Origin: Oscillospiraceae bacterium
GTDB lineage: Bacteria > Bacillota > Clostridia > Oscillospirales > Ruminococcaceae
Assembly: GCA_012729855.1 (NCBI GenBank)
Contig: JAAYCI010000078.1
Span: 1-64,000 of the forward strand
Reading direction: 5' to 3'
Length of the DNA stretch: 64,000 nucleotides
A program made the position numbers and the translations under genes. Every line of letters starts with the position of its first letter. Positions within the stretch are counted from its first letter, which is position 1. Below are positions 1-64,000 of the stretch, piece by piece. The notes beneath the pieces are model-generated. The model was given only the letters and a program-made list of their open reading frames with translations. It did no database searches and was not told the origin of the DNA.

Positions 1-109
1 CTTTCGCAGACTGAAAGCTTTTCGTAGGGTTTTCACCCGTTACGATAAACTCGATTGCGTTTTCATCACTTTCATTTGTTTCGCCCTTGTCTTTGATTCG
101 TTGCGGTAG
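1..109 (+). pseudogene. C-terminal remnant of an IS5-family transposase
   Basis: Reading from base 2, the frame runs to a TAG at 107-109 and gives 35 residues including RRVFTRYDKLDCVF and FALVFDSLR. The pattern of an arginine-rich stretch, then TRYDKL, then a hydrophobic tail ending in LR resembles the extreme C-terminus of IS5-type DDE transposases. The rest lies beyond the window edge, so it cannot be told whether the IS is whole. The TGTCAACACGACCTAG just after the stop could be its terminal repeat, but its partner end is not visible. It is followed by AT-richer DNA and a tRNA. Confidence 0.6.
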
Positions 110-171
110 TGTCAACACGACCTAGCTTGCTCTCTCTTGTACCGACTATATGATAACACATTAAGGGCCCG

Positions 172-399
172 TCATGAACCGCATGGTATCGTCAAAATGG
201 GCGGTTGGCAGCAACCGGAAGTATGCCAGGCGTGGATGAAATTCCAGTCCATGCTTGACATTTCTTTGCTTTTAAGCAGTGCTCCTAAAAATAGTGCTTC
301 CTGCAAACACATAAACATGCTACCGCCGTCCGGCTCATACAGCTTGCCCGGCAGAACATCCTCCTCGCCCAACTCGCCGTTGCTTCCTGAGTTTCCCAT
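172..399 (-). CDS. small hypothetical protein, doubtful
   Basis: A 75-residue frame starts at ATG 399 with an AGGA about nine bases upstream and ends at 172. I recognise no family. It has an acidic N-terminal third (GELGEED), several cysteines and histidines near the end, and no clear membrane helix. It sits alone between the IS remnant and tRNA-Val. A longer version of the frame runs into the tRNA, which argues against the longer start. It may be a chance frame. Confidence 0.2.
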   Translation of the reverse strand: MGNSGSNGELGEEDVLPGKLYEPDGGSMFMCLQEALFLGALLKSKEMSSMDWNFIHAWHTSGCCQPPILTIPCGS

Positions 400-452
400 A
401 GAAAAATCCTGCGCGAATCGGCAATAAATGTCGATAGTACGCAGGAATTTTT

Positions 453-528
453 TGGTGGGCGCTGAGGAACTCGAATCCCCGACCCCGTGCACGTCAAGCA
501 CGTGCTCTACCAGCTGAGCTAAGCGCCC
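453..528 (-). tRNA. tRNA-Val (anticodon GAC)
   Basis: On the minus strand the sequence folds as a standard tRNA. Acceptor GGGCGCT pairs with AGCGCCC. The D arm reads GCTCAGCTGGTAGAGC. The anticodon stem CGTGC/GCACG encloses TTGACGT, giving anticodon GAC (valine). The T arm holds GGTTCGA-type sequence as GGATTCGAGTTCC. The 3' CCA is encoded at 455-453. Length is 76 nt. No neighbouring complete tRNA is visible. Confidence 0.95.
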
Positions 529-876
529 GTATTCAATTTTAGTTTTCTCAGCAAGCCAAGCACCCTAAACGCCAAGCAGGTGCTCTACCAGCTGAGGCAA
601 GCTTCCATCTGGTTGTGGCCGGCAAAATGTGTGCTGGCCTATGCGCAGGCGGTGGTATGCCCATATACAAAGGCACCCATGCCGCTGCCAAATTATAGTA
701 GCACATTTTCCTTTCTCCCGCAAGCATTTCATTACAATAGCGGTTGTGGCGCCCTTTTGGGGCGATGCGGGCTGCGGACGGCAGATAAACATGCATGCAC
801 GGCGTTGCCGCTTACCCAGGTGCCGCCGCCGCGTAATGGTTGTTGTTTTCAAAATATTACAGTTTGATGATCAGAC
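529..876. other. intergenic stretch without a recognisable gene
   Basis: Apart from the tRNA fragment at 560-602, I see no supported coding region between tRNA-Val and the promoter of the molybdate operon. Open frames here lack ribosome sites, overlap one another on both strands and resemble no family. Confidence 0.5.
560..602 (-). pseudogene. fragment of a tRNA 5' half
   Basis: About 45 bp upstream of tRNA-Val on the same strand lies a degenerate second copy of its 5' half. The 17 bases CTCAGCTGGTAGAGCAC match the D arm of the tRNA exactly. They are followed by CTGCTTGGCGTTTAGG, where the anticodon stem no longer pairs well, and there is no T arm or 3' half. It is a broken tRNA duplicate or a relic of a recombination event at the tRNA. 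Confidence 0.55.
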
Positions 877-905
877 TTGAAAAAAGGCTGCCTGTATTGT
901 ATAAT
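877..905 (+). promoter_or_regulatory. promoter of the molybdate operon
   Basis: TTGAAA (877-882), a 17-base spacer and TATAAT (900-905) form a near-consensus housekeeping promoter, 53 bases before the first ATG of the operon. No molybdate operator or molybdenum-cofactor riboswitch was recognised in the short leader. Confidence 0.75.
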
Positions 906-957
906 ATCGAATGCGAATGCTGTTTAAAAACATAACGTATGAATTTCGGGGTTTATC

Positions 958-1983
958 ATGAAACATATCAAAACCGAGGACGCCGTGGGGCACGTGCTTT
1001 GCCACGATATTACCCGCATTGTAAAAGACGAGGTGAAGGACGCCGCGTTCCGCAAGGGGCATGTGGTTACCGAGGCGGATATCCCGCTGCTGCTTTCGCT
1101 GGGCAAAGAGCACCTGTATGTGTGGGAGCGCCAGGACGGCATGCTGCACGAGGATGATGCCGCCGGGATTTTGTATGCGCTGTGTGCCGGCGAGCATATG
1201 CAGCCCTCGCCGGTGAAAGAAGGCAAGATTGAGGTATTGGCCGGGGCCGACGGCCTTTTGCAGGTGGATGTGGAGCGCCTGCGGGCGGTGAATGCCTTGG
1301 GCGATATGATGATTGCCACCCGACATTCAAACTCGCCGGTGCGCAAGGGCGACAAACTGGCCGGCACCCGGGTGATCCCGCTGGTGATAGCTGAGGAGAA
1401 GATGGCCGCCGCGCAGGCCGTTACCGGTACCGAGCCGCTGCTGCGGCTGTACCCCTACCAGCCCAAAAGTTATGCCATAGTCACCACCGGCACCGAGGTG
1501 GCCAAGGGCCGCATCAAGGATACCTTCACCCCGGTTATCCGCGAAAAGCTGGCTGAGTATGACACCCGCGAGGTGGGGCATGTGATTTTGGCCGATGACG
1601 ACCCCGCCGTTACCCGTGCCGTGCTGGACTTTGCCGCCCAGGGCGCCGATATGGTCATTTGTACGGGTGGTATGAGTGTGGACCCCGATGACAAGACGCC
1701 GCTGGCCATCCGCAACACAGGCGCGCGCATTGTCTCCTACGGGGCGCCGGTGCTGCCGGGCGCCATGTTCCTGCTGGGGTACCTGCCAGGCAATATCCCG
1801 GTGATGGGCCTGCCCGGCTGCGTGATGTACGCAGGGCGCACCATCTTTGACCTGGTGCTGCCCCGCGTGATGGCGGGCCTGCCGGTGGAAGCCGCCCACC
1901 TTGCCGCGCTGGGCCATGGCGGGCTTTGCCTGAACTGCCCGGCCTGCGTATTCCCCGCCTGCGCCTTTGGCTCGGGGGTATAG
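958..1983 (+). CDS. MoeA-like molybdopterin-binding protein with C-terminal Cys cluster
   Basis: The 341-residue protein carries a MoaB/MogA/MoeA-type MoCF-biosynthesis domain over roughly residues 170-310. It includes VTTGTEVAKG and the phosphate-binding TGGMSVDPDD, which in this fold bind molybdopterin. The N-terminal half resembles the other MoeA domains only loosely, and the protein is shorter than canonical MoeA (about 400 residues). The C-terminus has HGGLCLNCPACVFPAC, a tight Cys cluster that could bind a metal or an Fe-S centre. It is the first gene of an operon with modABC, pointing to handling of molybdate or cofactor delivery. Actual molybdate insertion is not proven. Confidence 0.85.
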   Translation: MKHIKTEDAVGHVLCHDITRIVKDEVKDAAFRKGHVVTEADIPLLLSLGKEHLYVWERQDGMLHEDDAAGILYALCAGEHMQPSPVKEGKIEVLAGADGLLQVDVERLRAVNALGDMMIATRHSNSPVRKGDKLAGTRVIPLVIAEEKMAAAQAVTGTEPLLRLYPYQPKSYAIVTTGTEVAKGRIKDTFTPVIREKLAEYDTREVGHVILADDDPAVTRAVLDFAAQGADMVICTGGMSVDPDDKTPLAIRNTGARIVSYGAPVLPGAMFLLGYLPGNIPVMGLPGCVMYAGRTIFDLVLPRVMAGLPVEAAHLAALGHGGLCLNCPACVFPACAFGSGV

Positions 1984-2056
1984 CGGCACGTTATGATTTG
2001 ACTGAATGTGTGGCCATGGTGGCCGTGCTTCAAATATACTCTAAGGAGAGAAAACA

Positions 2057-2980
2057 ATGAAAAAGAGTTTGGCACTGATTATTTCCGTAGTGATGCTCTG
2101 TGGCCTGGCACTGGTGGGCTGCAGCAGCCCGTCTTCCAGCACGCCGGCAAGTACCCCGGCGAGCACCCCGGCAAGTACCCCGGCCGGCACGCCCGAAAGC
2201 ACGCCGGCCAGTACCCCCGACAGCGCCCCCGCCGACGACCCCGGCGACGCAGGCGACCACGAGCCCGTCTCCATTCTGGTGGCGGCCGCCGCCAGCCTGG
2301 AAAACGCCTACACAGGCGACCTGATTCCGGCGTTCCAGGAACTGTACGACTACATCACCGTGGAGGGCAGCTACGATTCCTCCGGCAAGCTGCAGACCCA
2401 GATTGAAGAAGGCCTGGAAGCCGCCGTGTTTATGTCGGCAGCCACCAAGCAGATGAATGCCCTGGTGGATGCCGGCCTGATCGACCCCGACTCGGTGGTG
2501 GACCTGCTGGAGAACGAGATCGTGCTGATTGCGCCGATCGACTCCGACACCACCATTGATTCTTTTGAGCGTATTGTGGAAGCCGAGAGCATTGCCCTGG
2601 GCGACCCCACCAGCGTGCCGGCCGGCCAGTATGCCGAGGAAGCCCTGACCAGCCTGGGCGTGTATGACCAGATTACCGCCAAGACCAGCTTTGGCACCAA
2701 CGTGACCGAGGTGCTGGCCGCCGTGGCCGAGGGCAGCGCCGACGTGGGCATTGTGTATGCCACCGATGCCGCCAGCATGCCCGACCAGGTGAAGGTACTG
2801 GCCACCGCGCCCGAAGGCAGCCTGGAAACCAAGGTGATTTACCCCGTGGGCATCCTGGCATCCGCTGAAGGCGACGAGCGTATCGCGGCCGAGGCTTTTG
2901 TGGAATTCCTGCAGAGCCCCGAGGCGATGGCCGTGTTCGAGGCCTATGGCTTCAAGAGCAACGTGGGCGCTGCCGCCTGA
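2057..2980 (+). CDS. modA: molybdate ABC transporter substrate-binding lipoprotein ModA
   Basis: This extracytoplasmic receptor captures molybdate for ModBC. Residues 1-22 form a lipoprotein signal ending in LVGC, with Cys22 the lipidated residue. Residues about 23-65 are a flexible Ser/Thr/Pro/Ala linker of repeated TPAS units that lifts the domain off the membrane. The ModA fold follows from VSILVAAAASLENAY to the end, with AKTSFGTNVTEVL and VGIVYATDA typical of the family. AAGGAGAG stands nine bases before the ATG. At 307 residues it is normal for the family plus linker. It could in principle prefer tungstate, which ModA and TupA-type receptors do not reveal by motif alone. Confidence 0.93.
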   Translation: MKKSLALIISVVMLCGLALVGCSSPSSSTPASTPASTPASTPAGTPESTPASTPDSAPADDPGDAGDHEPVSILVAAAASLENAYTGDLIPAFQELYDYITVEGSYDSSGKLQTQIEEGLEAAVFMSAATKQMNALVDAGLIDPDSVVDLLENEIVLIAPIDSDTTIDSFERIVEAESIALGDPTSVPAGQYAEEALTSLGVYDQITAKTSFGTNVTEVLAAVAEGSADVGIVYATDAASMPDQVKVLATAPEGSLETKVIYPVGILASAEGDERIAAEAFVEFLQSPEAMAVFEAYGFKSNVGAAA

Positions 2981-3016
2981 TGGAATAAAACCGCGGCTTT
3001 ACGCCGCATGTGTACA

Positions 3017-3046
3017 GGATAAGCCCATCCCCGGATGGGCTTATCC
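3017..3046 (+). promoter_or_regulatory. perfect 14-bp hairpin between modA and modB
   Basis: GGATAAGCCCATCC is followed after two bases by its exact complement GGATGGGCTTATCC. No T-run follows, so it is unlikely to be an intrinsic terminator. A stable hairpin directly after the binding-protein gene is a common arrangement for protecting the upstream mRNA and giving more receptor than permease. Confidence 0.7.
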
Positions 3047-3127
3047 ACTTATAAGCAGAGCGCGCCAGGTTCAGCCCGGCGCATTGTGCTTATAACCCGC
3101 ACATTTTTACTGCCAAAGGGGGCATCC

Positions 3128-3814
3128 ATGGATTTTTCCGCCATTTTAATCTCCCTGCGTACCGCCTCGCTCTCCATTGTCATCACCTTTTTTCTGGGCA
3201 TTCTGGCGGCACGGTGGGTGGTGTCCATTCGTACAACCGTGCTGAAAACCATCATCGACGGCATTTTTACCCTGCCGCTGGTGCTGCCGCCCACGGTGGC
3301 CGGCTTCTTTTTGCTGTACATCTTTGGGGTGCGGCGGCCCATCGGGCAGTTTTTTTTAGACGTGCTGGGCACCAAAATCGTATTCTCGTGGGGGGCCACG
3401 GTCATCGCCGCGGTGGTGGTGTCCTTCCCGCTGATGTACCGCTCGGCCCGCGGCGCCTTTGAGCAGGTAGACCAGAACCTGATACACGCCGCCCGCACCA
3501 TTGGCATGAGCGAATGGCGTATCTTCTGGCGCATTGTGCTGCCACTGGCCCTGCCCGGCGTGGCCAGCGGGGGCATTTTGGCCTTTGCGCGCGGCCTGGG
3601 CGAGTTTGGCGCCACCGCCATGATTGCCGGCAACATTGCGGGCAAAACGCGCACCCTGCCGCTGGCCGTCTACTCGGCGGTGGCGGCGGGGGACATGGAG
3701 GCCGCCTACGAGTATGTGGGCATTTTGGTGGGCATCTCCTTTTTGGTGGTGGTGGGCATGAACTGGTTTACCGCCCGCGAAAGGCGCTACAAGGCAGGGG
3801 GGCGTGCCAAATGA
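3128..3814 (+). CDS. modB: molybdate ABC transporter permease ModB
   Basis: This 228-residue inner-membrane permease has about five hydrophobic helices. The EAA loop reads ARTIGMSEWRIFWRIVLP, followed by LPGVASGGILAFARGLGEFG, the segment that contacts the ATPase. The ATG at 3128 is chosen because AAAGGGGG lies just upstream and the protein then begins MDFSAILISLRTAS, as ModB proteins do. A longer in-frame start 93 bases earlier would overlap the hairpin. Its TGA overlaps the ATG of modC (ATGA), indicating translational coupling. Confidence 0.93.
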   Translation: MDFSAILISLRTASLSIVITFFLGILAARWVVSIRTTVLKTIIDGIFTLPLVLPPTVAGFFLLYIFGVRRPIGQFFLDVLGTKIVFSWGATVIAAVVVSFPLMYRSARGAFEQVDQNLIHAARTIGMSEWRIFWRIVLPLALPGVASGGILAFARGLGEFGATAMIAGNIAGKTRTLPLAVYSAVAAGDMEAAYEYVGILVGISFLVVVGMNWFTARERRYKAGGRAK

Positions 3815-4869
3815 GCCTGAAGGTGGACATCCATAAAAAGCTGAAGGGCTTTGCGCTGGACGTATGCTTTGACTCCGGCGGCGCGCCGCTGGGCATTCTG
3901 GGGGCGTCCGGCAGCGGCAAAAGCATGACGCTCAAGTGCATTGCCGGCATTGAAAGCCCCGACAGCGGGCATATCTCGGTAAACGGGCGGGTGCTGTATG
4001 ATTCGGCGCGGAAAATCAATGTGAAGCCCCAAAAACGGAACATCGGCTACCTGTTCCAGAACTACGCGCTGTTCCCCAACATGACGGTGGCGCAGAACAT
4101 TGCCTGTGCGCTGCCCGGCAGCCGGGCGGGCAAGGCACCGAAAGTTGACGAGCTGGTGCGCCGTTTTGCGCTGGACGGGCTGGCAGGGCGCTACCCGGCG
4201 CAGCTTTCGGGCGGGCAGCAGCAGCGGGTGGCGCTGGCGCGTATTCTGGCGTACGAGCCGGAGGTATTGCTGCTGGACGAGCCGTTCTCGGCGCTGGACG
4301 CCTTTTTGAAGGAGGCGCTGCAGGTGGAGATGCGCCAGCTGCTGGCACAGTACGGCGGCGACACTGTGCTGGTGACCCACAACCGTGATGAGGTGTACCG
4401 CCTGAGTGAAGACCTGCTGGTGCTGGATGGCGGGCGCGCGCTCTCGATGGCCCCCACCGAGGAGACCTTTGAAAAGCCCCGGCAGGTGCAGGTGGCAAGG
4501 CTTACGGGCTGCAAGAACTTTTCCCGCGCGGTGAAGCTGGACGACACCCACGTGGAAGCGACCGACTGGCGGCTGCGGCTGCAGGTGGCGGCGCCCATTC
4601 CCGAAAACCTGACCCATATTGGCATACGGGCGCATTACTTTGTGCCCGCCGACGATGACATGGCCATGCCCAACCGGTTTCCCATCGCGGTGCATTCCCT
4701 GCTGGAGGACCCCTTTGAGTGGAATGTGATGTTCCACCTGCCGGGTGTGCAGCACAGCCCCCAAACGGGCATTTGGTGGAAATACGCCAAGCAGCAGCAC
4801 AACGGCGCCCTGCCCAAAATGCTGTCGGTCACCCCGCAAAACGTACTGCTGTTGGAGGGGGATGGCTGA
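3811..4869 (+). CDS. modC: molybdate ABC transporter ATP-binding protein ModC
   Basis: This cytoplasmic ATPase of 352 residues energises ModAB. It shows Walker A GASGSGKS (31-38), Q-loop LFQNYALF (about 81), signature LSGGQQQR (132-139), Walker B VLLLDEP (152-158) and the H-loop VTHNRDE. The C-terminal 130 residues form a MOP/TOBE-like oxyanion-sensing part, which lets molybdate inhibit transport in some family members. The start ATG overlaps the modB stop. Frames reaching further upstream lie inside modB. Confidence 0.92.
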   Translation: MSLKVDIHKKLKGFALDVCFDSGGAPLGILGASGSGKSMTLKCIAGIESPDSGHISVNGRVLYDSARKINVKPQKRNIGYLFQNYALFPNMTVAQNIACALPGSRAGKAPKVDELVRRFALDGLAGRYPAQLSGGQQQRVALARILAYEPEVLLLDEPFSALDAFLKEALQVEMRQLLAQYGGDTVLVTHNRDEVYRLSEDLLVLDGGRALSMAPTEETFEKPRQVQVARLTGCKNFSRAVKLDDTHVEATDWRLRLQVAAPIPENLTHIGIRAHYFVPADDDMAMPNRFPIAVHSLLEDPFEWNVMFHLPGVQHSPQTGIWWKYAKQQHNGALPKMLSVTPQNVLLLEGDG

Positions 4870-4920
4870 GGGCTGCGTTCTCAGGCCCTTGCCGGACTTT
4901 AAATATGTATCACAAGAGAC

Positions 4921-4948
4921 AGGCGCCCTGTGCAGGCGCCCTATTTTC
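4921..4948 (+). terminator. probable terminator after modC
   Basis: AGGCGCC and a second GGCGCC, each self-complementary to the other, are separated by CTGTGCA and followed by CTATTTTCTC. The stem is GC-only and the U-tract is short, so termination strength is uncertain. Confidence 0.5.
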
Positions 4949-5082
4949 TCTATCGCCTGACGAAAGCGGGAGCCGTGCGAAGAATGCCTGCCTTCGCATG
5001 GCCAGGCAAGGATGGCGGCACCGGGCATTGCCCCGGGGGTGATACCCGCTGCTTTTGGCGTGCCATAATAAATAACAAATGA

Positions 5083-5111
5083 TTGTGGAAACCGCATTAT
5101 TTTGGTAATAT
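5083..5111 (+). promoter_or_regulatory. promoter of the VOC gene pair
   Basis: TTGTGG (5083-5088), 17 bases, then TAATAT (5106-5111), about 118 bases before the first VOC start. The elements match consensus moderately well. Confidence 0.5.
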
Positions 5112-5228
5112 GGTAGGTAGCATGATGCGCTGGAAGCTTGCCGGCCGCCGTTTTTGGCGGGCAGGGTTTTAGGGCATCGCGGAATGCGCGGAGCGGTGTA
5201 TGTAAAACCAAAAACAGGAGGCGTTGTT

Positions 5229-5684
5229 ATGGGTGAACCTGCAATCAAGAAAGTTTTGCAAATTGGTATTGCCGTTAAAGACATTGAGAAAACCATGGAG
5301 ACCTGGGAGAAGGTGTATGGCGTGGGGCCCTGGACGCTGATGACCAGGGAGATATGCAGTGAAGTTTTTTCCGACGTGAAATACTATGGCAAGGAAACGC
5401 CTTTTGAACTGCTGATTGCCAAAGCGGATGTGGCCGGCGTGGAGATTGAATTTTTGCAGCCGGTGGAAGGCACGGGCGACAACCCCTACAGCGACTTTAT
5501 CAAGGCGCATGGCGATGGCATCCACCATATTGCCATCAACCACGGCGAAGGCTTCCGCACCCTGGTGGAGGGCCGCGGCAACCCGGCCCAGCTCAACTCT
5601 GTGGTGGCCAGCAAGAACCTGTTTGTTACCTACTACGATCTCCTCAAGGACCTGGGGCTGGTGGTGGAAGTATTCAATGCCTAG
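5229..5684 (+). CDS. VOC-family protein (methylmalonyl-CoA epimerase/glyoxalase-like)
   Basis: This 151-residue protein of the vicinal-oxygen-chelate fold has two beta-alpha-beta-beta-beta units. LQIGIAVKDIEKTMETW opens the first and GDGIHHIAINHGEGF opens the second. Family members bind a divalent metal through His and Glu on these strands and act as epimerases, lyases or glyoxalases. Here candidate ligands are Glu453-region residues of IEFLQPVEG and the HHIA pair. The substrate cannot be read from sequence. AACAGGAGG precedes the ATG, so longer starts are not needed. It is followed 42 bases later by a close paralogue. Confidence 0.8.
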   Translation: MGEPAIKKVLQIGIAVKDIEKTMETWEKVYGVGPWTLMTREICSEVFSDVKYYGKETPFELLIAKADVAGVEIEFLQPVEGTGDNPYSDFIKAHGDGIHHIAINHGEGFRTLVEGRGNPAQLNSVVASKNLFVTYYDLLKDLGLVVEVFNA

Positions 5685-5726
5685 AGCAGCAGACCGGCCG
5701 ACAACTATTAAATGGGAGGGACCAAC

Positions 5727-6179
5727 ATGCCAAAAGCCATGATAACGAAAGTGATAAAGCTGGGAATTGCTGTGAAAGACCTGGAAAAAAGTGTGCAGCT
5801 GTGGGAGCAGGTATACGGCATAGGGCCCTGGAAGGTTTTGACCAGGGAAATGTGCGCAAAAGCTTTTACGGATGTGACCTACAAGGGCAAGCCCATAGAG
5901 ATGGACCTGTGCCTGGCGATAACCGATGTGGACGGCCTGACCATTGAGCTGCTGCAGCAGATAAGCGACGAGGGCCCCTTCAGCGACTTTATTGAAGAGT
6001 ACGGTGAGGGGATACAGCATATGGCCGTGGAGGCCGAGGACGGGTTCATCGAGCTGCTGGAGCAGCGCGGGAACACCCGGATGTTCTCCGCCACCATGGT
6101 GAACAAGAACCAGGAGCTGATATATTTCGACTCTGCCAAGGATTTGGGCTTTACGGTGGAAGTGTTCAAGCCCCTGTAA
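5727..6179 (+). CDS. VOC-family protein, tandem paralogue
   Basis: This 150-residue protein is a tandem duplicate of the gene before it. KLGIAVKDLEKSVQLWEQ and YGIGPWKVLTREMC align directly with the neighbour, as does GIQHMAVEAEDGF. The first copy's HHIA is QHMA here, so one histidine of the putative metal site differs and the two proteins may have different substrates or may pair as a heterodimer. GGGAGGG lies upstream of the ATG. A start at 5712 would be in frame but lacks a ribosome site. Confidence 0.8.
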   Translation: MPKAMITKVIKLGIAVKDLEKSVQLWEQVYGIGPWKVLTREMCAKAFTDVTYKGKPIEMDLCLAITDVDGLTIELLQQISDEGPFSDFIEEYGEGIQHMAVEAEDGFIELLEQRGNTRMFSATMVNKNQELIYFDSAKDLGFTVEVFKPL

Positions 6180-6186
6180 CGGGTGT

Positions 6187-6233
6187 GCCGGCAGGCGTTG
6201 CCTGCCGCCCTGAAAACCGTTTTGGTTTTCAGG
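6187..6233 (+). terminator. double hairpin after the VOC genes
   Basis: Two consecutive stems follow the stop: GGCAGGC-GTT-GCCTGCC (6190-6206) and CCTGAAAACC-loop-GGTTTTCAGG (6209-6233). The sequence then runs TGGTTTAACT. A closely similar string ends the hairpin array at 27600-27722, so this may be a short member of the same intergenic repeat family that also serves as a terminator. Confidence 0.6.
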
Positions 6234-6302
6234 TGGTTTAACTATATATAACCAAACACATGCCGGCGCCTGTAGCATGGCGCCGGCATGTGTTTGTGCA
6301 TG

Positions 6303-6959
6303 TTACGCGCAAAACCATTTGTCCAGCTTTTTCATGGGTTTGTTGATTTGCCGCACCAGCAGGCCCACCAAAATGGCGGCGGCCACCGTGCCCTCGCGTA
6401 CGCCCGCCAGCCGGCCCAGAAACACCAGCGACAGGATGACCGCGCACAGCACCAGGCTGGCGTCCATGATCACCTTCATGGTGCTGAACCGGATGGGCCA
6501 CTTTTTGCAGATGGCCAGCACCAGCCCCTCGCCGGGCATGACCACCACATCGGCCACCACCTCCATGCTGACCCCCACGGCCACCAGCGCAATGCCGGCA
6601 AGGCACAGGCACCACTGCTGCCAGTAGGCGGCGGGCAGCAGGCCCTGGGTGAGCCAAAGCGCCCCTTCGGCCATGTAACCAAAAATGGCGATGACCGGGA
6701 GCTGGATGAGCTGGATGGGGTCGTACTGCTTTCGCAGGATGACGATTTGCAGCGCGATCAAAACCGCGTTGACGATGATGGTGGTCATGCCGATGGACAG
6801 CGGCGTGATAAGGCTGAGCACATAGGGCGTGCTGGAAATGGGTGAGGTGCCCAGCGCCGCCCGGATGGAGAAGGCCACGCCAAACGCCATGATGACCGTG
6901 CCAATGCCCAGCAGCAGGTACCGGCGCAGCAGCTCTTTGGGGGTGCGTTTTGCTCTCAT
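6303..6959 (-). CDS. YczE/YitT-type integral membrane protein
   Basis: This 218-residue, five- to six-helix membrane protein of the YczE/YyaS group (DUF6198-like) has a typical first helix LLLGIGTVIMAFGVAFSIRAALGTSPISS, cited here by its pieces LLGIGTVIMAFG and ALGTSPIS. The conserved VVMPGEGL lies in the middle. Family function is unknown. The ATG at 6959 overlaps the stop of the upstream MarR gene (ATGA), so the two are co-translated. This fits a regulator controlling a membrane protein, perhaps exporting or sensing a small toxic compound. Confidence 0.8.
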   Translation of the reverse strand: MRAKRTPKELLRRYLLLGIGTVIMAFGVAFSIRAALGTSPISSTPYVLSLITPLSIGMTTIIVNAVLIALQIVILRKQYDPIQLIQLPVIAIFGYMAEGALWLTQGLLPAAYWQQWCLCLAGIALVAVGVSMEVVADVVVMPGEGLVLAICKKWPIRFSTMKVIMDASLVLCAVILSLVFLGRLAGVREGTVAAAILVGLLVRQINKPMKKLDKWFCA

Positions 6960-7399
6960 CGGCTTGCCCCCCGCGTTGCTTGCGCCGGCCCGGCCATGTT
7001 GTCGCACAGGGTTTGCAGCAGGTACACCAGCTGGCTTGCCTCACTTTTGGGGATGCCCCGCAGCGCCCTGGCCTCGATGCTTTCAAAAACCTGCAGGACG
7101 CTCTGCGCCGCTGCTTGCCCGGCCGGGGTGAGGGAGACATACAGCGAGCGGCGGTTGCCCGGCTTCTGCCGGCGGGCCACCAGGCCGCCTTCCTCCATGC
7201 GGGTGATAATGCTGCCCGCGGTGGCCTGCTCAATCTCGCAATAGGCCGCGATGCTTTTCTGGTCGCGTTCACCAAACTTGGCCAGGCACTCCAGCACCTT
7301 GGGCTGCCCGGCGGTCAGCCCAAAGCGGGCCGTTTCGGCCATTACCTCCCGGTGAAACATGGTATGCGTTTTCATCAGCCAGTAGTGTAACGGTTCCAT
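6956..7399 (-). CDS. MarR-family transcriptional regulator
   Basis: This 147-residue winged-helix repressor has LTAGQPKVLECLAKFGE as helix 1/2 of the DNA-binding domain. ATAGSIITRMEEGGLVAR is the recognition helix and RRSLYVSLTPAGQ the wing. MarR proteins bind palindromes as dimers and release them on binding phenolic or similar ligands. A strong promoter with a palindrome over its -10 box lies 40 bases upstream, suggesting self-repression. It forms an operon with the overlapping YczE-type gene. Confidence 0.9.
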   Translation of the reverse strand: MEPLHYWLMKTHTMFHREVMAETARFGLTAGQPKVLECLAKFGERDQKSIAAYCEIEQATAGSIITRMEEGGLVARRQKPGNRRSLYVSLTPAGQAAAQSVLQVFESIEARALRGIPKSEASQLVYLLQTLCDNMAGPAQATRGASR

Positions 7400-7437
7400 A
7401 AGGCGCCCCAGTCAATAAGATTATTTATTGTATTAAT

Positions 7438-7470
7438 ACTTATAATAAGTCTTCTTATTAATTGTGTCAA
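7438..7470 (-). promoter_or_regulatory. promoter and likely MarR operator
   Basis: On the minus strand TTGACA (7470-7465), a 17-base spacer and TATTAT (7447-7442) make an almost perfect promoter. The palindrome ACTTATTATAAGT (7450-7438) covers the -10 box. A second AT-rich partial repeat TTAATAAG lies in the spacer. This is the expected position for an autorepressing MarR dimer. Confidence 0.75.
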
Positions 7471-7499
7471 GCGGTGGTCTTTTTTGGGCGTGTTCCTTC

Positions 7500-7613
7500 C
7501 GCGTTGTTTTAGATCATGCAGAAATCCAGCCAAGGAGTGCGTGGGGTGCTCTCGAAGTGGAATGCCACACGCTCTTGATGGCGGCAAATTAAACAACGCG
7601 AAAAGAGCACCCC
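7500..7613. other. structured intergenic region with interlocking inverted repeats
   Basis: Three pairs of complementary segments are interleaved here. CGCGTTGTTT (7500-7509) pairs with AAACAACGCG (7591-7600). GAGTGCGTGG (7535-7544) pairs with CCACACGCTC (7565-7574) with one mismatch. GGGGTGCTCT (7543-7552) pairs exactly with AGAGCACCCC (7604-7613). The order means pairs one and three would form a pseudoknot or be alternatives. No coding frame is supported. It lies between the chemoreceptor terminator and the MarR promoter. No known RNA family was recognised. Confidence 0.6.
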
Positions 7614-7647
7614 TGCCTTGCTTGCCGGAAGTGGGACTGTACGCCAC

Positions 7648-7688
7648 AAAAAAGCCGCCCCACCCAGCAATGGCTGGGCAGAGCGGCT
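7648..7688 (-). terminator. terminator of the chemoreceptor gene
   Basis: On the minus strand AGCCGC/GCGGCT and CCCAGC/GCTGGG stems are followed by six T residues (7653-7648). It lies 23 bases after the stop codon. Confidence 0.85.
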
Positions 7689-7710
7689 GAGGCTGGTTCT
7701 TTTGCGGCAG

Positions 7711-9006
7711 TTACCGCCTGGCCGGCAGCGCGGCATAGCCGCCCGAGTGGCCGGCGCCGTCCCGCAGCTTGTAGGCCGACACAATCTGCTGCAGCATGGC
7801 GCTCTGGGCGCTCAGTTCCTGGGCGGTGGCGGCGCTTTCCTCGGCGGAGGCGCTGTTGGCCTGCACCACCTGCGAGATTTCGCCAATGGCCTCGGCCACC
7901 TGGCCCACCGACGCGCTTTGCTGCATGGATGCCTCGCGCAGCTGCTGCATGGTTTCGGCGTTGCTGCTTACCAGCGCGCCCGCCTCGGTGAGGCTTTGGC
8001 CGGTTTTTTCCACAATCTCGTTGCCGGTGGCCACCTTTTGCACGCTGTTTTCAATCAGGGCGGCGGTTTCCTTGGCGGCTTCGGCGCTTTTGCTGGCCAG
8101 GTTGCGCACTTCGTCGGCCACCACGGCAAAGCCCTTGCCATGCTCGCCGGCGCGCGCGGCCTCCACCGCGGCGTTCAACGCCAGGATGTTGGTTTGGAAG
8201 GCAATGTCGTCGATGACCTTGATGACCTTGGCAATGTTCTGGCTGCTGTCGTTGATCTCCTGCATGGCGCCGGTAAGCTGGCCCATGTACTCGGCGCTGC
8301 GCTGCATCAGCAGGCCGGCCTGCTGGGAGTCCTCATAGGTTTTGTTGGCCATTTCGGTGCTGCCTTCCACCTGGCTTTGCACGCCGGCCAGCGAGGCTGA
8401 AAATGCCTCGATGCTGGCGGCCTGCTGGGTGCTGCCGGTGGCCAGGCTCTGCGCGCCGGCGGCTATCTGGGCCGAGCCCTCGGCCACCTGCCGGGCCACC
8501 GTGCGCAGCTGCGAGATCATCTCGTTGTTTTTGTCCAGCATTTGGCTGATGGCCTTGTTCACGCTATCCTCGCTCGAACGGATGTTGATGCTGCCGGTGT
8601 AGTCGCCCTGCGCGATGCGCACCAGTTCATCGGCCTGCACGTGGATGCCCGCCACCATGCTGCGGAATTCATCGGCCAGGCGGCCGATCTCGTCTTTAGA
8701 CTGATAGGTTACCTGCACGTTCACGTCACCCTGAGCAATTTGGTGGGCGGCGGTATCCAGGTCCTTCAGCGGAAAGGCCAGCGCACCGGTGAGCTTGCGG
8801 CCCAGGGCGAAGGTGACGGCCAGGTACACCACAATGAAAACGGGATACACCCAGGTGAAGGTTGAGATGATGCCGTCGCCCGCCCCCGGGGCCATGGCAT
8901 TCAGGTTACGCATCTGAATGTAAGATACAATCAGGATGGGCAGGGTGAAGATGCTCATGTTCACGTACATGGTGGCCATTTTCAGACGAATGGGTATATT
9001 CTTCAA
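7711..9006 (-). CDS. methyl-accepting chemotaxis protein
   Basis: This 431-residue transmembrane chemoreceptor passes signals to CheA/CheW. It starts at TTG 9006, six bases after AAGGGAG. There are two membrane helices (about 13-30 and 52-69) with only some 20 residues between them, too few for a ligand domain. HAMP follows at about 70-130. The long coiled-coil signalling domain has the conserved hairpin tip [20 protein letters not shown] and [15 protein letters not shown]. Methylation-site glutamine/glutamate pairs flank it. With no sensor domain, it probably senses membrane, redox or cytoplasmic cues, or works with other receptors. No che genes are nearby. Confidence 0.95.
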
Positions 9007-9052
9007 AGCGAACTCCCTTCTTTCTCTCTCTAACCCGCAAATAAAGTGTTAC

Positions 9053-9081
9053 ATTATAGCACTTTCTGCAAAATCCGGCAA
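9053..9081 (-). promoter_or_regulatory. promoter of the chemoreceptor gene
   Basis: TTGCCG (9081-9076), 17 bases and TATAAT (9058-9053) on the minus strand, about 47 bases before the TTG start. The -35 overlaps the terminator palindrome of the upstream gene. Confidence 0.7.
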
Positions 9082-9104
9082 AGCTTTTTTAGAAAGCTTT
9101 GCCC
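9077..9104 (-). terminator. palindrome ending the DUF1847 gene
   Basis: GGCAAAGCTTTC and its complement around TAA form a hairpin directly after the stop at 9110. The second arm is A/T-rich rather than followed by a T-run, so strength is uncertain. Confidence 0.5.
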
Positions 9105-9109
9105 GCAGG

Positions 9110-9751
9110 CTACCGTGACGTGCGGGTTTCAGGCTTGAAGACGTTGCGGAAATAGCTGCCCGCGCAGTAAATGGGCCCGGCGGGGTTGTGGGCGGCCACG
9201 CGGTCTTTGGCAATCAGCGTGGTAACCAGGGCGTTGGAATATTTGTAGAAAAGCGAGTCGTGCCCCACACACAGGCCCACCGTGAAGTTGAAGTGGGTCT
9301 GCTGTTCGTTCAGCAGTTCAGCCTGGGCAATGGGGTTGCACATGGCCTCAAACTTACCGGGAGACAGCTTGTCCTCCTCCGCGATGCCCACCGTTTCCTT
9401 GGAATGGCCGCCGGTTTTGCAAATGATGGAGACCACCTCGAAGCCGTTATCCCGCAAAATGCCCTCAATGATCTTGGCCTCCTTGCGCAGGCCGGCGCAA
9501 AAGGCCATGCCCAGCCGGGTATAGCCCATGCGGCGGGCCAGTTCCATTATTTCGCGCATGCGTGGCCAGCGGCCGTAGCCGGCGCCCTCCACCGCGGCCG
9601 ATTGCTGGCTGAGCGTCCGGTTTTCAGGGTCGCCATACTTGTCAAATATCTCGGCGTTCAGTTCCGCGTTGTGCATGGGGCAGTTTTTGGGGCGGTCGGG
9701 CGTGCCGGGCTTGCAGCAGGCCAGCAGGGTACAGCTTGCACAGGTATACAT
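9110..9751 (-). CDS. DUF1847 (COG4887-type) metal-binding protein
   Basis: The 213-residue protein starts with a Cys-rich segment (C4, C7, C12, C13, then RPKNCPMH) typical of DUF1847. The conserved body includes GYTRLGMAFCAGLRKEA and GLCVGHDSLFYKYS. Family members are predicted cytoplasmic metal-binding proteins of anaerobes, and no reaction is established. The cysteines suggest an Fe-S or zinc site. GAGGAGAGG precedes the ATG. It is transcribed alone, away from the LuxR remnant. Confidence 0.85.
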   Translation of the reverse strand: MYTCASCTLLACCKPGTPDRPKNCPMHNAELNAEIFDKYGDPENRTLSQQSAAVEGAGYGRWPRMREIMELARRMGYTRLGMAFCAGLRKEAKIIEGILRDNGFEVVSIICKTGGHSKETVGIAEEDKLSPGKFEAMCNPIAQAELLNEQQTHFNFTVGLCVGHDSLFYKYSNALVTTLIAKDRVAAHNPAGPIYCAGSYFRNVFKPETRTSR

Positions 9752-10017
9752 AGGTTCCTCTCCTCACTTTGGTGGGTGGTGTGCAGGCGCAAACAGGTGC
9801 AATTGAAGATTACTTTTATGTATAAGTATATTAACGTGAATGGGTGGGAGGCGTCAACAACCTGGCTGGATGCGTTTGGGACGGGGCTATGGCCGGGCAT
9901 AAGCGCCGAATCAAAAAGGCAGGGGCTGGCCAACAGGTGAAAACTATGAAAAATTTCTAAAATGAAGACGATGTTTTGTCGATTTTACAGTTTTTTTCCA
10001 GCTTTTTAATAAAAGAA
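9752..10017. other. divergent intergenic region
   Basis: AT-rich DNA separates the minus-strand DUF1847 gene and the plus-strand LuxR remnant. It contains TATAAGTATATTAACG near 9825, which could hold the promoter of DUF1847, and several T-runs near 9970-10010. No gene is supported. Confidence 0.4.
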
Positions 10018-10046
10018 TTGTGTGGCGGGGGCTGTTGTGTTATCAT
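10018..10046 (+). promoter_or_regulatory. promoter of the LuxR-type remnant
   Basis: TTGTGT (10018-10023), 17 bases and TATCAT (10041-10046). GAGGAAAGG precedes the ATG at 10132, so transcription signals survive although the gene is broken. Confidence 0.5.
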
Positions 10047-10131
10047 AAAACTAACAAATGTTCATTAATTATAATATATGGATGCTCCAGTTATAGCGAT
10101 TGAACGCGGATTATTACCTGAGGAAAGGATT

Positions 10132-10823
10132 ATGAAGGCAACTGCGAAGGAACTGGATCGGGTGTCGGCGCCGCCCCTACCCCGCCCACGGGTGGAAGCG
10201 CTTTTGGAGGCGGCGTTCACCTGCCCGGTGGTGGCTGTTTTTGCCGGGCAGGGGTACGGCAAGCGGCAGTTGGTGGCCGATTTCCTGGCCCGCCGGGGAG
10301 CGGCTGTGGTGTGGGTGAGCCTGACCAAGCTGGACAACCTGCCCGAGCGATTTTGGCAAAGCCTGCTGGCCGCAGCCCAGGAAAGCGGCTTGATGCCTGA
10401 TTTGCCTGCCCGGCTGCAAGCTTTTCCCAAGGCGCCCGGCGGGGCAGAGGCGTTTGCCCGGGCGCTTGCCGGCTGCACCGGTGCACAGCAGCGCCTGGTG
10501 CTGGTTATCGAGGCGCACGAGTGCATCCGGGACGCAGAGATACAAGCTTTGATACAGGCTTTGGCAGCCTGCCAGGTTGAGTATTTTAGCCTGTGGCTGC
10601 TGGGGCGCGTGCCGCCCGCCAGCTGAGCGCCGGCATTACCCGCCGGGAGCAAGAGGTGCTGCAGAACCTGGCGCAGGGCCTTACCCGCGACGAGATCGGC
10701 CTGCAGATGCATATCTCGGTGAACACGGTGAAGAGTATGATCAAGAGCATCTACAACAAGCTGAACGCCGCCAACCGGGCCGACGCTATCCATATTGCAG
10801 GCATGATTGGCCTCATCGCCTGA
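10132..10823 (+). pseudogene. internally deleted, frameshifted MalT/LuxR-type regulator
   Basis: The first frame (10132-10626) is the N-terminal ATPase of a large MalT-like regulator. It has a Walker A region AGQGYGKRQL in which the usual Thr after GK is Arg, then VVWVSLTKLDNLPERFW and a Walker B-like RLVLVIEAHECI. It stops after LWLLGRVPPAS. A second frame (10593-10823) encodes the C-terminal LuxR helix-turn-helix: LTRDEIGLQMHISVNTVKSM and ITRREQEVLQNLAQG. Full-length relatives have about 500 more residues between these parts. An internal deletion plus frame change is the simplest reading. The HTH might still be made as a 76-residue protein. Confidence 0.7.
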
Positions 10824-10908
10824 GGCGCCCCGCTGGGCCTTGGGATGATATAGCTGTCACCATCTAGCCCATGGTGCGGATATAGCAGAGGGGTGTTTTT
10901 CTCCGTAT

Positions 10909-10946
10909 GCAACAGGCGCGCCGCCGTATGGTGGCGTGCCTGTTGC
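10909..10946. terminator. long hairpin after the LuxR remnant
   Basis: GCAACAGGC...GCCTGTTGC with an inner CGCCGCC/GGTGGCG stem gives a 17-bp imperfect hairpin. No T-run follows on either side, so it may terminate weakly or act otherwise. Confidence 0.45.
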
Positions 10947-10947
10947 G

Positions 10948-10976
10948 TTGTGGGATGCACAAAAGCGTGGTATAAT
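10948..10976 (+). promoter_or_regulatory. promoter of the glycosyltransferase-peptidase operon
   Basis: TTGTGG (10948-10953), 17 bases and a perfect TATAAT (10971-10976), 62 bases before the ATG at 11038. Confidence 0.6.
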
Positions 10977-11037
10977 ATAGAATCTGTGCGAACAATTTTA
11001 CCGCGGCCCCTGCGCCGCCAGCCGGGAGGGCTTCATC

Positions 11038-12813
11038 ATGCAGTTTGATGTGGTGGTGGTGCTGTACAACAGCGCCGGCTGGCTGCGGCGCTGCGTTGCG
11101 GCGCTGGCGGCCTCCCGGTACGATTTATCGCTGCTGCGGCTGTGGTTTGTAGACAATGCCTCCAAGGACGACACGGTGGCCCTTTTAGGGCAGCTGCAGC
11201 AGGCATACCCCGGCTTTGGCGGGTTTACGGTTATCTTCAACGCGCTGAACGAGGGCTTTGGCCGGGCCTGCAACAGGGGCGCGCTGGGGGGCGAGGCGCC
11301 CTGGCTGTTTTTTTTAAACCCCGACTGCGAGGTGGAGCCCGATTGCTTTGCCGAGATGGCCAAAGGCATTGCCGAAAAGCCGGACGCCGGCGCCTTTGAA
11401 TGCCGGCAGCTGCCCTATGAGATGGACCACCACCTGGACCCGGTAACGCTGGAGGTGCCCTGGGCCAGCGGCGCGGCCATGGTGGTTCGGCGCACGCTGT
11501 TTGCCCGGCTGGGCGGCTTTGACAAAAACCTGTTTCTCTACTGCGAGGACGTGGATTTGAGCTGGCTAATCCGCGCGGCGGGCCAGCCCATATACTACCT
11601 GCCCCGCGCCGTGGTGGTGCACCGGGTGCTGCAGCGGGAGGACAATACCGAGAGCGAGCGGCGGGAGTACACCCAAACCGCGCTGGGCCGGCTGCTGCTG
11701 GCCTATAAATACGGCGGCATTGTGCGGGGCAACCGGCGCTACCTGAGAACCCTGCGCCGGCCACAGCATTTCCCCGGGGTGCGCCGGATGATGGCGGCCA
11801 ATTACCTGGGGCATTTCTTGGCGCTGTGGCCGTTTTTGTTCTGGCGTTTTAAGCACCGGGCGCTGTACCATAATGCCCCGGCACAGCTGGCAGGCGACTT
11901 TGCGCCCCAGCGTGGGCGGGCGGTGCTGGAAACCCATGTTACGAATGGCCCGATGATCAGCGTGGTGATACGCACCCACAAGCGCCCCCAGCGGCTGCGC
12001 GGCGCACTGCAAAGCATTGCCAACCAAACCTATACCAACTACGAGATAGTGGTGGTGGAGGACGGCGCGCCCACCAGCCAGCAGATGGTGGCGGAGGAGT
12101 TTGCCCACCTGCCCATACGCTACCACGCCACTGGCACCCCGGTGGGCCGGGGCAAAGCGGGTAACCTGGGGCTGGACATGGCCGGGGGCGAGTACCTGAA
12201 TTTCTTGGATGACGACGATTACTTCTACCCCGACCACCTGGAGCTGATGGCCGCCACGGCTGCCGCCCACCCCGAGGCCGACCTTGTGATTGGCCGGGCG
12301 ATGGTGGCCCAGGTGGAGGTGCTGAGCGAGGATCCCTACCGCTACGCCATCCGGCACATCGACCTGTTCCGGTTCGACCGGGTGGACGTTTTCACCATGT
12401 GCCAAACCTGCCAGATCCCCATCCAGAGCGCCATCTTTAAAAAAAGCCTGTACCAGCGCTGTGGCGGCCTGGCCGAGGACATAGACGGCTACGAGGACTG
12501 GGCCATGTGGCTGCGGTTTTTAAAGGTGGCAAGGCGCATCGACCCCCGGCATGTGGATATCCACCGCGCCACGTCGATGTTCATTCTGCCGGCCGGCCAG
12601 CAGGACGCCGACCGCCGGGCCGACCACTACCACAAGAGCTACGCCGGGATTTTGGCCGACCCGCAGTTCCACTATGAGGTAACGCTGGCCGATCTGCGCT
12701 ATTTTTACGACGGCATGATTGCCGACATAGCCCACCTGCAAAGCGAGGGCGAGGCCAAGCTGGCCGAGTATCTGGACTACCACGGCAACCGCGACGCCCA
12801 TGGCCGTACGTAA
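11038..12813 (+). CDS. double-domain family 2 glycosyltransferase
   Basis: The 591 residues hold two GT-A (GT2) domains. The first (about 1-200) has VVVVLYNSAGWL, the nucleotide-binding FVDNASKDDT, FLNPDCEVEPD (94-102) and YCEDVDLSW (about 168), as in rhamnosyltransferase-like enzymes. The second (from about 306) has ISVVIRTHKRPQRL, VVVEDGAP and LDDDDYFYPDH (DDDD at 391-394). There is no membrane helix apart from a hydrophobic patch near 258-270. It probably adds two sugars in succession to a surface glycan. The sugar is not predictable. The next gene is a paralogue with a damaged first domain. Confidence 0.85.
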   Translation: MQFDVVVVLYNSAGWLRRCVAALAASRYDLSLLRLWFVDNASKDDTVALLGQLQQAYPGFGGFTVIFNALNEGFGRACNRGALGGEAPWLFFLNPDCEVEPDCFAEMAKGIAEKPDAGAFECRQLPYEMDHHLDPVTLEVPWASGAAMVVRRTLFARLGGFDKNLFLYCEDVDLSWLIRAAGQPIYYLPRAVVVHRVLQREDNTESERREYTQTALGRLLLAYKYGGIVRGNRRYLRTLRRPQHFPGVRRMMAANYLGHFLALWPFLFWRFKHRALYHNAPAQLAGDFAPQRGRAVLETHVTNGPMISVVIRTHKRPQRLRGALQSIANQTYTNYEIVVVEDGAPTSQQMVAEEFAHLPIRYHATGTPVGRGKAGNLGLDMAGGEYLNFLDDDDYFYPDHLELMAATAAAHPEADLVIGRAMVAQVEVLSEDPYRYAIRHIDLFRFDRVDVFTMCQTCQIPIQSAIFKKSLYQRCGGLAEDIDGYEDWAMWLRFLKVARRIDPRHVDIHRATSMFILPAGQQDADRRADHYHKSYAGILADPQFHYEVTLADLRYFYDGMIADIAHLQSEGEAKLAEYLDYHGNRDAHGRT

Positions 12814-12871
12814 GCATTGTGGCAAAAGGGTGAGCGTGCTGTGAAATTTGGACATCAAGAGGTGCAAACCG

Positions 12872-14440
12872 GTGTTTGATGTGATACGATATACTGTGGG
12901 CGGCCCGGTGGCCGAAAGGGCCGCGGCCGCCCGCGCGGGCGGCGCGCCCTGGCTGCTTTTTGTGCAAGAGGGCGCCGAGCCCGAGGCCGATTTTTTTGAC
13001 GCCGCGCAGCTGGCCATTGCCTGCCGGCCCGACGCCGGCGGCTTTGAGTGCCGGCAACTGCCCTGCGAGACCCAGCAGCACATCGACCCGGTGAACTTGG
13101 CCACCCCCTATATGGACGGCGCCGCCATGCTGGTGCGGCGGGAGGCCTACACCGCCGCCGGCGGCTATGACACCCGCTTGCAGGGCCGCGCGGCCAACCT
13201 GGACCTTTCCTTCCGGCTGCGGGGCGCGGGCTGGGGGCTATACCACCTGCCCGGCGCTGTGGTGCACACCCCGCCGCCGCCCGACGAGGACCTTGCCGCC
13301 TATGCCGCCGCCCAGCTGGGCCCGCTGATGCTGAGCTACAAGTACGGCGATTTTGCCCAGGTGCGCAAAGCCGACCGCGCCTACCGCCAAACCATGAAGA
13401 CCCCCCGGCACTACCCCGGTGTGCGCCGCGTGCTGATGCGACAGTACCTGCAGCACTTTGGTGCTGCAATGGGGCTGTGGAACCACCGCGCGCCCCAGGC
13501 CGCCCGGCAGGCCGCGCAGGGGCAAGGCGGTATGGACGCCCCCCTGCGGGGCACGGCCCTGCTGCCCAAGCGCGTGCGGGACGGCCCCAAAATCTCCGTG
13601 GTGGTGCGCACCCACAACCGCACCGATATGCTGCGCGATGCGCTGCAAAGCATTGCCAACCAAACCTACCAAAACTACGAGGTGGTGGTGGTGGAGGACG
13701 GCGCGCCCACCAGCCGGCGTATGGTGCGGGAGGCGTATGCCCACCTGCCCCTATGTTACCATGCCACCGGCCAGAACGTGGGCCGCAGCCGGGCGGGGAA
13801 TATTGGCTTTGAGATGGCCACGGGCGACTTTATCAACCTGCTGGACGACGACGACTTTTTCTACCCCGACCACCTGGAGCTGGTGGCCGCGCAGGCCGCC
13901 GCCCACCCGGGGGCCGATCTTGTCATCTGCAACGCGATGGCCATGAAGATTCAGCCCACCGGCCCAGCCCCCTGGCCCTACACCGTGGCACGGTGCGAGG
14001 CCATCCACATAGACCGGCTGGATCTTTTCACCATGGCGCAGGCCTGCCAGGTGCATATATCGGGTGTGGTGTTTAAAAAAGAGCTGTTCCGCCGCTATGG
14101 CGGCTTTGACGAAAGCATGCAGGCCCACGAGGACTGGGCGCTGTGGCTGCGGTACCTGGCAGGGGGCCGGCGCATACACCCCCGCACGGTAGACATTCCC
14201 CGCGCCACCACGGTGTTTACCCAGCCGGCCGACCCCGCCGTGGCAGCCGCCCGCATGCAAAACTATATGCAGTACGACGACGCGTTCTTCAACGACCCCA
14301 ATTTGCATTTTGACATCAGCCTGGCCGAAATGCGCGCCTATTACGACGGGGTGCTGGAGGATATCCAGCACGTGCGCGCCCTGGGCCAGCTGCAGCCCTA
14401 CCTGGAGAAGCAAAAAAACCGCGACAAAGAGCGGGATTAA
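12872..14440 (+). CDS. family 2 glycosyltransferase, paralogue with eroded N-terminal domain
   Basis: The GTG at 12872 is preferred because AAGAGGTG lies seven bases upstream. A TTG at 12848 is in frame without a good site. This gives 522 residues. The C-terminal GT2 domain is intact (ISVVVRTHNRTDML, VVVEDGAPTSRRM, LLDDDDFFYPDH). The N-terminal domain aligns to the preceding gene from APWLLFVQEGAEPEADFF onward. It lacks about 70 residues containing the nucleotide-binding strand, and the NPDCEVEPD motif has become VQEGAEPEAD. The first active site is therefore probably dead and one transferase activity remains. It clearly arose by tandem duplication. Confidence 0.8.
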   Translation: MFDVIRYTVGGPVAERAAAARAGGAPWLLFVQEGAEPEADFFDAAQLAIACRPDAGGFECRQLPCETQQHIDPVNLATPYMDGAAMLVRREAYTAAGGYDTRLQGRAANLDLSFRLRGAGWGLYHLPGAVVHTPPPPDEDLAAYAAAQLGPLMLSYKYGDFAQVRKADRAYRQTMKTPRHYPGVRRVLMRQYLQHFGAAMGLWNHRAPQAARQAAQGQGGMDAPLRGTALLPKRVRDGPKISVVVRTHNRTDMLRDALQSIANQTYQNYEVVVVEDGAPTSRRMVREAYAHLPLCYHATGQNVGRSRAGNIGFEMATGDFINLLDDDDFFYPDHLELVAAQAAAHPGADLVICNAMAMKIQPTGPAPWPYTVARCEAIHIDRLDLFTMAQACQVHISGVVFKKELFRRYGGFDESMQAHEDWALWLRYLAGGRRIHPRTVDIPRATTVFTQPADPAVAAARMQNYMQYDDAFFNDPNLHFDISLAEMRAYYDGVLEDIQHVRALGQLQPYLEKQKNRDKERD

Positions 14441-14458
14441 AAGAGACGAGGAAACAAC

Positions 14459-16171
14459 ATGAGAACGAAAAAGACAGCAGGATTTTTGGCACTGGTGCTG
14501 TGTGTGGTGTTCATTTTTACCGCCTGCGGCACCAAGCTGCCCGGCACAGACGGCGGCACATCCGGCAGTACCGGTAACAGCACGCGCGACACCATTCCCT
14601 ACAGCGAAATGGCGTACGAACGCCCCGACGTGGCGGGCATGAAGACACGCATGGCCGAGGTGACCGCCGACGTACAGAACGCCGGCAGCATCGACGATAT
14701 CTTGACGGTGGAAAAAGAGGTGGATGCCCTTTACTCCAATTTCTACACCATGCGCACGCTGGCCATGCTGAAAAAGTACCACGACGTGAACGACACCTAC
14801 TTCGAGGAGGAGTACCGCACCCTTGATGAGGCGTCGGTGGAGCTTTCCAACCTGGTGAACGATTACAACCGCGCCATTGTGGAAGGGCCCCATGCCGACG
14901 CCTACCGCGACAAGGTGGGCGCCTATGTCTACCAGTCCATCGTGGACGGCCTGCGCCTGAACTCCAGCGCGGTGGAAGCCTACAAAAAGGAACGCAACCA
15001 GCTGAATACCGACTACAACAAGATGCTGACCACCGCTACCGTCACCTACGACGGCGTGGAATACACCATGGCGGATATCAATGCGCTGGGCGGTATGGAC
15101 TATTACATGCTGCTGTCGGAATATTACAGCCAGAATGCCCCCGCATTTGGCGAGCTGTATGTGAAGATGATTGAGCTGGACAAGCAGACGGCCAGCACGC
15201 TGGGCTTTGACAGCCCGGCCGATATGTACTACCTGGGTTACACCCGAGACTACAGCCCCGCCGACGCCCTGCAGCTGTGCACCGAGAGCAAGCGGCTGTT
15301 TGTGCCGCTGCTGGAGGATGTTTACGGCACCAGCTACAACGCCGGCCAGGTACAGATGCAGGCGGCGATGAACCAGATGCCCGCCGCCCTGGCCGAGGTG
15401 GACGCCGAGCTGGCCGAGGCGTGGAGCTTCATGACCGAGTATGGGCTGTACGACCTGGCCCCCTCGGCCGGCAAGCAGGACGGCGTGGGCTTCACCACCG
15501 AGCTGTACGGCTGGGACGCCCCGTTCATCTTCTTTTACTGGACGGACGATTTTGCCTCCACCACCACGCTGATGCACGAGTTTGGCCATTTTTATGACGA
15601 CTGGCTGCGCTACGACACCACCGTGGTGGGCAACCTGGACATTGCCGAGACCTACTCTCAGGGGCTGGAGCTGCTGATGCATAAGCAGTATGGCGACTTT
15701 ACGATGTACGGTGAGGAAGCCACGATGGCCAGCCTGCAGGACTTTATGAACGTGCTGACCTACCAGAGCCTTTTGGAGGAGTTCCAGCAGACCATCTACA
15801 GTATGGATAATCTGGATTATATTGCCATTGGCCAGGTGTATGGCCAACTGCTGGAGGACTATGGCTTTGGCAGCTATTTTGCCGACGACAACGGCTCCGA
15901 CGGCTCCTGGTTCCAGGTGACGCACCTGTTCGACGCGCCGTTTTATACCATCAGCTATGTAACCAGCGCGGTGAGCGCCCTGCAGATATGGGCCGAGAGC
16001 CAGCAGGATTGGGACGCCGCCGTGGACACCTATATGAAGCTGATACGTGCCGATCAGAACCAGCCTTTTACCGACCTTTTGGCCAGTGCCGGCCTGAAGG
16101 CGCCGCACGAAACCGCCGTGCTGGAAGAGATAGCCGGCTACTTTGTGGATGTTTTTGGGCCACAGGGCTGA
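14459..16171 (+). CDS. M3-family (oligoendopeptidase-like) zinc metallopeptidase lipoprotein
   Basis: The 570-residue protein is anchored outside the cell. The signal peptide ends FIFTAC with Cys23 lipidated, followed by a Gly/Ser/Thr linker. The peptidase shows LMHEFGHFYDDW with zinc ligands His373 and His377 and catalytic Glu374. A downstream DIAETYSQ supplies Glu397 as likely third ligand, as in the M3/PepF clan. Most PepF proteins are cytoplasmic, so surface display is notable and suggests cleavage of external peptides. It follows the glycosyltransferases by 18 bases with GACGAGGAA as ribosome site. Confidence 0.88.
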   Translation: MRTKKTAGFLALVLCVVFIFTACGTKLPGTDGGTSGSTGNSTRDTIPYSEMAYERPDVAGMKTRMAEVTADVQNAGSIDDILTVEKEVDALYSNFYTMRTLAMLKKYHDVNDTYFEEEYRTLDEASVELSNLVNDYNRAIVEGPHADAYRDKVGAYVYQSIVDGLRLNSSAVEAYKKERNQLNTDYNKMLTTATVTYDGVEYTMADINALGGMDYYMLLSEYYSQNAPAFGELYVKMIELDKQTASTLGFDSPADMYYLGYTRDYSPADALQLCTESKRLFVPLLEDVYGTSYNAGQVQMQAAMNQMPAALAEVDAELAEAWSFMTEYGLYDLAPSAGKQDGVGFTTELYGWDAPFIFFYWTDDFASTTTLMHEFGHFYDDWLRYDTTVVGNLDIAETYSQGLELLMHKQYGDFTMYGEEATMASLQDFMNVLTYQSLLEEFQQTIYSMDNLDYIAIGQVYGQLLEDYGFGSYFADDNGSDGSWFQVTHLFDAPFYTISYVTSAVSALQIWAESQQDWDAAVDTYMKLIRADQNQPFTDLLASAGLKAPHETAVLEEIAGYFVDVFGPQG

Positions 16172-16196
16172 CGGGACAGACCCTTTCCGTTTTATG

Positions 16197-16229
16197 GCCC
16201 CTGCCACGGTGGTTACCTGTGGCAGGGGC
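16197..16229 (+). terminator. terminator after the peptidase gene
   Basis: A perfect 11-bp stem, GCCCCTGCCAC with GTGGCAGGGGC, is followed by ATTTGTGT. The U-tract is poor but the stem is strong. Confidence 0.65.
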
Positions 16230-16302
16230 ATTTGTGTGGGTGCCAAACAGGGGAATAAATGCAAATTTAATGTTACTTTTTCAGGTATTTTGGCCGCTAC
16301 AC

Positions 16303-16331
16303 TTGCAAAATGTAGCCTAATGCAGTACTAT
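16303..16331 (+). promoter_or_regulatory. possible promoter of the BadF-like gene
   Basis: TTGCAA (16303-16308), 17 bases, TACTAT (16326-16331). The -10 is only a moderate match. Confidence 0.4.
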
Positions 16332-16391
16332 AAGACACAACATGTTGTGGATTTGCGGTGATTTGCCGCCAGCGAAAGGGGGTTGCGCGCC

Positions 16392-17333
16392 ATGGATTAT
16401 ATCATGGGCATGTCCTGCGCGGACAGCGTGACCCACGTGAACATTGCCACCATCACAGGCGTGGTGATGCAAACCTTTACGGTGGGGGCCATCAACCTGT
16501 TTTGCGCCAGCGAGGACGAAGTGGCCCACAACCTGGCCGAGGCCTTTGTAACGGCCCAGCTGGCAGGGTACCCCGTTAAAAGCTGCATACAGGTATGCGC
16601 CGGCGTGGCGGGCCTGCAAGGGCAGGAGACCAGCGTGAGGCTGGACCCCGCCCTGCGCGGTGTGATGCGCCGCTGCGGCTACACCGGCGACGCGCTGCTG
16701 ATAGGCGACGAGCAGATTGCCCTGGCCGGCGCGCTGGAGGGCAAGAAGGGGGCCATTTTGCTGTCGGGCAACGCTTCGGCCTGCTTTGGGCAGAACGCCC
16801 TGGGCGTGCAGCACCGCACGGGCGGGCTGGGCCAGTTGGCCGACGACGATGGCTCGGCCTATGCGATAGGCCGCGAGATACTGCGGGTGGTGGCCCGCGC
16901 CAGCGACGGCCGCGGCCGCCTGACCCACCTGACCAGCCACGTGTACCGCAAGTTCAGCCTGGCCGGCCGGGCCGATTTGGGCCGGCTGCTGCGCAGCGGC
17001 ACGCCCACCAGCGATGATATCTGCGATTTGGCCGACAGCTTGTCTCTGGCCTGCCAGGTGCGCGATCGTGTGGCCCTGGACATTGTGCAGCGCACGGTGG
17101 CCCAGCTGATAGACCTGGTGGAGCCGGTGGTGAAGAAGCTGGCCATGCAAAAGGGAACCCTGGCGGTGGCCGGGCAGGTGCTGCTGAACGATGCCTTTGT
17201 GGGCGTGGCCTTTAAAAAGCGCATTTCTGAACTGTACCCCGAGTTGCAATGCGTGCCCCCCCGCCGCGACGGCGCCGCCGGGGCCGTGCTGCTGGCCAAG
17301 GAGCGCCTGGCGCTGCGGGGCTTTGCCCGCTAG
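16392..17333 (+). CDS. BadF/BadG-type ASKHA ATPase-fold protein, degenerate nucleotide site
   Basis: This 313-residue protein resembles the BadF/BadG/BcrA/BcrD ATPase and N-acetylglucosamine-kinase family. The second half carries GGLGQLADDDGSAYAIGREIL, matching the family GDEGSGYxIG region, and VVKKLAMQKGTLAVAGQVLLN near the end. The N-terminal phosphate loop, normally DGGGTKT, reads GMSCADSVTH here. The GTGS loop reads SGNASACF. Kinase activity is therefore doubtful, and it may be a binding or regulatory relative. GAAAGGGGG precedes the ATG. It stands alone. Confidence 0.65.
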   Translation: MDYIMGMSCADSVTHVNIATITGVVMQTFTVGAINLFCASEDEVAHNLAEAFVTAQLAGYPVKSCIQVCAGVAGLQGQETSVRLDPALRGVMRRCGYTGDALLIGDEQIALAGALEGKKGAILLSGNASACFGQNALGVQHRTGGLGQLADDDGSAYAIGREILRVVARASDGRGRLTHLTSHVYRKFSLAGRADLGRLLRSGTPTSDDICDLADSLSLACQVRDRVALDIVQRTVAQLIDLVEPVVKKLAMQKGTLAVAGQVLLNDAFVGVAFKKRISELYPELQCVPPRRDGAAGAVLLAKERLALRGFAR

Positions 17334-17410
17334 GGTTTGCGCATACTGGCGGGTAGATAGTATAATAAGGTTGCGGCTGGCACTGTGTGGCCGGCCGTTT
17401 TTGTATTTTC

Positions 17411-17735
17411 GGCAGCAGGCCAGCGGCTCAGGCGCGCCCCGTTTGGGTGCCTTTCGCCAGACGCGTGAAAGGTTGTTTGCCATAGGCGCTATGCCGCCAT
17501 TCAAACCAATTTTTGCCTCTTTGGGCCAACCCACGCCTCGGCGGCATACTGCCGCCTCTTGCGGTTCTGGTGCGCCCCTTTGGGGCACCCCAGAACCGGG
17601 CGCGGGCTCGCCGGTTTGCTTCGCAAGCCCGGCTCGGCCCATAGGGCCCCATTTGTTTGCTGTAGCATGTTGCCGTAGGCAAGATGCTATTATGCAAGCC
17701 AAATTTTGCCCTTCGGGCCCTATCCTGAATAGAAT
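17411..17735. other. hairpin-rich non-coding region
   Basis: The gap between the BadF-like gene and the first glycosylase holds a chain of GC-rich hairpins. One is GGTTCTGGTGCGCCCC paired with GGGGCACCCCAGAACC across TTT. No frame has a ribosome site. The part 17530-17650 is repeated inside another element near 35 kb. Confidence 0.55.
17530..17650. repeat. copy of the CCCACGCCTCG...AGGGCCCC intergenic repeat
   Basis: It starts CCCACGCCTCG and ends AGGGCCCC, with an inner GGCTCGCCGGTTTGCTTCGC. The segment 34999-35080 has the same ends and nearly the same inner part (GGCTCGCCGGTTTGCTTTGC) but is shorter in the middle. Confidence 0.65.
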
Positions 17736-17748
17736 GGAGCGATGTGCC

Positions 17749-18573
17749 ATGATGGAACTGCCCGAAACCACCACCATTGCCCGCCAGATACGCGAGACGC
17801 TTACCGGGCGGAAGATTTTGCATGTAATTGCCGCGCACCCCACCCAGCAAACCACCTTTCTTTCCGCTGCGGTGGAAAATATCCCGGTGGTGTTGGGCGA
17901 GAAGGTGGTGGACGGCGCCCATGCCTTTGGCAGCTATGTGCGCCTGAACGCCGGCAGAGCGGCGCTGCTGATGGGCGACGGGGTGACCATCCGCTACCAT
18001 GCGCCCGGCGCGGAGCAGCCCGCGCGCTACAGCGCGATGCTGGAGTTTGACGATGGCGCGGCGCTGACATGCAGTGTGCAAACGTATGGCGCGTTGTTTG
18101 CCTTTTTAAACGACGACCACGAGAACGTCTACTACCGGGCGGCGAAAGAGATGCCCTCGCCGCTGACGGACGCGTTTGACCGCGCCTGGTTTGAGGCGCT
18201 GCTGGCCGGGGCCAAGCCATCCATGAACGTAAAGGCGATGATGGCTGGCCAGCAGGCCATTCCCGGGCTGGGCGACGGCTGCCTGCAGGATATTCTGCTG
18301 TTGGCCGGCGTGCACCCCAAGAAGAAGCTGGCCAAGCTGGACGCCGCCCAGCGCGACAAGCTGTACACGCTGATAAAAAGCGTGCTGGCCGACATGACGG
18401 CCAAGGGCGGGCGCGACACCGAGGGGGACCTGTTTGGCCGGCCGGGCGGCTACAAAGCACTGCTGAACAAGGCCCTGCTGAAGGGCCCCTGCCCCCGCTG
18501 CGGCACCCCCATTGCCAAGCAAAGCTTTATGGGCGGCAGCGTGTGCTTTTGCCCAAGCTGCCAGCCGGCGTAG
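17749..18573 (+). CDS. Fpg/Nei-family DNA glycosylase-like protein, copy 1
   Basis: This 274-residue base-excision-repair-type protein of the formamidopyrimidine glycosylase/endonuclease VIII family has the H2TH region AIPGLGDGCLQDILLLAGVH. A zinc finger of four cysteines sits in CPRCGTPIAKQ and VCFCPSCQ at the C-terminus. The N-terminus reads MMELPE. Canonical Fpg/Nei has Pro directly after Met as the nucleophile, but here that position is Met while the catalytic Glu3 is kept. GGAG lies nine bases before the first ATG. Activity on oxidised bases is therefore uncertain. A paralogue follows after 43 bases. Confidence 0.85.
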   Translation: MMELPETTTIARQIRETLTGRKILHVIAAHPTQQTTFLSAAVENIPVVLGEKVVDGAHAFGSYVRLNAGRAALLMGDGVTIRYHAPGAEQPARYSAMLEFDDGAALTCSVQTYGALFAFLNDDHENVYYRAAKEMPSPLTDAFDRAWFEALLAGAKPSMNVKAMMAGQQAIPGLGDGCLQDILLLAGVHPKKKLAKLDAAQRDKLYTLIKSVLADMTAKGGRDTEGDLFGRPGGYKALLNKALLKGPCPRCGTPIAKQSFMGGSVCFCPSCQPA

Positions 18574-18616
18574 CCGGAGAATATACACGCCAACAAAATG
18601 ATGAAGGAGGCCTGCC

Positions 18617-19441
18617 ATGCTGGAACTGCCGGAAGCATTGACGATTGCGCGCCAGATGGATACGGCCATTACCGGGCGCACGATCACCCGGGTGGTGGTG
18701 GGGCACTCGCCCCATAAGTTCGCGTTTTTCTCCGACGAAGTGGACCAGTACCCCGCCATGCTGGAGGGCAAGGCCATTACCGGCGCCGACGCCTTTGGCG
18801 GCTATGTGCGCCTGCATGCCGGCAACGCGGCGCTGCGCCTGCACGACGGCGTGAACGTACGGCTGTACGCGGCAGGTGAGAAGCGCCCCGATAAACATCA
18901 GCTGCTGGTGGAGCTGGACGACGGCGCTGCGTTGCAGTGCAGCGTGCAGATGTACGGCGGGCTTTGGGTGCATGTGGATGACAGCGACGACAACTTCTAC
19001 TACCGCGTGGCGCTGGAGAAGCCCTCGCCGCTGAGCGACGCTTTTGACCGGGCGTATTTTGAGACGATTTTGGCCGAGGCCAAGCTGGCCTTGAGCGCCA
19101 AGGCCCTGCTGGCCACCGAGCAGCGCATTCCCGGCCTGGGCAACGGCGTGCTGCAGGATATTTTGCTGCTGGCCGGCGTACACCCCAAGCGCAAGGTGGG
19201 CCAGATGGACGATGCCACGCGCGACAAGCTGTTTGCCCAGGTGAAGGCCACGCTGGCCGATATGACCACCCAAGGCGGGCGCAACACCGAAAAAGACCTG
19301 TATGGCAACCCCGGCGGCTACCAAACACTGCTGTGCGCCAAAACCGCCAAGGCCCCCTGCCCCATCTGTGGGGCGGCGGTGGTAAAGCAGGCATACATGG
19401 GCGGCAGCGTTTATTTTTGCCCCACCTGTCAGCCGCTTTAA
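18617..19441 (+). CDS. Fpg/Nei-family DNA glycosylase-like protein, copy 2
   Basis: This 274-residue tandem paralogue is colinear with the preceding protein along its length. It starts MLELPE (Leu in place of the catalytic Pro, Glu3 present). It has the H2TH segment RIPGLGNGVLQDILLLAGVH and ends with a Cys4 zinc finger in CPICGAAVVKQ and YFCPTCQ. AAGGAGG precedes the ATG. The divergence between copies is spread over the whole length, so both look maintained. They form a probable repair operon with the next gene. Confidence 0.85.
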   Translation: MLELPEALTIARQMDTAITGRTITRVVVGHSPHKFAFFSDEVDQYPAMLEGKAITGADAFGGYVRLHAGNAALRLHDGVNVRLYAAGEKRPDKHQLLVELDDGAALQCSVQMYGGLWVHVDDSDDNFYYRVALEKPSPLSDAFDRAYFETILAEAKLALSAKALLATEQRIPGLGNGVLQDILLLAGVHPKRKVGQMDDATRDKLFAQVKATLADMTTQGGRNTEKDLYGNPGGYQTLLCAKTAKAPCPICGAAVVKQAYMGGSVYFCPTCQPL

Positions 19442-19465
19442 GGTTTGCAACGAGAGGACACGCAT

Positions 19466-19774
19466 ATGGCGGCAGGCGACGGCTTTGAACAAAAGATATT
19501 GGCGCTGGTGGCCCGGATACCACCCGGCTGCGTGGCCAGCTACGGCCAGTTGGCCCTGCTGGCCGGTGGGCCGCGCTGGGCGCGCCGGGCCGGGCGGGCG
19601 TTGCGAAACGCACCCGATGACCTGCCCTGCCACCGGGTGGTGAACGCGCAGGGCCGCACCGCACCCGGCTGGGCCGGGCAGCGCACGCTGCTGGAGGCAG
19701 AGGGCGTATGCTTCCGCCCCAACGGCTGCGTGGACATGAAAAACCACCGCTGGCGGGCGGTGGTGGCACTGTAA
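19466..19774 (+). CDS. MGMT-like O6-alkylguanine DNA alkyltransferase-family protein
   Basis: The 102-residue single-domain protein corresponds to the C-terminal active domain of Ogt/Ada. It has the helix-turn-helix IPPGCVASYGQLALLAG and the active-site motif DLPCHRVVNAQGRTAPG. The reactive cysteine of PCHRV is present, unlike in alkyltransferase-like proteins where it is Trp, so suicide dealkylation is possible. It lacks the usual N-terminal domain. GAGAGGA precedes the ATG, and a TTG 21 bases earlier is less likely. It lies 24 bases after two glycosylase-like genes, so this looks like a DNA-repair operon. Confidence 0.85.
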   Translation: MAAGDGFEQKILALVARIPPGCVASYGQLALLAGGPRWARRAGRALRNAPDDLPCHRVVNAQGRTAPGWAGQRTLLEAEGVCFRPNGCVDMKNHRWRAVVAL

Positions 19775-19854
19775 TACAGCGGATGATTGATTATACGGCT
19801 TGAATAACATATATCTATATTTATGGCAAGTGCCCTGTAAGGAACCTCCTAGCT

Positions 19855-20262
19855 ATGAAAATGCCTTTGACCATCGCCGGCGGGCTGGTGGCGCCCTGCG
19901 GGGTGAACTGCCTGGCGTGCAGCGCTTACTTGAGCGTGAAAAACCCCTGCCCGGGGTGCCGCGCGCCCCACGAGGCGCACAAGCGGAAAAGCTGCCAGAA
20001 CTGCGTGAAGAAAAAATGCGCGTTTGAAAAGGGCCTGCAATGGTGCTTTGAATGCAGCCGCTTTCCCTGCGCCCGGATAAAGGATTTGAGCAGGCGCTAC
20101 AGCGGCCACTATGGCATAGACCTGATACAAAACGGCGAGGACGCCCGCCGCGATATGCCTGCGTTTCTGGCCGCCCAGCGGCAGCGCTTCCTCTGCGGGG
20201 CCTGCGGCGGGGTGATAGACCAGCACCACGGCCGCTGCAGCGACTGCGGCGCGCCGGGCTAG
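19855..20262 (+). CDS. DUF3795-type Cys-rich protein
   Basis: The 135-residue cytoplasmic protein has about 15 cysteines. LVAPCGVNCLACSAYL opens it, CPGCRAP and CQNCVKKKC follow, and FECSRFPCARIKDL closes the DUF3795 part. A further CGACGG...CSDCGAPG zinc-ribbon-like tail ends it. The pattern predicts several metal or Fe-S sites. Function is unknown. The start ATG follows AAGGAACCTCC. It is the last gene before a 162-bp repeat. Confidence 0.8.
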   Translation: MKMPLTIAGGLVAPCGVNCLACSAYLSVKNPCPGCRAPHEAHKRKSCQNCVKKKCAFEKGLQWCFECSRFPCARIKDLSRRYSGHYGIDLIQNGEDARRDMPAFLAAQRQRFLCGACGGVIDQHHGRCSDCGAPG

Positions 20263-20305
20263 CACCTTTACGCTGCCCGCCATGGGTGCGCCGGCCCATG
20301 CGCAA

Positions 20306-20467
20306 GAGTCTGTTTTCAAATGGGAGAAATGGCCAAAGCCGAGCGGAGTTGGTGGCCCTGCAGGGCGCTTTTCCGCCGCAAACCCTGGTGGTTTGCAAGG
20401 CAAAGCCACGCGGCAGGGGCGCCGAAAACGCTGGATTTGGGCGTTTTGGAGATTTGAAAACAGACTC
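20306..20467. repeat. 162-bp MITE-like element, copy 1
   Basis: The ends are perfect 16-bp inverted repeats, GAGTCTGTTTTCAAAT and ATTTGAAAACAGACTC. A second copy in the same orientation with only about ten differences lies at 56343-56504. No transposase is inside. No clear target duplication is visible. The internal part holds small nested stems such as CCGCAAACC/GGTTTGC. Confidence 0.85.
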
Positions 20468-20526
20468 CAGGCATCGGGGCGGTATTGCCGGGTTACAATA
20501 TTGCCATTGGCTGAAAGGATAATGGG

Positions 20527-21099
20527 ATGGAACATCTGGGAACCAAAAGGCTGGAGACCGACAGGCTTGTGCTGCGCCAGTTTACAATGGCAGACGCCGA
20601 CGCGATGTACCGCAACTGGGCGTGCGACCCCGAGGTGACCAAGTACCTGCGCTGGCCCCACCATGCCAGTGTGGAAGTGAGCCGCGACGTGCTGCGGGAC
20701 TGGACGAGCCACTACGCGGAACCCGGCTTCTACAACTGGGCCATTGTGCTGAAGGAAAACGGCCCGGAGCCCATTGGCAGCATTGGCGTGGTGGAGCGGG
20801 ACGACGCCATCAGGATGGTGCACATTGGCTACTGCCTGGGCAGGCGGTGGTGGCGGCAGGGCATTATGACAGAGGCTTTGGCGGCCATGCTGCAGTTTTT
20901 CTTCGGGCAGGTGGGGGTGAACCGGGTAGAGTCCCGCCACGACCCACGCAACCCGAACTCCGGCAGGGTGATGCAGGCCTGCGGCATGCGGTACGAGGGC
21001 ACCCACCGGCAGGACGACTGGAGCAACCAAGGCATTTGCGACAGTGTGTGGTATGCCATTTTGGCAAAAGATGGGCCGCCGCCGGACGTTCTTGTATAG
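20527..21099 (+). CDS. GNAT-family N-acetyltransferase (RimJ/RimL type)
   Basis: This 190-residue acetyltransferase begins TKRLETDRLVLRQFTMADAD, the standard RimJ/L-like opening. The acetyl-CoA-binding segment is YCLGRRWWRQGIMTEALAAM (Q/RxxGxG/A variant). NRVESRHDPRNPNSGRVMQACG follows as the family C-terminal strand-helix, here named by NPNSGRVMQACG. Substrates of this group are ribosomal protein N-termini, antibiotics or small amines and cannot be told from sequence. Transcription may read through from the repeat upstream. Confidence 0.88.
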   Translation: MEHLGTKRLETDRLVLRQFTMADADAMYRNWACDPEVTKYLRWPHHASVEVSRDVLRDWTSHYAEPGFYNWAIVLKENGPEPIGSIGVVERDDAIRMVHIGYCLGRRWWRQGIMTEALAAMLQFFFGQVGVNRVESRHDPRNPNSGRVMQACGMRYEGTHRQDDWSNQGICDSVWYAILAKDGPPPDVLV

Positions 21100-21279
21100 T
21101 GGATGTATTTGAAAATCATGCCTGCTTTCAAGCGGCAGGCACTGCTGGCCGGCACGCCGGCCCCGCCCGCATGCCATTGGCAACGGGCGTGCGTAACACC
21201 GCCCTTTGAGGTGCGGTGCGTCTGGTGCGCCCGGCCTGAAAATGAATGCTTTGAAGCCGCACTGGCATCACGCCTCAAT

Positions 21280-21327
21280 AAAAAACCGCTTCCAGAGGAA
21301 GAGAACCCTCGCCTGGAAGCGGTTTTG
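21280..21327. terminator. bidirectional terminator
   Basis: AAAACCGCTTCCAG and CTGGAAGCGGTTTT form a 14-bp stem. On the minus strand it is followed by TTTTTTATT just after the amidase gene. On the plus strand the tail is TTTTGGTTT, so it can serve the GNAT gene as well. Confidence 0.85.
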
Positions 21328-21336
21328 GTTTGCCGG

Positions 21337-24117
21337 TTACGCAGCGGGCAGCGAAGCGATGATGCCGTCGGCGGTGGCCAGCGCGGCGGCGTAAAGGCCG
21401 TCGGTGCTGGTTATCTGCTCGAACTCCTCGGGGTTCACCATGAAGCCATACTCGAACAGCACCGACGGGCAAACGGTGGTGCGCGTTACATAGAAGTAGC
21501 TCCAGCGGGCGTCGCCGCCCGGGCGGCCGGTGGCGGTGGCCACGGCGTCTATCAGGTTTTGTGCATACTGTTTGGAATTGGGCGTATTATACGGATGATA
21601 ATAGTAGACCTGGGTGCCGTAGATGTGGTTGAGGTCTTGGGTAAGCAGCATGGAGTTGTGGTGCACCGAGATAAAAAAGTCGGGCTTGAGCAGTGTTTGG
21701 GCTTCCAGGCGGTCGTCCAGGCTCAGGGCGGTGTCGCCCGCGCGGGTCATGCTCACCTCGGCGCCCAGCTGGCGCAGGCGGTAGGCAATGGCCTGGGCCA
21801 GCGCCAGGTTCACGTCCTTTTCGTTGGGGGCGGCGCCCTCGCCCATGATGCCCGGCGCGCCAATGTCACTCTCGCCATGGCCGGCGTCCAGCAGCACATG
21901 CACCCCGGCAAGCGGGCGGGCGGGGTCACTGCTGAGGGTGGGCGGCTTTTTCAGGTAGAGGCGGGTCTGGCCGTCGGCGTACTCCAGGCTGTAGCCCCAG
22001 ATGCCGGTGGTTTGCAGGGTGAGCACCACGTGGTCGTCCTGCTGCTGGGCGCTGGCGCCGGCCACCAGGCCGCTGCTGAAGCCGTCGGGCAGAGCCAGGG
22101 TGGTGTCGTAGAAGGTGAGGGTGAGGGTACCGTCCTCATTGCCCCAGGCCACATAGCCGGCCGGGGTGCCCAAGCCCTCAAAGGTGAGCCACTCGCCGCC
22201 GCCGTCGTCCAGCGCGGTGATGCCGGTGAAGGCGCTGCGGCCGTCGCCGTCAATCCACGCACAGTTTTTGGCCAGGAGATAGTCACCGCTTTTCAGCTTG
22301 TAGGCCCAGGTGGGCGCGCCGCCGCGCCAGGTGGGTACGCTCTCCTCCACCACGGCCACGGCGCCGCTGTGGAAGGTCTCGTTCATGCTGCCGTCGTCGT
22401 CGGGGTCTTGCAGGGCGCTGGCAATCAGCGCGGTGACGCGCACGGCCTGGCCCTCCTCGGCCTCGGGGTCGGGGGCTGGTGCGGTGCCGCCGCCGGTGCC
22501 GGTGCCGCCACCAGTGCCGGTGGTGGTGCGCTCCACGTGCAGGGTCAGTTCCTTGTCGCCCTGGGTGAAGGTGAAGCTGTTTTCGCCGTCCTCCAGCGTA
22601 ACGCCAATGCCAAAGGCGCCGTTCACGCCGCGGGCGGGCACCTCCTCGCCGTTCATCTGCAGGGGCTGGGCGGGGTCGCTGGTGCCCATGATGAACAGGC
22701 CCTCGGTGGTGATGCGGGCATTCTGAGCGGGGTAGTTTACGCCCAATATCTGCGGGATGGCAAAGCCTGCGGGCAGGGTGGCGTCTTCTACCGGCTGCAG
22801 CAGGCTGGCCAGCCGGGCGGTGGCGGTGGCATCGCTGCTGGCGGGCCAGTGGCCCAGCAGCGCGCCGGCGTAGGCGTTCAGGTTGCGCCCGGCAAAGAAC
22901 CATAAGTCGGTGGTGCCGCCAGCGGGGGGCGCCAGCAGCAGGCTGTTGGCGGGCAAATCTGTATAGGTGGCAAGGGCAGCATTCAGGCTTGGCAAACGGG
23001 TGGCAGCACCCACCGGGTTAGCGGGTTCCGCATTCGAGTTAGCCGGCTCGCCGGTTGAGTTAGCGGGATTATCATCAGCACCGCTTGTGTCGCTGGGCGA
23101 ACTGGTTTCGCCGTCATCGCCGGGGTCTTGGTCGGCGGGGTCTCCGGTTGGGTCGGCGGGCTCGCCGGTAGACTCGGCGGCGTTGGCCAGCAGGTGCACG
23201 TTGGCGGTGGCCGGGTTGGCAAAAGCCACGGTGGGCATCAGGCGGCCAACGGTGCCATCGGCCAGCAGGGTGTTGGCGAAGCCGTCGGTCAAGGCGCCCT
23301 CGGTGTAGGCCAGGGCCATGGGGCGCAGGCTGTCCTGCCCGGTCATCGCGCTGTTCAGGCCGGTTAGCATCTGGGCAAAGGCGGCCTCGTCGGCGGGGGT
23401 GGCGCCTTCGGGCGCGGTGAACACAAACCCGCTGATGGCATAGCGCTTGGGCAGTAGGGCCAGGCTTTCGGTGAGCAGCTTTTCGTAGTCGGCTGCGCCG
23501 GGGGCAAAGGCGGTGGTGTTTTGGGCGGCAGCCAGCTCGGCCACTTCGCCCTCGGCGTTGTAGGGCAGCTCGCCGCCGGCGTAGGCGTTGATAGACAGCC
23601 ACAGCTGTATGCCACGGCCCTTTAGCACCTCGGCCAGTATGGCCACGGGGTCGTGCAGGGTGGCGGCAGTATCTTGCACGGCCACGCCCTCAAAGGTGGG
23701 GAAGGTGCCGTCCCGCCACCAGACGGTGAGGCCCTGCCTGGCGTCGAATATCAGGGTGTTGGCCCCGGCGCTCTCGGCAAAGTCGGCCGCGGCGGTAAAA
23801 TAGGCCCGCAGGTCGTCCGCGCTCAGGAAGGGGTCGGGCGGGTCCACGGCCAGGGCCAGCACCTCGCCGGAGACCATGGTGGGCTGGGGTGCGGTTTCGG
23901 GCAAGGCGTAGCGGTCACGCCCGGGCAGGCCGGTGTTCAGCATAAAAAACAGCAGCACCACGCCGGCCACCACAATGGCCGCCCCCACAATGATGAGGAC
24001 GATCCAGCCGGTGGCCAGGCGTTTTTTGCGGCGGGCAATGGGCACCTTGGCGTAGGGGTTGGGCGGCGGGGCGCCTGTGCCGGGGCGGGGGGTTTGCGGG
24101 GGAAGGGGTGTTTGCAT
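21337..24117 (-). CDS. large membrane-anchored N-acetylmuramoyl-L-alanine amidase
   Basis: This 926-residue cell-wall enzyme starts at ATG 24117 after GGAGG. A Pro-rich cytoplasmic tail and KKRLATG lead into one membrane helix (about 36-60). A GHL/DUF4015-like barrel section follows (LALAVDPPDPFLSADDLR, NTLIFDARQGLTVWW), and then a low-complexity linker of GEPADPTGDPAD-type units. Beta-rich modules come next. The C-terminal Amidase_3 domain has LLDAGHGESDIGAPG (zinc His), EKDVNLALAQAIAYRL, FFISVHHNS and SVLFEYGFMVNPEE (catalytic Glu). It would cleave the stem peptide from muramic acid. The extra N-terminal barrel is unusual for this amidase class. Confidence 0.85.
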   Translation of the reverse strand: MQTPLPPQTPRPGTGAPPPNPYAKVPIARRKKRLATGWIVLIIVGAAIVVAGVVLLFFMLNTGLPGRDRYALPETAPQPTMVSGEVLALAVDPPDPFLSADDLRAYFTAAADFAESAGANTLIFDARQGLTVWWRDGTFPTFEGVAVQDTAATLHDPVAILAEVLKGRGIQLWLSINAYAGGELPYNAEGEVAELAAAQNTTAFAPGAADYEKLLTESLALLPKRYAISGFVFTAPEGATPADEAAFAQMLTGLNSAMTGQDSLRPMALAYTEGALTDGFANTLLADGTVGRLMPTVAFANPATANVHLLANAAESTGEPADPTGDPADQDPGDDGETSSPSDTSGADDNPANSTGEPANSNAEPANPVGAATRLPSLNAALATYTDLPANSLLLAPPAGGTTDLWFFAGRNLNAYAGALLGHWPASSDATATARLASLLQPVEDATLPAGFAIPQILGVNYPAQNARITTEGLFIMGTSDPAQPLQMNGEEVPARGVNGAFGIGVTLEDGENSFTFTQGDKELTLHVERTTTGTGGGTGTGGGTAPAPDPEAEEGQAVRVTALIASALQDPDDDGSMNETFHSGAVAVVEESVPTWRGGAPTWAYKLKSGDYLLAKNCAWIDGDGRSAFTGITALDDGGGEWLTFEGLGTPAGYVAWGNEDGTLTLTFYDTTLALPDGFSSGLVAGASAQQQDDHVVLTLQTTGIWGYSLEYADGQTRLYLKKPPTLSSDPARPLAGVHVLLDAGHGESDIGAPGIMGEGAAPNEKDVNLALAQAIAYRLRQLGAEVSMTRAGDTALSLDDRLEAQTLLKPDFFISVHHNSMLLTQDLNHIYGTQVYYYHPYNTPNSKQYAQNLIDAVATATGRPGGDARWSYFYVTRTTVCPSVLFEYGFMVNPEEFEQITSTDGLYAAALATADGIIASLPAA

Positions 24118-24213
24118 GGGGCCTCCAATTCTTGCGGTTAGCCGCTTGAAATCGGCTTGGCAAAAAATTAACAATTAGTTCATACAAAAAAGCTTTCAAA
24201 GGGGCCTGTGCAT

Positions 24214-24242
24214 TTGCGGCAGGCTTCCTTTTAGGGTATAAT
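24214..24242 (+). promoter_or_regulatory. promoter of the nfeD-SPFH operon
   Basis: TTGCGG (24214-24219), 17 bases and TATAAT (24237-24242), 68 bases before the first start. Confidence 0.65.
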
Positions 24243-24309
24243 AACAGTAACGGGCCGGCGATGTAAAGCCTTTCAAAAATGGTTTGCCCGGGCGAAGGGA
24301 GGGTTCGCT

Positions 24310-24759
24310 ATGGAGATTGTACAGATTATATGGCTGGTACTGCTGGCGGTGTTCCTGATTGTGGAGGCCTCTACCGCCGCGCTGGTGAGTATCTGGTTCT
24401 GCGCCGGTTCCTTGGTGGCGCTGCTCATCTCGCTGGCCTGGCCGGGGGCTATTGCCGTGCAGGTGGTGGCGTTCCTGGCCGTCAGCATTGTTGCGCTGCT
24501 GGCCCTGCGCCCGGTAGCGCGCAAGCTGGTGGGTAACCGCCGTGTGCCCACCAACGCCGATGCCAACGTGGGCAAGATTGGTAAAGTGGTGCGGGAGATA
24601 CGCCCCGAGCGCTTTGGCCGCGTGCTGCTGGAAGGCCTGGAATGGACCGCCTGCGCCAGCACCGTGCTGCCGGCCGGCAGCTATTGCCGGGTGGAGCGCA
24701 TTGACGGTGTGAAGCTGGTGGTAACACCGGCCGAAGACCCAAGCCTGGCGGCAGGCTGA
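24310..24759 (+). CDS. NfeD-family membrane protein
   Basis: The 149-residue protein has three membrane helices (about 6-25, 29-48, 52-67). An OB-fold domain follows from about residue 78 (DANVGKIGKVVREI to the end), the short form of NfeD. Such proteins pair with SPFH/stomatin proteins in membrane microdomains, and here an SPFH gene follows after 90 bases. GGGAGGG precedes the ATG. The role is probably membrane organisation or quality control. Confidence 0.88.
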   Translation: MEIVQIIWLVLLAVFLIVEASTAALVSIWFCAGSLVALLISLAWPGAIAVQVVAFLAVSIVALLALRPVARKLVGNRRVPTNADANVGKIGKVVREIRPERFGRVLLEGLEWTACASTVLPAGSYCRVERIDGVKLVVTPAEDPSLAAG

Positions 24760-24849
24760 CAGGCTGGGCCACCGGGGCATAGCCGGGCGGCTGTGCGGCA
24801 TACGGGCGCCATAATCGAAAGCGGATGGAGATAACAGGGAGGGAAAGCT

Positions 24850-25764
24850 ATGGTTGGATGGATAATTTTAGGCGTTGTGGTATTAATTCTTCTGATAGTG
24901 GTTATATCCAATATCAAAATTGTGCCCCAGGCCTCCAGCTATGTGATGGAGCGCATGGGCGTATACAACACCACCTGGGAAGCGGGGCTGCATTTCAAGA
25001 TCCCGTTTATTGAGCGCGTGGCCAAAAAGGTATCGCTGAAGGAGCAGGTGGTGGACTTCAACCCCCAGCCGGTAATCACCCGCGACAACGTGACCATGCA
25101 GATAGACACCGTGGTGTTCTTTCAGGTAACAGATGCCAAGCTCTACACCTACGGTGTGGAGCGGCCCATCAGCGCTATAGAGAACCTGACGGCCACCACC
25201 CTGCGTAACATCATTGGCGAGCTGGAGCTGGACCATACGCTCACCAGCCGCGATGTGATCAACACCAAAATCACCGCCACGCTGGACGAGGCCACCGACA
25301 AGTGGGGCATCAAGGTGAACCGGGTGGAACTGAAAAACATTCTGCCGCCCAGCGAGATACAGGACGCCATGGAGAAGCAGATGAAGGCCGAGCGCCAGCG
25401 GCGTGAGGCGATACTGCGGGCCGAGGGCGAAAAGCGCAGCGCCATTCTGGTGGCCGAGGGCGAAAAGGAAAGCGCCATTCTGCGGGCGGACGCCGTGCGC
25501 GAGCAGCGCATCCGCGAGGCCGACGGTGAGGCCCAGGCCATCATGACGGTGCAGCGCGCCCAGGCCGACGCCATACGCATGCTGAACGAGAGCCACCCCA
25601 CCCAGCAGGTGCTTACCCTGAAAAGCCTGGACGCCCTGGCGGTGGTGGCGGATGGCCGCGCCACCAAGCTGATCATTCCCAGCGAGATACAGAACCTGGC
25701 CGGGCTGGTGGCCAGCGTGGCGGAATTGGCCAGTACCGCCGCCCCCGAGGGCGAAACGCCATAA
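24850..25764 (+). CDS. SPFH/band 7 (stomatin/QmcA-type) membrane protein
   Basis: This 304-residue protein has a single N-terminal membrane helix (2-24). The SPFH domain spans about 26-190, with GLHFKIPFIERVAKKVSLKE and VTDAKLYTYGVERPI. A long charged coiled coil covers about 190-245 (MEKQMKAERQRREAILRAEG). A hydrophobic C-terminal stretch ends it. It oligomerises into membrane rings with NfeD in well-studied relatives. It is co-transcribed with the NfeD gene. Start ATG follows GGGAGGG. Confidence 0.92.
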   Translation: MVGWIILGVVVLILLIVVISNIKIVPQASSYVMERMGVYNTTWEAGLHFKIPFIERVAKKVSLKEQVVDFNPQPVITRDNVTMQIDTVVFFQVTDAKLYTYGVERPISAIENLTATTLRNIIGELELDHTLTSRDVINTKITATLDEATDKWGIKVNRVELKNILPPSEIQDAMEKQMKAERQRREAILRAEGEKRSAILVAEGEKESAILRADAVREQRIREADGEAQAIMTVQRAQADAIRMLNESHPTQQVLTLKSLDALAVVADGRATKLIIPSEIQNLAGLVASVAELASTAAPEGETP

Positions 25765-25832
25765 AAGCAGCCTGCCCTGCCGGGGCGGCGGAAAAGCTGT
25801 GAGGCGGGCGGCGGCACATAGGAAGCATCCAT

Positions 25833-25862
25833 CGGGGCTGTCAAAGCTGGCGGCCCCGGTTT
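25833..25862 (+). terminator. probable terminator of the nfeD-SPFH operon
   Basis: CGGGGCTG pairs with CGGCCCCG across a 12-base loop and is followed by GTTTTGTAT. Confidence 0.55.
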
Positions 25863-25937
25863 TGTATATACCGCGCAGGCGGTAATTGGCGCGCAGCTTT
25901 GTGCGGCCCGAAGCTGCCTCTGGCAGGGAGAAACCAC

Positions 25938-27588
25938 ATGGACTACAAAATCCTGATTATTGTGATAATGGTTATTGTCGCTGTTGGCAGCGTGATTTCC
26001 ATCGTGCGTTATTATTCAAAACGAAAAGCGCAGAGAAAAGATGTCAAGGCGGCATTTGGAGCAATTCCGGAAGGCAAAAAGCCTGGGCCGTGCAGAAGAT
26101 TATTGGAGCAGCTACACAGAAAAGTATGGTGTAACCCACAAAATTGACGACCATACATGGAATAATGTGGATTTGAACGCGATTTATCAGCGGATCAATG
26201 CCTGCTGGTGCGAAGCCGGCGATATTCTTTTGTATAAACGCCTGAGGACCCTGGCCACCGAAGCGGAAATTGCCCGGCAAGAAAATTTGGCCGAGCATTT
26301 TTCTGCGGCGCCACAAACCATGTTTGGCATTGCCCATTATCTCAAGCTGATTGGGCGTGACCACTACTATTCCATGAAAACCCTGACATTGCACCCGGAA
26401 GACTTGGCGCTTCCATACAAATATGCTGCCATGGCGCTTGCCTTGCTTCCGCTGGCTGCGCTTTTATTGTGGCCCATCAGCAATGCTGTGGGTGGGATCC
26501 TCCTGCTTGTATCCCTTGTGGTAAATTTTCTCCTGACCTATATTCTGAAGTCCCAAATCCTCTCGTACCGATTGGCGTATCCCCTGTCAAGCCTTGCCCA
26601 CTGGACAAAGAAGCTACTGCCCCTGGTGGCGCCGCTGGACGCTGAACTTGCAGACCAGCTGAAAAAGTGTTTGGCCGTCTGCAAAAAAGCGGAGCTTCCA
26701 TTTTTCCTGATGCGCTATTCTGACGCCAGTGAAAAAATGGGGATACCCGACCTGACAGCACTTTTCTTGGTGCCGATTTTAAGTTATTTCAGGGTGGCGC
26801 GGTTTGCGCAGAAAGAGACGGCGACCTTGTCAAAAATGTATGACCTGATAGGGGAAATAGACATTGCCTGTTCTGTGTCCTCTTTCCGTGCCAGTTTACC
26901 GTACCACACAAAACCGGAATACATAGGCACCAGAAGATTCATGGCGGAAGCCTGTTACCATCCACTGCTTGAAATGGCTGTGCCGAACAGCATAGATGTA
27001 TCATGCGGGGTTTTGGTTACCGGATCAAACGCCTCGGGCAAGTCCACCTTCATCAAGTCCATTGCTGTAAACCTCATTCTTGCGCAGGCCATAAACACCT
27101 GCTGTGCAAAGTCCATCAGGCTGCGGCACTCCAATATCGTTACAGCCATGGCGGTTTCCGACAATATTGTTGAGGGAGACAGTTATTTTATTGCTGAAAT
27201 CAAAGCGATGAAGCGGCTTGTCAACATGGCGGAAGCACCCGGTTTTTGCTACTTCTTTATTGATGAAATTTTGAGAGGCACCAATACGGTTGAACGGATT
27301 GCCGCGGCATACGCATTTTTAAAACATTTTAACATCCGCAATATTATCTGTTTCGCCGCTTCGCGTGATATCGAACTGGTTGCCCTGACAGACGCAGACT
27401 ATGCGCAATGCCACTTTGAAGAAACCATTGCCAACGGAGAAATTGAATTCAGCTTTAAGCTGATGCCCGGCCCGGCCAAAACAAGAAATGCGCTGAAGTT
27501 GTTGGAAAGCCAGCGTTTTCCTGGTGCCATAACGCATACGGCGAACCGCTTGGTTCGCCATTTTGAAGAGACCGATTCCTGGAATTGA
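25938..27588 (+). pseudogene. membrane-anchored MutS-like ATPase, frameshifted (or sequence error)
   Basis: Two overlapping frames make one protein. The first (ATG 25938) encodes a membrane helix and KRKAQRKDVKAAFGAIPEGK. The second continues SLGRAEDYWSSYTEKYG to 27588. Removing one A from the AAAAA run at about 26074-26078 joins them smoothly as GAIPEGK-SLGRAEDYW. The product (about 549 residues) has two further helices near the middle, Walker A GSNASGKSTF, Walker B CYFFIDEILRGTNTVER and the MutS-type ABC C-terminus. It lacks mismatch-recognition domains. The DNA is visibly more AT-rich than its neighbours, suggesting transfer. An internal ATG at 26041 could start a shortened protein. Confidence 0.7.
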
Positions 27589-27599
27589 ATAATATGGTC

Positions 27600-27722
27600 A
27601 AACCACATAAAAACCGAAACGGTTTTCAAGCTGGCAGGCGAAGCCTGCCAGCACACCCCGCGGGTGTGCGTTTGACTATGAACGGCTTCAAAACCGCCCT
27701 TCGGGCGGTTTTGAAGTGGTTT
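27600..27722. repeat. hairpin-array intergenic element
   Basis: The outer inverted repeat is AAACCAC (27600) and GTGGTTT (27722). Inside lie AAAACCG/CGGTTTT, CTGGCAGGC-GAA-GCCTGCCAG, GCACACCC/GGGTGTGC and CTTCAAAACCGCCC-TTC-GGGCGGTTTTGAAG. The hairpin composition and the GTGGTTTAA end resemble the shorter unit at 6187-6240. It is non-coding. Confidence 0.65.
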
Positions 27723-27733
27723 AAGTATCATTG

Positions 27734-27776
27734 ACAATCGCCGATGGGTATGTTCCATCGGCGATTGTTTTGGCTT
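27734..27776 (+). terminator. terminator after the MutS-like gene
   Basis: CAATCGCCGATGG and CCATCGGCGATTG form a 13-bp perfect stem, followed by TTTTGGCTTTTTT. Confidence 0.8.
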
Positions 27777-27811
27777 TTTTATATGCACGGCCGTTTGCCG
27801 GCGCGCCGCTT

Positions 27812-29164
27812 TTATGTCTCGGTTTCCTCCAGGTAGCAGAGGTAGGGCTCGAACAGGTGGGCCCTGGCGGCTTCCACGTTGGCCTCGTAGTACACGCCGT
27901 CCGCGCGGAAGTCCTCCCGCGTAACGGCGCCGTGGCTGCGCAGGGTGTCGGCCAGGGCGAGCTTGCCATAGGGCAGCAGCAGCTTCAGCCGGCGCATGCG
28001 CGCGGCCAGCGCGTCGGTGATGGCCTGCAGCAGGCGGGGCAGCCCCTCGCCGGTGTGGGCGCTCACGGCCAGGGCGGCGGCGTCAAACGGGGTAAAGCCG
28101 AGCACCTTGTCGCACTTGTTATATACGATGAGACGTGGAACATAGGCGCCAATGCCCAGGTCTGCCAGCACCTCGCCGGTAATGGCCAGCTGGGTTTGGG
28201 CCTCGGGGTCGGCGGCGTCGCACACCAGCAGCAGCAGGTCGGCGTATTTGGCGGCCTCCAGCGTGCTTTTAAAGGCCTCCACCAGCTTGTGCGGCAGGCG
28301 GGAGACAAAGCCCACGGTATCCACCAGTACCACGCCCAGGCCGTCGGGCAGGGTGAGGCGGCGGGCGGTGGGGTCCAGCGTGGCAAACAGCATGTCGGCC
28401 GCACCAATTGCGCTGCCGGTAAGGGCGTTTACCAGGCTGCTTTTGCCCACGTTGGTGTAGCCCACCAGCGCCACCAGCGGCACGCCGCTTTTTTCGCGGC
28501 TGCGGCGGGTTTCGTCGCGCTGCTTTTCCAGTGCAGCCAACCGGCGTTTCAGCACGGCAATGCGGCTGCGGATGTAGCGGCGGTCGTACTCCAGCATGGT
28601 TTCGCCGCCGCCCCGCCGCGCGCCGCCGCCGCCCGCGCCGCCGCCGCCCTGGCGGCTGAGCGCCGTGCCCAGCCCGGCCAGGCGGGGCAGCCGGTACTCC
28701 AGCGTGGCCAGCTCGGTTTGCAGCTTGCCCTCGCGGGTGGTGGCGCGGTTTTTGAAGATGGCCAGAATGAGCAGGGTGCGGTCCAGCACCGGGATTTTAA
28801 GGTGGTTTTCCAGGTTGCGCAGCTGGCTGCCGGAAAGCTCGCCGTCAAAAATGGCCCACCCGGCGCCCAGGTTGGCCGCCAGCAGCTTGGCCTCGGCCAG
28901 GCGGCCGGCGCCCAGCTGGGTGGCGGGGTCGGGCTTTTGGCGTTTTTGCAGCAGCTCGGCCACCGGCTCCATGCCGTTGGCCTCGGCCAGAGCGGCCAGC
29001 TCCGCCATGCTGCGCTCGGCGTCGTACTGGCCCAAGTCTATGCCCAGCAGCAGCACTTTCTGGGGGGCGTCGGGCTGGGTTTCAAGCGGCTGGCCGGGCA
29101 CGGGCAAAGCGGTCTCTTCGGGCGCTTCGCCGGGGAAAGGAATCAGGGTGGAATGGTCGTCCAT
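27812..29164 (-). CDS. hflX: GTPase HflX
   Basis: This 450-residue ribosome-associated GTPase splits stalled 70S ribosomes in studied species. The N-terminal HflX domain includes PVLDRTLLILAIF and a Gly-rich GGGGAGGGGARRGG loop before a coiled coil. The G domain has GYTNVGKSS (235-243), the T-containing switch, DTVGF (282-286) and NKCD. The C-terminal YDCLP-like region is short. AAGGGAG precedes the ATG. Transcribed alone on the minus strand, with no hfq beside it as in E. coli. Confidence 0.95.
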   Translation of the reverse strand: MDDHSTLIPFPGEAPEETALPVPGQPLETQPDAPQKVLLLGIDLGQYDAERSMAELAALAEANGMEPVAELLQKRQKPDPATQLGAGRLAEAKLLAANLGAGWAIFDGELSGSQLRNLENHLKIPVLDRTLLILAIFKNRATTREGKLQTELATLEYRLPRLAGLGTALSRQGGGGAGGGGARRGGGETMLEYDRRYIRSRIAVLKRRLAALEKQRDETRRSREKSGVPLVALVGYTNVGKSSLVNALTGSAIGAADMLFATLDPTARRLTLPDGLGVVLVDTVGFVSRLPHKLVEAFKSTLEAAKYADLLLLVCDAADPEAQTQLAITGEVLADLGIGAYVPRLIVYNKCDKVLGFTPFDAAALAVSAHTGEGLPRLLQAITDALAARMRRLKLLLPYGKLALADTLRSHGAVTREDFRADGVYYEANVEAARAHLFEPYLCYLEETET

Positions 29165-29244
29165 TTAAGCTCCCTTATGTAAATTTGTATGGGTAATATA
29201 CTGTTTGTTGTTGTTCAAATAGCGTATAAAAGTAAGAAGTAAGG

Positions 29245-29277
29245 GGCGCCGCCACCAAACGGGTGGGCAGCGCCGCC
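29245..29277 (-). terminator. imperfect hairpin after the unknown membrane-protein gene
   Basis: On the minus strand GGCGCTGCCCACC pairs with GGTGGCGGCGCC with one bulge. There is only a T-poor tail, so termination is uncertain. Confidence 0.4.
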
Positions 29278-29292
29278 AAAGTTGTGCCGGTG

Positions 29293-30414
29293 TTACGGGT
29301 CGGTTTGGTCATCGGAAATATCGGGTGCGCCTTCGCCCTTGGGTAAGTCCATATTTGTAAGGCTGGTGTGCTTGTCAGTTGTTTCTGGCGTTTCAGCGGT
29401 GGTATCAGTGGCACTGGCCGCCGCGTCATCGGCCGGTGGCTTGATGGGAAAGGCGCTGCTCCGCACAAAGGTGCTGCCCCGCACAATGCGGTCCTGCCGC
29501 GTGCCGCTGTTGGCGTAGCGCCGCAGGATGACCGTGGAAGCGAAGAAGCCCACCAGCAGGGCGATGAGGCAGAACAGCATGTCGCTGACGGCCTGGGTGA
29601 AGGAGGTGGTGGCAAAATAGCTGGCCATGCTGGTGGCAATGGGCACGTAATAGCCCTTGGCCGTGGAGTAAGCCAGCCAGTAGAAGACTTGCTCCAGTGC
29701 GAAGGTGGCCAGCAGCGATGCCAGCAGCACACTGAGGCCGGAGATGAGCCGGCTGGCCTTGCCCCGGCATAGCCGGTACACCAGTGCGCTGAGGATGGGG
29801 ATGAAGGCATACAACGCCCAGTAGATTTTCCCCTGGTTGAGCACAAAGGCGAAGTTGGGCAGCGCGCCAACAAAGGCGCCCAGCAGCGCGCCCAGGATGC
29901 CGGTGGGCACATAGCCTTTTTTCTTCTGTACGGGCACGCTGTCCTGCTCGGGCAGCAGCAGGCGGCTTTGCAGGCAGGCCGCGTGGGTGGGGCGGGTGCT
30001 GTCGTTTAAAAAGGCATAGCTGTCGCAGCCGGCCAGGCCGCACAGCGGGCAGTTCTGCGGCGGGTGCAGGTCGGCCTCATCTATGGCCGCCTTTGCGGCG
30101 TGCAAAATATCCCGCAGGCCGGCCTTGACGTAGAAATCGCTGGGGGGACGGAACACGCCCACCAACACGGGGTCATTGGCGGCATCGGCGTCAATATGCC
30201 AGCGCAGGTAGGGGATGTGCTGTTTTCTCAGCGCGTCGCGCGCGGGGCGCAAATCGCCCTCCAGCCCAAAGCGGATGAGGTAGTTCTGTTTGCCCTCGCC
30301 CTTGCCCTCCAGCTCGATGTCGTAGGGCAGGCCTTCAAAGGCGCCCAGCGCAATGCGGTCGATGACCGTGCAGCCAAACGCCTGCATCAGTTCTTCGTAG
30401 TAGGTAACGGTCAA
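29293..30414 (-). CDS. membrane protein of unknown function with CxxC motif
   Basis: No family recognised. The TTG at 30414 is chosen because AAAGGAGG lies six bases upstream, giving 373 residues. A soluble N-terminal part of about 165 residues contains CPLCGLAGCDSY, a possible zinc or redox site. Four to five membrane helices follow (about 170-310; LGALLGAFVGALPNFAF, LLASLLATFALEQVFYWLA, FCLIALLVGFFASTVIL). The tail is acidic, Ser/Thr-rich and disordered. It is monocistronic, between HflX and the glycan region. Confidence 0.7.
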   Translation of the reverse strand: MTVTYYEELMQAFGCTVIDRIALGAFEGLPYDIELEGKGEGKQNYLIRFGLEGDLRPARDALRKQHIPYLRWHIDADAANDPVLVGVFRPPSDFYVKAGLRDILHAAKAAIDEADLHPPQNCPLCGLAGCDSYAFLNDSTRPTHAACLQSRLLLPEQDSVPVQKKKGYVPTGILGALLGAFVGALPNFAFVLNQGKIYWALYAFIPILSALVYRLCRGKASRLISGLSVLLASLLATFALEQVFYWLAYSTAKGYYVPIATSMASYFATTSFTQAVSDMLFCLIALLVGFFASTVILRRYANSGTRQDRIVRGSTFVRSSAFPIKPPADDAAASATDTTAETPETTDKHTSLTNMDLPKGEGAPDISDDQTDP

Positions 30415-30516
30415 GCGGCGGCCTCCTTTGGGTGGGTTGCGCGGCATTGTAGCATACAATTAGTATATCACAGTATAAAAAATTCTATTTGTAATTATAC
30501 AATTGGCGTATTCAAG

Positions 30517-31632
30517 TTATTGTGCCCAGATAGGGTCCTTTAATACCCAGCGGCCGAACGCATCTTTGTCGAACAGCTCGGGGTTGTACAATTTGTCAAT
30601 GATTGCCCAAAATTCACTTTCTGTATAGCCGCAGAACTGGCAGAAGTCCTCCACGCACAGGGGGTCCAGCGCGCCGTCGCGGGCTTTGATGATGGGGATG
30701 GCCTCATCGCGGGTGAGCAGGCCGTAGCGGATGTAGCGGGCGGTGTAGTCGGTGGCGGCGGCATGGCCGAACTTGGGGTACTTCAGCCAGGAGTGCACCA
30801 GATAGGCGCGGGAGTCTATCTGGTCAAAGTTTTCGGCGTGGTGGGTGCGGTCCCATTCGTGGGTCAGGTCGTGGAAGCCGCGGCTTTTGCTGAACTGGTA
30901 GTTGCGGAAGCTGTTCCAGGACAGGAAGTAGGACAGGTAGAACGGCTCCAGCTTGTCCAGCTCCGCCTTGGGCGGCGCCAGCGTGAGGCTGAGGTCTTTC
31001 TCGGTGACGCCGCCGCCCAGCAGCTCTTCCATGGGCATGCCCACGGCCACGCCGTTTTCTATCTGCCCGCGGGCCGACCAGGTCTCGGCGTCGCTGCCGC
31101 CGCCATACTCAAAGCTGACGTTTTCGCCGTAGCACAGCAGCGGGGTGTTGAATTTGGCCGCCATGTGCAGCGGGAAGGTGTAGATGAGGCGGTCGACATA
31201 CCAGGTGGGCTTGCCGTATTTCTCAAAGAACTTGCGCATCAAAATCTTCTGCACCCTGATGTTGGGCTTGCAGGAAATAAGCGTGCAGCCAAAGGCTTCG
31301 CTGATGTTTTGCAGGTTGTGGCGGCCGGCGTTGGTCATGGGGAAGTTGTCCTCCACGGTGAAGAGGATGGGGTTCATGCCCATCTCCTCTTTCAGCACGT
31401 GTACCTGGTAGTGGCTGTCTTTCCCGCCCGAGGCGGCGACGGCGCAGTCGTACCCGCCGGGGCCGTTCATGCCGCGGTATTTGTTGCACAGGGCTTCAAA
31501 CTCGGCGCGGCGGGCGGCCCAGTCCACTTTGGCGCGGCCTTCGTAGTGGCGGCAGGCGCTGCACACGCCCTCGGCGTCAAAGGTAATGCCGGGGCGGGTA
31601 TCGGGCATGGTGCATTTTTTACAGTAACGCAT
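30517..31632 (-). CDS. N-acetyl sugar amidotransferase (PseA/WbpG/Cj1324-like)
   Basis: This 371-residue ATP-PPi synthase-type enzyme has a Cys-rich start CKKCTMPDTRPG...CSAC (zinc). The PP-loop AASGGKDSHYQ activates the acetamido group, and YGENVSFEYGGGSDAE follows. Family members turn an acetamido group of pseudaminic, legionaminic or mannuronic derivatives into an acetamidino group. Given the legionaminic-type genes 6-18 kb away, an acetamidino-legionaminic product is plausible. No HisH-type glutaminase partner is nearby, so ammonia may come from elsewhere. AAAGGAG precedes the ATG, two bases after the flippase stop. Confidence 0.88.
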   Translation of the reverse strand: MRYCKKCTMPDTRPGITFDAEGVCSACRHYEGRAKVDWAARRAEFEALCNKYRGMNGPGGYDCAVAASGGKDSHYQVHVLKEEMGMNPILFTVEDNFPMTNAGRHNLQNISEAFGCTLISCKPNIRVQKILMRKFFEKYGKPTWYVDRLIYTFPLHMAAKFNTPLLCYGENVSFEYGGGSDAETWSARGQIENGVAVGMPMEELLGGGVTEKDLSLTLAPPKAELDKLEPFYLSYFLSWNSFRNYQFSKSRGFHDLTHEWDRTHHAENFDQIDSRAYLVHSWLKYPKFGHAAATDYTARYIRYGLLTRDEAIPIIKARDGALDPLCVEDFCQFCGYTESEFWAIIDKLYNPELFDKDAFGRWVLKDPIWAQ

Positions 31633-31634
31633 GG

Positions 31635-33176
31635 TCAGTCTCCTTTGTGGTATTGCCAGCCGTTTGAATTTGTATCGGGGTGTCCGCCGCTGGTGCCGGG
31701 CCCACCCCCGCCGCTGCGGCGGAAAAGGTGGTTCAGCATGCCGATGGCCAGATGCCATAGGCGCACCAGCTCGGCACGGTACATAAGGCAGTATATCACA
31801 ATAGCGGCGGCGCTGCAGAGCAGTTTTGGCAGAAAATCGTAGGTGAAAAGCGTGCCGGCCAGGGCCAGCGCGATGGCGACCTCCACCGCAATGATGGTTT
31901 TGGGCACGCTGTTGATGGAAACATAGTACCGCTGGGCGGTGAGGGTGCGGAACAGGTACATCAAAAGGTCGGCCACGGCAATGGCAATGGCCGCGCCCAG
32001 CATGCCAAGGGTGGGGGTGAGCAGGACACACAGCACGATGTTGACGATCATGCTGATGGCAATGCCGATGGTATCGAAGATGGGGCGGCGGGCAATGGCG
32101 TTGCCGTACACGGTGGTTTCGCACAGGATGGTGAACACCGCCGATAGCATGACCAGCGGGAAAATGGGCTGCGCGTCCTTAAAGGAGGACAGCACCCAGA
32201 AGATAACGTCCTCAAAAGCCACCAGCAGGGCGAAAAACACCAGGATGACCAGGTAAAGGTAGCCGTGCACCCGCTTGATGCGCTGCTGCTGGGTTTTATA
32301 GTTGGCAAACATGTAGGCGCCCCAGAAAGCGGCAAAGCCCCCCTGCACCATGGTAACGATGTTGGACAGGGAGATGCTGTAGCGGAAAATGCCGCGGGCG
32401 GCCTCGTCCATGAAGGACAGGTACAGGCCGCCGAAGAAGTTGTTCAGTGTTACCATGATGGCCGTGGGCGCCAGCGCCAGGCCGTAGGGCAGCACAACGC
32501 GCACGGCAGGGCCGGCCAAATCGCTTTTGCGGAACACCAGCGCCCGCCGCCGCGTGAAGATGCAAAAGACGGCCAGCGCCCCCCAGCTTATCAGGCTGCA
32601 GGCCACCATGCCCACCATGGGGCTGGGGAACACCAGGCCCACCAGGTAAAACAGCTTGTAGGAAAAGTTCATCAAAATGGTGGTCATGGTGTAGATGCGC
32701 ACGCGCTGCTCCATGCGGTACAGCACCGTAAAGTAGCGCACCACCATCCAGAAAAGCGCATTGAGGAACATCAGGGGGATGGCCTCGGTGCCAATGAGGT
32801 TGAAGTTGAGCGCCTGGTGCAGGGGCCCGGCAAAAAACAGGCTGCACACCAGCCCGGCCACCACCAGGGTGGAGGCGGAAATGTAAAGGCACAGGCGGAA
32901 CAGGCCGCCCGATGTGGTGCGGCCTGGGGGCTCGTTGAAAAAGCGGATGAAGCTTTGGTCCAGCCCCAGGATGGTGAGGGTCATGATCAGGTTGGAGGTG
33001 CCGATGAACTGTTCAATCTCGCCATACAGCGCCTTGTCGCTCTCGCCCGCAAAAAAAACGCTGGACAGAATAAGCGCCGCGCCGGTGAAAATAAAAGAAA
33101 CCACCGTGGAGATGGAGAACTTGAACACCGAGCCGACAAATTGTTCGGCGGTATCGCTTTTGGCTTTGGCGGACAT
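31635..33176 (-). CDS. Wzx-type oligosaccharide flippase / polysaccharide transporter
   Basis: The 513-residue integral membrane protein has about 12-14 hydrophobic helices, the MOP-superfamily layout. The family start EQFVGSVFKFSISTVVSFIF is followed by LGLDQSFIRFFNEPP, typical of Wzx proteins. It would flip lipid-linked repeat units across the membrane. The ATG at 33176 follows AAAGGCGGTGG. Upstream in-frame codons overlap an intergenic repeat and are excluded. It is two bases from the amidotransferase gene. The window also has an ABC exporter, so the region may build two different polymers. Confidence 0.85.
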   Translation of the reverse strand: MSAKAKSDTAEQFVGSVFKFSISTVVSFIFTGAALILSSVFFAGESDKALYGEIEQFIGTSNLIMTLTILGLDQSFIRFFNEPPGRTTSGGLFRLCLYISASTLVVAGLVCSLFFAGPLHQALNFNLIGTEAIPLMFLNALFWMVVRYFTVLYRMEQRVRIYTMTTILMNFSYKLFYLVGLVFPSPMVGMVACSLISWGALAVFCIFTRRRALVFRKSDLAGPAVRVVLPYGLALAPTAIMVTLNNFFGGLYLSFMDEAARGIFRYSISLSNIVTMVQGGFAAFWGAYMFANYKTQQQRIKRVHGYLYLVILVFFALLVAFEDVIFWVLSSFKDAQPIFPLVMLSAVFTILCETTVYGNAIARRPIFDTIGIAISMIVNIVLCVLLTPTLGMLGAAIAIAVADLLMYLFRTLTAQRYYVSINSVPKTIIAVEVAIALALAGTLFTYDFLPKLLCSAAAIVIYCLMYRAELVRLWHLAIGMLNHLFRRSGGGGPGTSGGHPDTNSNGWQYHKGD

Positions 33177-33264
33177 ATTGCCACCGCCTTTCGTTGGGGT
33201 TTGTGGCCGGGCCGGGTGCCGCTGGGTGGCAGGTTCCAACCCAAGGGGTTTATAAGTTCGCTTC

Positions 33265-33419
33265 CCTTGGCTGGTGGGTGTGGCTGTTCGTTGGCGGTAT
33301 TGCAATGTAGGCCACATGGCTACTTATCTAGGCGGGCAACGTCAGTGTGCCGTGCTGGCCCACCGCACGTGGCAGGCATTGCAATACCGGCGGCAGGCAG
33401 ACGCACCCACCAGCCAACA
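33265..33419 (+). repeat. constant-cap hairpin element, copy A
   Basis: Outer arms TTGGCTGGTGGGTG / CACCCACCAGCCAA (14 of 14 complementary) and inner arms GGTATTGCAATG / CATTGCAATACC (12 of 12). The conserved core GGCGGGCAACGTCAGTGTGC is at 33331-33350. It ends eight bases before the stop codon of the minus-strand gene at 33427. Confidence 0.85.
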
Positions 33420-33426
33420 GCAGAGG

Positions 33427-34737
33427 TTAAAGATACCGCCGTACCCTTTCGCGCAAGGCTGCGGCCTGCTTTTTGGGCATGTGGGCTTTCTCGATATAGC
33501 CGTAGATGCGCCCGGCAAAATCGGCGAAACGGGGCAACAGCTTGCGGAACTTTTCGGGCCGCAGCTTGAGCGCGAACAGGATGTGCACGCCGATGAGGGC
33601 GAAAAACTTCAGCCAGTTGAATTTGGGGGTGAAGCCCGCGCTGAAGGGCATATCCCGCGGGGGGTTCTTGCGCACGTCTTCCAGCAGGTTGGCCATGCGC
33701 AGGTAGGCGGGGGTGTCGCTGGCGTCGAAGTAGCCTTCAATGACCTCGGGGGCTATGGGGAAGGGCGGCTTTTTCTCCTGTACCGCATGCTCAAAATCGG
33801 CGTAGGTGGTGAGGGCGGCGGCGTCCCTGTAGATGACGGGGTCGAATTCGTGCGGGATGGGCTGGGGGCGCAGTACGTGGCAGGCCCGCTTGGCGAAGTA
33901 TACCTCGGCGATGGCGGTGCTCATCCAGATGAAGATGCTGTCGGCCGCACGCACCCATTGCTGCACACTGCCGGAGAAGATGACGTGGAAGCCGGGGTGC
34001 TTTTCCGCCAGCGCCGCCAGCGCGGGGCTGTCCCACTCGCTGGGGTGGCGGCGGTATACCAGCTGCGCCTCGGGGTGGGCGGTAAGGATGCGGTCGAACC
34101 AGCTGAGCGTCTCGGCCATGCTCTCGCGGTTTACGCGGGCAAACTCGGTGAAGTCGGTGCCGGCCATTTGGCTCAGCTCGGCCACCTCATCATCGCCCAT
34201 GGACGCATAGCCGAAGCTGGAGACGTAGAGCCAAAGCGGGCGGCGGAAGTCCAGCCCGTGTTCGGCGCAGAGGCCGCGTTTATCTTGGTAGTAGCCAGCG
34301 AACTCGGGACGCAAAAAGTCCAGCATGATGGCCCCGGTAACCGGCGCGTTCTGCTCGGGCACGCCGTGGCCCAGCAGGCGCTGGCGGGTGCGCTGGCCCC
34401 AGCAGGTTTGCACGCACTTTTTGGCGTTGCCGCTGAAATTGAACCAGGGCTCGGCCTCCTGGGTGTCGCTCAGCATCTGCTCCCAGTGCAGGTTTACCAC
34501 CTTGTTGCACACGCCCACGTTGTTGTACACGTGGCTGTTCAGGCCCTCGTTGTCGTACAGGTTGCTGCTTACCACCACGTTGGGCTTGCGCCAGGTAAAG
34601 TATTTCAGCTTCTTGCGGTCCAGCAGCTGGGCGATGTCCACCGTATAGCCGCGGCGGCGCAGTTCTTCCGCCAGCAGGGTGATGCTCTCGTACTCGCGCA
34701 CCACGTGCTCGTACAGAATCAGGAAATCAAGTGGCAT
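33427..34737 (-). CDS. surface-carbohydrate biosynthesis protein (putative GT-B type transferase)
   Basis: The 436-residue protein begins LILYEHVVREYESITLLAEE, an opening I associate with the 'surface carbohydrate biosynthesis protein' group found in polysaccharide loci. HPEAQLVYRRHPSEWDSP and a following SIFIWMSTAIAEVYFAKRAC resemble the donor-binding half of GT-B or CDP-polyol phosphotransferase enzymes. There is no signal peptide. A hydrophobic stretch near FALIGVHILFAL could touch the membrane. Substrate unknown. AAGGAGG precedes the ATG. Hairpin elements bracket the gene on both sides. Confidence 0.65.
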   Translation of the reverse strand: MPLDFLILYEHVVREYESITLLAEELRRRGYTVDIAQLLDRKKLKYFTWRKPNVVVSSNLYDNEGLNSHVYNNVGVCNKVVNLHWEQMLSDTQEAEPWFNFSGNAKKCVQTCWGQRTRQRLLGHGVPEQNAPVTGAIMLDFLRPEFAGYYQDKRGLCAEHGLDFRRPLWLYVSSFGYASMGDDEVAELSQMAGTDFTEFARVNRESMAETLSWFDRILTAHPEAQLVYRRHPSEWDSPALAALAEKHPGFHVIFSGSVQQWVRAADSIFIWMSTAIAEVYFAKRACHVLRPQPIPHEFDPVIYRDAAALTTYADFEHAVQEKKPPFPIAPEVIEGYFDASDTPAYLRMANLLEDVRKNPPRDMPFSAGFTPKFNWLKFFALIGVHILFALKLRPEKFRKLLPRFADFAGRIYGYIEKAHMPKKQAAALRERVRRYL

Positions 34738-34760
34738 GGGGCCTCCTTGTGGCTTGCTGT

Positions 34761-34907
34761 GTTGGGCTGCCGCCAGCCGCCCGGTGCGGGCATACCGCTG
34801 GGCGGCACCAGCGGGTGGTGGGCTTTGCACACTGACGTTGCCTGCCAAAGTAAGTAGCTGTACCGCCCAGCGGTATGCCCGCGCCGAGCAGCTGGCGGCA
34901 ACCCAAG
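34761..34907 (-). repeat. constant-cap hairpin element, copy C (different arms)
   Basis: The outer arms are TTGGGCTGCCGCCAGC / GCTGGCGGCAACCCAA and the inner arms GGGCATACCGCTGGGCGG / CCGCCCAGCGGTATGCCC (18 of 18). The core GGCAGGCAACGTCAGTGTGC lies on the minus strand (34846-34827). The arms share nothing with copies A, B, D or F. Confidence 0.85.
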
Positions 34908-34930
34908 GGTAGCATAGAAGAAGGTTTCCC

Positions 34931-35164
34931 TTGGCTGGTGGGTGTGGCTGTTCGTTGCCGGCACTGCAATGCCAGGCACATGGCTGCTTATCCAGGCCAC
35001 CCACGCCTCGCGCCCTAAGGGCGCTCTTGCGCAGGCTCGCCGGTTTGCTTTGCAAGCCCGGCCCGGCCCTAAAGGGCCCCGGCAACGTCAGTGTGCCGAA
35101 GCTGGCCCATCGCGCGTGGCGGGCATCGCCGTGCCGGCGGCGAGCAGACGCGCCCGCCAGCCAA
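34931..35164 (+). repeat. constant-cap hairpin element, copy B, with nested insertion
   Basis: The left arm TTGGCTGGTGGGTG and right arm CGCCCGCCAGCCAA are complementary with G-T tolerance, with GCCGGCACTGCAATGCC facing GGCATCGCCGTGCCGGC. The core GGCAACGTCAGTGTGC is at 35081-35096. Bases 34998-35080 are an extra 83-base segment absent from other copies that matches 17530-17650. It ends ten bases before the stop of the minus-strand gene at 35175. Confidence 0.8.
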
Positions 35165-35174
35165 CACAGGCAGC

Positions 35175-36113
35175 TCAGGCAATAGCCGAAAACAGCATCT
35201 CCGTCCACTGGGGCAGGCCGCGCTGGTAGTCCAGGTGCAGGCCGTCGAAGAACTGGTCGTCGGTGAAGGCGGGGCGATTTGTCAGCTCGTAGTCCAGCAC
35301 CTCGGCGGGGCTTTGCTTCAGGTCCTCCACCATGGGCAGCATTTGGGCTTCAATGCCGGTGGGGCGCACCTCGTGCTGCAGCACGGCGCTGTGCATGGGG
35401 GGCATTACCACCACAAAGCGGATGCCGCGCGCGTGGCAGGTGTTGATGATTTCAAGCAGGCGGGCGAACGCCTCGGTGTCCGGCTGCCAGCTTTGGGTGT
35501 AGCCGCCGATGCTGTCCATGTAATCGACGATATCCTGCCGCAGCGCAACAGTTTCGCCGGTGGCGGGGTCGGTGTAGTCCACATAGGTATAGCTGGCGGG
35601 GTCGCGGGTTTCGGTTTCGCCGCCGCCCAGTACGCCGCCGCCCAGGCTGATGACCAGGTTCTGCAGCAGCTCCAGGTTATAGCTGAGGTTGGTGAGCAGC
35701 GCAAACGGGTTGTACAGGGAGGTCTCGATGGCGGAGAAGCGGTCCTGGTCGTAGCTTTGGTTCATATTATAAAAGGTAAAGCCGAACACCACCTCGTCCA
35801 GCTGGGGGTAGCGGGCCAGCAGCCATTCCAGCTCGTCCAGGCATTCGTTCAGTGAGGCGCCGCCAAAGGCCAGGTTGGTGAAGGGCCGGCCGGTGATGCG
35901 CTCCACCGCGTCCATATCAAAGTGCGCCATGCGGGAGTCGCCCAAAATGACGCTGGTGGTGGGCTGGGCGCGGTACTGGCCCAGGGTAGCCACCGGGGTG
36001 GCCCCGGGGATGGCCTTGGGCAGCCCGACACTTCCCACAAAGCCCAGAAATACGCCGTAATACAGCAGAATGGGCAGCAGGAGCAGAATGATGTTGCGAA
36101 TGAGTTTTTTCAT
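35175..36113 (-). CDS. SGNH-hydrolase-like membrane-anchored partner of the MBOAT protein
   Basis: This 312-residue protein has an N-terminal membrane anchor (about 7-28). It carries SGNH-type blocks: SVILGDSRMAHFD (block I, Ser/Asp), LAFGGASLNECL (block II-like Gly) and FFDGLHLDY (Asp/His of the last block). Similar proteins (DltD, AlgJ/AlgX, PatB types) accept an acyl group from an MBOAT protein and place it on a polymer outside the membrane. It directly follows the MBOAT gene with no gap, supporting that role. The acceptor here may be the nonulosonate-containing glycan. Confidence 0.78.
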   Translation of the reverse strand: MKKLIRNIILLLLPILLYYGVFLGFVGSVGLPKAIPGATPVATLGQYRAQPTTSVILGDSRMAHFDMDAVERITGRPFTNLAFGGASLNECLDELEWLLARYPQLDEVVFGFTFYNMNQSYDQDRFSAIETSLYNPFALLTNLSYNLELLQNLVISLGGGVLGGGETETRDPASYTYVDYTDPATGETVALRQDIVDYMDSIGGYTQSWQPDTEAFARLLEIINTCHARGIRFVVVMPPMHSAVLQHEVRPTGIEAQMLPMVEDLKQSPAEVLDYELTNRPAFTDDQFFDGLHLDYQRGLPQWTEMLFSAIA

Positions 36114-37715
36114 CTATATGTTACCATAAATAAAGTTGCCCTCGAACCCGCCGCTTTGGGCCAGGAAGCCGACAAAGCAGCACAGCACAATGAGGAAATA
36201 CAGCAGGAACTTAGGCGCTGTGCGCAGGCTTTGCAGCCAGCCGGACAGCTGCGCGCCCTTGAGGCGGTAGTTTTGGAACCAGTCGGCCCACAGGGCAAGG
36301 CAGAGGGCGAAGAGTGAAAACAGCAGGAACAGCGCCACCATGAAGGGTTTGTTGAAGAAGCCGTTTGCGATGGCGGCGGTGATGTCCTGCCCCACCTGTG
36401 CCAGTGATACCGGCAAAAACTGCCGCACCAGCGCCGACGCTGCCGAAGCGACGCTGCCGCCGTCGGTGCCCACCTTGAAGAAAACCAGGCTCTCCACCCA
36501 CAGCGCCAGCACGATGACCGTTTTGCCCGCGCGCAGCCAGGGGTTCAGCTTCTTTTTGGGCTTGCCCAGCGTGCGGTGCAGCACCTCTTCGCCAATACGG
36601 TAAACGGCCTGCAGGGCGCCCCATATCAGGAAGCACAGGGTGTCGCCGTGCCATATGCCCGAGATGAGGAAGGTGGCGGCCAGCGCGGTGAGCACCGGCG
36701 GCTTGTGCACATGCTTGCCGATGATGGGCAGCTTTTCGGTCCAGCGGCTCCACACCAGCGGGGTGAAGATATAGTCTTGCAGCCAGCTGGACAGGCTGAT
36801 GTGCCAGCGCTGCCAGAAGAGTGAGAAGTTGGTGGCAAAGTAGGGGTTGGCAAAGTTTTCGGGCAGCTTGATGCCCAGCAGCTGCGCGGTGCCAATGGCG
36901 ATGTCGGAGTAGCCGGAGAAGTCAAAATACAGCTGCAACGCGTAGGCAATTGCCGCCAGTGTGAGGGTGAGGCCCTGGTACTCGGGTAGGTTGCCATAGA
37001 TGGCGCCTGTAAAAACGGCCAGGGTGTCGGCCACGGCCAGCTTTTTAAAGTAGCCGATGGCCATGCGGCGCAGGCCGTCGGCGGCGGAGGCTGCGTCAAA
37101 GCGGCGGGTGTCGTCCTTCAGCTGGGGCAGCAGGCCGCCCGCGCGCGAGATGGGGCCCATGGTCACCGACGGGAAAAACCCGATAAAGAGCGCGTAGTTC
37201 AGCAGGTTTTTCTCGGCGGGGGTGTCTTCGCGGTAAACGTCGAACAGGTAGCCGATGGCCGTGAAGGTGTAAAAGCTGATGCCCAGCGCGCCGGCGGTGG
37301 TGAAGAAGCCGCTGTCGTACGGGATGCCGATGCTATGAAGCGGCGCAGAAAGAAAAGTGGCGAAAAAGCCGTTATACTTAAAGAATGCCAGCCCCAGCAC
37401 CGCGCCGGCCACCGCGAACACCACCCAGCCGCGCCTGGCGCCCATGCTTTTGGCGCCGCCAATGGCCCGGCCGCACAGGTAGGTGAACAGCGTGCCCAAA
37501 AGCAGTACCGGCAGGTATTTGGGCGCGGCCCAGAAGTAGAAGTAGTAGCTGGCAATAAGCAGCCAGGGCCGGCGCAGCCGTGCCGGGAACAGAAAATAGA
37601 CCCCCACGGCGAGGGGCAGGAATAACAGGAAATGTACCGACGACAGGCTGAGGCGCCAGGCGTCGGTGACGGCGGAAAAGGCGGACAGGATGCCGCCGGC
37701 CTCGGCAAAAAGCAT
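36114..37715 (-). CDS. MBOAT-family O-acyltransferase
   Basis: This 533-residue polytopic membrane enzyme (about 11-12 helices) moves acyl groups from cytoplasmic donors to the outside. ISFYTFTAIGYLFDVYRED is followed by PSVTMGPISRAGGLLPQ and by FWQRWHISLSSWLQDY. The catalytic-histidine segment is LISGIWHGDTLCF. This is the AlgI/DltB layout. AAAGGAG precedes the ATG. It is the first gene of the minus-strand glycan operon and has a strong promoter, with the SGNH partner next. Confidence 0.92.
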   Translation of the reverse strand: MLFAEAGGILSAFSAVTDAWRLSLSSVHFLLFLPLAVGVYFLFPARLRRPWLLIASYYFYFWAAPKYLPVLLLGTLFTYLCGRAIGGAKSMGARRGWVVFAVAGAVLGLAFFKYNGFFATFLSAPLHSIGIPYDSGFFTTAGALGISFYTFTAIGYLFDVYREDTPAEKNLLNYALFIGFFPSVTMGPISRAGGLLPQLKDDTRRFDAASAADGLRRMAIGYFKKLAVADTLAVFTGAIYGNLPEYQGLTLTLAAIAYALQLYFDFSGYSDIAIGTAQLLGIKLPENFANPYFATNFSLFWQRWHISLSSWLQDYIFTPLVWSRWTEKLPIIGKHVHKPPVLTALAATFLISGIWHGDTLCFLIWGALQAVYRIGEEVLHRTLGKPKKKLNPWLRAGKTVIVLALWVESLVFFKVGTDGGSVASAASALVRQFLPVSLAQVGQDITAAIANGFFNKPFMVALFLLFSLFALCLALWADWFQNYRLKGAQLSGWLQSLRTAPKFLLYFLIVLCCFVGFLAQSGGFEGNFIYGNI

Positions 37716-37780
37716 GCTTTGCTCCTTTGGGCCGCCCCCATGGCGTCACAAATAAGCCTCAGGGGCTGTATAACAGCACA

Positions 37781-37809
37781 ATTATAGCCGCCGGGCAGTG
37801 GTTTGTAAA
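37781..37809 (-). promoter_or_regulatory. promoter of the MBOAT operon
   Basis: TTTACA (37809-37804), 17 bases and TATAAT (37786-37781) on the minus strand, 66 bases before the MBOAT start. Confidence 0.8.
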
Positions 37810-37840
37810 GTCGGGGCACTGCCACAGCTGAGACATTTGG

Positions 37841-37869
37841 TTGAAAAACAGGCCCGGCTATTGTATACT
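37841..37869 (+). promoter_or_regulatory. promoter of the nonulosonate operon
   Basis: TTGAAA (37841-37846), 17 bases and TATACT (37864-37869), 58 bases before legB. It diverges back-to-back from the MBOAT promoter, with their -35 boxes only 31 bases apart. Confidence 0.75.
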
Positions 37870-37926
37870 GAATTGATAGTTTTCCGGCAGCGTGCAGGCG
37901 AACAGAAGCAAACGGGAGGCACAGGC

Positions 37927-38910
37927 ATGGCAGGCAAAGTGATGGTGACCGGGGCCGACGGCTTTATTGGCAGCCATTTGACCGAGGCGCTGGTGGCCGC
38001 GGGGTATCAGGTGCGGGCCTTCTGCAACTATAACTCTTTTGGCAGCTGGGGCTGGCTGGAAACCCTGCCCGCCCACGTAAAAAGCGCGCTGGACGTGGTG
38101 CTGGGGGACATCCGCGACCCGCACGGCGTGCGGGTGGCTATGGAAGGCCAGGAGACGGTCTACCATCTGGCGGCGCTCATCGCCATCCCTTTCAGCTACC
38201 ACTCGCCCGACAGCTATGTGGATACCAACATAAAAGGCACGCTGAATGTGCTGAATGCCGCGCGCGACCTGGGTACCCGCCGCCTGCTGGTGACCAGCAC
38301 CAGCGAGGTGTACGGCACCGCCCAGTATGTGCCGATAGACGAAAACCACCCCTTCCAGGGCCAAAGCCCCTACTCGGCCACCAAAATTGGCGCCGACCGC
38401 CTGGCCGAGAGCTTTTACCGCAGCTTTGAGCTGCCGGTGGCCATCGTGCGGCCCTTCAACACCTATGGCCCGCGCCAAAGCGCCCGGGCGGTGATTCCCA
38501 CCATCATCACCCAGTTGCTGGCCGGCGCACAGGAAATACGCCTGGGCAGCCTGCACCCCACGCGGGATTTTAACTTTGTGAAGGACATTGCCGCCGGCTT
38601 CATGGCCATTGCCGGGTGCGACGCGGCAGTGGGGCAGGAGATCAACATTGCCACCGGGCGGGAGATCTCCATTGGGCAGTTGGCCGAGGAGCTGATACGC
38701 CAGATAAACCCCGCGGCGAAGGTGGTGTGCGACGACGCCCGCCTGCGCCCCGAAAAAAGCGAGGTGGAACGCCTGCTGGGCAGCGCGGACAAGCTGCGCG
38801 CGCTTACCGGTTGGGCGCCGGCCACCAGCTTTGAGGAGGGCCTGGCCCAAACCATTGCCTGGTTCCGCCAGCACAGCGATGAGTATAAGGCCGACAGGTA
38901 TAATGTGTGA
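37927..38910 (+). CDS. legB: NAD-dependent GDP-sugar 4,6-dehydratase (LegB-like)
   Basis: This 327-residue extended short-chain dehydrogenase has the Rossmann motif VTGADGFIGSHL and catalytic VTSTSEVYG with YSATKIGADRL (Tyr-x3-Lys). RPFNTYGPRQSARAVIPTII is typical of the LegB/bacillosamine-type dehydratases. It should convert GDP-GlcNAc to the 4-keto-6-deoxy sugar, the first dedicated step to legionaminic acid. GDP rather than UDP is inferred from the PtmE-like gene downstream. CGGGAGGC precedes the ATG. It opens the plus-strand operon. Confidence 0.85.
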   Translation: MAGKVMVTGADGFIGSHLTEALVAAGYQVRAFCNYNSFGSWGWLETLPAHVKSALDVVLGDIRDPHGVRVAMEGQETVYHLAALIAIPFSYHSPDSYVDTNIKGTLNVLNAARDLGTRRLLVTSTSEVYGTAQYVPIDENHPFQGQSPYSATKIGADRLAESFYRSFELPVAIVRPFNTYGPRQSARAVIPTIITQLLAGAQEIRLGSLHPTRDFNFVKDIAAGFMAIAGCDAAVGQEINIATGREISIGQLAEELIRQINPAAKVVCDDARLRPEKSEVERLLGSADKLRALTGWAPATSFEEGLAQTIAWFRQHSDEYKADRYNV

Positions 38911-39092
38911 CATAGTATACAATAAGTTGAATGACGTATCCACTTGATATGACGTAAATGCGCCAAGAACGCGGGCTGCTGCCGGAAGAAGCGGCAAGTG
39001 AGCAAAGCGCTGAAAGTGCGTACAACTTGAATGGGTGTTTGGTATAGTTATATTTAATATATACAAATAGTATCTTTATTTAACGAGGGCTT

Positions 39093-40757
39093 ATGCAGGA
39101 AACCGCCGTAAAAAAACCAAAGAAGCTGCCCGGCTGGGCCGGCTGGCTCATTGGCTATGTGGCCACGCTGGCCGCCGCGGCCGGGCTGGTTTATTACTGG
39201 CGGGTGGTGTTTTCGCCCCTGCCGGGCGAGGCCGCCCTGCCCATGACGCTGGCGGCGCTGGGCGTGGCCACCCTGCTGTACCTGGCGCTGTATGGCGTTA
39301 GCCGCCTGAAGGGCGACAAGCTGTGCCTGCGGGGGGCCGCGCTGGTGTTTGTGCTGGGGCTGGTGTTCTGCTTTGCGTCTGCCCCGCTGCAGGCCCCCGA
39401 CGAGGATAAGCATTATCTGCGCGCCTATGCCATCTCTGAGGGGCATTTTGACTACGACGGCGCCCAGCAATACCCGGGTGATGTCGACCTGCTGATAGAA
39501 TACTTCCCCAACGCGATGAACCACAAGATGGTGAACAACCAGCTGGGCATGCCCACCGCCGCGGTGGCGCGGTACCAGCAGGCGGTGGCCGACGGCGAGA
39601 CGGCGGCCACCAAGGCCGCCGCGCCGCTGATGTTCTCGCTTTTGCCCTTTTTGCCACAGGCCCTGCTGATGGCCATTGCCCGGCTGTTCGGCTTTTCGGC
39701 GCTGGGGCTGATGTATGCGGGGCGCATTGCCAATCTCATCATCTACACGCTTATTTGCTACGCCACCTTTAAAAACTGCGACAAGTACCGCGGGGTGTTC
39801 TTTGCGGTGGCCCTGTTGCCCATCTCGCTGTTCATGGCGGCGTCTTGCTCGTACGACGGCATTATGCTGCCCTGCTGCTTTTTGATGCTGAGCTTCTTCT
39901 GCAAGCGGGAGCTGCACACCCGCGATTTGGTGGTGTTTGGCCTGGCGCTGCTGCTGGCCAGCTACATTAAAATAAACAACATCGTGCTGGTGGCGGTGTT
40001 GCTGCTCATTCCCAAAAGCCGCTGGAAAACCAGGATCAACCCGCGCTGGGCTACGCTGGTGATGGCGGTGGCCGGGGTGGCGGTTTGGTACCTGCTGGGC
40101 CAGGTGCTGGACGGCCAGGTGCTGCTGCACGGCTACCCGGCCAACCTGCCGCGCGGCAGCGGCGGCGAGGCCGACCCAACAGGGCAGATTGCATTCATTT
40201 TTAGTAATATTCCGGCTTTTATTGCGCGCATGCTGCTCAATGTATACGAGAATGCCGGCTACCTGTTCAATCTGGGCACCTTTGGCTGGACAGATTTGAC
40301 CATCTCGCTGGTGAGCGGCCTTTCGGTGCTGGGGCTGGCCACGGCGTCGGCGCTGGGCATACAGCAGCGCGAGGACACCCGCACCGGCGCGGCGGTGGGG
40401 CTGGGGCTGGGCGCGCTGCTTTACTCGGCGGCTGTCCTCGTCGGCATGTATGTGCTGGATTCCGATCTCTATTCCATCCGCATTACCGGCCCGCAGCCAC
40501 GCTATTTCCTGCCGGCCTTTTTAATGCTGTTCATGCTGGGCAGCATTTTGCTGGGGCGGGCGGTGCGCCCCCGGCTGCGCCCGCAAAGCACCCTCTCCCG
40601 CACCGAGAGCATCACGCTGTGGGTGGTGGCGGGCATTGCCCTGCTGGCGGGCATTTTGCTGTTCCAGAATTATTTCATTGGGCAGTGGCTGCCCAAGGCG
40701 GACGGCGGGTGGAAGATGGTGAATTTGTTTGGCTGGCAGGTGTACGGAGGCGGGTAG
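39093..40757 (+). CDS. DUF2142 integral membrane protein (GT-C-like)
   Basis: This 554-residue membrane protein has about 11 helices. The DUF2142 signature APDEDKHYLRAYAISEG lies in the first large external loop, resembling the acidic loop of GT-C glycosyltransferases that use lipid-linked sugars. FAVALLPISLFMAASCSYDG is also characteristic. It probably transfers or polymerises a sugar on the outer face of the membrane, though this is inference from fold and context. ACGAGGG precedes the ATG. It sits between legB and legC. Confidence 0.8.
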   Translation: MQETAVKKPKKLPGWAGWLIGYVATLAAAAGLVYYWRVVFSPLPGEAALPMTLAALGVATLLYLALYGVSRLKGDKLCLRGAALVFVLGLVFCFASAPLQAPDEDKHYLRAYAISEGHFDYDGAQQYPGDVDLLIEYFPNAMNHKMVNNQLGMPTAAVARYQQAVADGETAATKAAAPLMFSLLPFLPQALLMAIARLFGFSALGLMYAGRIANLIIYTLICYATFKNCDKYRGVFFAVALLPISLFMAASCSYDGIMLPCCFLMLSFFCKRELHTRDLVVFGLALLLASYIKINNIVLVAVLLLIPKSRWKTRINPRWATLVMAVAGVAVWYLLGQVLDGQVLLHGYPANLPRGSGGEADPTGQIAFIFSNIPAFIARMLLNVYENAGYLFNLGTFGWTDLTISLVSGLSVLGLATASALGIQQREDTRTGAAVGLGLGALLYSAAVLVGMYVLDSDLYSIRITGPQPRYFLPAFLMLFMLGSILLGRAVRPRLRPQSTLSRTESITLWVVAGIALLAGILLFQNYFIGQWLPKADGGWKMVNLFGWQVYGGG

Positions 40758-40905
40758 TGCCGCGTAGGCTCGTAGTTTATGGGCAGGACCATTCTTTTTG
40801 TCTCGCCAAAAAGCAACAAAAAGCGCCCGGGGCACCCATTACAACGGCTTCGCGATACAAAGTAAGGGCAAAGTCAAGACAGACACAATAACAAGCATGT
40901 TACCC
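40758..40905. other. intergenic, no gene seen
   Basis: The stretch between the DUF2142 gene and repeat copy D holds no supported frame or clear terminator. It ends in an A-rich segment, CAAGACAGACACAATAACAAGC. Confidence 0.4.
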
Positions 40906-41056
40906 TTGGCTGGTGGGTGGGGCTGTTCGGTGGCGGTACTGCAATATCCGCCACATTGCTGCTTCACTTGGCAGGCAACGTCAGTGTGCCCTGCTACTTC
41001 CCCGCACGTGGCGGAAATTGCAGTAGCGGCGGCGGGCGGCCGCGCACGCCAGCCAA
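40906..41056 (+). repeat. constant-cap hairpin element, copy D
   Basis: Arms TTGGCTGG / CCAGCCAA outside and TACTGCAATATCCGCCAC facing GTGGCGGAAATTGCAGTA inside. The core GGCAGGCAACGTCAGTGTGC is at 40970-40989. Where copy A has TATTGC on both arms, this copy has TACTGC on both, a compensated change. It lies about 110 bases before legC. Confidence 0.85.
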
Positions 41057-41167
41057 CACAGCCGACCAACCGCTTCACGTGCGTCCCTGCTTCCGCTTGT
41101 GCCAATACTAAGATGCTGCAGATGTGCAGTCTTGCACTTATGCTTGAAATAGGAGTGTATCATTCTA

Positions 41168-42340
41168 ATGAGCAACGCATTTATCCCCTTGTCCGTACCC
41201 AACTTCGCTGGCAACGAGCGGCAGTATGTGAACGACGCCGTGGTGAGCGAATGGGTGAGCAGCGGGGGCAGCAAGGTGGCCGGGTTTGAGGACGCCGTGG
41301 CGCAGTATGTGGGCGCGGCGCGGGCCGTGGCCTGCAACAGCGGCACCTCGGGGCTGCACCTGGCCATGCTGGTGGCGGGTGTTGGCCCGGGCGATGAGGT
41401 GATCGTGCCGGCGCTCACCTTCATTGCGGCGGTGAACCCGGTGCGCTATGTGGGGGCGCAGCCGGTGTTTATTGGCTGCGACGACAGCCTGTGTATAGAC
41501 GTGGACGCGGTGGAAACCTTTTGCCGCGAGCGCTGCACGCTGGAAAACGGCGTGCTGATAAACAACGGCAGCGGCCGGCCGGTGAAAGCGGTGGAGCCGG
41601 TGCACGTGTTTGGCAACCTGGCCGATCTTGACCGCCTGATGGAGGTGGCGGAGACATACCACCTGGCGGTGATTGAAGACGCCACCGAGGCGCTGGGCAG
41701 CTTTTACCGCGCCGGGCGCTATGCCGGCCGGCACGCCGGCACGGTGGGCGACGTAGGGGTGTTCAGCTTCAATGGCAACAAGATCATCACCACCGGGGCG
41801 GGCGGTATGGTGGTAAGCCGCCACGACGGCTGGAGCGCACAGGCCAAGCACCTGTCTACCCAGGCCAAAACCGACGAGGTGTACTACACCCACGACGCCG
41901 TGGGCTACAACTACCGCATGACCAACCTGCAGGCGGCGCTGGGCCTGGCACAGCTGGAGCAGCTGGAAGGTTTTGTGGCCAGAAAAGAAGCGGTGTATAA
42001 CCAATATGTGGCCCGGCTGGATGGCCGCTGCGGGCTGCGGATGCTGCCCTTCCGGGGGGATATCCGGCCCAACCGCTGGTTTTTCAGCCTTTACCTGGAG
42101 GACACCTGCCCGATAAAGCGTGATGCTTTGCTAACTGCCCTGCAGGCCGACGGCATCCAGACGCGCACCATCTGGGGGCTGATAAACGACCAGCCGCCCT
42201 ACCATAGCTGCGAGGCCTACGCCCTGGAGAAAGCGCGCGATTACCACGACAAGGTGCTGAATATCCCTTGCTCTACCGGCATTACCGACGCACAGGTGGC
42301 GCGGGTATGTGAGCGGATACTGGGCCATTGCAGCAGCTGA
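41168..42340 (+). CDS. legC: PLP-dependent sugar aminotransferase (LegC-like)
   Basis: This 390-residue DegT/DnrJ/EryC1/StrS-family enzyme adds an amino group at C4 of the 4-keto sugar. ACNSGTSGLHLAML is the PLP phosphate site. VIEDATEALGSFY holds the PLP-contacting Asp. VGVFSFNGNKIITTGAGG holds the Schiff-base Lys205. The NGNK variant and overall length fit the LegC group of nonulosonate clusters. AGGAG lies about 13 bases before the ATG. It is followed by ptmE after 63 bases. Confidence 0.87.
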   Translation: MSNAFIPLSVPNFAGNERQYVNDAVVSEWVSSGGSKVAGFEDAVAQYVGAARAVACNSGTSGLHLAMLVAGVGPGDEVIVPALTFIAAVNPVRYVGAQPVFIGCDDSLCIDVDAVETFCRERCTLENGVLINNGSGRPVKAVEPVHVFGNLADLDRLMEVAETYHLAVIEDATEALGSFYRAGRYAGRHAGTVGDVGVFSFNGNKIITTGAGGMVVSRHDGWSAQAKHLSTQAKTDEVYYTHDAVGYNYRMTNLQAALGLAQLEQLEGFVARKEAVYNQYVARLDGRCGLRMLPFRGDIRPNRWFFSLYLEDTCPIKRDALLTALQADGIQTRTIWGLINDQPPYHSCEAYALEKARDYHDKVLNIPCSTGITDAQVARVCERILGHCSS

Positions 42341-42360
42341 TTTTTTAAGAAGATATTTCT

Positions 42361-42394
42361 GCTAACCAATAGGTTAGCCATGTGAAACACATGG
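42361..42394 (+). promoter_or_regulatory. tandem hairpins before the ptmE start
   Basis: GCTAACC-AATA-GGTTAGC and CCATGTG-AAA-CACATGG abut each other. The second stem ends in the GG that begins the ribosome site GGGGTGA for the GTG at 42404. They may tune ptmE translation or protect the downstream mRNA. Confidence 0.6.
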
Positions 42395-42403
42395 GGTGAC
42401 GCT

Positions 42404-43450
42404 GTGCAGATAGACGAACTCATCATCGACGCGGGGATGCCGGCCATCGACGCGATGCGGCGCCTGGAGGAGACCGGGCGGCGTATTTTGTTCCTGGCGC
42501 CGGGCGGGCAGCTGCAGGCGGTGCTTACCGACAGCGACGTGCGCAAGTTTATTTTGCGCGGGGGCGACCTTTCCTGCCCGGTGGCCGACGTGGCCAACCA
42601 TGCCCCCAAATGGCTGCCGGTGGAGCGCCGCGGCGAGGCGCGCGCTTTTCTGGTGCAGCACAGCATCGACGCCGTGCCCCTGCTGGACAAAAGCGGTTGT
42701 ATCGTCGACGTCATCTTCCTGAACGATGCCGACGGCGTGGGCCGCCGCAGGATGATCCGCACACCGGTAGTCATCATGGCGGGCGGGCTGGGCACGCGGC
42801 TGTATCCCTACACCAAAATCCTGCCAAAGCCCCTCATCCCCATTGGCGAGGTGCCCATTCTGGAGCGGGTGATGGACAGCTTCCACAGCTTTGGCTGTGA
42901 GGAGTTCACCCTACTGGTGAACTACAAAAAAAACATGATAAAAAGCTATTTTTCGGATACTGAAAAGGCGTATAATATCAACTGGGTGGAGGAGGACGCG
43001 CCGCTGGGCACCGGCGGCGGGCTGAGCCTGCTGAAGGGCAAAATGCGCGAGGCATTCTTTCTGACCAACTGCGACACGCTGGTGAACGCCGACTATGGCG
43101 ACATTGTGAAGGCCCATCAAAAAGAGGGCAATGCCATCACCATGGTGTGCGTGATGAAGCAGTTTACCATTCCCTACGGCGTGGTGGAGCTGGGCGGTGG
43201 CGGCGAGATGGCCGGTATCAGCGAGAAGCCCAGCCTGAACTACCTGGTGAACGCCGGGATGTACCTGGTGGAGCCCGAGGTGGTGGCGCAGGTGGCGGAC
43301 GGCGTGAGCCAGGGCTTCCCCGACATCATGGAGCAGTGCCGCGCGCGGGGCGGGCGCATTGGCGTATACCCCATAGGCGAGGGCAGCTGGATGGACATGG
43401 GGCAAATTGAGGAGCTGGATGAAATGCGGCGCAAGTTCGAGCAGAATTGA
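42404..43450 (+). CDS. ptmE: CBS-domain sugar nucleotidyltransferase (PtmE-like)
   Basis: The 348-residue protein joins a CBS-domain pair (about 1-115; AVLTDSDVRKFIL, IDAVPLLDKSG) to a nucleotidyltransferase (from about 122). The latter has VVIMAGGLGTRLYPYTKILPK as the NTP and metal loop and FFLTNCDTLVN as the acidic metal site. This fusion is the PtmE layout, which loads GMP onto glucosamine-1-phosphate to start the GDP-sugar route to legionaminic acid in Campylobacter. The GTG start is supported by GGGGTGA. The CBS domains may sense adenylate nucleotides. Confidence 0.87.
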   Translation: MQIDELIIDAGMPAIDAMRRLEETGRRILFLAPGGQLQAVLTDSDVRKFILRGGDLSCPVADVANHAPKWLPVERRGEARAFLVQHSIDAVPLLDKSGCIVDVIFLNDADGVGRRRMIRTPVVIMAGGLGTRLYPYTKILPKPLIPIGEVPILERVMDSFHSFGCEEFTLLVNYKKNMIKSYFSDTEKAYNINWVEEDAPLGTGGGLSLLKGKMREAFFLTNCDTLVNADYGDIVKAHQKEGNAITMVCVMKQFTIPYGVVELGGGGEMAGISEKPSLNYLVNAGMYLVEPEVVAQVADGVSQGFPDIMEQCRARGGRIGVYPIGEGSWMDMGQIEELDEMRRKFEQN

Positions 43451-43457
43451 GGATATT

Positions 43458-44453
43458 ATGGCAGTGATGATCATTGCGGAGGCTGGCGTGAACCACAACG
43501 GCAGCCTGCCCCGCGCCAAGGAGATGGCCGCGGCGGCCAAGCGCGCCGGGGCCGATTATGTGAAGTATCAGACGGCAGTACCCGAGCTGGTGGTGAGCAG
43601 GTTTGCCCCGAAGGCGGCCTACCAGAAGCAGGCCACCGGTGACGGCGAGAGCCAGCTGGAGATGGTGCGCCGGCTGCATTTTGGCTTCGACGCCCACCGG
43701 GAGCTGAAAGCGTATTGCGAGGAGATCGGCATTGGGTATCTGTCCTCATCGTTTGACCTGCCCAGTGTGGATTTTTTGTGTGAGCTGGGCGTTGACATGA
43801 TGAAAATACCCAGCGGGGAGATTACCAACCTGCCCTACCTTGAGCGGGTGGCCGCCAGCCGGCTGCCCGTGCTGCTAAGCACTGGGATGAGCACGCTGCC
43901 GGAGATAGACGACGCGCTGGGCGTGCTGGAAGCCGGCGGGGCGGGGGACATCACCCTGCTGCACTGCAACACCCAGTACCCCACCCCCTTTGCCGACGCT
44001 AACCTGCTGGCCATGCTGGAGCTGGTTAAGGCGTTTGGGCTGCCGGTGGGCTACTCCGACCACACGCTGGGGGTAACGTGCGCCGTGGCGGCGGTGGCGC
44101 TGGGCGCGGTGGTGATTGAAAAGCACTTTACGCTGGACAAAGACCTGCCCGGCCCCGACCATAAAGCCAGCCTGGATTTGGTGGAGCTGGGCGCTTTGGT
44201 GGATGCTGTGCGTGACTGCGAGGCGGCACTGGGCAGCGGCCACAAGCGGGTTACGGAGAGCGAAGCGCCCAACGCACGGGTGGCGCGTAAAAGCATTGTG
44301 GCGGCGCGCGCAATAAAAGCCGGCGAAGCATTCACCGCCGACAACCTGACCACCAAGCGCCCGGGCGACGGCCTTTCGCCGATGCGCTGGCATGAAGTGC
44401 TGGGGCAGCAGGCGAAAAAGGACTATGAAGAAGACGAGCAAATAAAACTATAA
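43458..44453 (+). CDS. legI: nonulosonic (legionaminic/sialic) acid synthase, NeuB family
   Basis: This 331-residue enzyme condenses phosphoenolpyruvate with the 2,4-diacetamido-hexose to give the nine-carbon acid. The TIM barrel starts MIIAEAGVNHNG and contains ADYVKYQTAVPE, MMKIPSGEITN, LLSTGMSTLPE, LLHCNTQYPTP and GYSDHTLG. The C-terminal SAF domain (RKSIVAARAIKAGE) caps the partner's active site. The ATG at 43458 follows GAGGA seven bases after the ptmE stop. Context favours legionaminic over N-acetylneuraminic acid. Confidence 0.93.
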   Translation: MAVMIIAEAGVNHNGSLPRAKEMAAAAKRAGADYVKYQTAVPELVVSRFAPKAAYQKQATGDGESQLEMVRRLHFGFDAHRELKAYCEEIGIGYLSSSFDLPSVDFLCELGVDMMKIPSGEITNLPYLERVAASRLPVLLSTGMSTLPEIDDALGVLEAGGAGDITLLHCNTQYPTPFADANLLAMLELVKAFGLPVGYSDHTLGVTCAVAAVALGAVVIEKHFTLDKDLPGPDHKASLDLVELGALVDAVRDCEAALGSGHKRVTESEAPNARVARKSIVAARAIKAGEAFTADNLTTKRPGDGLSPMRWHEVLGQQAKKDYEEDEQIKL

Positions 44454-44615
44454 TATTTTATATTTATGATTTAAATAATTTATTTTAGGCTATTTCTGCT
44501 AATATACATAGATGGGCTTGATACAAGGCCACCGGATGGGCACTGCCATGATACGCCCTTCTGCTGATAAAAAATGGCCGAAAACGCAAAGAGAAAATAG
44601 CCAGGGGGCACAAAT

Positions 44616-45794
44616 ATGCCAAAAGTGGCAGTGATGACCGGAACACGGGCCGACTATGGCCTGCTGCGGCCGGTGATTCGGAAATTGCTGGAAAAAGAGG
44701 ACATACAGGTGGACCTGCTGGTGACAGGGTCTCATCTGGTGGACGCATATGGACACACCATTGACGAAATTGAAGCAGATGGCTTTCCGATAGCCGCGCG
44801 GCTGGACATCCTGTCTCAGCCGGTGCCAAAGGGTAGAGCGGGCACCGCAAAGCGCACCGCTCTGGCACTGGGGCTTTTTTTGGAGTGGTTTTCCCAGCCG
44901 GAAAACCGCCCCGATTGCCTGCTGCTGCTGGGCGACCGCTATGAGGCGTTTGCCGCCGGGCAGGCGGCCGCGCTGCTGGATATCCCGCTGGTGCATATCA
45001 GCGGCGGCGACGTGACCTATGGCGCCGATGATGAATGGTTTCGCCACTGCCTGACCAAGATGGCCAAGCTGCACTTTCCCAGTTGCGAGGTTTACCGCCA
45101 GCGGGTGATTTGCATGGGCGAGCAGCCGGAACGGGTTTTTAGCGTGGGCGGGCTGGGAGATGAAAATATCCGGCAGGCGGATTTGCTGACACGACAAGAG
45201 CTTGAAGAAGTGTTAAAACTTGACTTGTCGGATGACTACGCGCTTGTCACGTGGCACCCGGAGACGCAGTCGGCACTGGAGCCCGCGGCACAGATAGATA
45301 TTCTGCTGGCGGCCATTAAGAACATGCCGGAGCTGTTTTTTATCTTTACGGCGGCCAATGCCGACGCCGGCGGGGCGGAGATTAATGCGCGGATTGAAGC
45401 GTTTTGTGAGAAGAACAAGAAGGCGGTGTTCATGCCGTCGCTGGGCACGCAGGTGTATTTAAGCGCGCTCTGTCATGCCACGGTGGTATTGGGCAACTCG
45501 TCGTCGGGCGTGGTGGAAACCCCCACGCTGAAGGTGCCTGCCGTGGATATTGGTAACCGGCAGGCCGGGCGCGAAACGGGCCAGAATGTTTTGCATTGTG
45601 CGCTGGATACCGAAGATATCCTGATGACCACAGAGATTGCCCTGAGCGGCGAGTTTGTGCAACTGGCCCTGGAGGCGGAAAGCCCCTATGATGGTGGCGG
45701 CACCAGCGGGAAGATTGTGGATATTCTGACAGAGTTTTTGCGTGAGGGGCGCCTGAAAGCGCCCAAGCAGTTTTATGACGGGGAGGCTGGCTGA
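44616..45794 (+). CDS. legG: hydrolysing UDP/GDP-sugar 2-epimerase (NeuC/LegG-like)
   Basis: This 392-residue GT-B-fold epimerase releases the nucleotide while inverting C2. MTGTRADYGLLRPVI opens it, GDRYEAFAAGQAA and HISGGDVTYGADDEWFRH follow, and GNSSSGVVETPTLKVPAVDIG binds the nucleotide. It would supply the free diacetamido-mannose-type sugar to LegI. It starts 162 bases after legI, across an AT-rich gap without a clear terminator, with CAGGGGG near the ATG. The DNA from here is less GC-rich than the first half of the operon. Confidence 0.9.
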   Translation: MPKVAVMTGTRADYGLLRPVIRKLLEKEDIQVDLLVTGSHLVDAYGHTIDEIEADGFPIAARLDILSQPVPKGRAGTAKRTALALGLFLEWFSQPENRPDCLLLLGDRYEAFAAGQAAALLDIPLVHISGGDVTYGADDEWFRHCLTKMAKLHFPSCEVYRQRVICMGEQPERVFSVGGLGDENIRQADLLTRQELEEVLKLDLSDDYALVTWHPETQSALEPAAQIDILLAAIKNMPELFFIFTAANADAGGAEINARIEAFCEKNKKAVFMPSLGTQVYLSALCHATVVLGNSSSGVVETPTLKVPAVDIGNRQAGRETGQNVLHCALDTEDILMTTEIALSGEFVQLALEAESPYDGGGTSGKIVDILTEFLREGRLKAPKQFYDGEAG

Positions 45795-46765
45795 TGCGGT
45801 TTTTGGTGGTGGGCCTGGGCAGCATGGGCAAGCGCCGGGCAAGGCTGCTTACGGGGCTGGGCCATACCGTGGCCGGCGTGGACAGCGCCCCGGCACGCCG
45901 GCAGGAGGCTGAAGCGAAAGAGATACGCAGCTACGTCGGATTGGAGCAAGCTTTGTCTGCCGGCCCTTATGCCGGCGCCTTTGTTTGCACCGCGCCACTG
46001 GCCCATGCGGCACTGATTGACACGTTACTGGATGCCGGGCTGCCCGTTTTCAGTGAACTGAACTTGGTGGCCGACGGCTACGAGGGCCTGATGCGGAAAG
46101 CACGCGACAAAAAGCTGGTGCTGTTTATGAGCAGCACCATGCTTTACCGTGGTGAGATTGCCTATATGCGCGATAATATAGCAGCATGCACGAATAAATT
46201 AAATTATATATATCATATTGGTCAATATCTGCCCAATTGGCATCCTTGGGAAAGCTACAAAGACTTCTTTGTGGGCAACGCGCGCACCGGCGGTGTGCGG
46301 GAGATCTTGGGCATTGAGCTGCCCTGGCTGGTGAGCACATTTGGTTCCGCCACCCCGGTGGCTGTGCAGAAAGATAGCCTGACTACGCTGGAAATACCTT
46401 ACCCGGACAGCTGGTTCATCACGCTACGGCATGGAAACGGCACCAAGGGCATTTTGGCGGTGGATGTGGTTTGCGCAAAAGCGGTGCGCAATTTCGAGGT
46501 ATTTGGCGAGGGCTTCCAGCTTTTTTGGGAGGGCAACCCCAATGCCCTGTACCGGGTGGAGCCGGACAGCGGCGAAAAACAGCCGGTGAACACCTATGCG
46601 CACTTTGAACAGAACCCGGCTTACAGCGACAACATTGTGGAGAATGCCTATCTGGATGAGATTTTGAATTTCATTGGCGTGCTGGAAGGGCGTGAGGCGC
46701 CTCGATGGAGCTTTGAGCAGGATTTGGAAGTGATCCGGCTGATGGATGCGATAGAGGCCTTGTAA
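45794..46765 (+). CDS. Gfo/Idh/MocA-family oxidoreductase 1
   Basis: This 323-residue NAD(P)-dependent protein has the nucleotide motif VVGLGSMGKRRARLL. The usual EKP motif of the family is replaced by FSELNLVADG, and there is an Idh-type C-terminal beta-sheet. The ATG overlaps the legG stop (TGATG), so translation is coupled. It might reduce or oxidise a sugar, or remodel the nonulosonate. Such enzymes accompany some neuA/legF genes, but the reaction is not known. Loss of the EKP lysine makes classical dehydrogenase activity doubtful. Confidence 0.75.
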   Translation: MRFLVVGLGSMGKRRARLLTGLGHTVAGVDSAPARRQEAEAKEIRSYVGLEQALSAGPYAGAFVCTAPLAHAALIDTLLDAGLPVFSELNLVADGYEGLMRKARDKKLVLFMSSTMLYRGEIAYMRDNIAACTNKLNYIYHIGQYLPNWHPWESYKDFFVGNARTGGVREILGIELPWLVSTFGSATPVAVQKDSLTTLEIPYPDSWFITLRHGNGTKGILAVDVVCAKAVRNFEVFGEGFQLFWEGNPNALYRVEPDSGEKQPVNTYAHFEQNPAYSDNIVENAYLDEILNFIGVLEGREAPRWSFEQDLEVIRLMDAIEAL

Positions 46766-46779
46766 GAAGGGATGGCAGC

Positions 46780-47718
46780 ATGAACGCTTTGTTTGTAGGG
46801 CTGGGCAGCATTGGCACGCGGCACCTTAAAAATTTGCATACAGTAGCTAAAAATTGTGGAATACCGCTTGAGGTGACGGCCCTGCGCTCTCCGGGCGGCG
46901 CGGCGACAGAACTGCCGCCAGAGATAGATGGACTGCTGGATAGACAGTTGTCCGTGCTCGATAGTGGCGTGCATTTTGGCGCGGCCTTCATCACCAACCC
47001 CACCCATCTGCACGCCCAGACCATTGAGCGCCTGAAAGGGCGGGTGGATACATTTTTCATCGAAAAGCCTATTTTTGAGAGCGCTGACCATGACCTGGAT
47101 GCCCTGGGGCTGGGTGAGGCGCAAAAGGCCTATGTGGCCGCGCCGCTGCGCTGGACGGCGCTGTATGCGGCTGTTCAGGAAAAACTGGCCAAAATGCCCG
47201 TCTATTCAGTGCGGGCCACTTGCTCCAGCTATCTGCCGGATTGGCGTCCAGGCGCTGATTATCGCGCTGGCTATTCCGCCCATGCCGAGATGGGCGGCGG
47301 CGTCACGCTGGATTTGATCCACGAGTGGGACTACCTGGCGGGGTTGTTCGGCCTGCCGGAGGTGTGCTATAATCTGCGGGGCAAGTTTTCGCATTTGCAG
47401 ATAGATTCCGACGACCTGTCCGTCTATATCGCGCGATACAAAGACTTTTTATGCGAGGTGCACCTGGACTATTTTGGGCGGGGCTACCGGCGCGAGCTGG
47501 AGGTACTGAGCGAGGCGGGCACCCTGCTGGCCGACTTTGGCAGCGGCAGGCTGACCCTGCCCGACGGCAGCACGGAGGACTACGGCGAGGACGGCAACCA
47601 GAAATACCTGCGGGAGATGGCCTGGTTTTTGGGCTATGCCGTGAACGGCGGCGAAAGTGCCAACAGCCCGCGCCACGCGCTGGCGGTGCTGCGCACAGCA
47701 TTGGGGGAGGAAATATGA
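46780..47718 (+). CDS. Gfo/Idh/MocA-family oxidoreductase 2
   Basis: This 312-residue relative of the preceding protein has VGLGSIGTRHLKNL for NAD(P) binding and a canonical catalytic FFIEKPIFESA. GGGVTLDLIHEWDYLAGLFG is the C-terminal substrate-side motif with conserved Asp/His. It is a good candidate for an active sugar dehydrogenase in the nonulosonate pathway. Its stop overlaps the ATG of legF. Pairing with a degenerate neighbour suggests a heteromer. Confidence 0.82.
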   Translation: MNALFVGLGSIGTRHLKNLHTVAKNCGIPLEVTALRSPGGAATELPPEIDGLLDRQLSVLDSGVHFGAAFITNPTHLHAQTIERLKGRVDTFFIEKPIFESADHDLDALGLGEAQKAYVAAPLRWTALYAAVQEKLAKMPVYSVRATCSSYLPDWRPGADYRAGYSAHAEMGGGVTLDLIHEWDYLAGLFGLPEVCYNLRGKFSHLQIDSDDLSVYIARYKDFLCEVHLDYFGRGYRRELEVLSEAGTLLADFGSGRLTLPDGSTEDYGEDGNQKYLREMAWFLGYAVNGGESANSPRHALAVLRTALGEEI

Positions 47719-48479
47719 AGAAAAGAGTGATCATTACCATTTGCGGCCGGGCTGGCAGCAAGGGGCTTGAAAACAAAAACCTGCTGGATTTTTGCGGCCG
47801 GCCGCTGGTTTATTACACACTGTCGGCGGCGGAGCTGTTCACAAAGGCCCGGCCTGATTTGGAGATTGATTTGGTGCTGAACACCGACAGCCCCCACCTG
47901 AAAGAACTGGTGTTGGCAAAATACCCCGAGGCCATAGCGCTGCACCGCCCGCCAAAGCTGGCCGGCGACGACGTGGCCAAGCTGCGGGTGTTCCAGCAGA
48001 GCGTCCGCGAGATGGAGGAGCGCCATGGCAAGCTGTACGACTATCACCTGGACCTCGACATTACCAGCCCGCTGCGCCGGCTGGAGGACGTGCAGGGCTG
48101 CTTTGAGGCGCTGGAAGCGCGCGAGGATTTGGACCTGGTAATGAGCGCGGTAGAAAGCCGCCGCAATCCTTTCATGAATGTGGCGGTGCGCCGCTACGAC
48201 CATGTGGAGCCGGCCGTGCCTTCCCACTTTGTGGCGCGCCAGCAGGCGCCGGCCTGCTATGATCTGAACGCCTCCATCTATGCCTTCCGGCGCGATTTTC
48301 TGGCCCGGAACACCAGCGGTATGCTGTGGGACGGCAAGTGCGATGTTTTTGAGATGCTGGATACCGCGGTGCTGGACATCGACTCGCGGGAGGATTTTGA
48401 GCTGATGGAGCTGATTGCCTGGCACATCTATGAAAGCCGGCCGCAGTATGCCGCCGTGAGGGATAACATCCGCCAGTAG
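47715..48479 (+). CDS. legF: CMP-nonulosonate synthetase (NeuA/LegF-like)
   Basis: This 254-residue cytidylyltransferase activates the nine-carbon acid with CTP. ITICGRAGSKGLENKNLLDF is the CTP loop, LVLNTDSPHLKEL and HLDLDITSPLRRLEDV provide metal and sugar contacts, and VMSAVESRRNPF follows. The ATG overlaps the stop of the oxidoreductase, and GGGGGAGG precedes it. It is the last gene before a strong terminator, completing the route to the CMP-sugar donor. No recognisable sialyltransferase-family (GT29/42/52) gene was seen in the window. Confidence 0.92.
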   Translation: MKKRVIITICGRAGSKGLENKNLLDFCGRPLVYYTLSAAELFTKARPDLEIDLVLNTDSPHLKELVLAKYPEAIALHRPPKLAGDDVAKLRVFQQSVREMEERHGKLYDYHLDLDITSPLRRLEDVQGCFEALEAREDLDLVMSAVESRRNPFMNVAVRRYDHVEPAVPSHFVARQQAPACYDLNASIYAFRRDFLARNTSGMLWDGKCDVFEMLDTAVLDIDSREDFELMELIAWHIYESRPQYAAVRDNIRQ

Positions 48480-48489
48480 GCGATAAAAG

Positions 48490-48532
48490 ACCGGCTTCCC
48501 ATGGCTTTAGCGCCACCGGGAAGCCGGTTTTG
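48490..48532 (+). terminator. terminator of the nonulosonate operon
   Basis: ACCGGCTTCCC pairs with GGGAAGCCGGT across 17 bases, followed by TTTGTGTATT. Confidence 0.85.
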
Positions 48533-48617
48533 TGTATTCTGTAAAGCGGCATGGCTGCGGGCCGGCCACAGGGTGTGGCGCTGGGCACCGCGTGTGTTAT
48601 GGAACAGCGGCCAGTGT

Positions 48618-50027
48618 TCAGAAAATGCCCAGCCAGCTGGCCAGTGTGGGCAGGAACCAGAACAGCCCAAACCCAATGCCGAACAGCAGCCACACACCCA
48701 GCGCAGGTTTACGCTCCAATAGGGGGATAGCGCTGGGCGCGCTGGCCAAAAAGCGGGAAGCCGGCGTGCCCTTGCGCAGCGGCAGCTTGAGGATGAGGTG
48801 CGCCCCCAGCCCGATGGAAAACAGCGCGGTGGGCAGATAGCGTACCACATCCACCCGGGTGTACAGCGACATCAGCGTGGCGTGGCCCTCGCCCGCCACC
48901 CACTGCGTGCCCGACGCCAGCCCCGCTATGCCGCCGTTAAAGAGGTTGGCCTCCAGCTGGCCGGGGTAGGCGGCGGCGCAGGTTAAAAAGAACCCGGCGC
49001 ACAGGATGATATCCACAAACAGCCAGGGCGCACGCTGTTTTTCCATCAGGGTGGTAAGCACCACAAACGGCGCCAGCAGCAGCAGCCACTGGGGGTGCCA
49101 CTCCACAAACATAAACAGCAGGCCGAACACCGCCAGCCCCAGCCATACCCCCCGCCGGGGCAGGTCTTCACGAGCGGGGCGCCAGAAGTAGCACACGATG
49201 CAGAGCAGGCCGTAAGCCAGCGCGAAAACGGGCACCTCCCGCGCGAAGGGCAGGCGGGCGGCGAAGAGGCGTTCAGTCATGGCGCGGGTGAAGTCGCCCA
49301 TGGCGAAGGTGTGCCCGGCAAACACCAGGCTGCTGGGCACAATGGCCCACAGCGCGATGACCGCGCATTTCAGGATATGCAGCACCCGCTTTTCGGCCAG
49401 CAGCAGCAGCGGGATCATGAGCAGGGCGGCGAAGGTTTTGAACGGGATGGCCAGCCCGAACACCAGCGCGAACGGGATCATGCGCCCCTTGGCCCAGAAC
49501 CACAGCCCCAGCAGCATCAAAAACAGCGAAATGCTGTCGTACTGGCCCATCACCAGCACCGAGAAGAAGGCCGGCGGCCACAGCGCGAACATCAGCGGCG
49601 CCCAGCCGGCGGCGGCCTTGGCCAGGTTCAGCTGGCGGGCAATGGCGGTGATGAGCGGCAGGCAGCCGATAAAGAACACCGCACTGACCGTTTTGCCGAT
49701 ATAGGACAGCACCACCTCGTTGGGCGCCAGGCCAAAGATGTTATTGACGATGAACGCCGGCAGCTCGGCCACGGCAAACAGCAGGTAGACAATGATGTTG
49801 TAATGGGCATTGTTGAGGTAGTAGAAATCGTTCTGGTGGGCGGCCACCTCGCCGTAAAAAGAGCGGAACTTCCCGGAGAAAATGCTCTCCAGCAAAATAT
49901 AGCTGTGGTTGGCTGTCTCGATGATATCCACCTGCATGAACAGCAGGAACGCCGCCACGCCCACAACCATAAACACCGCCCAATGAACGGCCCGGCCCCC
50001 GCGAAGTGATTTGGCTGCCACCGGCAT
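48618..50027 (-). CDS. GT-C-type membrane mannosyltransferase-like protein
   Basis: The 469-residue protein has about 10-12 helices. The first external loop, after VDIIETANHSYILLESI, carries acidic residues, and MGQYDSISLFLMLLGLWFWA is the helix typical of PIG-M/Alg-like GT-C enzymes that use polyprenyl-phosphate sugars. The ATG at 50027 is preferred to a GTG nine bases earlier because AAAGGGGG lies eight bases before it. It runs opposite to the nonulosonate operon and probably adds one sugar outside the membrane. Donor and acceptor are unknown. Confidence 0.72.
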   Translation of the reverse strand: MPVAAKSLRGGRAVHWAVFMVVGVAAFLLFMQVDIIETANHSYILLESIFSGKFRSFYGEVAAHQNDFYYLNNAHYNIIVYLLFAVAELPAFIVNNIFGLAPNEVVLSYIGKTVSAVFFIGCLPLITAIARQLNLAKAAAGWAPLMFALWPPAFFSVLVMGQYDSISLFLMLLGLWFWAKGRMIPFALVFGLAIPFKTFAALLMIPLLLLAEKRVLHILKCAVIALWAIVPSSLVFAGHTFAMGDFTRAMTERLFAARLPFAREVPVFALAYGLLCIVCYFWRPAREDLPRRGVWLGLAVFGLLFMFVEWHPQWLLLLAPFVVLTTLMEKQRAPWLFVDIILCAGFFLTCAAAYPGQLEANLFNGGIAGLASGTQWVAGEGHATLMSLYTRVDVVRYLPTALFSIGLGAHLILKLPLRKGTPASRFLASAPSAIPLLERKPALGVWLLFGIGFGLFWFLPTLASWLGIF

Positions 50028-50064
50028 GGTGCCCACCCCCTTTTGCCTGCGATTTTTCTTTTAT

Positions 50065-50093
50065 ATTGTATCGGCTGGGCGGGGGAAAAGCAA
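50065..50093 (-). promoter_or_regulatory. promoter of the GT-C gene
   Basis: TTGCTT (50093-50088), 17 bases and TACAAT (50070-50065) on the minus strand, 37 bases before the start. Confidence 0.6.
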
Positions 50094-50109
50094 GGGACGG
50101 CTTGTGTGT

Positions 50110-50255
50110 ATGGGCACGGCGCTTGCCGTTTTCCACGGGTGCACCGTCAGGCGCCACCAGCGGGCGGTGGGCTTTGCACACTGACGTTGCCTGCCTGGAT
50201 AAGTGGCTTGTGCCGCCTGCCGGTGCACCCGCACCGGACAGTAAGCGCCATGCCA
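50110..50255 (-). repeat. constant-cap hairpin element, copy E (third arm type)
   Basis: The inner arms GGGTGCACCG / CGGTGCACCC are perfectly complementary. The outer arms GGCACGGCGCTTGCCG / AGTAAGCGCCATGCC match imperfectly. The core GGCAGGCAACGTCAGTGTGC is on the minus strand (50195-50176). The arms are unrelated to those of the other copies, but GCACACTGACGTTGCCTGCC is identical to copy C. Confidence 0.8.
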
Positions 50256-50285
50256 AGGGTGGCTGGGAAAAGGACAGGATTACGC

Positions 50286-50420
50286 TTGGCTGGCAGGGGT
50301 GACTGTTCGTTGCCGGTGCTGCAATGCCAGCCACATTGCTGCTTTACCAGGCAGGCAGTGTAAGCGTGCAAAGCTCAACATCTGCACGTGGCAGGCATCG
50401 CAGTGCCGGCGGCAGACTTG
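50286..50420 (+). repeat. constant-cap hairpin element, copy F (diverged core)
   Basis: The left arm TTGGCTGG with CCGGTGCTGCAATGCCAGCCAC faces GTGGCAGGCATCGCAGTGCCGG. The core reads GGCAGGCAGTGTAAGCGTGC (50350-50369), changed in the middle. The right outer arm is lost. It lies about 30 bases after the oppositely oriented copy E, as copy B lies beside copy C. Confidence 0.75.
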
Positions 50421-50449
50421 TGTGTGACATCCTGTTGTAATATAGTATC

Positions 50450-50477
50450 AAGAGGGCAGGATGCCACCTGCCCTCTT
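50450..50477. terminator. hairpin without T-run
   Basis: AAGAGGGCAGG and CCTGCCCTCTT pair perfectly over 11 bp with a six-base loop. Neither side has a clear U-tract and no gene ends beside it. Beyond it, 50485-50640 contains further GC-rich palindromes, such as CCGCCCCGTTGGGGCGG. Confidence 0.45.
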
Positions 50478-50661
50478 CGCTTGTGCCGCTGTTTTGCGCA
50501 GGGAAGTCTATGGGCTTTGCTTGTCCCCCCGAGGGGATGTATTCCGCCCCGTTGGGGCGGTCTGGCGGCTCCAAGCGCCAGATGCCTCACAGCTTGCTGT
50601 GTGGGGGGTGCGCTCTTCCTAGGCGCCCGCATCTGCCGGGCAACGCAAACGCTTGCGGAAC

Positions 50662-50701
50662 AAAAAAGCAGCGCCGCACCAATGGTGGGTGCGGCGGCCG
50701 C
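50662..50701 (-). terminator. orphan minus-strand terminator
   Basis: On the minus strand GCCGCACC pairs with GGTGCGGC, followed by GCTGC and six T residues (50667-50662). No minus-strand gene lies upstream of it: the next gene to the right is hemW on the plus strand. Confidence 0.7.
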
Positions 50702-50942
50702 TTACAAAAATGACGGAAGGTCGGGCGCAGTGCCCTGGCAGGGTTGGCGGCTGGCGGCGCCGTGTGGCGCGGCCTTCGCGTGGGCCTCTTGGCTGAACCT
50801 GCTGCGCGGGTGCGGGGCTTGGCCCGCCCGCGCCGGTGAGGTGACCCTGTTCCGCCGGGTTTATTGGCTTCTGTAAAGTATATCGGCAGCGCCGGTAAAA
50901 ACTTTATGGTTTTAAAAAACATATTTTGACCGGGAGGCGGGC
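50702..50942. other. non-coding region, possible minus-strand small RNA
   Basis: There is no supported coding frame. On the minus strand the sequence between GATATACTTTAC (about 50880) and the orphan terminator forms several GC-rich stems, such as GCGCGGG...CCCGCGC. It might be transcribed as a structured RNA of about 200 nt. It did not match SRP, 6S, tmRNA or RNase P RNA by eye. Confidence 0.3.
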
Positions 50943-52037
50943 ATGACATACGGGCTGTATATGCACATCCCTTACTGCAGTGGCCGCTGCGCGTACTGCG
51001 ACTTTTACTCCACGGTGGCGCAGGCGGTGCCGGAGGGGTACATTGACGCACTGCTGCGGGATTTTGAGCGCTTTGTGCCCCGGGATGCCGCCGGCGTGCC
51101 GCTGCGGCCCGCCACCGTTTACTTTGGCGGCGGCACGCCGGGGCTGCTGCGGCCGGCGCAGGTGGCCCGGCTGATGCAGGCGGCAAACCCCCTGCCAACA
51201 GCCGAGGTGACACTGGAGCTGAACCCCGAGCAGGCTACCCCCGGCCGCCTGGCCGGCTGGCTTTCAGCGGGGGTGAACCGGCTGTCGGTGGGGGTGCAGA
51301 GCGCCTGCGACGCCCAGCTGCGCCGGCTGGGCCGGCGGCATACCGCGGCAGACGCCGCCCGCGCCCTGCGCCTGGCCCGCGCCGCCGGCTTTAACAACCT
51401 GAGCGGTGACATGATGCTGGCGCTGCCGGGCGACAGCCGGCAAGCCATAGACGAAACGGTGGCGCTGCTGGCGGCTGAAACCACCCACATATCGGCCTAC
51501 CTGCTGAAGCTGGAGCGGGGCACCCCCATGGGCGCCGCACCGCCCCCCGGCCTGCCCGATGCCGACGAAGCGGCCGAGCTTTATCGCTGCGCGGTGGATA
51601 AACTGGCGCAGGCCGGCTATGCCCGGTATGAAATTTCCAACTTTGCCCGCCCCGGCTTTGAGGGGCGGCACAATCTGATTTACTGGGACGCCGGCAATTG
51701 GCTGGGGCTGGGGCCGTCGGCGCATTCTTGCCTTTCCGGGCGGCGGTTTTCCTTTGCGGCCAACCTGCCGGCCATGTTGCGCGGGGCATCCGAACCGGTT
51801 GACGAGGGCGAGCTTGAAGCGGACGACTACATCATGCTGCGGCTGCGGCTGGACGCCGGGCTGGACGAAGCGGCGCTGGAGCGGCGGTTTGGCCGGCGAT
51901 TGAGTGCGGGCCAACAGGCGCTGCTTAGCCAGTTGGCCACCGCTGACCTGGCCACACGCACGCTGGGCGGCTGGGCGCTTACCACCGGCGGCATGCTGGT
52001 GCAGAATGAGATTTTGGTGCGCTTGCTGGATTTGTAA
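50943..52037 (+). CDS. hemW: radical SAM heme chaperone HemW-like protein
   Basis: This 364-residue radical SAM protein has YCSGRCAYCDFYS (Cys12, 16 and 19 for the 4Fe-4S cluster), FGGGTPGLL and NRLSVGVQSACDAQL. The HemW C-terminal segment is YEISNFARPGFEGRHNLIYW. HemW transfers heme to haemoproteins. The same fold was long annotated as oxygen-independent coproporphyrinogen oxidase, from which it differs by lacking that enzyme's extra N-terminal part. The ATG follows CGGGAGGCGGGC. No heme genes are adjacent. Confidence 0.9.
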   Translation: MTYGLYMHIPYCSGRCAYCDFYSTVAQAVPEGYIDALLRDFERFVPRDAAGVPLRPATVYFGGGTPGLLRPAQVARLMQAANPLPTAEVTLELNPEQATPGRLAGWLSAGVNRLSVGVQSACDAQLRRLGRRHTAADAARALRLARAAGFNNLSGDMMLALPGDSRQAIDETVALLAAETTHISAYLLKLERGTPMGAAPPPGLPDADEAAELYRCAVDKLAQAGYARYEISNFARPGFEGRHNLIYWDAGNWLGLGPSAHSCLSGRRFSFAANLPAMLRGASEPVDEGELEADDYIMLRLRLDAGLDEAALERRFGRRLSAGQQALLSQLATADLATRTLGGWALTTGGMLVQNEILVRLLDL

Positions 52038-52186
52038 GGCAGCCATTCGGCTGGTACGCGCTGCGCTGCCGCCTGCGGCGGGCGGCAGGCGACAACGCAA
52101 GGGCAACGGTATCTTTTGGTTTGGTTGACAGAGAATGGAAACACGGGCAAGTCAGAACAGCCCCCGGCAGTATCACAGATTGGCCG

Positions 52187-52215
52187 TTGAAGAATGGCGG
52201 GTTTTGTGCTATCCT
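52187..52215 (+). promoter_or_regulatory. promoter of the rfbC-ABC exporter operon
   Basis: TTGAAG (52187-52192), 17 bases and TATCCT (52210-52215), 58 bases before rfbC. Confidence 0.55.
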
Positions 52216-52272
52216 TGTAAGGATAAAAATGGGGAAGTGCGGGCATGGCCCGTTTTCTTCGGGAGGTATGGC

Positions 52273-52848
52273 ATGGCGAAGTTCCGGTTTATTGAAACCG
52301 ATGTTCCCGGGCTGGTGGTGATTGAGCCCACCGTTTTTGGCGATGAACGCGGCTATTTTATGGAAACCTGGCACCACGGCACCTTTGCCGAGGCCGGAAT
52401 AGATGTACAATTTGTGCAGGACAACCACAGCAAAAGCCGCCGCGGGGTGTTGCGCGGGCTGCACTTTCAGTGGCAAAACACCCAGGGTAAGCTGGTGCGG
52501 GTGGTGCAGGGCCGTGTATTTGACGTGGGGGTGGACGTGCGCCCCGGCAGCCCCTATTTTGGCCGCTGGGCCGGTGTGGAACTGAGCGACGAGAACAAGC
52601 GCCAGTTCTATGTGCCCCCCGGCTTTGCCCACGGGTTTCTGGTGCTTAGCAACGAAGCCGAGTTTGTTTACAAATGCACCGACATATACAACCCCGGCGC
52701 CGAGGGCGGTATCCGCTGGGACGACGCCGACATTGGCATTGCCTGGCCGGACGCCGGCGTGCCCCCCCAGCTAAGCGACAAAGACCTGGCCCTGCCGGCT
52801 TTTGCCGGGCAGGACTTTTCCGCGTTTGAAGGGTGGTGGCAGGCATAG
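52273..52848 (+). CDS. rfbC: dTDP-4-dehydrorhamnose 3,5-epimerase
   Basis: This 191-residue cupin epimerase makes dTDP-4-keto-L-rhamnose. DERGYFMETW opens it, QDNHSKSRRGVLRGLHFQ holds the catalytic His, DVGVDVRPGSPYFGRW follows, and YVPPGFAHGFLVLS is family-typical. The catalytic Tyr lies in FVYKCTDIYNP. GGGAGG is six bases before the ATG at 52273. The other rhamnose genes (rfbA, rfbB, rfbD) are not in the window and must be elsewhere if L-rhamnose is made. Confidence 0.93.
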   Translation: MAKFRFIETDVPGLVVIEPTVFGDERGYFMETWHHGTFAEAGIDVQFVQDNHSKSRRGVLRGLHFQWQNTQGKLVRVVQGRVFDVGVDVRPGSPYFGRWAGVELSDENKRQFYVPPGFAHGFLVLSNEAEFVYKCTDIYNPGAEGGIRWDDADIGIAWPDAGVPPQLSDKDLALPAFAGQDFSAFEGWWQA

Positions 52849-53693
52849 AGTATATTAAGGCCGCCGGTGGCGCCTTTTTGCGCTACCGGCACCTGCTTAT
52901 CAACCTGGTTAAGCGGGATATCAGCGTGAAGTACCGGCGCAGTGTGCTGGGCCTGGTATGGAGCGTACTGAACCCCCTGCTGATGATGCTGGTGATGACC
53001 TTTGTGTTTCAGCGGCTTTTCAACATGTCGTTGACAGACGCCGCCACGGGTGAGCCCACTGTACCCACCGTGGGCAATACCGGCCTGCCGCCCACCTTCG
53101 CTGTTTACCTGCTGGCCGGGCAGCTTATCTTCAATTTTTTTAACGAGGCCACCAACACCGCGATGGACAGTGTGCTGGGCAACGCGGGGCTTATTAAAAA
53201 GGTGTATATCCCCAAATATATCTTCCCGCTGGAAAAGGTTATTTTCAGCCTGGTGAACACCCTGTTCTCCTTCATCTCGCTGGCCATCGTGATGGTCTTC
53301 ACCCGCTCTGTCATCACCTGGTGGGCGCTGCTCACCCCGGTCATGCTCATCCTGCTGTTTATTTTCAACTTTGGGGTGGGGCTCATCCTGTCCAGCATGG
53401 TGGTGTTTTTCCGCGATATCAAGCACCTGTACGGCATTGTAACCCTGGTGCTTACCTACATGACGCCCATCTTCTACACCGAGGGCATTTTGGGCGACAG
53501 TACCCTGGTGCTTGCGGTTATGCGCGTTAACCCCATGTACTGGTTCGTGGCATTGTTCCGTTACCTGGTGGTGTATGGCCAGCCGCCAGAGCCGCTCATG
53601 TGGCTTATCCCCCTGGCCTGGGCGCTGGGCACCCTTATCATTGGGCTGGTGGTGTTCCGCAAAACACAGGACAAGTTTATTTTGCATATCTGA
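52833..53693 (+). CDS. ABC-2 type polysaccharide export permease (Wzm/TagG-like)
   Basis: The 286-residue membrane protein has six helices. VKRDISVKYRRSVLGLVWSV is followed by LNPLLMMLVMTFVFQRLF, the signature start of Wzm/TagG/RfbA-type permeases. VVFFRDIKHLYGIVTLV and YMTPIFYTEGIL follow. It exports an undecaprenyl-linked glycan together with the ATPase encoded next. It starts at GTG 52833 (or 52836), inside the end of rfbC, so translation is coupled. No ATG is suitable. Confidence 0.9.
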   Translation: MVAGIEYIKAAGGAFLRYRHLLINLVKRDISVKYRRSVLGLVWSVLNPLLMMLVMTFVFQRLFNMSLTDAATGEPTVPTVGNTGLPPTFAVYLLAGQLIFNFFNEATNTAMDSVLGNAGLIKKVYIPKYIFPLEKVIFSLVNTLFSFISLAIVMVFTRSVITWWALLTPVMLILLFIFNFGVGLILSSMVVFFRDIKHLYGIVTLVLTYMTPIFYTEGILGDSTLVLAVMRVNPMYWFVALFRYLVVYGQPPEPLMWLIPLAWALGTLIIGLVVFRKTQDKFILHI

Positions 53694-53701
53694 GGAGCGT
53701 T

Positions 53702-54475
53702 ATGGCAGACCCTATCATCAGCGAAGAGGTCATGATCAACATCGACAATGTGTCGATGCGCTTCAACATGGCCAAAGAAAAAGTGGACAGCGTGAAGGAA
53801 TGGTTCATCCGCCGCGTGAAAGGCACGATGAAGTTCGAGGAGTTTTTCGCGCTGCGGAATGTGAGCTTGCAGGTGAACAAGGGCGATGTATACGGCATTG
53901 TGGGGCTGAACGGTTCGGGCAAGTCTACCCTGCTTAAAATTGTGGCCGGGGTGATGAAGCCCAGTGCCGGCAGCTGCAAGGTGCATGGCTCGGTGGCCCC
54001 ACTCATCGAGCTGGGCGCCGGTTTCGACATGGACCTGACCGGCAAGGAGAATATCTACCTGAACGGCACCGTGCTGGGCATGGACCCCCGCTATATCGAC
54101 GAACAATACGAAGACATTGTGGAGTTTTCCGAGCTGAAGGACTTTTTGAACATCGCGGTGAAGAACTATTCCTCCGGCATGGTGGCGCGCCTGGCTTTTT
54201 CCATCGCCACCATCATGAAGCCGGATGTGCTTATCTGCGATGAGATCCTCTCGGTGGGCGACTTTTTATTCAAGGAAAAGAGCGAAAACCGCATGCGGGA
54301 GCTGATGGACGGCGGCACCACCGTGCTGCTGGTGAGCCACAACATTGAGCAGATAGAGCGGCTGTGCAACCGCGCCGTGTGGCTGAGCCACGGCCGTGTG
54401 GTTGCACAGGGCGCCTGCCTGGACGTTTGCAGCGAGTACAAGGAAAAAGCCCAGCGGGACGGGCCGCCCCAATGA
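53702..54475 (+). CDS. ABC exporter ATPase (Wzt/TagH-like, without C-terminal sugar-binding domain)
   Basis: This 257-residue ATPase has Walker A GLNGSGKST (68-76), signature NYSSGMVARL (about 156-164), Walker B VLICDEI (176-182), D-loop SVGD and the H-loop VSHNIEQ. The insertion FDMDLTGKENIYLNG is typical of polysaccharide exporters. It stops soon after the ATPase core, so the carbohydrate-binding tail that reads terminal caps in O-antigen Wzt proteins is absent. The ATG at 53702 follows GAGGAGCG. Its stop overlaps the next start (ATGA). Confidence 0.92.
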   Translation: MADPIISEEVMINIDNVSMRFNMAKEKVDSVKEWFIRRVKGTMKFEEFFALRNVSLQVNKGDVYGIVGLNGSGKSTLLKIVAGVMKPSAGSCKVHGSVAPLIELGAGFDMDLTGKENIYLNGTVLGMDPRYIDEQYEDIVEFSELKDFLNIAVKNYSSGMVARLAFSIATIMKPDVLICDEILSVGDFLFKEKSENRMRELMDGGTTVLLVSHNIEQIERLCNRAVWLSHGRVVAQGACLDVCSEYKEKAQRDGPPQ

Positions 54476-56343
54476 GCGGCCAGAGCCCGCGTGAGGACGC
54501 CGCCACCGGCGTGGACTCGCTGGGAAAAGCCCTGCGGCGCAACGCGTCGGCCGGCAGGCTGGGCGCGCTTTTCTGCCGGGGCTGGCAAACGCTTAAGCGC
54601 CGGGGCTGGCAGGCGCTGGGCCGTGAGATTGCTTTCCGTTTCCGGCTGGCCACCCACCGCGAGGTGTGGCGCTACCGGGCAGACATCCCGCTGCGCAAAG
54701 AGCTGCGCGCCCAGCGCCGGCAGCAAGGGCAGGATATGCCGCTCATTTCGGTGGTGGTGCCGCTGTACAACACAAACCCCGCCTATTTGCGCCAGATGAT
54801 AAAGAGTGTGCGGGCCCAAAGCTACAAACGCCTGGAGCTGGTGCTGGCGGACGGCAGCGACGCCGCCCACGCCGCCGGGGTGGCCAAGGTCATCTATCCC
54901 TTCGCCCGGCGGGACTGGCGCGTCCGCCATGTGCGGCTGGCGGGCAACAAAGGCATTGCCGGCAACACCAACGCCGGGCTGGCCGCGGCCACCGGCAGCT
55001 GGCTGGCCCTTTTGGACCACGACGACATACTGCAGCCCAATGCGCTGTATGAGGTGGCCGCCGCCGCCCGTGCCACCGGCGCCCAGCTGGTTTTTTCCGA
55101 TGAGATTGTGCTGGACGAAACGCTGAAGCACCTGGGTGAATACCACTTTAAAGGCGGCTACGGCCCCGACACCCTGCGCGGCTGCAATACCATCACCCAT
55201 TTATGTGCCTTTAGCCGGGCGCTGCTGCAAAAAGCCGGCGGCGAGCGGCCCGAATATGACGGCGCGCAGGACTATGACCTGATATTGCGCCTGACCGAGC
55301 AGACTAAAAAGATCCACCACATCCCCAAGGTGCTGTATTTCTGGCGCCGGCATGGGGGCAGCACGGCCGGCACCATAGAGCAAAAGCCCCAGGCCGTGGC
55401 GGCCGGCAAAGCGGCCATAGAAAGCCACCTGGCGCGTGTGGGGCTGGAGGGCGCCGTTTCCGCCCAGCCTGGCCACCCCGGCGCCTACCGGGTGTATTAC
55501 CGCGTGAAGGGCCAGCCGCTGGTGAGTGTGCTGATACCCAGCAGCGACCACAGCGCCGATTTGGCCAAGTGCCTGGCCGCCCTGTATGCAAAAGGCGGCT
55601 GGCCGCTGATGGAAGTGCTGGTGCTGGACAATAACTCCTCCGACATGGCCACCGCGGCCTACTATGAGGAGGCCAAAAAAACCTACCCCCAGCTGCGGGT
55701 GCTGGAATACAGCGGCAGCTTCAATTACGCGGCCATCAACAACTTTGGCGCCGAGATGGCCATGGGCGACCACCTGCTTTTGCTGAACAACGACGTGGAG
55801 GTCATCAGCGACGGGTTTGTGGAGGAAATGCTTGGCTACAGCCAGCGGCGGGACGTGGGCGCCGTGGGGGCCAAGCTGCTTTACCCCGACGCCACCGTGC
55901 AGCACGCCGGGCTTATGGTGGGCATTGGCGGCACGGCCGGGGCCAGCCACAAGGGCCACGAAGCCGACAATGGCGGCGATATGTTCCGCCTGTGTACCAC
56001 CCAGAACGTGAGCGCCGTTACCGCCGCGGCGCTGATGGTGAAGCGTCCGTTGTACGAGGCGCTGGGCGGGCTGGACGCCGAGCGATTCGCGGTGGCCTAC
56101 AACGATGTGGACTTCTGCCTGCGGCTGCGCGAGCAGGGCCTGAATAATGTGTTCACCCCGTTTGCCACCGCCTGGCATTATGAGAGCAAAAGCCGCGGGC
56201 TGGACACCGAGGGCCCAGCCAGGCAGCGGCACGACCGCGAGGCCGAGGCCCTGCGCAAGCGGCACCCGGGCATCTTTGCCGCGGGCGACCCCTTCTACAA
56301 CCCCCATTTCACGCTGGAAACCGAGAACTTTGCACTGCGCTAG
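54472..56343 (+). CDS. double-domain family 2 glycosyltransferase (RgpF/WcaA-like)
   Basis: The 623-residue protein has two GT-A domains. The first (from about 90) has ISVVVPLYNTNPAYL and LLDHDDILQPNAL. The second (from about 345) has VSVLIPSSDHSADL, VLVLDNNSSDMATAAYY, LLLNNDVEVIS and AYNDVDFCLRLREQG. An N-terminal basic segment may hold it at the membrane. It probably adds two residues to the glycan exported by the preceding ABC pair. Translation is coupled by the ATGA overlap. A MITE-like repeat begins exactly at its stop codon. Confidence 0.87.
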   Translation: MSGQSPREDAATGVDSLGKALRRNASAGRLGALFCRGWQTLKRRGWQALGREIAFRFRLATHREVWRYRADIPLRKELRAQRRQQGQDMPLISVVVPLYNTNPAYLRQMIKSVRAQSYKRLELVLADGSDAAHAAGVAKVIYPFARRDWRVRHVRLAGNKGIAGNTNAGLAAATGSWLALLDHDDILQPNALYEVAAAARATGAQLVFSDEIVLDETLKHLGEYHFKGGYGPDTLRGCNTITHLCAFSRALLQKAGGERPEYDGAQDYDLILRLTEQTKKIHHIPKVLYFWRRHGGSTAGTIEQKPQAVAAGKAAIESHLARVGLEGAVSAQPGHPGAYRVYYRVKGQPLVSVLIPSSDHSADLAKCLAALYAKGGWPLMEVLVLDNNSSDMATAAYYEEAKKTYPQLRVLEYSGSFNYAAINNFGAEMAMGDHLLLLNNDVEVISDGFVEEMLGYSQRRDVGAVGAKLLYPDATVQHAGLMVGIGGTAGASHKGHEADNGGDMFRLCTTQNVSAVTAAALMVKRPLYEALGGLDAERFAVAYNDVDFCLRLREQGLNNVFTPFATAWHYESKSRGLDTEGPARQRHDREAEALRKRHPGIFAAGDPFYNPHFTLETENFALR

Positions 56344-56504
56344 AGGCTGTTTTCAAAGGGGAGAAATGACCAAAGCCGAGCGGAGTTGGTGGCCCTGCAA
56401 GGCGCTTTTCCGCCGCAAACCTTGATGGTTTGCAAGGGAAAGCCACGTGGCAGGGGCGCCGAAAACGCTGGATTTGGGCGGTTTGGAGATTTGAAAACAG
56501 ACGC
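56343..56504. repeat. 162-bp MITE-like element, copy 2
   Basis: Same length and orientation as 20306-20467, with about ten differences. The inner 11 bases of the terminal repeats are perfect (CTGTTTTCAAA / TTTGAAAACAG) but the outermost bases have drifted. It lies between two glycosyltransferase genes and does not interrupt either. Confidence 0.85.
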
Positions 56505-56566
56505 TGGGCGAGACGGATGCGCCGACGCCTGAAACATAGAACCCCTGCGAGAGAGGGTGAACGCCG

Positions 56567-58384
56567 ATGGATCAAAACAAAAAAATACAAAAGCAGCTGA
56601 AAAAGAAACGCAAGCAGGAGCTGCGGGCCTACTTCCGCGAAATATCGCAGAAGCAGGGCTTTTTTGCGGCGGTGAAGCGCACGCTGAAGTATATGAAGCG
56701 CCGCACCGGCGGCAAAAAGGGCCGCTACCTGCCAAAGCCGCTGGAGCTTGCCCAGCATCGGGAGGCCGATATTTTGGGCTGGCCGCGCATCAGTGTGTGT
56801 GTGCCGGTGTACAACACCACCCGCCAGTTTTTTGACGAGCTGCTGGCCTCTGTGGCCAAGCAAAGCTACAGCAACTGGGAGCTGTGCATTCTGAACGCCA
56901 GCGACGACCCCCAGGTGGTGCGCGAGCTTTTAAGCCGCTACGACGACGAACGCATCCAGTGCGTGGACGCTGAAAACGCGGGTATTTCGGCCAACTGCAA
57001 CCGCGCGGCCCGCATGGCCAGCGGGCATTACCTGGTGTTTTTGGACCACGACGACCTGCTGAGCCCCAACGCCCTGTTCGAGGTGGCCAAGCGGGTGGCC
57101 CGCACCGAGGCGCCCTTCATCTACAGCGACGAAGCATTGTTCAAAAACAGCATGGCGCACCCCACGGTGGCGCATTTCAAGCCTGATTATTCGCCCCAGT
57201 ACCTGCTGAACTGCAACTATATCGCCCACCTGGCGGCCATCCGCACCGACGTGTTCAACAAGGTGGGGGGCTTCCGCAGTGAATTTGACGGCAGCCAGGA
57301 TCACGACCTCTTCCTGCGGGTGCTGGAGGAGACCGGCGGGGCCGAGCATATCCCCAAGGTGCTGTACTACTGGCGCGAGCACGAGGAGAGCACCAGCACC
57401 GGCGTGGAGGCCAAGCCCTACGTGGCCGAGGCGGCCAAGAAGGCCATTGACGAGCACCTGCAGCGCATTGGCGTTTTGGGTGACGCGGTGGACGGCTTGT
57501 TCCCCAGCACCTACAAAGTGAATTATGGCATCAAGGGGCGGCCGCTGGTGTCCATCATCATCCCCAACAACGAGCATGTTATCGATTTGGACCGCTGCAT
57601 CCGCTCCATCTACGCCAACACCCAGTACCGCCCGTTCGAGGTGCTGGTGGTGGAAAACAACTCCCGCACGGTGGAGACCTTCAGCTACTACGAGAAGTTT
57701 ACCCGCACCTACCCCGAGTGCCGGGTGCTGATATACGACGAGGAAAAGCAGTTTAACTTCTCCCGGATATGCAACTTTGGCCGCAAGCATGCCCGGGGCG
57801 ACTACCTGCTGTTTTTAAACAACGACACCGAGGTGATAACCCCCGGCTGGCTGGGCGAGATGCTGCAGCTGTGCCAGCTGCAGGACGTGGCGGTGGTGGG
57901 CGCCAAGCTCTACTACCCCGACGACACCGTGCAGCATGCGGGGGTGATAACCGGGCTGGGCGGCTACGCCGGGCACAGCCATAAATACGCCATGCGCGGG
58001 CGCAGCGGGTATATGTTCCGCCTGGCTTGTGTGCAGGAGCTGAGCGCCGTTACCGGCGCCTGCATGATGGTGCAGAAAAAAGCCTTTGACGAGGTGGGCG
58101 GCTTTGACACCGGCTTTGCGGTGGCCTACAACGACGTGGACCTTTGCCTGCGGCTGCGCAGGCGGGGCAAGTGGGTGTTGTTTACCCCCTATGCCGAGCT
58201 GTACCACCACGAGAGCAAAAGCCGCGGCACCGATGAAGAGGGCGAAGCCGCCGACCGCTTTGCCCACGAAAAAGAGCTGCTGTACGACCGCTACGGCGAC
58301 GAGCTGCGGCGCGACCCGTTCTACAACCCCAACCTGACCGCCGACCGGGAGGATTTCTCGGAGAGTGACGTGCTGAGCGAATAG
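56567..58384 (+). CDS. double-domain family 2 glycosyltransferase
   Basis: This 605-residue protein is related throughout to the gene before it. A very basic N-terminus (KKIQKQLKKKRKQELR) leads to the first GT-A domain (ISVCVPVYNTTRQFF, FLDHDDLLSPNAL, DGSQDHDLFLRV). The second domain has VSIIIPNNEHVIDL, EVLVVENNSRTVETF, LLFLNNDTEVITPGW and AYNDVDLCLRLRRRG. Both DxD-type motifs are present, so both sites look active. GAGAGGGTGA precedes the ATG. It probably extends the same glycan. Confidence 0.87.
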   Translation: MDQNKKIQKQLKKKRKQELRAYFREISQKQGFFAAVKRTLKYMKRRTGGKKGRYLPKPLELAQHREADILGWPRISVCVPVYNTTRQFFDELLASVAKQSYSNWELCILNASDDPQVVRELLSRYDDERIQCVDAENAGISANCNRAARMASGHYLVFLDHDDLLSPNALFEVAKRVARTEAPFIYSDEALFKNSMAHPTVAHFKPDYSPQYLLNCNYIAHLAAIRTDVFNKVGGFRSEFDGSQDHDLFLRVLEETGGAEHIPKVLYYWREHEESTSTGVEAKPYVAEAAKKAIDEHLQRIGVLGDAVDGLFPSTYKVNYGIKGRPLVSIIIPNNEHVIDLDRCIRSIYANTQYRPFEVLVVENNSRTVETFSYYEKFTRTYPECRVLIYDEEKQFNFSRICNFGRKHARGDYLLFLNNDTEVITPGWLGEMLQLCQLQDVAVVGAKLYYPDDTVQHAGVITGLGGYAGHSHKYAMRGRSGYMFRLACVQELSAVTGACMMVQKKAFDEVGGFDTGFAVAYNDVDLCLRLRRRGKWVLFTPYAELYHHESKSRGTDEEGEAADRFAHEKELLYDRYGDELRRDPFYNPNLTADREDFSESDVLSE

Positions 58385-58420
58385 CCCCGGCTACAAGCCA
58401 GGTGCAAAGGGAGGCCGCCG

Positions 58421-58945
58421 ATGCTGTGCCGTGTGGAGATGCCCTGCAACGCACAGAGCCACAGCCGGTTTTACCGCTGGCAGCTGCTGCATATGGGCGG
58501 CGCGGCCGGCCGGGTGATGCTGCTGGGCTTGCCGTTTCTGGTGGTACTGTTTGCCGCGCTGATGCTGGGCGCGCGCCTGCCGGTATGGGTGCCGGTGTTG
58601 CTGGCGCTGGCGGCGGGGGCCTATTATATCTGGCTGCTGTGGGGTAAGCCGCTGGTGCAGTTTCGTAAAATGCCGGGCGCGGCGCTGCTGCGCGAGGTGA
58701 CCGTTTTTACCGCGCACGGGCTGAACCGCACCGTGCGCAGCGAGGACGGCGGCCCGCCCGAAAACGATAGCGCCACCTACAGCGCGCTGGCCATGGCGGT
58801 GGAGACCAGGCAGGACTTCTACCTGTTCACCACCTCCACCCGGGCCTATACCGTAGACAAGGCCTGTTTTACCAACGGCACGCCGGCCGAACTGCGCGCC
58901 GCGCTGCAGGCACAGCTGGGTGAACGTTTTCATACAAAAAGCTGA
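58421..58945 (+). CDS. YcxB-like membrane protein
   Basis: The 174-residue protein has two adjacent membrane helices (about 31-49 and 53-70). A C-terminal domain resembles YcxB (PF14317-like), ending in ETRQDFYLFTTSTRAYTVDK. Function of the family is unknown. GGGAGG precedes the ATG, 36 bases after the glycosyltransferase stop, so it may be the last gene of that operon. Family assignment rests on the tail pattern only. Confidence 0.6.
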   Translation: MLCRVEMPCNAQSHSRFYRWQLLHMGGAAGRVMLLGLPFLVVLFAALMLGARLPVWVPVLLALAAGAYYIWLLWGKPLVQFRKMPGAALLREVTVFTAHGLNRTVRSEDGGPPENDSATYSALAMAVETRQDFYLFTTSTRAYTVDKACFTNGTPAELRAALQAQLGERFHTKS

Positions 58946-58967
58946 GGCGGATGCGGCAAATTTAAGC

Positions 58968-58995
58968 TTGTGTTTTAATAAACCCCGATTATAAT
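58968..58995 (+). promoter_or_regulatory. promoter of the HTH gene
   Basis: TTGTGT (58968-58973), 16 bases and TATAAT (58990-58995), 23 bases before the ATG. Confidence 0.6.
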
Positions 58996-59018
58996 AGAAA
59001 GAAAACCGGAGGGAAACT

Positions 59019-59549
59019 ATGCGAGCGGACAAAATTTTGAACCTGGTTGAGATCATGCAATACCTGATGCTGCACAACATGTCGGACGAGGCCATGAAGG
59101 TGTACCGCAAGCTGCGGGACGAGGTGGGCGCCATGGGTATTCCCACCATGACGCTGGGCACCACCGAGCTGCAGCCCGATAACTCCAACCTGACGGGCGT
59201 GGCACGCCCCCCCGAGGGCAAGACCCTGGCGGGTGAACTGAAAGCCCAGATGGAAAAGAAGGGCATGGATGCCGCCGCCGTGGCCAAAGCCGCCGGCAAG
59301 GATGTTGCTTTTGTGGAAAAGGTGCTGAACGACCCCGATGTGAAGCTGACCAAGCGCGAGGCCCAGGCACTGGCGCTGGCCTTTGGGCTGGACCATGGCT
59401 ACCTGAACGATTTTATCAGCTTGGCCGGCCACGCGATGGACCAGACCGACCCCACCGACATCACCATCGTGATCTGCCAGCAGAAGGAAGTGTACAACAC
59501 CGCGGATATCAATGAATACCTGGAGTACTGCGAACTGGAGATGCTGTAA
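59019..59549 (+). CDS. HTH (XRE-like) protein with acidic C-terminal domain
   Basis: The 176-residue protein has an N-terminal helical segment. A central region of about 65-125 (LAGELKAQMEKKGMDAAAVA to ALALAFGLDHGYLNDFI) has the spacing of an XRE-type helix-turn-helix. The C-terminus, DITIVICQQKEVYNTADINE, resembles the tail of small HTH proteins in which a LxxAGxx...D segment is followed by ..IYDIxEINEAL. It may bind DNA or a protein partner. Function not known. GGAGGG precedes the ATG. It has its own promoter and terminator. Confidence 0.55.
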   Translation: MRADKILNLVEIMQYLMLHNMSDEAMKVYRKLRDEVGAMGIPTMTLGTTELQPDNSNLTGVARPPEGKTLAGELKAQMEKKGMDAAAVAKAAGKDVAFVEKVLNDPDVKLTKREAQALALAFGLDHGYLNDFISLAGHAMDQTDPTDITIVICQQKEVYNTADINEYLEYCELEML

Positions 59550-59616
59550 GGCGCCGGCGCCCGGGCAACGGGTTTGCCGGTTTGGTGGCGGCCCCCCAAC
59601 TGTTATGGTATAATAA

Positions 59617-59650
59617 GGCATGCCCTGCAAATGGCGGGGCATGCCTTTTT
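59617..59650 (+). terminator. terminator of the HTH gene
   Basis: GGCATGCCC pairs with GGGCATGCC and is followed by TTTTTAT. Confidence 0.85.
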
Positions 59651-59764
59651 ATGGGCATCCATTGGGTGCTGCGCCAAATGCTGGTCGGAAACAACCGCGC
59701 AGCGCAAAAACATAATCTTTCAATTCTGCCGTGGTGGGCGTTCGGCAGAATTATTCGGGCAAGG

Positions 59765-59793
59765 TTGAAAGTTTTTTGCGCCGGGAGTAGTAT
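59765..59793 (+). promoter_or_regulatory. promoter of the CAP/choline-binding gene
   Basis: TTGAAA (59765-59770), 17 bases and TAGTAT (59788-59793). A TATTATACT follows directly and may be the true -10 with a longer spacer. The rest of 59651-59920 shows no gene. Confidence 0.45.
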
Positions 59794-59920
59794 TATACTT
59801 AGGAAACTTGAAGGCGGGTTTGGCCTTTGAGTGGATATGCCATGGTAGCGTGGCGCGCAGAGGCGTGCCTGTTTAAGGGTATAAGTGGACAAACGGATTT
59901 CCTTAAAGGGAGGATATGTG

Positions 59921-61042
59921 ATGAAGAGACTGATTGGCTTGGTTTTGACAATGGCGCTGGTATTCAGCCTGGCGGCGTCGGTATTTACGGTGGGCGCGGC
60001 AACGGGCCGGCCCTCGGGCGATGCCATTGGCAGCGGCAATGGCACACAGCCGGTAACGGGTGCGCAGGCGGGGGCCAGTATGCCCAGCGCCACCCCTCAG
60101 GCCGACCAACCCAAGGAGCTGGCGGCCAGCCAGTATGGTGACATGGCCAAGGAGATGGCCCGCATCCTGAACATTGAACGCCAGAAACGTGGGCTGCCAC
60201 TCTTCACATGGCAGGCCACCCATGCGAATGCAGCACAGGTGCGGGCGCAAGACTTGGCCGTCAAATTTGACATTGTGCGGCCGGACGGCAAGGACTGGTC
60301 AACAGTCGCCCCCAAGGCCGCCTACGAGCTGGGCGCCAAATCGGCCGCCTATCCGTCGCTCAGCCATTTCTTTGACGTGTGGATGGATTCGACCGTGCTG
60401 TACCAGCAGGTGGCCAATAAAGAGTATAACAGTGTGGCCGTTGGGTATTATGAGCAATCGGGCGTGAAATACGGTGTGGTGCATTTCTACAAAGAGGCCG
60501 GCTCCACCCTGTTGGCAGACGGCTGGAACAAGATTATGGACAAGTACTGTTATGTGAAAAGCGGCCAGGCCCTTGCCGGCTGGCAAAGCATTGGTTCGTC
60601 GGACTATTACTTTAATACCACCGTTGTGGATGCTTACACCGGTGTTGCCACCCCGTATGCATTGACCGGCTGGCAGAACATTAACAACAAGACCTTCTAT
60701 TTCCGGCTCAACGGCAGTGCAGGCACCATGGGGCAGCTTTTCCTGGGATGGCAAAAAATAGACAAAAGAACGTTTTATTTTAGAAAGAATGGTGCCCTGG
60801 GCAAGCGCGGGGAAATGTTCACCGGCTTCCAGTCCATCAGCGGGCAAAAGTTCTATTTTGAGACCACAGGCCAGGATGGCCGCCGCGGCGTGCTGGCAAC
60901 CGACTGGAAGACCATTGGCGATTATAAATATTACTTCCAGAAAAATGGCGGCAACGGCGCGCGCGGGCGGATGTTTACCGGTACACGCACCATTGGCGGC
61001 AAAACTTATGTGTTTGACAAAAAAGGCCGGCTGACCACATAA
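59921..61042 (+). CDS. secreted CAP-domain protein with cell-wall-binding repeats
   Basis: This 373-residue secreted protein has a signal peptide (1-27, KRLIGLVLTMALVFSLAAS) cut near VGAA. A disordered Gly/Thr/Pro stretch follows. The CAP/SCP-like domain (about 80-205; ARILNIERQKRGLPLFTW, SHFFDVWMDSTVLYQ) is next. About five choline/glucan-binding-type repeats (GWQNINNKTFYFR, GWQKIDKRTFYFRKNG, DWKTIGDYKYYFQKNG) reach the C-terminus. The repeats hold it on wall polymers. The CAP domain's activity in bacteria is unknown. AAAGGGAGG precedes the ATG. Confidence 0.85.
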   Translation: MKRLIGLVLTMALVFSLAASVFTVGAATGRPSGDAIGSGNGTQPVTGAQAGASMPSATPQADQPKELAASQYGDMAKEMARILNIERQKRGLPLFTWQATHANAAQVRAQDLAVKFDIVRPDGKDWSTVAPKAAYELGAKSAAYPSLSHFFDVWMDSTVLYQQVANKEYNSVAVGYYEQSGVKYGVVHFYKEAGSTLLADGWNKIMDKYCYVKSGQALAGWQSIGSSDYYFNTTVVDAYTGVATPYALTGWQNINNKTFYFRLNGSAGTMGQLFLGWQKIDKRTFYFRKNGALGKRGEMFTGFQSISGQKFYFETTGQDGRRGVLATDWKTIGDYKYYFQKNGGNGARGRMFTGTRTIGGKTYVFDKKGRLTT

Positions 61043-61094
61043 TACGCGGGCAGACCTGGCACTACATGGTACTTTTGCCCGGCCAAGGCATAGG

Positions 61095-61126
61095 AAAAAC
61101 CGGAGGGCAGTGGCCCTCCGGTTTTT
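61095..61126. terminator. bidirectional terminator between CAP gene and cspA
   Basis: AAAAACCGGAGGG and CCCTCCGGTTTTT form a 13-bp stem with T-runs on both strands, serving the converging genes on either side. Confidence 0.9.
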
Positions 61127-61140
61127 GATTGATTCTGAAA

Positions 61141-61353
61141 TTACATAGGCTGTACGTTGATTGCGCGCAGTTTGCTGGCGTTCTTGGGGTCCTGCTCCAC
61201 GTCGTAGGTAACGTGCTGGCCCTCCTGCAGGGTCTTGAAGCCCTCCGTCATGATGCTGGAGAAATGCACAAAGACATCCTCGCCGCCTTCGTCGTTGGAA
61301 ATGAAGCCGTAGCCTTTGCTTTCGTTGAACCATTTTACAGTACCTTTATTCAT
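61141..61353 (-). CDS. cspA: cold-shock protein CspA family
   Basis: This 70-residue OB-fold RNA chaperone begins [19 protein letters not shown] and contains RNP1 (KGYGFI) and RNP2 (VFVHF). It prevents mRNA structures at low temperature and in fast growth. AGGGGGT precedes the ATG at 61353. The longer in-frame start is excluded. The promoter is about 135 bases upstream, leaving a long leader as in thermosensing csp mRNAs. Confidence 0.97.
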
Positions 61354-61488
61354 GCAAAGATACCCCCTAAAAATATTTGTATTTCTCCTGCCGCGCAAAA
61401 AAAATCACACCGTGCCGCAAGTCATGAAACGAACTCATGATTTACAACAATGTGTGAAATCAGGTCGTACATTCAAAACACTGGTTGG

Positions 61489-61517
61489 ATTATAGCACCC
61501 TTTTTTTGAAATGTAAA
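61489..61517 (-). promoter_or_regulatory. cspA promoter
   Basis: TTTACA (61517-61512), 17 bases and TATAAT (61494-61489) on the minus strand. The leader from about 61482 to 61354 is not coding. Confidence 0.8.
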
Positions 61518-61794
61518 GCCCTTTACACACCCGCCCGGTTGGGAAGAGGGCGGCTGGGCGCGGGTGAATTTGCATGTGAGATTGTACCATTGGATGCGCG
61601 TTTGGGGCAGGCGTTTGTAATTCGAATTTGGTGGTTTTTTAGATACTTGCCAGTGCTTTTTGATTGCCCGTGTGGTGGTGATTTATGGATAAAAATCCCA
61701 TATCAGCCGCGCCGAAAGTAGCTGCTTGGAGGATATGACCAAAAAATGTTACCGATTGTAATCTAATTTTCACAAACCGAAGGGGAAAGGAACG
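61518..61794. other. intergenic region before the YjbQ-family gene
   Basis: No gene is supported. An AT-rich part near 61740-61770 may hold the promoter of the next gene, but no convincing pair of boxes was found. Confidence 0.35.
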
Positions 61795-62211
61795 ATGAAA
61801 AGTTACCGCAAAGAGCTGTTTTTCAACCTGCCGGCCCGCCGCGGGCTGGTGAATATCACCGATGAGGTGCGCGCCGCCCTGGCCGAGAGCGGCATTGCGG
61901 AGGGGCTGGTGCTGGTGAACGCCATGCATATCACCGCCAGCGTGTTTATAAACGACGACGAGGGCGGCCTGCACAGCGATTTTGAAGTGTGGCTGGAGAA
62001 GCTGGCGCCTGAAAAGCCTTACGGCCAATACCGCCACAATGGCTACGAAGACAACGCCGACGCCCACCTCAAGCGCACCATCATGGGGCGCGAGGTGGTG
62101 GTGGCTGTTACGGCCGGCCAGTTGGACTTTGGCCCCTGGGAGCAGATATTCTACTACGAGCTGGATGGCAAGCGCAAAAAGCGGGCGCTTATCAAGATTA
62201 TTGGGGAGTGA
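61795..62211 (+). CDS. YjbQ-family (UPF0047) protein
   Basis: This 138-residue protein belongs to a widespread single-domain family (about 140 residues). The conserved centre is [17 protein letters not shown] and [17 protein letters not shown], with the His/Asp set taken as the metal or active site. Members can show weak thiamine-phosphate synthase activity, while the physiological role is unclear. GGGGAAAGG precedes the ATG. A transposon-like element sits directly after the stop. Confidence 0.9.
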
Positions 62212-62214
62212 GGC

Positions 62215-62382
62215 TTAGAACCTGTATTCATAGCTTCACATGGCGTATCCGCGGCATTTTTTTGTGCCGTTCCACGTTGCGCTTCCTTGAAATAAACCAA
62301 TTATTCCTGCGAAATCGCGCCTTGAACGGCACAAAAAACTGCTCGCGGCTACACCATGCTCCGCTATGAATACAGGTTCTTA
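62215..62382. repeat. MITE-like element with TTA target duplication
   Basis: Perfect 17-bp terminal repeats GAACCTGTATTCATAGC (62218-62234) and GCTATGAATACAGGTTC (62363-62379) are flanked on both sides by TTA. Inside is a second inverted pair, GCACAAAAAA..., around GTGCCGTTC/GAACGGCAC. No open frame is present. A 3-bp TTA duplication fits mobilisation by an IS5-type transposase, consistent with the IS5 remnant at the window start, but its own ends cannot be compared. Confidence 0.85.
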
Positions 62383-62420
62383 CTTAAAGCCATATCGCCC
62401 GCGCCGAAAGGAGGCAGCTG

Positions 62421-62741
62421 ATGCTGGCAGCCGCCATTGTGTGTTTACTGTTGGGTATAGGGTTTTTGGTGTGCGCCCTGCTTACCCTCAAGGGGAAGAT
62501 ACCGCCCATCACCACCGAGTATATCGCCTCCACCAAAGCCGAGCGCAGGCACATGCGCTCCAGGCAGCAGGCCCGTTTTGTGGGCGGCACCTTTTTGGGG
62601 CTGGCCGTCCTGTTCCTGCTGGCGGCGGTGGCAACATGGCTGGCGTTGGCCTGGCTGCTCACACTGGTCATCGTGCTGGCGGTGCTGCTGGCGCTGGCCG
62701 TACTGGTGGCTTCTATTGTGGCGGAAGCGCGCAAAAAATAA
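62421..62741 (+). CDS. small membrane protein of unknown function
   Basis: This 106-residue protein has a first helix at about 3-23 (AAIVCLLLGIGFLVCALL). A basic soluble loop of about 27 residues follows (ASTKAERRHMRSRQQARF). Two closely spaced helices (about 53-75 and 77-99) end in AEARKK. No family recognised. AAAGGAGG precedes the ATG. Confidence 0.7.
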   Translation: MLAAAIVCLLLGIGFLVCALLTLKGKIPPITTEYIASTKAERRHMRSRQQARFVGGTFLGLAVLFLLAAVATWLALAWLLTLVIVLAVLLALAVLVASIVAEARKK

Positions 62742-62831
62742 GCGCATTTGCTATGGCTGTAAAGTGGTCGCCCTGCCTGCCTGGCGGGGTGGCTGTTCTA
62801 TTTCCCCATGTCGAAATTTGTGCTATTTACA

Positions 62832-62866
62832 CCCGGCCGGGCCGCCCGGGCCGGCGCTTGCTTTTC
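62832..62866 (+). terminator. probable terminator after the small membrane protein gene
   Basis: CCGGCCGGGC pairs with GCCCGGGCCGG, followed by CGCTTGCTTTTCTG. It overlaps the -35 of the next promoter. Confidence 0.5.
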
Positions 62867-62886
62867 TGCGATAAATTGAGTAAAAT
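62858..62886 (+). promoter_or_regulatory. promoter of glgB
   Basis: TTGCTT (62858-62863), 17 bases and TAAAAT (62881-62886), about 100 bases before the ATG. Confidence 0.55.
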
Positions 62887-62987
62887 ATGAGGTAATAAAC
62901 AGGGTGGCTTAGCCGGCAAAAAGTGACAATGGGCCGGCGCGGCGCCGATGAAACAATGGGTGGCCGTTTTTGCCGCCGGAGGGACCT

Positions 62988-64000
62988 ATGCACAAGCTGG
63001 CCAACCTGAAAGCCGACCCGGAGATATACAGTTTCAAGCGTGGTACCAACTATGACAGCTGGAAGTTTTTGGGCGGCCGCCTGTGTGAAGTGGGCGGCCA
63101 GGCGGGGGCGCTGTTCCGCGTGTGGGCGCCCCACGCCCGCGCGGTGAGCGTGGTGGGCGACTTCAACAGCTGGATGCCCGGCGCCCACCCGATGCAGAAT
63201 GTGTCTAAAACCGGTGTGTGGCAGTGCTTTATACCGGGGCTGGAGGCCTATGACATCTACAAATACTGCGTGACCACCCCGGCCGATGAGATGATCTTCA
63301 AGGCCGACCCCTACGCCTTTCACACCGAGACCCGCCCGGCCAACTGCAGCAAGCTGTACGCGCTGGACGGTTACCGCTGGGGCGACGCCAAGTGGGAGCG
63401 CCAAAAGCATAAGACCAACCCGGTGTTCGGCCCGCTGAACATATACGAGCTGCACGCCGGCAGCTGGCGGGTGCACGACGACGGCAACCCCTACAGCTAC
63501 CGGGACCTGGCCGACGCGATTATTCCGTACGTGCTGGAGATGGGCTATACCCACATTGAGCTGATGCCCCTGACCGAATACCCCTTCGACGGCAGCTGGG
63601 GCTACCAGGTAACCGGCTATTTTGCCCCCACCAGCCGCTATGGCACCCCGCAAGACTTTATGTACCTGGTAGACCAATGCCACCAGGCCGGCATTGGCGT
63701 GATTATGGACTGGGTGCCCGCGCACTTCCCCAAGGATGAATTCGGGCTATACCAGTTCGACGGCACCAACTGCTATGAAGACCCCAACCCCCACCGGGCC
63801 CAGCACCGGGAGTGGGGCACCATGGTGTTTGATTATGGCAAGCCGGAGGTGCAGTGCTTCCTCATCTCTTCGGCCCTGTTCTGGCTGAACGTTTACCATG
63901 TGGACGGCCTGCGCTTTGACGCCGTGGCCAGCATGCTGTACCTGAACTACAAACGCAACGACGGCGAATGGGAGCCCAACACCCGCGGCGGGGTGGAGAA
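62988..64000 (+). CDS. glgB: 1,4-alpha-glucan branching enzyme, N-terminal part (cut by window end)
   Basis: The frame is open to the last base (337 codons visible of about 620-650 expected). The N-terminal CBM48 domain includes ALFRVWAPHARAVSVVGDFN and GVWQCFIPGLEAYDIYKY. The GH13 barrel follows with IELMPLTEYPFDGSWGYQ, GYFAPTSRYGTP, VIMDWVPAHFP and VDGLRFDAVASML, whose Asp is the catalytic nucleophile. It makes alpha-1,6 branches in glycogen. GGAGGG precedes the ATG. Other glycogen genes probably follow beyond the window. Confidence 0.95.
   Translation, partial: MHKLANLKADPEIYSFKRGTNYDSWKFLGGRLCEVGGQAGALFRVWAPHARAVSVVGDFNSWMPGAHPMQNVSKTGVWQCFIPGLEAYDIYKYCVTTPADEMIFKADPYAFHTETRPANCSKLYALDGYRWGDAKWERQKHKTNPVFGPLNIYELHAGSWRVHDDGNPYSYRDLADAIIPYVLEMGYTHIELMPLTEYPFDGSWGYQVTGYFAPTSRYGTPQDFMYLVDQCHQAGIGVIMDWVPAHFPKDEFGLYQFDGTNCYEDPNPHRAQHREWGTMVFDYGKPEVQCFLISSALFWLNVYHVDGLRFDAVASMLYLNYKRNDGEWEPNTRGGVE

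Follow-up and report, generated by a model that had tools for sequence, protein, structure and literature searches.

The six hairpin elements in the window, the 64,000-base stretch analysed here, are best explained as members of a mobile, non-coding repeat family of narrow distribution, whose fold is constrained on one strand and of which one two-element composite has been copied, a reading to which we give a probability of roughly 60%. The hairpin family itself, narrowly distributed and with a stem that covaries in a strand-specific way, is a stronger finding than the pairing of its members. In the proposed sequence of events, the elements would have spread singly into intergenic places, where they often have their 3′ end beside a stop codon that belongs to a facing ORF. 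On one occasion, members of two different subfamilies would have come to lie head to head, and this composite would then have been copied whole, without its flanks, to a place 15 kb away. The homology of the two composites is apparent from sequence comparison, and we infer the direction and mechanism of copying. Candidate copying agents are a reverse transcriptase, a transposase other than Y1, or recombination.

Elements in the window and in the genome

The window comprises bases 1-64000 of contig C72 of genome G000, which is 94% complete and has 113 contigs totalling 2,585,179 bases. The elements of the window measure about 165 nt each, with ends that were placed by eye and are accurate to a few bases. 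Elements A (33260..33424, plus strand; 103.2 bits with model R1) and D (40893..41064, plus strand; 106.4 bits) are single. The other four form two head-to-head pairs with facing 5′ ends. In the first pair, C (34752..34913, minus strand; 105 bits) lies to the left of B (34923..35170, plus strand; 37.8 bits), and in the second, E (50100..50263, minus strand; 97.4 bits), the homologue of C, lies to the left of F (50281..50420, plus strand; 92.2 bits), which is closest to B. The core GCAACGTCAGTGTGC occurs without mismatch at 33336(+), 34827(-), 35082(+), 40975(+) and 50176(-), and element F has the diverged variant GCAGTGTAAGCGTGC at 50355(+). The initial annotation had described the minus-plus order and the short spacers of C-B and E-F correctly, and core positions and R1 matches bear out its description of A and D as single. 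The inverted arms of C (34762-34808 and 34860-34906) are 47 nt long with 89% complementarity. Element B carries an 83-nt insert domain in its apex (34998..35080, plus strand), a member of a second repeat family, which accounts for its low R1 score, and the 3′ end of B abuts the stop codon of an ORF at 35175-36113(-). Both E and F are partly decayed; in F, the core has diverged and the outer 3′ arm is lost.

Genome G000 holds at least 32 elements, 26 without a full partner and six in three close pairs. Allowing up to one mismatch, a search for the 16-base core gave 30 places, compared with 0 for the reversed control; as 30 of the 32 elements were found through the core, its invariance is partly by construction. 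Model R1, built from 26 elements, returned 36 rows at E ≤0.01, of which 29 are elements and 7 are shadows of these on the opposite strand. R1 added element F, and a search with the insert added an insert-type element with a damaged core (C15:11414). The total of 32 is a lower bound, given that R1 scored 150 of 4,359 candidates and that repeats break assemblies. A looser core pattern matched 45 times, as opposed to 2 in the control, and these matches comprise 31 known elements and 14 further places. Ten of the latter were scanned with R1 and yielded no further element; the remaining four (C79, C86 and two in C94) lie outside the R1 scan.

A hairpin constrained on one strand

Each element is a full hairpin with a stem of about 45 bp, nearly free in sequence, and a conserved apex of about 60 nt that holds the small hairpin GCAAC-GTCA-GTGTGC. 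This apical hairpin is invariant in the 26 elements chosen by their core and shows drift in F and in the C15 element. For 26 aligned elements, RNAalifold gives 52 pairs, 37 of them with double compensatory changes. Double-changed cells number 228, compared with 67.6 in shuffled alignments (0 of 500 shuffles reached as many), and with the consensus structure 92.8% of cells are paired, as opposed to 76.1% in shuffled and 25-47% in slid versions. As this alignment was also the source of the structure, a mismatch test of arm against arm weighs more.

In this test, the 5′ arm was aligned to the reverse complement of the 3′ arm with a scoring that is neutral between G.T and A.C. The 32 elements contain 185 G.T, 37 A.C and 112 other mismatches; G.T exceeds A.C in 31 of them, and A.C exceeds G.T in none. 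The alignment of 26 elements likewise has 151 G.T against 23 A.C, an excess that is partly made up of inherited majority wobbles and to which related copies do not contribute independently; outside columns with a majority wobble the counts are 115 against 23. For 29 of 32 elements, the element strand has the more stable fold of the two. In the 20 elements for which a close relative exists, changes on one side only amount to 46 G.T, 15 A.C and 26 other departures, and double changes keep Watson-Crick pairing in 40 cases and break it in 3; these counts share history and are thus not independent.

The covarying stems together with the one-strand excess of G.T indicate a single-stranded fold under constraint. 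A double-stranded cruciform or arm-to-arm correction would favour neither strand. The constrained form is the strand bearing GGCAACGTCAGTGTGC, as the covariation and the one-sided wobbles show. Whether this strand acts as RNA or as single-stranded DNA fits the data alike, and we consider RNA more likely. The strand-specific constraint is visible between close relatives as well, and for this reason copying would most likely proceed through an intermediate, at the level of RNA or ssDNA, that has to fold.

The usual view of small repeats in bacteria is that of DNA parasites whose ends are conserved. In the hairpin family, the stem sequence is almost free and pairing on one strand is kept, so that a folded RNA or ssDNA as the copied form becomes directly testable. 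Covariation and strand-specific wobbles are the marks of a structured single-stranded element (RNA or ssDNA), and both are present. Integron attC sites also keep their structure while the stem sequence varies, and one of their strands is active. The hairpin family resembles them in conserving structure over sequence and in having one strand as the constrained form, but inspection by eye revealed no attC boxes.

A known RNA family was rejected for lack of an Rfam match at gathering score. Searched against Rfam 15, the window gave nothing but a tRNA at gathering score, and the six loci gave 15 hits at E up to 5, 0 of them at gathering score. The best of these were miRNA hairpin models, namely MIR898 (47.1 bits, E 2.5e-7, gathering score 75) and MIR3454 (45.7 bits, gathering score 142).

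Homologous pairs and their arrangement

The two pairs in the window had been regarded as independent, a view that match ranks, a tree and an alignment spanning the junction contradict. When all elements were scored against one another, C and E each had the other as best match (64, compared with 53.5 and 55.5 for the next). The best match of F is B (68, compared with 58.5 for the next), and B in turn matches A best, with F in 12th place. Random draws of two pairs matched equally well in 62 of 200,000 cases. In the tree of 32 elements, C and E are sisters (99/99), and B and F group with weak support (89/74). BLAST with 33430-36200 as query aligned 34801-34997 to 50150-50352 in one alignment of 77% identity that runs across the junction and spacer, and the reverse search agreed; no other alignment between the two regions, and hence no flank homology, was listed. 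The homology of the spacers alone was not significant (P 0.24), and the insert present in B is absent from F.

As each member of one pair has its homologue in the other and the homology extends over the junction, at least these two pairs go back to one origin and one act of copying. This partly supports the earlier proposal of a functional or mobile unit of two elements: one composite pair was copied whole at least once, in either direction, but pairing is not general, as 26 of the 32 elements are without a full partner. Composites of such repeats can thus be copied whole, and this explains the repeated arrangement without giving the pair a function. In addition, the best match lies in the same contig for 5 of 32 elements, all in C72 (1.6 in label shuffles, P 0.024), which suggests local copying.

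Cores at most 400 nt apart occur in C/B, E/F and a third pair, C95:3556(-)/3882(+). The initial annotation had named a genome-wide lack of preference for paired divergent copies as the outcome that would speak against its unit. The catalogue largely has this outcome, yet all three full pairs share the minus-plus order. How surprising three close pairs among 32 elements are depends on how much of the genome is open to insertion: in simulations, P was 0.0005 with the whole genome open, 0.08 at 15%, 0.18 at 10% and 0.58 at 5%. Because the open fraction had to be assumed, closeness by itself carries little weight as evidence, and three close pairs would be no surprise in a genome that accepts insertions in its intergenic DNA only. 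Moreover, two of the three pairs are copies, which leaves at most two independent pair origins. The pairs might therefore be taken to result from independent insertions into the same tolerant intergenic spots, either by chance or by a preference for the vicinity of an older copy. The P values at 10-15% open genome would allow this, and the C95 pair has no special kinship to the other two (ranks 5 to 30), but the single origin and copying indicated for C-B and E-F make it an unlikely account overall.

Tandem arrangements occur as well. Half-elements follow the full elements of contigs C39 and C53 in tandem, and these full elements, as well as that of contig C25, are counted among the 26 singles. 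Given such partial copies, the inverted order is not the sole arrangement and pairing is no rule.

For the comparison with REP, REPIN, BOX and RUP elements we draw on parts of three reports. REPINs are there described as inverted REP doublets associated with Y1-type transposases, with inverted doublets predominant and a ratio of singlets to doublets below two (PMC3116915). If the hairpin family were of this kind, what moves would be the inverted pair, mobilised by a REP-associated tyrosine transposase, and single elements would be remnants of it. All three close pairs are indeed inverted, although two of them are copies of one; one pair was copied whole, and the portion of the source used puts the inverted share of the 430 REP doublets of P. 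fluorescens at 93% (PMC3116915). However, 26 singles face 3 doublets (a ratio of 8.7), and 22 of the 23 unpartnered elements scored by R1 reach at least 88 bits. Pair members are no better conserved than the rest (mean score 44.2 compared with 52.3, P 0.07), and every element is a full hairpin by itself. C-B folds as two separate hairpins, the joint fold having -264.4 kcal/mol compared with -263.0 kcal/mol for the parts (a gain of 1.4 with 12 crossing pairs), though E-F gains a little jointly (4.3 kcal/mol, 72 crossing pairs), so that the outcome for folding into one hairpin is mixed. Furthermore, Y1_Tnp (PF01797) had 0 matches in the 94% complete G000, while controls matched in 5 of 14 genomes. 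A REPIN-like origin is hence very improbable. The search for a mobilising enzyme covered Y1_Tnp and identified none, and an origin from REP/RAYT was rejected on the lack of a Y1 transposase in G000. The family is not a REPIN but a new, narrowly distributed structured repeat.

As far as the parts of the reports used here describe them, the REP and REPIN elements of Pseudomonas and E. coli resemble the hairpin family in being interspersed extragenic palindromes with inverted doublets and a composite that can be copied as a unit. They differ from it in that the family has elements of about 165 nt with a hypervariable covarying stem, is mostly single and comes without a detected Y1 transposase, and in that a REPIN forms one hairpin, unlike C-B. 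Pneumococcal BOX elements are portrayed, again in part of the source, as nearly species-restricted, tightly folded and clustered, with an optional central module and nested insertions (PMC3049150), and the hairpin family shares each of these traits, being modular and inserted into one another. For BOX and RUP, the same portion reports terminal inverted repeats and target-site duplications (PMC3049150), whereas the arm sequence of the hairpin family is not conserved and no target-site duplication was seen.

Distribution, genomic places and nested repeats

Within the genus, the family was found in 1 of 5 genomes, the other four being 63-78% complete, and BLAST with element A gave one weak match in the relative G002 (E 0.008). 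At the family level, no match was obtained in 296 other genomes with the model and the exact pattern (1/297 positive), and at the order level, in a sample that overlaps the former, the model found none in 393 others (1/394 positive); these large model searches used stricter filters, with 12 or 9 candidates scored per genome. The genes next to C-B are adjacent without the pair in 4 of 4 genus relatives, where the unaligned gap measures 10 (G001), 28 (G003), 77 (G004) and 207 bases (G002), compared with 430 to 465 in the window. The sites in the relatives are too diverged to fix the insertion point, and no genome of the same species was among those compared. The absence from all four relatives suggests that C-B was probably gained in the lineage of G000, between two closely spaced genes of the same direction. 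The neighbour genes of E-F were not found side by side in the genus relatives, which thus offer no empty site, and at the site of element A the relatives have other DNA and no clean empty site.

Two further observations concern these sites. At the C-B site, G002 carries a different insert (L260 2777-2983), whose ends, CATACCAATTGAAAG and CTTGAAATTGGTATT, are palindromic by eye. Where element A sits (33200-33430), three genus relatives (L258, L259 and L260) have, by eye, a small open frame.

Spread by phages or plasmids was rejected, as a blastn search of 50,697 phage records and 72,556 plasmid records with element A gave no match and R1 is weak on viral contigs, reaching at best 18.8 bits (E 0.31) on the 18 that share the 16-mer. 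A 15-mer scan of genome contigs gave at least 114 stretches from unrelated taxa, and among the 80 listed each has one match, except one with two. A survey of literature on palindromic and inverted repeats, Faecalibacterium, Clostridia and Ruminococcaceae, which covered few subscription papers, revealed nothing on the hairpin family.

In 14 of 32 elements, a stop codon that closes an ORF of at least 200 aa lies 3′ of the core at a distance of 70-90 nt; 5′ of the element, in the slightly broader zone of 55-90 nt measured from the apex, this applies to 3 of 32. Both counts follow a longest-ORF rule instead of gene calls. A crude orientation rule, which misread the neighbours of C and B, classed the flanking ORFs of 28 of 30 elements, relative to the element, as (-,-) in 14, (+,+) in 7, (+,-) in 6 and (-,+) in 1. 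The stop-codon neighbourhood recalls E. coli REPs, for which part of one report describes an effect on translation within 15 nt of a stop codon (PMC12306157). The elements might accordingly be resident regulatory structures (3′-UTR hairpins, terminators or antisense RNAs) that are kept for the host, with pairs serving two neighbouring genes. Yet the mRNA of the facing gene would carry the strand on which the wobbles are not kept, and this argues against a 3′-UTR function as the constrained one. Four relatives lack the pair at the same place, the family matched in 1 of 297 genomes, and a pattern scan of 33000-36200 found no promoter-like site and, within C-B, no terminator-like site. A promoter-like site near E-F (50467-50439, minus strand) lies outside the pair. 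Taken together, a resident regulatory role is quite improbable, and we favour a mobile structured repeat.

A target-site duplication, as known from MITEs, was not found above the null for ends known to a few bases: flank repeats of at least 7 bases occur in 2 of 32 elements and in 8% of mismatched flanks. The sequence CTTGTGTGT stands at both outer ends of E-F in direct order (50101 and 50417) and occurs nowhere else on the window's plus strand, but at least 9 bases are shared in 6.5% of mismatched flanks.

The insert domain is present in five of 32 elements with a length of 83-124 nt, and its position in the apex is the same to within a base or two across carriers. It belongs to a second, freely occurring repeat family with 27 alignment rows in G000, which include split pieces of one place and the copies inside the five carriers; the alignment of this family took in seven examples. 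The carriers are scattered on the element tree, with at least five changes, and a single clade was rejected (p 0.0146); repeated landing and repeated loss are both possible causes. Tentatively, the hairpin family could be a bacterial counterpart of SINEs, a structured RNA or ssDNA that spreads in one species by its strand-specific fold, can be copied as two-element composites and has an apex into which a second structured repeat would have landed repeatedly, though we regard this reading as doubtful.

The insert family, with the pattern CCCACGCCTCG...CTCTTGCGG... (34998-35080; L214-L238), is abundant and, by eye, forms nested hairpins. Its copies near C89 and C65 end on the stop codon of the neighbouring ORF, and some copies hold further modules inside the first hairpin. 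In contig C25 (L138), again by eye, a 5′ half-element with insert precedes the full element, which seems to be seated in a hairpin loop of that preceding insert. Finally, a leader repeat around GGCTCCGCGATACAAATAAAGGTCAAGGTCAAGACCGG, in some cases also with CTTTCTTGTAACCAAGAAAGTAACAAAGAAG, lies upstream of the elements at L118, L120, L127, L131, L136, L140 and L143. As several elements share this leader, longer composites seem to exist.
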